Below are positions 1 to 12,625 of a stretch of DNA of 12,625 nucleotides, in pieces (the stretch's first letter is position 1; each line of letters opens with the position of its first letter). The stretch is from Candidatus Fermentibacterales bacterium. GTDB taxonomy: Bacteria; Fermentibacterota; Fermentibacteria; Fermentibacterales; JAFGKQ01. Below the pieces are notes generated by a model. It had not been told where the DNA came from. It made no database searches and was given only the letters and a program-made list of their open reading frames with translations. Where the stretch lies: assembly GCA_016928495.1 (NCBI GenBank), contig JAFGKQ010000328.1:1-12625 (forward strand), in the 5' to 3' direction. Made by a program: the position numbers and the translations under genes.

Positions 1-408
1 AGCCGTCCGGCTGTTGCCAACTTCATGAGGCTTCTGGAGCTGCCTGAGAGCATCAAGGGAATGCTTAGCAGCGGCGCGATCAGCATGGGGCACGGAAGGG
101 CGCTGCTCGGTCTCGCCCCTGACGTGGCCGCAATGGAGAGGGTGGCTCGAAAGGCTGCGGGCTCCGGACTGAGCGTGAGGCAAATAGAGGATGCGATCGG
201 CCGGATCCGGAAGCCGCGCGGCAAGGGGGGCGCGAGGAAGAGGACCGCCGGAGGCGCCGAGGCACGCATGCTGGAGCATCAGCTTCAGAGGCTGCTGGGA
301 ACCCGCGTGAGGGTGCGAGACGCTAAAGGTAAGGGCACTATAGAGATAGCGTACTCGTCGCTGGACGAGCTGGACAGGATACTGGACATCCTGGGCATGA
401 ACCACTGA
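1..408 (+). CDS. parB: Chromosome-partitioning protein ParB, C-terminal part (5' end outside window)
   Basis: The frame is open from base 1, so this is the last 135 residues of a longer protein. ParB binds centromere-like parS sites, spreads along DNA as a CTP-dependent clamp and works with the ATPase ParA in chromosome segregation. The visible start matches the end of the ParB helix-turn-helix region (SRPAVANFMRLLELPESI, then ISMGHGRALLGL). After a basic linker (KPRGKGGARKR) comes the usual C-terminal dimerisation domain, with LEHQLQRLLGTRVRV, a GKGTIEIAYSS strand and LDELDRILDILG. The N-terminal CTP-binding domain and the GERRxR box would lie upstream of the window. The internal ATG at 25 is not the real start, because homology begins before it. 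A small coiled-coil gene follows 33 bp downstream on the same strand and is probably co-transcribed. Confidence 0.93.
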   Translation, partial: SRPAVANFMRLLELPESIKGMLSSGAISMGHGRALLGLAPDVAAMERVARKAAGSGLSVRQIEDAIGRIRKPRGKGGARKRTAGGAEARMLEHQLQRLLGTRVRVRDAKGKGTIEIAYSSLDELDRILDILGMNH

Positions 409-441
409 GATTCTCCCCGTAGGGTGCGGTAGGGAGGGGAT

Positions 442-693
442 ATGGCAGAGAAGGTTCCGAACGCGGACGCCATGTTCAGCAGGGGCTGGGAGGAGATCAA
501 CGCCCGCATAGAGAAGCTCAGGGCCGACCTCGACCTTGCGGAGAGGAAGGGCCTGGGGGAAGCGACGAAGAAGGCCATCGGGAAGCAGCTCCACGGGCTA
601 GAGGAGCTTATTCGGGAATACGAGCAGAGGTGGCTGGCCTTCGAGAAGCAGCTCAAGACACTACAGGAGAGGCTGGGCAACAGGAGCCCCTGA
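442..693 (+). CDS. Small coiled-coil protein of unknown function, related to the 90-aa protein at 5843-6115
   Basis: This 83-residue protein has no signal peptide or membrane segment. It is rich in Glu, Lys, Arg and Leu and should be largely helical, probably coiled coil. The ATG at 442 is preceded by a strong GGAGG at 433-437. Its core resembles the 90-aa product at the head of the facing operon. Both have an aromatic-x-R-G-W motif near residues 12-16 (MFSRGWEEI here, FFDRGWQNV there), a central K-x-x-I-x-x-x-L-x-x-L helix, and a W-L-x-F segment near residue 65 (RWLAFEKQL versus HWLHFHCRI). It lies 33 bp after parB and probably belongs to that operon. Its last 33 bp overlap the 3' end of the convergent membrane-protein gene. 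The function is not recognised; a link to chromosome partitioning rests only on position. Confidence 0.82.
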   Translation: MAEKVPNADAMFSRGWEEINARIEKLRADLDLAERKGLGEATKKAIGKQLHGLEELIREYEQRWLAFEKQLKTLQERLGNRSP

Positions 694-2799
694 GCGGCCT
701 TCCCGCCTTTCCTTGCGTGCTTCCAGCGCCGGGAGCACCGCACTCACCAGGACGAGCCCCCCAATCGCGAGACAGGTCGAGCCCGCCCCCAGCAGGGGGA
801 ATGCGAAGACGGCGACGCCTACCGCGCCCAGCGCGCTACCCAGGAGGTCCGTTGCCTCTAGCGGGCCCACTGCCCGCGTACCGCCCGAGGCCCGGACGGC
901 AAGCGGGAACTGCGCTCCTCCGACCAGACCCATGCAGAGCAGGATCGCCAGCGACCCCGCCGCTATCGCCCGTTCTCCCAGAGCTCCCGTGTCGTAGAGC
1001 GTGCAGAGTGCAGCCAGGAGCAGCAGGAGACATGCCCCGAGGACCTGGATGACGGCAAGGCGAGAGGCCCGCAGCCTGACGGACAGGATCGAGCCGACTC
1101 CGAGGCCGGCCATGAAGAGCCCGACCACAGCACCGACCATGACGAAGGAGTAGCCCAGCGTTGCCTGTACCAGCACCAGACAGGTCACCTCCACGGATAT
1201 CTCCCCGATGCCCATCGAGCCGACCGCGATGGATATGGTGCGGGGACGCGCCAGCATGACAGCCAGGCAGAAGAGGACGAGGAGCGCACCCAGCGCAAGC
1301 TCCAGCTCGCGGGACCTGTCGTGGGATCCGCCCCTGAGCGCCCAGGCGCCGGTGGCGAGTATGAATGCCTCGGGGGTAAGGTCGCGATTCGGGGGAGCAT
1401 CCGCGGCCTGGGCAAGCTGGGAGCGCATGGACTCGATCCTGCCCGTCGAGAGGTCGAAGGGGAGCAGTCCTTCCGTGACGTAGCGCGTGGTCGCGCGCGA
1501 ACCTCTGAGCAGCGCAGCAAGGGATTCCCCGTCCAGGGAGTCCAGCCCTGCGTCCGGATCGGTACCGAGAAGAAGAAGGGCGCCGGAAATGGGCAGGGCC
1601 GCGACGCTGAAGAAGGGTTCGGCCGCGCGCTGGATGCTCGATATCATGCGAGCCTCGACGGGATGGACGCGGTTCTGCCCTGCGGGAAGCGCGAGCGCGG
1701 CCAGGCCCTCGAGAGACATGCTCTCGCGCAGATGCCGGAAGAACTCCTGCGTGTAGAAGCGATTGTCGTAGATGGACAGCGGGGGCCCGAGCTCGAGTAT
1801 GACCAGATCCCATTTTCCGGTGGAGCAGGACGCGATGAATCTCCTCGGGTCCTGCTCCACGATCGAGAATCGTCCATGGTTGCCCGAACGGCCGGAAAGC
1901 GCTTCGAAAGGGGCGGTGTCGATAGTGACCACTGTCAGCTCGCCGGTGCCGGGCCACTCCGAGATCAGAGCCGCCGTCTCGGGGTTCGATCCCGCGTAGA
2001 GAACCTCGCCTCGTCCCTCGGCTGCGATGAGCGGCACTACGGAGATCGCCTCGGCGGCCTCGGGGCTACCGGTGGTGCCCAGCAGGAGACCGGCGCGAAA
2101 CGCGGACACCTCTCCCTCCCGTGAGGCGGTGACCAGCTCTCCGTAGGGGGATGGGGCGGCCCGGACCGAATCGAAGCTCCGATAGCTCGTTGCTCCCAGC
2201 ACTGTCTCCCAGAGGCCGGAATGGAGGCCCGAGGCGAGCAGCGCGACGAAGACCGACGAGGCAACAAGGGCCCTCCAGCGAAGGACAGGGGCCAGGGCAA
2301 GCCCGGAGAGAGCTCCGCAGACCAGTAGCAATCCGGGCGGGAGGAGCCTCCCGGAGAGCAGCAGGAAGAGCGCACCGCCCCCGGCCGCCCCGAAGGACTC
2401 CAGCCCGTAGAGGAGCCCTGTGGCTGATGATCCCCTGAACGGCAGGATGAAGATCAACCCTGCCAGCAGACCGGGAAAGGCGGCGTAGAGGATCGCGGGA
2501 ACGGCAACGGCCCTCGCCAGGATCAGCCAGCAGAGGCAGGCCGGGGCCATCGCCACCGTCACGACGGCCCAGAGACGCCTCCGCGATCCCCGCAGCAACT
2601 GGCCCATCCATGCCCCCAGGCCCGAGAACACGAGCCACCCGGCCAGGACCATGCCCGAGGCAAGCTCGGCGGCTCTGTACCCGGAGAGGCCCTCGCGCAG
2701 AATGGTGCTCTGGGCAACGGCGGTGAGAAGACCGCCCGAAAAGGCGCAGAGAGGACCAAGAGGCCTCTCTCCGGCGGCTGGGCGCACTGCCCCCGTCAC
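661..2799 (-). CDS. Polytopic membrane protein with embedded spermidine-synthase-like domain
   Basis: This 712-residue protein has the layout of the fused MFS/spermidine-synthase family. About six hydrophobic segments lie in residues 15-190, a soluble Rossmann-like domain in about 205-415, and another set of about six to seven segments in 500-692. The segment SPYGELV (217-223) and the IYDNRFYTQEFF stretch (343-354) match the aminopropyltransferase fold. However, the glycine-rich GGGDG nucleotide motif is replaced by AGSNPE (269-274), and the catalytic DssDP-type loop reads ELGPP (336-340), so normal polyamine synthesis is unlikely. The membrane halves share an LE-x-x-D/F-x-G-x-x-x-G repeat (residues 133-140 and 647-658). 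The GTG start overlaps the stop of the MEMO-AMMECR1 gene by 4 bp (GTGA), with GGAGAG upstream, so translation is probably coupled. It is the last gene of the operon. The family is fairly certain; the substrate is unknown. Confidence 0.85.
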   Translation of the reverse strand: MTGAVRPAAGERPLGPLCAFSGGLLTAVAQSTILREGLSGYRAAELASGMVLAGWLVFSGLGAWMGQLLRGSRRRLWAVVTVAMAPACLCWLILARAVAVPAILYAAFPGLLAGLIFILPFRGSSATGLLYGLESFGAAGGGALFLLLSGRLLPPGLLLVCGALSGLALAPVLRWRALVASSVFVALLASGLHSGLWETVLGATSYRSFDSVRAAPSPYGELVTASREGEVSAFRAGLLLGTTGSPEAAEAISVVPLIAAEGRGEVLYAGSNPETAALISEWPGTGELTVVTIDTAPFEALSGRSGNHGRFSIVEQDPRRFIASCSTGKWDLVILELGPPLSIYDNRFYTQEFFRHLRESMSLEGLAALALPAGQNRVHPVEARMISSIQRAAEPFFSVAALPISGALLLLGTDPDAGLDSLDGESLAALLRGSRATTRYVTEGLLPFDLSTGRIESMRSQLAQAADAPPNRDLTPEAFILATGAWALRGGSHDRSRELELALGALLVLFCLAVMLARPRTISIAVGSMGIGEISVEVTCLVLVQATLGYSFVMVGAVVGLFMAGLGVGSILSVRLRASRLAVIQVLGACLLLLLAALCTLYDTGALGERAIAAGSLAILLCMGLVGGAQFPLAVRASGGTRAVGPLEATDLLGSALGAVGVAVFAFPLLGAGSTCLAIGGLVLVSAVLPALEARKERREGRSGAPVAQPLL

Positions 2800-4331
2800 T
2801 GCTCTCCGGAAGGGCCGAAGACCTCCGCGCTGAAGCTGTAGAGAATCGTCTCCGGATCGAGGTAGGCATCATGCGAGAGGCCCGCCTTCTCACAAACCCC
2901 CTCGAGGAACTGCGTCCTCGACCAGCCCAGCTCGACCGGCACCTGCGGAAGCAGAACGCCCGACCTGGATCCGTGGATGATGTAGAGCCCGTCCCTGCCG
3001 ACCCTGACAGCAGAGGGATCATCCACCAGCCGCATCGGAGAGAGAACGGATATCTCGAATTCGACGTCCGGCAGCTCATCCTCGGCGATCGGCGGGAACC
3101 TGGGATCTTCCAGGGCCGCGGCTCTGGCCATGCGGCAGGCCGCGAGATAGAGCGGCATGACCGGCCTGATGCTGCCGATGCAACCTCTGAGCGCTCCGCT
3201 CTCGCGGTAGGTCACGAACACCCCGGACGGAAGCAGCAGGCGGCCCGTCGGAAGCTCCGGAGTGCCGGAGGGCAGCCCTGCGGCGGCCCGGTGCAGCTCC
3301 TCGGAGACCACGGAGCAGAGGTAGCTCTTCTCGTCATCGGTGAGCCCCGATGCCTCGCGCCCTTCCGGCAGCACCACGGCTATTGCCGCGTAGCCGACAA
3401 CGGCGCCCGGATCTCCACCCCCGTCGGCGCTGGTCGCGTGACCGAGAAGCAGCGGAGTGGTCAGGCCCATCAGCGCGTCATAGCAGAGAACGACGTACAT
3501 GGCGGTGCTTCCGCAGGCACAGGTGGCAACGCCCTCGTGCCCGGCGCGTTCCTGCTCCGTCACGACCTCCAGGAAGGACTCGGGGTCTCCCGCCATGAAG
3601 GCCTCGACGGTGGTGGAGTCCAGCTCATCGCAGAGCCGCCGCTCAGGGTAGTGCGCGAGGTCGCTGCTGGCGATCACGACAACGCGGGTCTCGGCGGCCT
3701 CGGCGGCGAGGAGCTCGGCGAGGAACCTGAGATCATCCGGATCGCAGCGCCCCAGGAGGATCGGGAGAACCCGCATGTCCCCGCCCCCCGCTATCAGTTG
3801 CAGGAATGGTATGTGGACCTCGATCGTGTGCTCTCTCTCGTGGAAGGCTCTCTCATAGCGGGCGGCGGGATGCGCCTGCCTGATCCTGCGGGACATGCCC
3901 GGGTCTACGGGCATGTCGCCCAGCGGGGTGGCGTAGGCGGCGCCGCCGAAGACCGATAGACCGTCGAAGCCGACGCTGTGGGCAGCCGAGAGGAGCACGA
4001 CCACTTCCGGAAGGCTGTCCGCGGCCTCCAGCAGGGCATAGAGGCGAGCTGCCGTTCGTCCGGAGTAGACGTACCCGGCGTGCGGCGCCACTCCGGAGAC
4101 CACCCTGCCCTCGCTGGACGGAAGCTGCTCTCCCGCCTCGTCGAGCAGGAGAGAGACGACCATGGACAGCTCGGCGCTGTCTGCAGGGTAGAAGCTCCCG
4201 GCAACGGCGGCGGGCCTTACGTAGCCCGTGTCGGCGCCCGGGGCCCCCTGGCCGGAGGCCTGCGTGCTTCCGCAACCTGCGAGGACGCCCGCAACGGCGA
4301 CAGGCACGATGCGGCGGATCATGGCTCTCAT
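2796..4331 (-). CDS. amrB: MEMO-AMMECR1 fusion lipoprotein (AmmeMemoRadiSam proteins B and A in one chain)
   Basis: This 511-residue protein joins two proteins that are usually separate. Residues 1-20 form a lipoprotein signal (RR, hydrophobic run, lipobox LAGC with Cys20), followed by a Ser/Gly/Ala-rich linker. Residues 38-322 are a MEMO domain, related to class III non-haem iron dioxygenases. It begins VRPAAVAGSFYPAD and keeps PHAGYVYSG (His84), LLSAAHSVG (His118), EHTIEVHIPFLQ, IASSDLAHY and TCACGS (Cys271/Cys273); the two His and a Cys correspond to the metal-site residues described for human MEMO1. Residues 330-508 are an AMMECR1 domain with the diagnostic LRGCIG (381-386) and the EFEISVLSP strand. 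The ATG overlaps the stop of the 62-aa Tat gene by 4 bp; a second ATG at codon 4 would also keep the signal. A lipoprotein signal on MEMO-AMMECR1 implies action outside the cytoplasm. Family identity is firm; the biochemical role of the system is not established. Confidence 0.93.
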   Translation of the reverse strand: MRAMIRRIVPVAVAGVLAGCGSTQASGQGAPGADTGYVRPAAVAGSFYPADSAELSMVVSLLLDEAGEQLPSSEGRVVSGVAPHAGYVYSGRTAARLYALLEAADSLPEVVVLLSAAHSVGFDGLSVFGGAAYATPLGDMPVDPGMSRRIRQAHPAARYERAFHEREHTIEVHIPFLQLIAGGGDMRVLPILLGRCDPDDLRFLAELLAAEAAETRVVVIASSDLAHYPERRLCDELDSTTVEAFMAGDPESFLEVVTEQERAGHEGVATCACGSTAMYVVLCYDALMGLTTPLLLGHATSADGGGDPGAVVGYAAIAVVLPEGREASGLTDDEKSYLCSVVSEELHRAAAGLPSGTPELPTGRLLLPSGVFVTYRESGALRGCIGSIRPVMPLYLAACRMARAAALEDPRFPPIAEDELPDVEFEISVLSPMRLVDDPSAVRVGRDGLYIIHGSRSGVLLPQVPVELGWSRTQFLEGVCEKAGLSHDAYLDPETILYSFSAEVFGPSGEQ

Positions 4332-4516
4332 CCCGCCAGCTTCCTGTAGTACATTGCCCGTCTGTGCGCTACGCGCTTCGCGAGCGTGGTCCGACCGCGC
4401 ATGAAAGAAGGAGCCAGCGCGGCCAGCGCGAGTGCGATCGCCCTCGAGAAGAAGGCGCGCCTGTCTAGCGCCTTCTCGTCTCCGTGCTCCGGATGTGTGT
4501 CGTGCTTCCGAGACAC
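4328..4516 (-). CDS. 62-aa Tat-signal mini-protein between amrS and the MEMO-AMMECR1 gene
   Basis: This is a short but well-supported gene. A GTG start at 4516 follows AGGTGA with 7-nt spacing, and that SD sits on the amrS stop codon. Its own stop overlaps the next start by 4 bp (ATGA). The product has a twin-arginine signal, DRRAFFSRAIALALAALAPS (residues 18-37), then a basic tail ending RRAMYYRKLAG. That tail resembles the AMxYxKL segment that, as I recall the family, stands just before the first Cys motif in many AmrS proteins. AmrS in this window lacks it and starts abruptly at MATDTVQC. The gene may be a detached Tat/N-terminal module of AmrS or a small exported partner. The coding call rests on the SD, the Tat motif and coupling to both neighbours; the function is inference. 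Confidence 0.75.
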   Translation of the reverse strand: MSRKHDTHPEHGDEKALDRRAFFSRAIALALAALAPSFMRGRTTLAKRVAHRRAMYYRKLAG

Positions 4517-4523
4517 CTCGGCC

Positions 4524-5528
4524 TCACCTCTCTTCCGTTCCCCCCGTTCCCCAGACGCCGGGAATGGAGGCGCCGCAGTCCGGGCAGTGCCCGGATGCGG
4601 AGATGCGGCTCATCGTTACCTCGAACAGGTCCCTGCGGATCAGGTCCGCTCCGCAGTTGTGGCAGCGTGTCAGGGAACCGTTCTCGACTACGACGTTGCC
4701 GACGTAGACGTACCTGCTGCCTGCCTCCAGGCTTATTTCCCTGGCGCCTGCCAGGGTGCGGGCCGGCGTGGGCGGCAGCTCCGTCAGTTGATACATTGGC
4801 ATGAACCTGGAGAAGTGCACCGGGACGTCCTCTCCCAGCTCCCCGGCTACCCACTCCGAGAGGCTTCTGAGATCCTCCTCGTCATCGTTCCATCCCGGCA
4901 CGACCAGGTTGGTTACCTCGAGCCAGACGCCGAGCTCCTGCAGGATCCTCAAAGTCCTCTGGACTGGCTCCAGGGTGCCGTAGCACATCTCCCTGTAGTA
5001 GGCGTCGGTCATCCCCTTGAGGTCCACGTTGGCGGCATCGATCCACTGGGCCAGCTCCCTCAGAGGCCCTTCGTTGATGTAGCCGGCGGTGACCATTATC
5101 GAAGCCAGGCCCGCTTCCCTGGCGAGCTTCGCTGTGTCGAGCATGTACTCGTAGAAGACGATCGGCTCCGTGTAGGTGAAGGCGATGCTGTCGCAGCCCG
5201 AGCGCAAGGCCTCTTCCACTGCCGCCTCGGGCGGCAGGTCGTAGGGGGGCACGTCCTCCGGGGCCGCCTGGGAGATCTCCCAGTTCTGGCAGAACCTGCA
5301 CCCGAGGTTGCAGCCGGCCGTGGCGATGGAGAAGGTGGCCGTCCCGGGCATGAAGTGGTAGAGCGGCTTCTTCTCGACTGGATCGACATGCACTGCAACG
5401 GGTCTCCCGTAGACCAGGCTGACCAGCTCGCCATCGAGGTTGGCCCTGACACCGCAGACCCCCCGCTCTCTAACGCGTATCACGCAGCAGTGGGGGCAGA
5501 GCAGGCACTGGACCGTATCGGTGGCCAT
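4524..5528 (-). CDS. amrS: AmmeMemoRadiSam system radical SAM enzyme
   Basis: This 334-residue radical SAM protein belongs to the family often annotated as a pyruvate-formate-lyase-activating-enzyme-like protein and paired with MEMO and AMMECR1. It has an N-terminal Cys cluster (CLLCPHCC, Cys8-Cys15) followed by ERGVCGVRANLDGELVSLVY, which is typical of the family. The radical SAM motif CNLGCRFC (Cys73, Cys77, Cys80) binds the [4Fe-4S] cluster that cleaves S-adenosylmethionine. A C-terminal zinc-ribbon-like module has Cys289/Cys292 and Cys315/Cys318 and ends in the characteristic GASIPGVWG. The ATG lies 2 bp after the stop of the 89-aa gene, so the genes are co-transcribed. It has no signal peptide and a shorter N-terminus than I recall for relatives. 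The substrate is unknown; family membership is secure because of the neighbouring MEMO-AMMECR1 gene. Confidence 0.95.
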   Translation of the reverse strand: MATDTVQCLLCPHCCVIRVRERGVCGVRANLDGELVSLVYGRPVAVHVDPVEKKPLYHFMPGTATFSIATAGCNLGCRFCQNWEISQAAPEDVPPYDLPPEAAVEEALRSGCDSIAFTYTEPIVFYEYMLDTAKLAREAGLASIMVTAGYINEGPLRELAQWIDAANVDLKGMTDAYYREMCYGTLEPVQRTLRILQELGVWLEVTNLVVPGWNDDEEDLRSLSEWVAGELGEDVPVHFSRFMPMYQLTELPPTPARTLAGAREISLEAGSRYVYVGNVVVENGSLTRCHNCGADLIRRDLFEVTMSRISASGHCPDCGASIPGVWGTGGTEER

Positions 5529-5530
5529 CG

Positions 5531-5800
5531 TCAGTCCGCCCGCTCTTCCGGATACGGCACGGCCCAGCTCGCGGGATGCGCGGAGAGGATTCCCTGCTCT
5601 ATGAGCTCACGAACGAGCGAGACATCCAGCTCCCCCGGAGGATGCTTCCAGGACGGTGCTTCCCGCACCATCTCCAGGACCCTGTCGATGAAGGAGGTCG
5701 AGTCGGGCCCCTGGTCCTCCGGCGCATGGGAGACGGTGCCGGTGACGGCGAGGGCGGCGAGAAGAGCGGGAACGAGCATCACGTCGAGCAAAGGGCGCAA
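5531..5800 (-). CDS. Small exported protein of unknown function
   Basis: This 89-residue product has a hydrophobic N-terminus (LLDVMLVPALLAALAVTGTV) with a probable signal-peptidase site after VSHA, leaving about 64 mature residues. The mature part contains SFIDRVLEMVREAP and a second amphipathic helix, LVRELIEQGILS, and ends acidic. I recognise no family. The TTG start is preferred because AGGAG (5808-5812) lies 7 nt upstream; an ATG at 5779 would give a shorter form that still has the hydrophobic segment. It sits 42 bp after the 90-aa gene and 2 bp before amrS, so it belongs to the AmmeMemoRadiSam operon and may act in the same exported compartment. Confidence 0.7.
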   Translation of the reverse strand: MRPLLDVMLVPALLAALAVTGTVSHAPEDQGPDSTSFIDRVLEMVREAPSWKHPPGELDVSLVRELIEQGILSAHPASWAVPYPEERAD

Positions 5801-5842
5801 GAGAGGGCTCCTGTCGGATCGTCCCGTGGCTGGAGCCGGCAG

Positions 5843-6115
5843 TCAGCCTTCTTCCGAATGAGGGTCCTCGGAGGGGATGTTGTACTCCCGCAGCAAGGCA
5901 TCGATCCTGCAATGGAAGTGCAACCAGTGGTCAGCGAACAGCTCGACCTGCGAGGAGAGGTCTTCCAGGGCCTCGGAGATCTCCTCCTTCGTCGAGCTCC
6001 CGTCGCCGGCGTTCTTCTCGATCTCCGCGGCAGCCTGGGACAGCCGCCGGAAATGCCTGTCCACGTTCTGCCAGCCTCTGTCGAAGAAGGTCTCTGCCAG
6101 AGAGTCCTTGACCAA
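5843..6115 (-). CDS. Small helical protein, first gene of the AmmeMemoRadiSam operon; relative of the 442-693 product
   Basis: This 90-residue protein has no signal or membrane segment and should be mostly helical. It shares its layout with the 83-aa protein after parB: FFDRGW near the start, a middle helix (KEEISEALEDLSSQ), and a W-L-x-F segment (HWLHFHCRIDALL). Alignment of the two supports the TTG start, because the aromatic-RGW motif then falls at nearly the same distance from the N-terminus. An in-frame TAG lies upstream, and no ATG or GTG lies between. The SD is weak. The start is about 57 bp downstream of the -10 element of the divergent promoter, making this the operon's first gene. 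The function is not recognised. Confidence 0.75.
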   Translation of the reverse strand: MVKDSLAETFFDRGWQNVDRHFRRLSQAAAEIEKNAGDGSSTKEEISEALEDLSSQVELFADHWLHFHCRIDALLREYNIPSEDPHSEEG

Positions 6116-6179
6116 AGCTCTACCCTACCCCACAGACGATGAGTTACGCCGCCGGCACCCCCTCCGCGGCACAGAGCAT

Positions 6180-6207
6180 ATTCTAGCATACTCCAAGCGT
6201 ATCGCAA
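6180..6207 (-). promoter_or_regulatory. Sigma-70-type promoter of the AmmeMemoRadiSam operon
   Basis: Read on the minus strand: a -35 box TTGCGA (6202-6207), a 16-bp spacer, and a -10 box TAGAAT (6180-6185) preceded by TGC, an extended -10. The expected start of transcription is near 6173, giving a leader of about 58 nt before the TTG of the 90-aa gene. The hexamer AGCATA occurs twice in direct orientation 10 bp apart on the plus strand (6175-6180 and 6185-6190) and overlaps the -10 box. That could be an operator or chance. Confidence 0.6.
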
Positions 6208-6292
6208 GTCCGTGATGCAGAGCCAAGTCGCCGGGGGCAGGACTGGTCGCGACCCACCCGGGGCGCCTGACCCGGGGTTTCCACCCATCTCG

Positions 6293-6321
6293 TTGACACC
6301 TTCCTGGAGCCGGGGTATACT
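6293..6321 (+). promoter_or_regulatory. Near-consensus sigma-70-type promoter of the ferredoxin gene
   Basis: A perfect -35 box TTGACA (6293-6298), a 17-bp spacer and TATACT (6316-6321, 5 of 6 consensus bases) stand out in GC-rich DNA. Transcription should begin near 6328, about 36 nt before the ferredoxin ATG, with GGAGGA (6353-6358) as ribosome binding site. Such a strong promoter suggests high constitutive ferredoxin expression. Confidence 0.8.
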
Positions 6322-6363
6322 CGCCTACCGCATGCAGTAAGAAGCTCTGAACGGAGGATATTG

Positions 6364-6531
6364 ATGGCCTACAGGATCACTGACAGCTGCATCGCCTGTG
6401 GCGCCTGCCAGACCGAGTGCCCGGTAGAAGCCATCAGCGAGGGAGAGAAGTACAGCATCGATCCCGAGAAGTGCATCGACTGCGGAGCCTGCGCCTCGGT
6501 CTGCCCCGTGGAGGCCATAGAGGCTCCCTGA
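6364..6531 (+). CDS. 2[4Fe-4S] ferredoxin, clostridial type
   Basis: This 55-residue electron carrier has two copies of CxxCxxCxxxCP: [16 protein letters not shown] (residues 9-24) and [16 protein letters not shown] (37-52). Each ligates one [4Fe-4S] cluster, with the fourth Cys of each motif serving the other cluster. The length and pseudo-twofold symmetry are normal for the bacterial 8Fe ferredoxins of anaerobes, which shuttle low-potential electrons between oxidoreductases, hydrogenases and radical SAM enzymes. The ATG at 6364 follows GGAGGA with 5-nt spacing; a TTG at 6361 is closer to the SD and less likely. The gene stands alone between a near-consensus promoter and a hairpin terminator. 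It is divergent from the amrS operon, so it might supply electrons to AmrS, but that is inference only. Confidence 0.96.
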
Positions 6532-6578
6532 CGGGAGGGCTGCAGGAAGGCCTCCCCGCAGGCGTAATCAGAGACATG

Positions 6579-6610
6579 AGAAGGGCCGGATCGAAGGACC
6601 CGGCCCTTCT
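6579..6610. terminator. Hairpin terminator between ferredoxin and the facing GT operon
   Basis: The arms AGAAGGGCCGG (6579-6589) and CCGGCCCTTCT (6600-6610) form a perfect 11-bp stem around a 10-nt loop. It lies 47 bp after the ferredoxin stop and 48 bp after the stop of the convergent 949-aa protein gene, so it may end transcripts from both sides. Neither side has a long U tract, so termination may be partial. A weaker GGGAGG/CCTCCC pairing lies just upstream at about 6533-6557. Confidence 0.7.
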
Positions 6611-6658
6611 TGCATCATCATCCCGGGCTTTCCCTTCCGCTGCCTCGAGGCACCAGCG

Positions 6659-9508
6659 CTAGAGCGATGCGGAGTAGACCCTGGGCAGGCACCTCTCTTC
6701 CTCCGGGCTCGACAACTCCTCGTAGAGGTCTTTGAGGGACACGGTTTCGTAGTCCTCGAGGATCCTCGCGAGCTTCCTGCGGGTAGGGGCTCCGGTGTTG
6801 TAGGTCTGACGGAACCTCTGGAAGAAGGTCATCGGTGCCCCCGGGGTGGTCCTGTCGATCTCCCAGGGGTGGCAGTAGGTGACGGGCACGGAGGGGCTCA
6901 TGGCGGTGGTGCGCTCCAGGAGCGCCCTGTAGAGCGGCTCCGGATAGAAGCGCAGGTAGACTCCCCCACCGACGGGTATCTTCATGCCCCAGAGCCGGCC
7001 GGAGGCGATCGGCAGCTCCAGGAGGCGGCCATGTGAGGTCTCGAGAACGAAGGGCGTGGTGGGGGCGTCCGGCACTCCGTACCGGCGGTGCCTGAACATC
7101 GGGTATATGCTGCTGTCATAGAGATAGCCGTGACTTATGATATCATCGATGGCCCACATCGTCTCGGTGACGACCGAGAAGGAAGGAGCGCGGAAGCCGA
7201 TGGGTCTGGGCAGGCCCAGCCTGTCCATGAGAGACTGCACTCGGTCCAGGTCGGCCGAGAAGTCCTCGCGCGATCTGCTCGTAAGTGCCTGGTGCGTGTA
7301 TCCCAGGCTTGCCGCCTCGTGCCCCTTCTCCAGTATCCTGCCCACAAGCGCGGGATGCCTTTCCACTATCCAGCCCAGGAAGAAGAAAGTCGCTCTGGCG
7401 TTGTGAGCTTCCAGCAGATCCAGGATGGTGGAGAGAGTATCGACTGCGTGCTGTGGCAGGCTGTCCCATGTCTCTTCGGGGTGCCACTTCCGGGCCGCCG
7501 ATGTCTGGAACCACTCCTCGACGTCGAAGCTCATCGCTACTCGGGTCTTGCCGGCCCTCCCAACGACCCTGCCCCCTCTGGAGGTGAAGGAAGAGATGTC
7601 ATGCCTGGATGGGAACCTGTTGCGGGTGGCCAGCTCATCCGAGTTGTCGCGGACACGGGGCTCTCTGCCCTGCCTCAGCCTCTCGAGCAGGTCGATCACC
7701 AGCTCCGCCCCGACCTCCTTGCACTCCCTCATCAACTCCTCCAGAGAGGTGTTGCGGATGGAGGCCCGGATCGGCTTCTGCATCACGATGCCTCCGGCGT
7801 CGAGCTTGCGGATCATCCTGTGGAGGGTTACCCCGGTCTCGCCCCTGCCGTTGTAGAGAGACCAGAAGGCCGGCATCATGCCGCGGTTCTTCGGCAGCAG
7901 GGAGGAGTGGAGGTTGAAGCAGCCCAGGCGTGGGATCGCCAGGGTGTCTCTCTTCAGGATCTGAGGACAGGCAAGGGAGATGAACAGATCCGGCTGGAGG
8001 GACTCGAGCTGGTCTCTTGCCACATCGTTGTTCACGTCGACCAGGGGCATGTACCTGGAACCCGTCAGGTACGCGACCTGGCGCAGGGAGCTGGGCCTTC
8101 CCGCAGTCATGGGGATCAGCCCCCTCAGCCTCAGCCACAGGAAGCGAACCAGCCTGAAGGGGAAGAGCGCGATCCCATACAGGTCGGCATACTTGCGCAG
8201 CATGAGCGGCAGCTTCTCCAGCGATCCGTGTCCCGGGAGCGGCACGATCGTGTACTCGCTGCCCGGGAGCCTGGTGATGATGGTCTGGACACAGCTCGGG
8301 ATGTTGAAGGGCTCCGAGTCGCACAGGAAGACCACGCGCAGGCCCGGTGCGATCAGGTCCCGGTACAGCTTCTCGACTGCTGCCGCCGAGCTTTCCAGGG
8401 AGTAGGGCTCGAGAGCGTCTTCATCGAAGCCTTCCACGAGCTTCCTCGCGAGGTGGGCGTCCTCCAGGATTCGCAGGGCGCAGCTCGCCAGCTCGCTGGA
8501 GTCCCTGGTGTCTACGATGAATCCGCCACGCTGCCCGGTCGACACGAAATCCGTGCATCCGCAGGCGGCCGTGGTGACTACCGGGACGCCTGCAGCAAGG
8601 GCCTCTGTGATGCACCTCGGGAAACCGAGCTTGCTGGAGGTCTGAAGCATGACGTCCAGAGCGGGGAGCAGCTCCGGGAGATCCTCCCCATAGGGTCTTA
8701 CGACGAGTCGGTCATCCAGACCCAGAGTAGCTACCCGACGCCTGGCCTGCCTGTCGATGCCTCCCGAGGCGAACAGCACCAGGAAGGTGTCCGGGAAGCG
8801 TTCCCGTATGGTTCTTGCGGTCCTGAGGAGGAGGTCCAGGCCGGACTTCCTGCGGAGATCGACTATCGAGCCGAGCACCGTCGGTGCATCGGGAGGGATG
8901 CCCAGCTTCTGCCTGGCCGGCCCCGGGTTGCCCCTCCACCTGAGGAACTCCCGGAGGTCTATTCCGCTTGGCACGACCGTGTAGTCACCCGGCTTCCCTA
9001 TGCCCTTGTAGACAGCCCAGCCCAGGTCGCGCTCCGAGTGGAGAATGGTGCGGTTGGAGAGCCTGAAGCCGAGCTTTTCCAGGGCTATCGATGCCTTGAG
9101 GGCGAGTGGCGTCCTGTGATCCCGGAAAAGCCAGCGATGCACCGTCTGGACCACGGTTGCGGACCGAGGGAGCTTCGCGGCCAGCCTTGCGATGATCATG
9201 GCGCGGGTGCCGTGAGCGTGTACGAGGTCGTATCTGCCCTCGTGGATCCTGATTCGAAGCTCCAGGAAGGCCATCAGGTCTCTTGTGAGGGACCCTCTGC
9301 TCATGAGGTACCGCGAACGGACGACCCTTATCCTGTGCCTGTCGAGGAATCTTGCGAGAGAGCCGTCCGAGGGGCAGTCTCGAGTGATCATGACCGTGAA
9401 CTGGAAGCCGCGGCCCGCGAGCAGAGTGGCCGGAAGCAGCGCGTCCATCACCGAACCGTCCAGCGAGGCTCCGGTGATGACGTGAAGGACCCTGATCGAG
9501 CTCCTCAT
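6659..9508 (-). CDS. Three-domain fusion: GT4 glycosyltransferase, formyltransferase, polysaccharide deacetylase
   Basis: This 949-residue protein carries three enzyme domains. Residues 1-385 are a GT-B, GT4-type glycosyltransferase (RVLHVITG, DLVHAHGTR, TVVPSGID, then GFPRCITEALAAGVPVV). Residues 388-614 are a folate-dependent formyltransferase with all three catalytic residues: Asn532 and His534 in NLHSSLLPKNRG, and Asp570 in IRKLDAGGIVM. Residues 655-935 are a NodB-type deacetylase of the DUF3473/exosortase-associated group (SFDVEEWF with Asp662, GFRAPSFS, IPVGGGVYLR, CHPWEID). Two usual key residues are changed: the first Glu of the GT4 EX7E motif is Leu294, and the first zinc His of the deacetylase HxxxH is Leu735. 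The start is the ATG at 9508, not the longer open frame to 10000, because homology begins there and the ATG overlaps the upstream stop by 4 bp. It probably modifies an amino sugar during cell-surface polysaccharide synthesis. Domain calls are firm; the substrate is unknown. Confidence 0.9.
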   Translation of the reverse strand: MRSSIRVLHVITGASLDGSVMDALLPATLLAGRGFQFTVMITRDCPSDGSLARFLDRHRIRVVRSRYLMSRGSLTRDLMAFLELRIRIHEGRYDLVHAHGTRAMIIARLAAKLPRSATVVQTVHRWLFRDHRTPLALKASIALEKLGFRLSNRTILHSERDLGWAVYKGIGKPGDYTVVPSGIDLREFLRWRGNPGPARQKLGIPPDAPTVLGSIVDLRRKSGLDLLLRTARTIRERFPDTFLVLFASGGIDRQARRRVATLGLDDRLVVRPYGEDLPELLPALDVMLQTSSKLGFPRCITEALAAGVPVVTTAACGCTDFVSTGQRGGFIVDTRDSSELASCALRILEDAHLARKLVEGFDEDALEPYSLESSAAAVEKLYRDLIAPGLRVVFLCDSEPFNIPSCVQTIITRLPGSEYTIVPLPGHGSLEKLPLMLRKYADLYGIALFPFRLVRFLWLRLRGLIPMTAGRPSSLRQVAYLTGSRYMPLVDVNNDVARDQLESLQPDLFISLACPQILKRDTLAIPRLGCFNLHSSLLPKNRGMMPAFWSLYNGRGETGVTLHRMIRKLDAGGIVMQKPIRASIRNTSLEELMRECKEVGAELVIDLLERLRQGREPRVRDNSDELATRNRFPSRHDISSFTSRGGRVVGRAGKTRVAMSFDVEEWFQTSAARKWHPEETWDSLPQHAVDTLSTILDLLEAHNARATFFFLGWIVERHPALVGRILEKGHEAASLGYTHQALTSRSREDFSADLDRVQSLMDRLGLPRPIGFRAPSFSVVTETMWAIDDIISHGYLYDSSIYPMFRHRRYGVPDAPTTPFVLETSHGRLLELPIASGRLWGMKIPVGGGVYLRFYPEPLYRALLERTTAMSPSVPVTYCHPWEIDRTTPGAPMTFFQRFRQTYNTGAPTRRKLARILEDYETVSLKDLYEELSSPEEERCLPRVYSASL

Positions 9509-10023
9509 CCGGCCTTGGTCTTGCCGCATGCGGTCCTGCACCAGAGCGCTGCCAGATAAAAGACCAGCAGCACGATGGTCAGCGCGGAGTAGAAGATCGG
9601 GCTCAGGAAGAGGGCGCCCAGGACCAGGAAGAGCAACAGCGGAAGGGCTATGACTCTCATGTGCCTGCCCACCGACCAGCTTGCGGCTCTCTCCTTGTCC
9701 GCCCTTCGGATGCTGCCGAAGAGGTCCTCGGAGAAGCTGAAGAGGATGACCGATCCGGCAACCATGACGAGATGGAGCACCATTCCCCCGGGAAGCCGGC
9801 AGGGGTCGAAGAAGCCCAATGCCACCGAGGTCAGGGGAAGTGCCAGCAGCCCCAGCAGCAGGAACAGGAAGCCGAGGACTATGAGATGATCGACCGTATA
9901 CGCGGGGAACCGCTGGCGGAACCGGCCGACGATCCTGCCCAGCAGGATCCTCGAGAGCCTGAAGAGGCCCATGAGGACAAGTATGACCAGTGCTACCCAA
10001 CCGTAGTCCGCCAGGCGACTCAT
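9505..10023 (-). CDS. Membrane protein of unknown function, about five membrane segments
   Basis: This 172-residue hydrophobic protein has segments at about 8-28 (WVALVILVLMGLF), 46-74 (LIVLGFLFLLLGLLALPL), 82-105 (VLHLVMVAGSVILFSF) and two close together in 125-165 (VIALPLLLFLVLGALFLSPIF, ALTIVLLVFYLAALW). The loops are short and basic, and the C-terminus ends CGKTKAG. I recognise no family. The ATG at 10023 has AAGGA 7 nt upstream; the open frame continues further upstream without coding character. Its stop overlaps the start of the glycosyltransferase fusion by 4 bp, so the two are coupled. It could anchor or serve that enzyme at the membrane. A 92-bp gap separates it from the upstream membrane gene. 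Confidence 0.78.
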   Translation of the reverse strand: MSRLADYGWVALVILVLMGLFRLSRILLGRIVGRFRQRFPAYTVDHLIVLGFLFLLLGLLALPLTSVALGFFDPCRLPGGMVLHLVMVAGSVILFSFSEDLFGSIRRADKERAASWSVGRHMRVIALPLLLFLVLGALFLSPIFYSALTIVLLVFYLAALWCRTACGKTKAG

Positions 10024-10115
10024 GGGACGTCCTTCCGATGCTGAGGGGAGGTTGCGGGAAGCCCTCTGCTCAGCGCTAACATTAACCTGGCCCGTCCCCG
10101 AGGCAAGAAATCGCC

Positions 10116-10667
10116 TCAGCCCTTCTTCCGGAGCTGCCTGGCCGCTCCGGCTGCTGCGAGCAGCAGGCTCGCTCCGAGCAGCGCCAGGTCCGGTGGCCGG
10201 AAGTCCAGGAGCGAGAGAAGGCCCATGGCTCCCCGGGCTGCAAGCAGGGCACCGGCGAGAGACGTGAGGACCGCGATCAGGACATCGGAGCAGAGGAACA
10301 GGAGCAGTCCGCAAAAGAAAGCCCCGGCCACGTGGAGCAGCAGGCTCGAAGCAGGGAACCAGCCTCCGACCAGGAACCACCCCACTACGGAGCCAGCCAT
10401 GAAGAGGCAGCTGCGGAACAGGAAGCCCGAGACCAGAGCGACGAGAGCTCCGATCCCGAGCGACCCCCACCGGACCAGTGCCGGCCCCGCCTGAAGACCG
10501 ATCAGCAGCGTCTCCGAAAGCCTCCATGCCACCAGGAACCCCAGCAGGGCGAGCACGAAGCCGAAGAGGGGCCTTCCATGGAAGCAGATCACGAGGCCGA
10601 TGGCGACGAGAGCCACCAGGGGGATCGGCCCCGAGCCTGCCAGAACCTCATCGGGAAGCGAGCTCAT
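10116..10667 (-). CDS. Polytopic membrane protein, possibly TM7S3/TM198-like (DUF4203)
   Basis: This 183-residue protein is almost entirely membrane-spanning, with about seven to eight short segments. It opens with IGLVICFHGRPLFGFVLALLGFLVAW, which resembles the GxxxCFxGxxLFxxxLxxxGF pattern I associate with the DUF4203/TMEM198 group. Glycine-rich repeats follow (GALVALVSGFLF, AGSVVGWFLVGGWF), and it ends in a basic tail, RQLRKKG. The ATG at 10667 has GGAGG (10674-10678) 6 nt upstream and overlaps the HAD stop by 4 bp (ATGA). The longer upstream open frame is out-of-frame read-through of the HAD gene. The family call is tentative; no substrate or partner can be named. Confidence 0.78.
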   Translation of the reverse strand: MSSLPDEVLAGSGPIPLVALVAIGLVICFHGRPLFGFVLALLGFLVAWRLSETLLIGLQAGPALVRWGSLGIGALVALVSGFLFRSCLFMAGSVVGWFLVGGWFPASSLLLHVAGAFFCGLLLFLCSDVLIAVLTSLAGALLAARGAMGLLSLLDFRPPDLALLGASLLLAAAGAARQLRKKG

Positions 10668-11350
10668 CGACTGCCTCCGGCCAGGGTCTCGGCCCTGCGC
10701 AGGCTCTCGAGAATTCCCGCCGGACCCTCGACGACGTAGTCGGCCCTCAGCCCCAGGTCCCTGTTGAGCTCCCCGAGGACGAGCGTTGCGCCGACGCCCG
10801 CTCCCGCAGCCGCGATCAGACCCTTCTCGGCATCCTCGAAGACCATCGCGGCCAGCGGATCGCAGTCCATGTGCTCCAGAGCCTTCAGAAAGATGTCCGG
10901 AGCCGGCTTCTGCCGCAGCCCGTCGCCTCCGATTATGGGGGGAACCGGGGCTCCCGCGCTCTCGAGCACGGCACGGACGAGCCCGGCCGGTGTGTTGGAG
11001 GCGATGACGACCCTCCATCTGGCGGAGCATTGCAGGTACGAGAGCAGGGCCGCTGCCTCCGGAAAGAGAGGAACCGCGCCGGAGCGGCAGTATTCCTCGA
11101 AGATGGACCTCTTCTCCCTGACGACCCTGTCCGGGTCCACCCCGCGCAGGTTGCCCCTGGCGATCTCGCCGGCGATCCCCTCTCCGCGGGATGTCCAGTA
11201 GAGCCAGTATTCGGCCTGCGGTATCTCGTAGCCCCAACGGGCCAGGACGGAGTTGTAGGCACGTCTGTGAAGAGGCTCGCTATCCGCGAGCACCCCGTCG
11301 AAATCGAATATGAGGAGACCGGTACGTGCCAGAGCCTCCGGAAGATCCAT
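10664..11350 (-). CDS. HAD-superfamily phosphatase (subfamily IA, phosphoglycolate phosphatase / beta-phosphoglucomutase-like)
   Basis: This 228-residue cytoplasmic hydrolase has all four HAD motifs. Motif I is FDFDGVLADSEPLH, with nucleophile Asp16 and acid/base Asp18. Motif II is VVIASNTP (Ser118), motif III LRQKPAPDIF (Lys148), and motif IV VFEDAEKG (Glu172/Asp173). A helical cap (about residues 27-95) lies between motifs I and II, as in subfamily IA. DGVLADSEPLH is typical of beta-phosphoglucomutase-like and sugar-phosphate phosphatases. The ATG at 11350 has GGAG 8 nt upstream. It heads the four-gene operon that ends in the glycosyltransferase fusion, so a sugar-phosphate substrate is plausible, but HAD substrate cannot be read from sequence. 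Confidence 0.92.
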   Translation of the reverse strand: MDLPEALARTGLLIFDFDGVLADSEPLHRRAYNSVLARWGYEIPQAEYWLYWTSRGEGIAGEIARGNLRGVDPDRVVREKRSIFEEYCRSGAVPLFPEAAALLSYLQCSARWRVVIASNTPAGLVRAVLESAGAPVPPIIGGDGLRQKPAPDIFLKALEHMDCDPLAAMVFEDAEKGLIAAAGAGVGATLVLGELNRDLGLRADYVVEGPAGILESLRRAETLAGGSR

Positions 11351-11432
11351 CCTGCCTGCTCCCGTCTTCCCGCCCGCCCGCGGAGCACTAATCTAGCCTT
11401 CATCGGCGTCTGCAGGAAGCGGTGTGCCTGTC

Positions 11433-11461
11433 TGGCGAAGCGGTTCCGAGAGGACAATAAT
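11433..11461 (+). promoter_or_regulatory. Candidate promoter of the ptb-buk operon
   Basis: AATAAT (11456-11461, 5 of 6 matches to TATAAT) is in the most AT-rich patch of the divergent region. A weak -35 box TGGCGA (11433-11438, 3 of 6) lies 17 bp upstream. Transcription would start near 11468, giving a leader of about 197 nt before ptb. The -35 match is poor, so this is tentative. Confidence 0.35.
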
Positions 11462-11590
11462 AGGATGCCGTGCGAGTGGCCGGTCCATCCCGCGCGCTGT
11501 CGCGTGGCTCTGATCGGGTTCCCTCGCCGGTTCGCCCGTTCGTCGATTGCCGATTCCACGGTCCCGCCACGAGGAGGTGCGTCTGCAGGT

Positions 11591-11658
11591 CGGTAATTCG
11601 CCGCAGAAGGCTTACCGGTGCGCCACTGACGGCGGAAGAGCTCCAAGCATGTGGAGGT
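11591..11658 (+). promoter_or_regulatory. Structured leader of ptb with Shine-Dalgarno-covering hairpin
   Basis: The 314-bp stretch between the HAD and ptb starts (11351-11664) holds no convincing gene. Its last 75 bases contain three successive hairpins. The first pairs CGGTAA (11591-11596) with TTACCG (11612-11617) and has an inner GCC/GGC stem. A short CGCC/GGCG stem follows. The third pairs CTCCA (11641-11645) with TGGAG (11652-11656) around a 6-nt loop. This last stem covers most of the ptb ribosome binding site GGAGGT (11653-11658). The structure could limit ptb translation until opened by coupling, a ligand or a protein. No known riboswitch class was recognised. Confidence 0.4.
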
Positions 11659-11664
11659 AGGACG

Positions 11665-12555
11665 TTGAGGAACTTCGCCGAGATCAGGGACAGGGCCAGG
11701 GAGAGCAGTCGAAGCAGGGTCTCCATACCGATGGGCCATGACGCCGCCTCGGTGGAGGCGCTGGTCGCAGCCGCGGAGGAGGGGATCGCCGGGGCGGTCA
11801 TAGTCGGCCCCCGGGCAGGACTCGAGCAGACCCTCTCCGAGACTGGTCTGAAGCTGCCGCCCGGCATAGAGATCGTGGACCAGGAGGATGCCGAGAAGGC
11901 TGCCATGGAGGCCGTCCGGCTCGTCAGCAGCGGCGAGGCCAGCATCCTCATGAAGGGCCTCATCAAGACGTCGGTCTTCCAGAAGGCCATCCTGGACAGG
12001 GAGACGGGGCTGCGGTCCGGGAGGATACTCAGCCATGTGGCCGTTCTGGAGTCCCCCGTCCAGGAGAGGCTGGTCGCGATCACGGATGGGGGCATGAACA
12101 TCAGGCCCGATCGCGACGAGATCATCCAGATCATCCAGAATGCCGCGGGAGTTGTCTCGAGGCTGGAGATCGGAGAGCCCCTCGTGGCCCTCCTGGCCGC
12201 CATAGAGGTACCCAACGAGAAGATGCCCGAGACCCTGATGTTCGAGGAGATCGCGCGCTCCGGCATGGTCGAGGGAATAAGGGTCGCCGGGCCGCTGGCG
12301 GTCGATGGCGCCATGGTCCCGGAGGCTGCCAGGGTCAAGGGCATAACCGGACCCGTGGCGGGCAACGCCAACGTGCTGGTGGCGCCGGACATAAGCTCCG
12401 GGAACATCTTCGCCAAGGGGCTCATGTACATGGCGGGTGTCGAAGTGGGAGGGCTCATCGCGGGCGCATCGGCTCCCGTGGTCATGCTCTCGAGATCGGA
12501 CACGGCAGCAACGAAGCTGAACTCACTCGCACTCGGTGTAGTGGTGGGGGGTTAG
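11665..12555 (+). CDS. ptb: Phosphate butyryltransferase (phosphate acyltransferase family)
   Basis: This 296-residue enzyme converts butyryl-CoA or a branched acyl-CoA plus phosphate to acyl-phosphate and CoA. It belongs to the Pta/Ptb family. Recognisable segments are VSIPMGHDAASVEAL near the start, ILMKGLIKTSVFQKAIL, LSHVAVLESP, AITDGGMNI, EVPNEKMPET and GITGPVAGNANVLV. The C-terminus FAKGLMYMAGVEVGGLIAG is typical of Ptb. I chose TTG at 11665 because GGAGGT lies 6 nt upstream and the resulting length matches the family; the open frame continues to an ATG at 11470, but those 65 codons show no homology. A butyrate kinase gene follows 2 bp downstream. Together they make ATP from acyl-CoA produced in fermentation or branched-chain 2-oxoacid oxidation. 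Preference for butyryl over acetyl is inferred from the ptb-buk pairing. Confidence 0.92.
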   Translation: MRNFAEIRDRARESSRSRVSIPMGHDAASVEALVAAAEEGIAGAVIVGPRAGLEQTLSETGLKLPPGIEIVDQEDAEKAAMEAVRLVSSGEASILMKGLIKTSVFQKAILDRETGLRSGRILSHVAVLESPVQERLVAITDGGMNIRPDRDEIIQIIQNAAGVVSRLEIGEPLVALLAAIEVPNEKMPETLMFEEIARSGMVEGIRVAGPLAVDGAMVPEAARVKGITGPVAGNANVLVAPDISSGNIFAKGLMYMAGVEVGGLIAGASAPVVMLSRSDTAATKLNSLALGVVVGG

Positions 12556-12557
12556 GC

Positions 12558-12625
12558 ATGTCCGAGCCAAGGCTGATCCTTGCGATAAACCCCGGAGGCA
12601 CCTCCACGAAGTTCGGTCTGTACAG
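12558..12625 (+). CDS. buk: Butyrate kinase, N-terminal fragment (runs off window)
   Basis: Only the first 22 codons are in the window, starting at the ATG at 12558, two bases after the ptb stop. The visible peptide contains LILAINPGGTSTKFGLY, the phosphate-1 motif of the ASKHA kinase fold as found in butyrate and branched-chain fatty acid kinases. The product transfers phosphate from acyl-phosphate to ADP, completing the ATP-yielding step begun by Ptb. The acetate kinase counterpart usually reads N-x-G-S-S-S-x-K, whereas NPGGTSTK is the Buk form, which supports this call despite the short fragment. Confidence 0.88.
   Translation, partial: MSEPRLILAINPGGTSTKFGLY

Follow-up and report, generated by a model that had tools for sequence, protein, structure and literature searches.

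Sequence features pointing to an extracytoplasmic AmmeMemoRadiSam system with a split AmrS in Fermentibacterota

The AmmeMemoRadiSam system is widespread and counts among its members the relatives that human MEMO1 and AMMECR1 have in bacteria; no established activity for it was found in the open-access literature searched. A 12,625-nucleotide stretch of DNA from a Candidatus Fermentibacterales bacterium (contig JAFGKQ010000328.1, hereafter the window) carries such a system, and raises the question of where its radical SAM enzyme, AmrS, works. In the preliminary description of this locus, an envelope-linked pathway was proposed, in which AmrS, apparently cytoplasmic, might form a product or activate a partner protein ahead of export.

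Organisation of the locus

The operon consists of five genes on the minus strand, in the order SP89, AmrS, TAT62, MEMO-AMMECR1 fusion and membrane protein (Table 1). The first junctions measure 2 nt (SP89/AmrS) and 7 nt (AmrS/TAT62), followed by ATGA- or GTGA-type overlaps; TAT62 has a GTG start, and its stop overlaps the MEMO start (ATGA). The same gene order (U-type protein, AmrS, Tat protein, lipoprotein MEMO-AMMECR1, membrane protein) recurs in Fermentibacterota relatives of the same taxonomic order. As judged by AmrS score, 19 of the 42 genomes of that order, including the one studied here, possess this type of AmrS, and the named relatives with the locus are Candidatus Aegiribacteria, which we take to be placed in the GTDB Fermentibacterota.

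Table 1. Coordinates of the AmrS operon, its sequence motifs and the surrounding genes in the window
Feature	Position	Strand	Basis or remark
83-aa gene	442..690	+	directly 3' of parB
14-TM membrane protein with inserted Spermine_synth-like domain	661..2799	-	profile match and topology prediction
MEMO-AMMECR1 fusion lipoprotein	2796..4331	-	TIGR04336 218 bits (cut-off 26), TIGR04335 151 bits (cut-off 99); lipobox
Lipobox LAGC, residues 17-20, predicted acylated Cys20	4272..4283	-	motif reading
TAT62 ('D-type')	4328..4516	-	62-aa Tat-signal protein; appears to carry the detached AmrS N-terminal segment
D-tail of TAT62, HRRAMYYRKLAG followed by the stop	4331..4366	-	equivalent of EAxYYxxL-AG before VxCxLCP in fused AmrS
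Twin-arginine motif RRAFF of TAT62	4448..4462	-	motif reading
AmrS core	4524..5528	-	TIGR04337 391 bits (cut-off 220)
SP89 ('U-type')	5531..5800	-	89-aa secreted protein; homologues in relatives at the equivalent place
U-tail of SP89, GILSAHPASWAVPYPEERAD	5534..5593	-	cf. GLLTYHEADWY, GILPKEAKYW, GLSPHEARYW in relatives and other phyla
90-aa gene	5843..6115	-	5' of SP89; outside the conserved operon
Ferredoxin gene	6361..6531	+	56 aa, 2x[4Fe-4S]; divergent from the AmrS operon
Three-domain fusion gene	6659..9490	-	single chain: family-4 glycosyltransferase, formyl-transferase domain, polysaccharide deacetylase with DUF3473

Positions 661-6115 had earlier been treated as one operon; this stands for the five genes that begin with SP89 and end with that of the membrane protein, with their tight junctions and conserved order, but not for the 90-aa gene. 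The latter is not conserved upstream of SP89 in related loci, and the 83-aa gene is its paralogue (E 2e-6). Both paralogues are predicted to be helical; they gave no strong Pfam family and were absent from the related loci compared. As for the three-enzyme fusion at 6659-9490, it is unusual and probably serves an envelope polysaccharide.

Motifs, hydropathy and charge served to assign the Tat, Sec and lipobox signals and the membrane topology. The readings bore out most of the earlier assignments: SP89 has a hydrophobic signal and, with VSHA, an AxA-like site, TAT62 has DRRAFF and a hydrophobic stretch, the product of the last gene is a large polytopic membrane protein, and MEMO and AMMECR1 are fused behind a lipoprotein signal, whose LAGC spans residues 17-20, so that the numbering of Cys20 is correct. 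Operon homologues without lipobox or Tat signal, which would have spoken against this picture, were looked for: the lipobox is present in 17 of the 17 readable Fermentibacterota fusions and the Tat gene, wherever the locus left space for it, in 19 of 19 loci. Moreover, fusion, lipobox, Tat gene and membrane gene were all found to recur when the neighbourhoods of relatives were surveyed. Both LspA and TatC are encoded in the genome itself, which thus combines the lipobox cysteine with the lipoprotein signal peptidase LspA. The two small genes, SP89 and TAT62, have a median dN/dS of about 0.22, with pN<pS in 66 of 66 pairs, and are under purifying selection, evolving as proteins.

Concerning the fusion, residues H84/H118 align with the metal ligands H49/H81 of human MEMO1 (metal site: PMC11081632), and C273 is probably the equivalent of MEMO1 C244. 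The AMMECR1 motif LRGCIG lies at residue 381. A second MEMO and AMMECR1 pair, devoid of signals, is found in the same genome beside dapA-dapB, where its contig ends.

The N-terminal segment of AmrS

In the window, the AmrS alignment to TIGR04337 starts at profile position 9, leaving positions 1-8 unmatched, and is therefore not full-length. Its cysteines are conserved: C73/C77/C80 of the radical SAM cluster (CxxxCxxC), the N-terminal set C8/C11/C15/C25, possibly binding an extra Fe-S cluster, and the cysteines of the C-terminal ribbon, C289/C292/C315/C318, all fall in invariant columns of a 14-row alignment. Most AmrS start with an anchor followed by EAxYYxxL-xxx-VxCxLCP, whereas that of the window starts at VQCLLCP and has no signal of its own. 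Its own hairpin strand at the N-terminus has apparently been lost, and this piece, together with the export signal, would now be borne by TAT62. The earlier impression of a cytoplasmic AmrS would be explained by an N-terminus encoded in the Tat gene; the enzyme is probably not cytoplasmic.

A Tat protein with the same kind of ending occurs in all 19 Fermentibacterota loci scanned, and every D-type protein has RR(x)F/V or an RK/KR variant. The free C-terminus LAG (or AG) is kept in all Fermentibacterota and in 7 of 10 D-type proteins from elsewhere, while the aromatic pair is variable (YY, HY, YW, HW, YA, YS). When a tail profile trained on other phyla only was run against 1457 ORFs from Fermentibacterota loci, D-type proteins made up 15 of the top 16.

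The structural place of this segment was read from AlphaFold models of two fused AmrS, L091 with a D-like segment (HPANYREKLAG-DTVRC; mean pLDDT 94.9) and L085 with a U-like one (mean pLDDT 93.9). In both, the segment and the VxC strand form a beta-hairpin, with a pLDDT of about 97-98 (strands 17-19/25-27 in L091, 55-58/62-65 in L085), which argues for a segment integral to the fold and for a single site to which both kinds of tail map. A search for solved AmrS structures returned none, the nearest solved fold being pyruvate formate-lyase activating enzyme (PFL-AE; 3cb8, TMt 0.81).

SP89 would carry the second kind of tail: its C-terminus, containing ELIEQGILSAHPASWAVP, repeats the N-terminal segment of AmrS in degenerate form. 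Since the window tail is too degenerate to score alone, this assignment draws on homology and synteny: the L052 homologue of SP89 (E 1e-7) ranks best of the 1457 ORFs against a U-tail profile built from other phyla only.

Fused and split forms were compared in 80 named genomes and others. Their classes were read by eye, because the automatic Tat/own-motif classifier misses some signals and motifs (L090, L130, L139 and L143 were called 'no motif'), and L106, L141 and L149 were left out of the count as unclear. On this basis, a hairpin-less AmrS has a small Tat gene directly downstream in 19 of 19 Fermentibacterota cases and in 10 of 11 outside the lineage, the eleventh having a KRxDFLK variant; beside AmrS with their own hairpin, a small Tat ORF occurs in only 4 of 73, all chance-like (Fisher p=3.8e-9 against the cases outside the lineage). 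A chance origin of the small Tat ORFs was rejected in view of this complementarity together with the purifying selection. The split forms outside the lineage come from Omnitrophota, Elusimicrobia, Planctomycetota, Magnetococcales, Verrucomicrobiota and some unassigned genomes. On a tree of AmrS cores, the split requires three changes and lies mostly in one region with a few fused forms; it is thus old and not often repeated, and, having arisen once or a few times, its complementarity does not represent many independent events. One fused form inside the split clade, L121, has the Tat segment and AmrS in one chain, apparently as a natural fusion of both; a U-tail was looked for in this locus and is absent, the upstream gene reading as a hydrolase-like protein.

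We consider it moderately probable that the AmmeMemoRadiSam system of this locus is extracytoplasmic and that its split AmrS hitchhikes through Tat. As a protein of 62 residues and no cofactor, TAT62 would have little need of Tat if it did not bind a folded partner. The tails might instead be substrates, modified by a cytoplasmic AmrS (perhaps at the terminal glycine of LAG) and then exported, with MEMO-AMMECR1 and the membrane protein acting outside on the tail so modified. AmrS is a relative of the glycyl-radical activases and in structure closest to PFL-AE, including its peptide-substrate complex (3cb8), and such a role would be in keeping with the preserved free C-terminus and with two tail proteins per AmrS. 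Of a RiPP precursor/maturase pair, in which the radical SAM enzyme modifies an invariant residue of a short precursor, the locus shows short exported partners, with the terminal (A)G in most as the one invariant candidate. Yet no other residue of these partners is both invariant and reactive, and the aromatic pair varies; the segment is embedded in the fold of most AmrS, the small proteins are missing beside AmrS that have it, and the export route is Tat, not Sec, throughout. Modification of the tails is thus unlikely, and weaker than an extracytoplasmic split AmrS.

Predicted export of AmrS and its partners in other phyla

Fused relatives of AmrS were found in about 20 phyla, mostly with their own Tat signal or a TM/Sec anchor: among 61 with the motif, 29 have a Tat signal and 16 a TM/Sec anchor, the automatic count being an undercount. 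As most relatives have a signal or anchor on AmrS, and as this part is split off into the Tat gene here, the evidence points to an AmrS located outside. In L090 (3096-4472, Chloroflexota) and L130 (1104-2459, Syntrophales), a c-type haem motif, CxxCH, separates the N-terminal segment of AmrS from its core, and this AmrS is possibly a radical SAM enzyme with haem c; haem c attachment occurs outside the membrane. Exported MEMO-AMMECR1, exported AmrS and a similar membrane protein recur in many phyla, which strongly supports the envelope-linked pathway proposed earlier, while a cytoplasmic AmrS acting before export becomes the weaker reading, given the signals and anchors on most related AmrS. 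L091 is the one locus with a cytosolic AmrS and a neighbouring fusion, and that fusion is also without signal.

In other phyla, the U-tail is found on various carriers. Small anchored or secreted upstream proteins bear it in L079, L122, L093 and L033, whereas in L081 and L088 it follows the last hydrophobic helix of FMN_bind/Fer4_5 (NosR-like) membrane proteins. Single chains of about 1300 aa end the series: L082 (10646-14554) joins a Spermine_synth-like membrane protein, FMN_bind, Fer4_5 and the AmrS tail, and L146 (12545-16426) an MFS-like membrane part, FMN_bind, Fer4_5 and the tail, its Spermine_synth assignment coming from clustering, not Pfam. Among 80 AmrS that are exported or split, 16 have a DsbD_2 or FMN_bind/Fer4_5 protein beside them. 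An FMN_bind protein was sought in the genome studied here (81% complete) and none was found, so that the putative electron donor of other phyla has no counterpart here. Directly upstream of Tat-AmrS in L094, L097, L112, L131, L135 and L144 (KSB1, Aminicenantes, Poribacteria and Caldithrix) lie DUF362 proteins, of which the majority have a Tat signal.

These carriers also bear on whether TAT62 and SP89 merely anchor or regulate an AmrS that stays in the cytoplasm, bringing it to the inner face of the membrane before their export or cleavage. The lack of a signal on AmrS itself would suit this, as would a cytoplasm that holds SAM and ferredoxin and the ferredoxin gene nearby on the other strand. 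Nevertheless, all the carriers place the tail outside, be they Sec-cleaved, N-in anchored, Tat-dependent or ended by the last TM of NosR-like proteins, and fused AmrS bearing Tat signals and motifs for haem c would be outside by construction; we regard an inner-face role as improbable.

Seven helices precede and seven follow the large domain of the membrane protein, and the positive-inside loop charges predict that this domain lies outside the membrane. In other phyla, homologues of the protein are recognised by Pfam PF01564, but an ordinary spermidine synthase was rejected: the score against the NCBIfam polyamine aminopropyltransferase model is 46 bits vs. a cut-off of 472, and the Asp pair found in the active-site loop of spermidine synthase is not kept in the alignment. 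Such a membrane protein occurs close to 45 of the 80 AmrS that are exported or split vs. 0 of the 22 cytosolic AmrS. An ordinary cytosolic operon beside unrelated small signal-peptide genes, as the clear AmrS, MEMO and AMMECR1 families might suggest, is very improbable against small genes conserved in order, under purifying selection and complementary to AmrS, and a separate signal-less MEMO/AMMECR1 pair next to dapA-dapB.

Proposed mechanism and related systems

For the extracytoplasmic split AmrS, the following course of events is proposed. The AmrS core would fold in the cytoplasm, Fe-S clusters included, where the TAT62 tail, by docking, would supply the missing N-terminal beta-strand in trans and complete the hairpin; the Tat signal of TAT62 could then carry the folded complex across the membrane. 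Outside, the SP89 U-tail may take over the same docking site, for which U- and D-tails would compete, and the exported AmrS would work with the lipid-anchored MEMO-AMMECR1 and the outward Spermine_synth-like domain. In other phyla, the tail on membrane FMN/Fe-S proteins would tether AmrS to a source of electrons. More tentatively, sequence comparison suggests a scheme for many phyla that could perhaps hold, in which AmrS, fused or split, is Tat-exported and reduced, via the transferable tail, by membrane FMN/Fe-S, thiol or haem carriers, with the outward spermidine-synthase-like membrane protein binding or supplying a SAM-type nucleoside. The SAM-related role of that domain is only a suggestion.

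Compared with the AmmeMemoRadiSam system as known, all three members exceed their curated cut-offs (Table 1) and the radical SAM cysteines are intact; the differences lie in MEMO and AMMECR1 fused on a lipoprotein, the apparently split AmrS with its N-terminal strand on a Tat protein, the predicted outward Spermine_synth-like membrane partner, and the second, signal-less MEMO/AMMECR1 pair in the same genome. From PFL-AE, the closest solved fold, the locus departs by an operon without glycyl-radical enzyme and by the extra N- and C-terminal Cys domains of AmrS. The membrane partner shares with polyamine aminopropyltransferases a Rossmann Spermine_synth domain detectable in homologues, but falls far under the equivalog cut-off, does not keep the Asp pair and would hold the domain outside a 14-TM protein.

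Two further likenesses concern export and electron supply. In Tat hitchhiker complexes, such as periplasmic NiFe hydrogenases and formate dehydrogenases, folded cofactor proteins and signal-less partners are carried (PMC10924467). Here too, a signal-less Fe-S partner stands beside a twin-arginine partner in a genome with Tat machinery; as all AmrS partners in the operon are predicted outside, Tat fits AmrS. The differences are a cargo that would be a radical SAM enzyme and a 62-aa signal partner resembling a detached piece of it. In reductive dehalogenase and NosR/RdhC modules, an external enzyme, a small membrane anchor and an FMN-binding CX3CP membrane electron carrier are combined (PMC5928378); tail-linked carriers of this FMN-binding CX3CP type occur with AmrS in other phyla, whereas the genome studied here has no FMN_bind protein and the enzyme is AmrS.

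No account of an exported AmrS or of a Tat-exported radical SAM enzyme was found in the open-access literature, and we know of no extracytoplasmic pool or source of SAM. If true, a radical SAM enzyme outside the cytoplasm would overturn the assumed confinement of these enzymes to the site of SAM synthesis, and the delivery of SAM to that side would then have to be explained. For the AmmeMemoRadiSam system, the pattern gives a testable site of action, outside the membrane, with a set of partners and a docking peptide, and the transferable tail provides a sequence handle for finding AmrS partners in other genomes.
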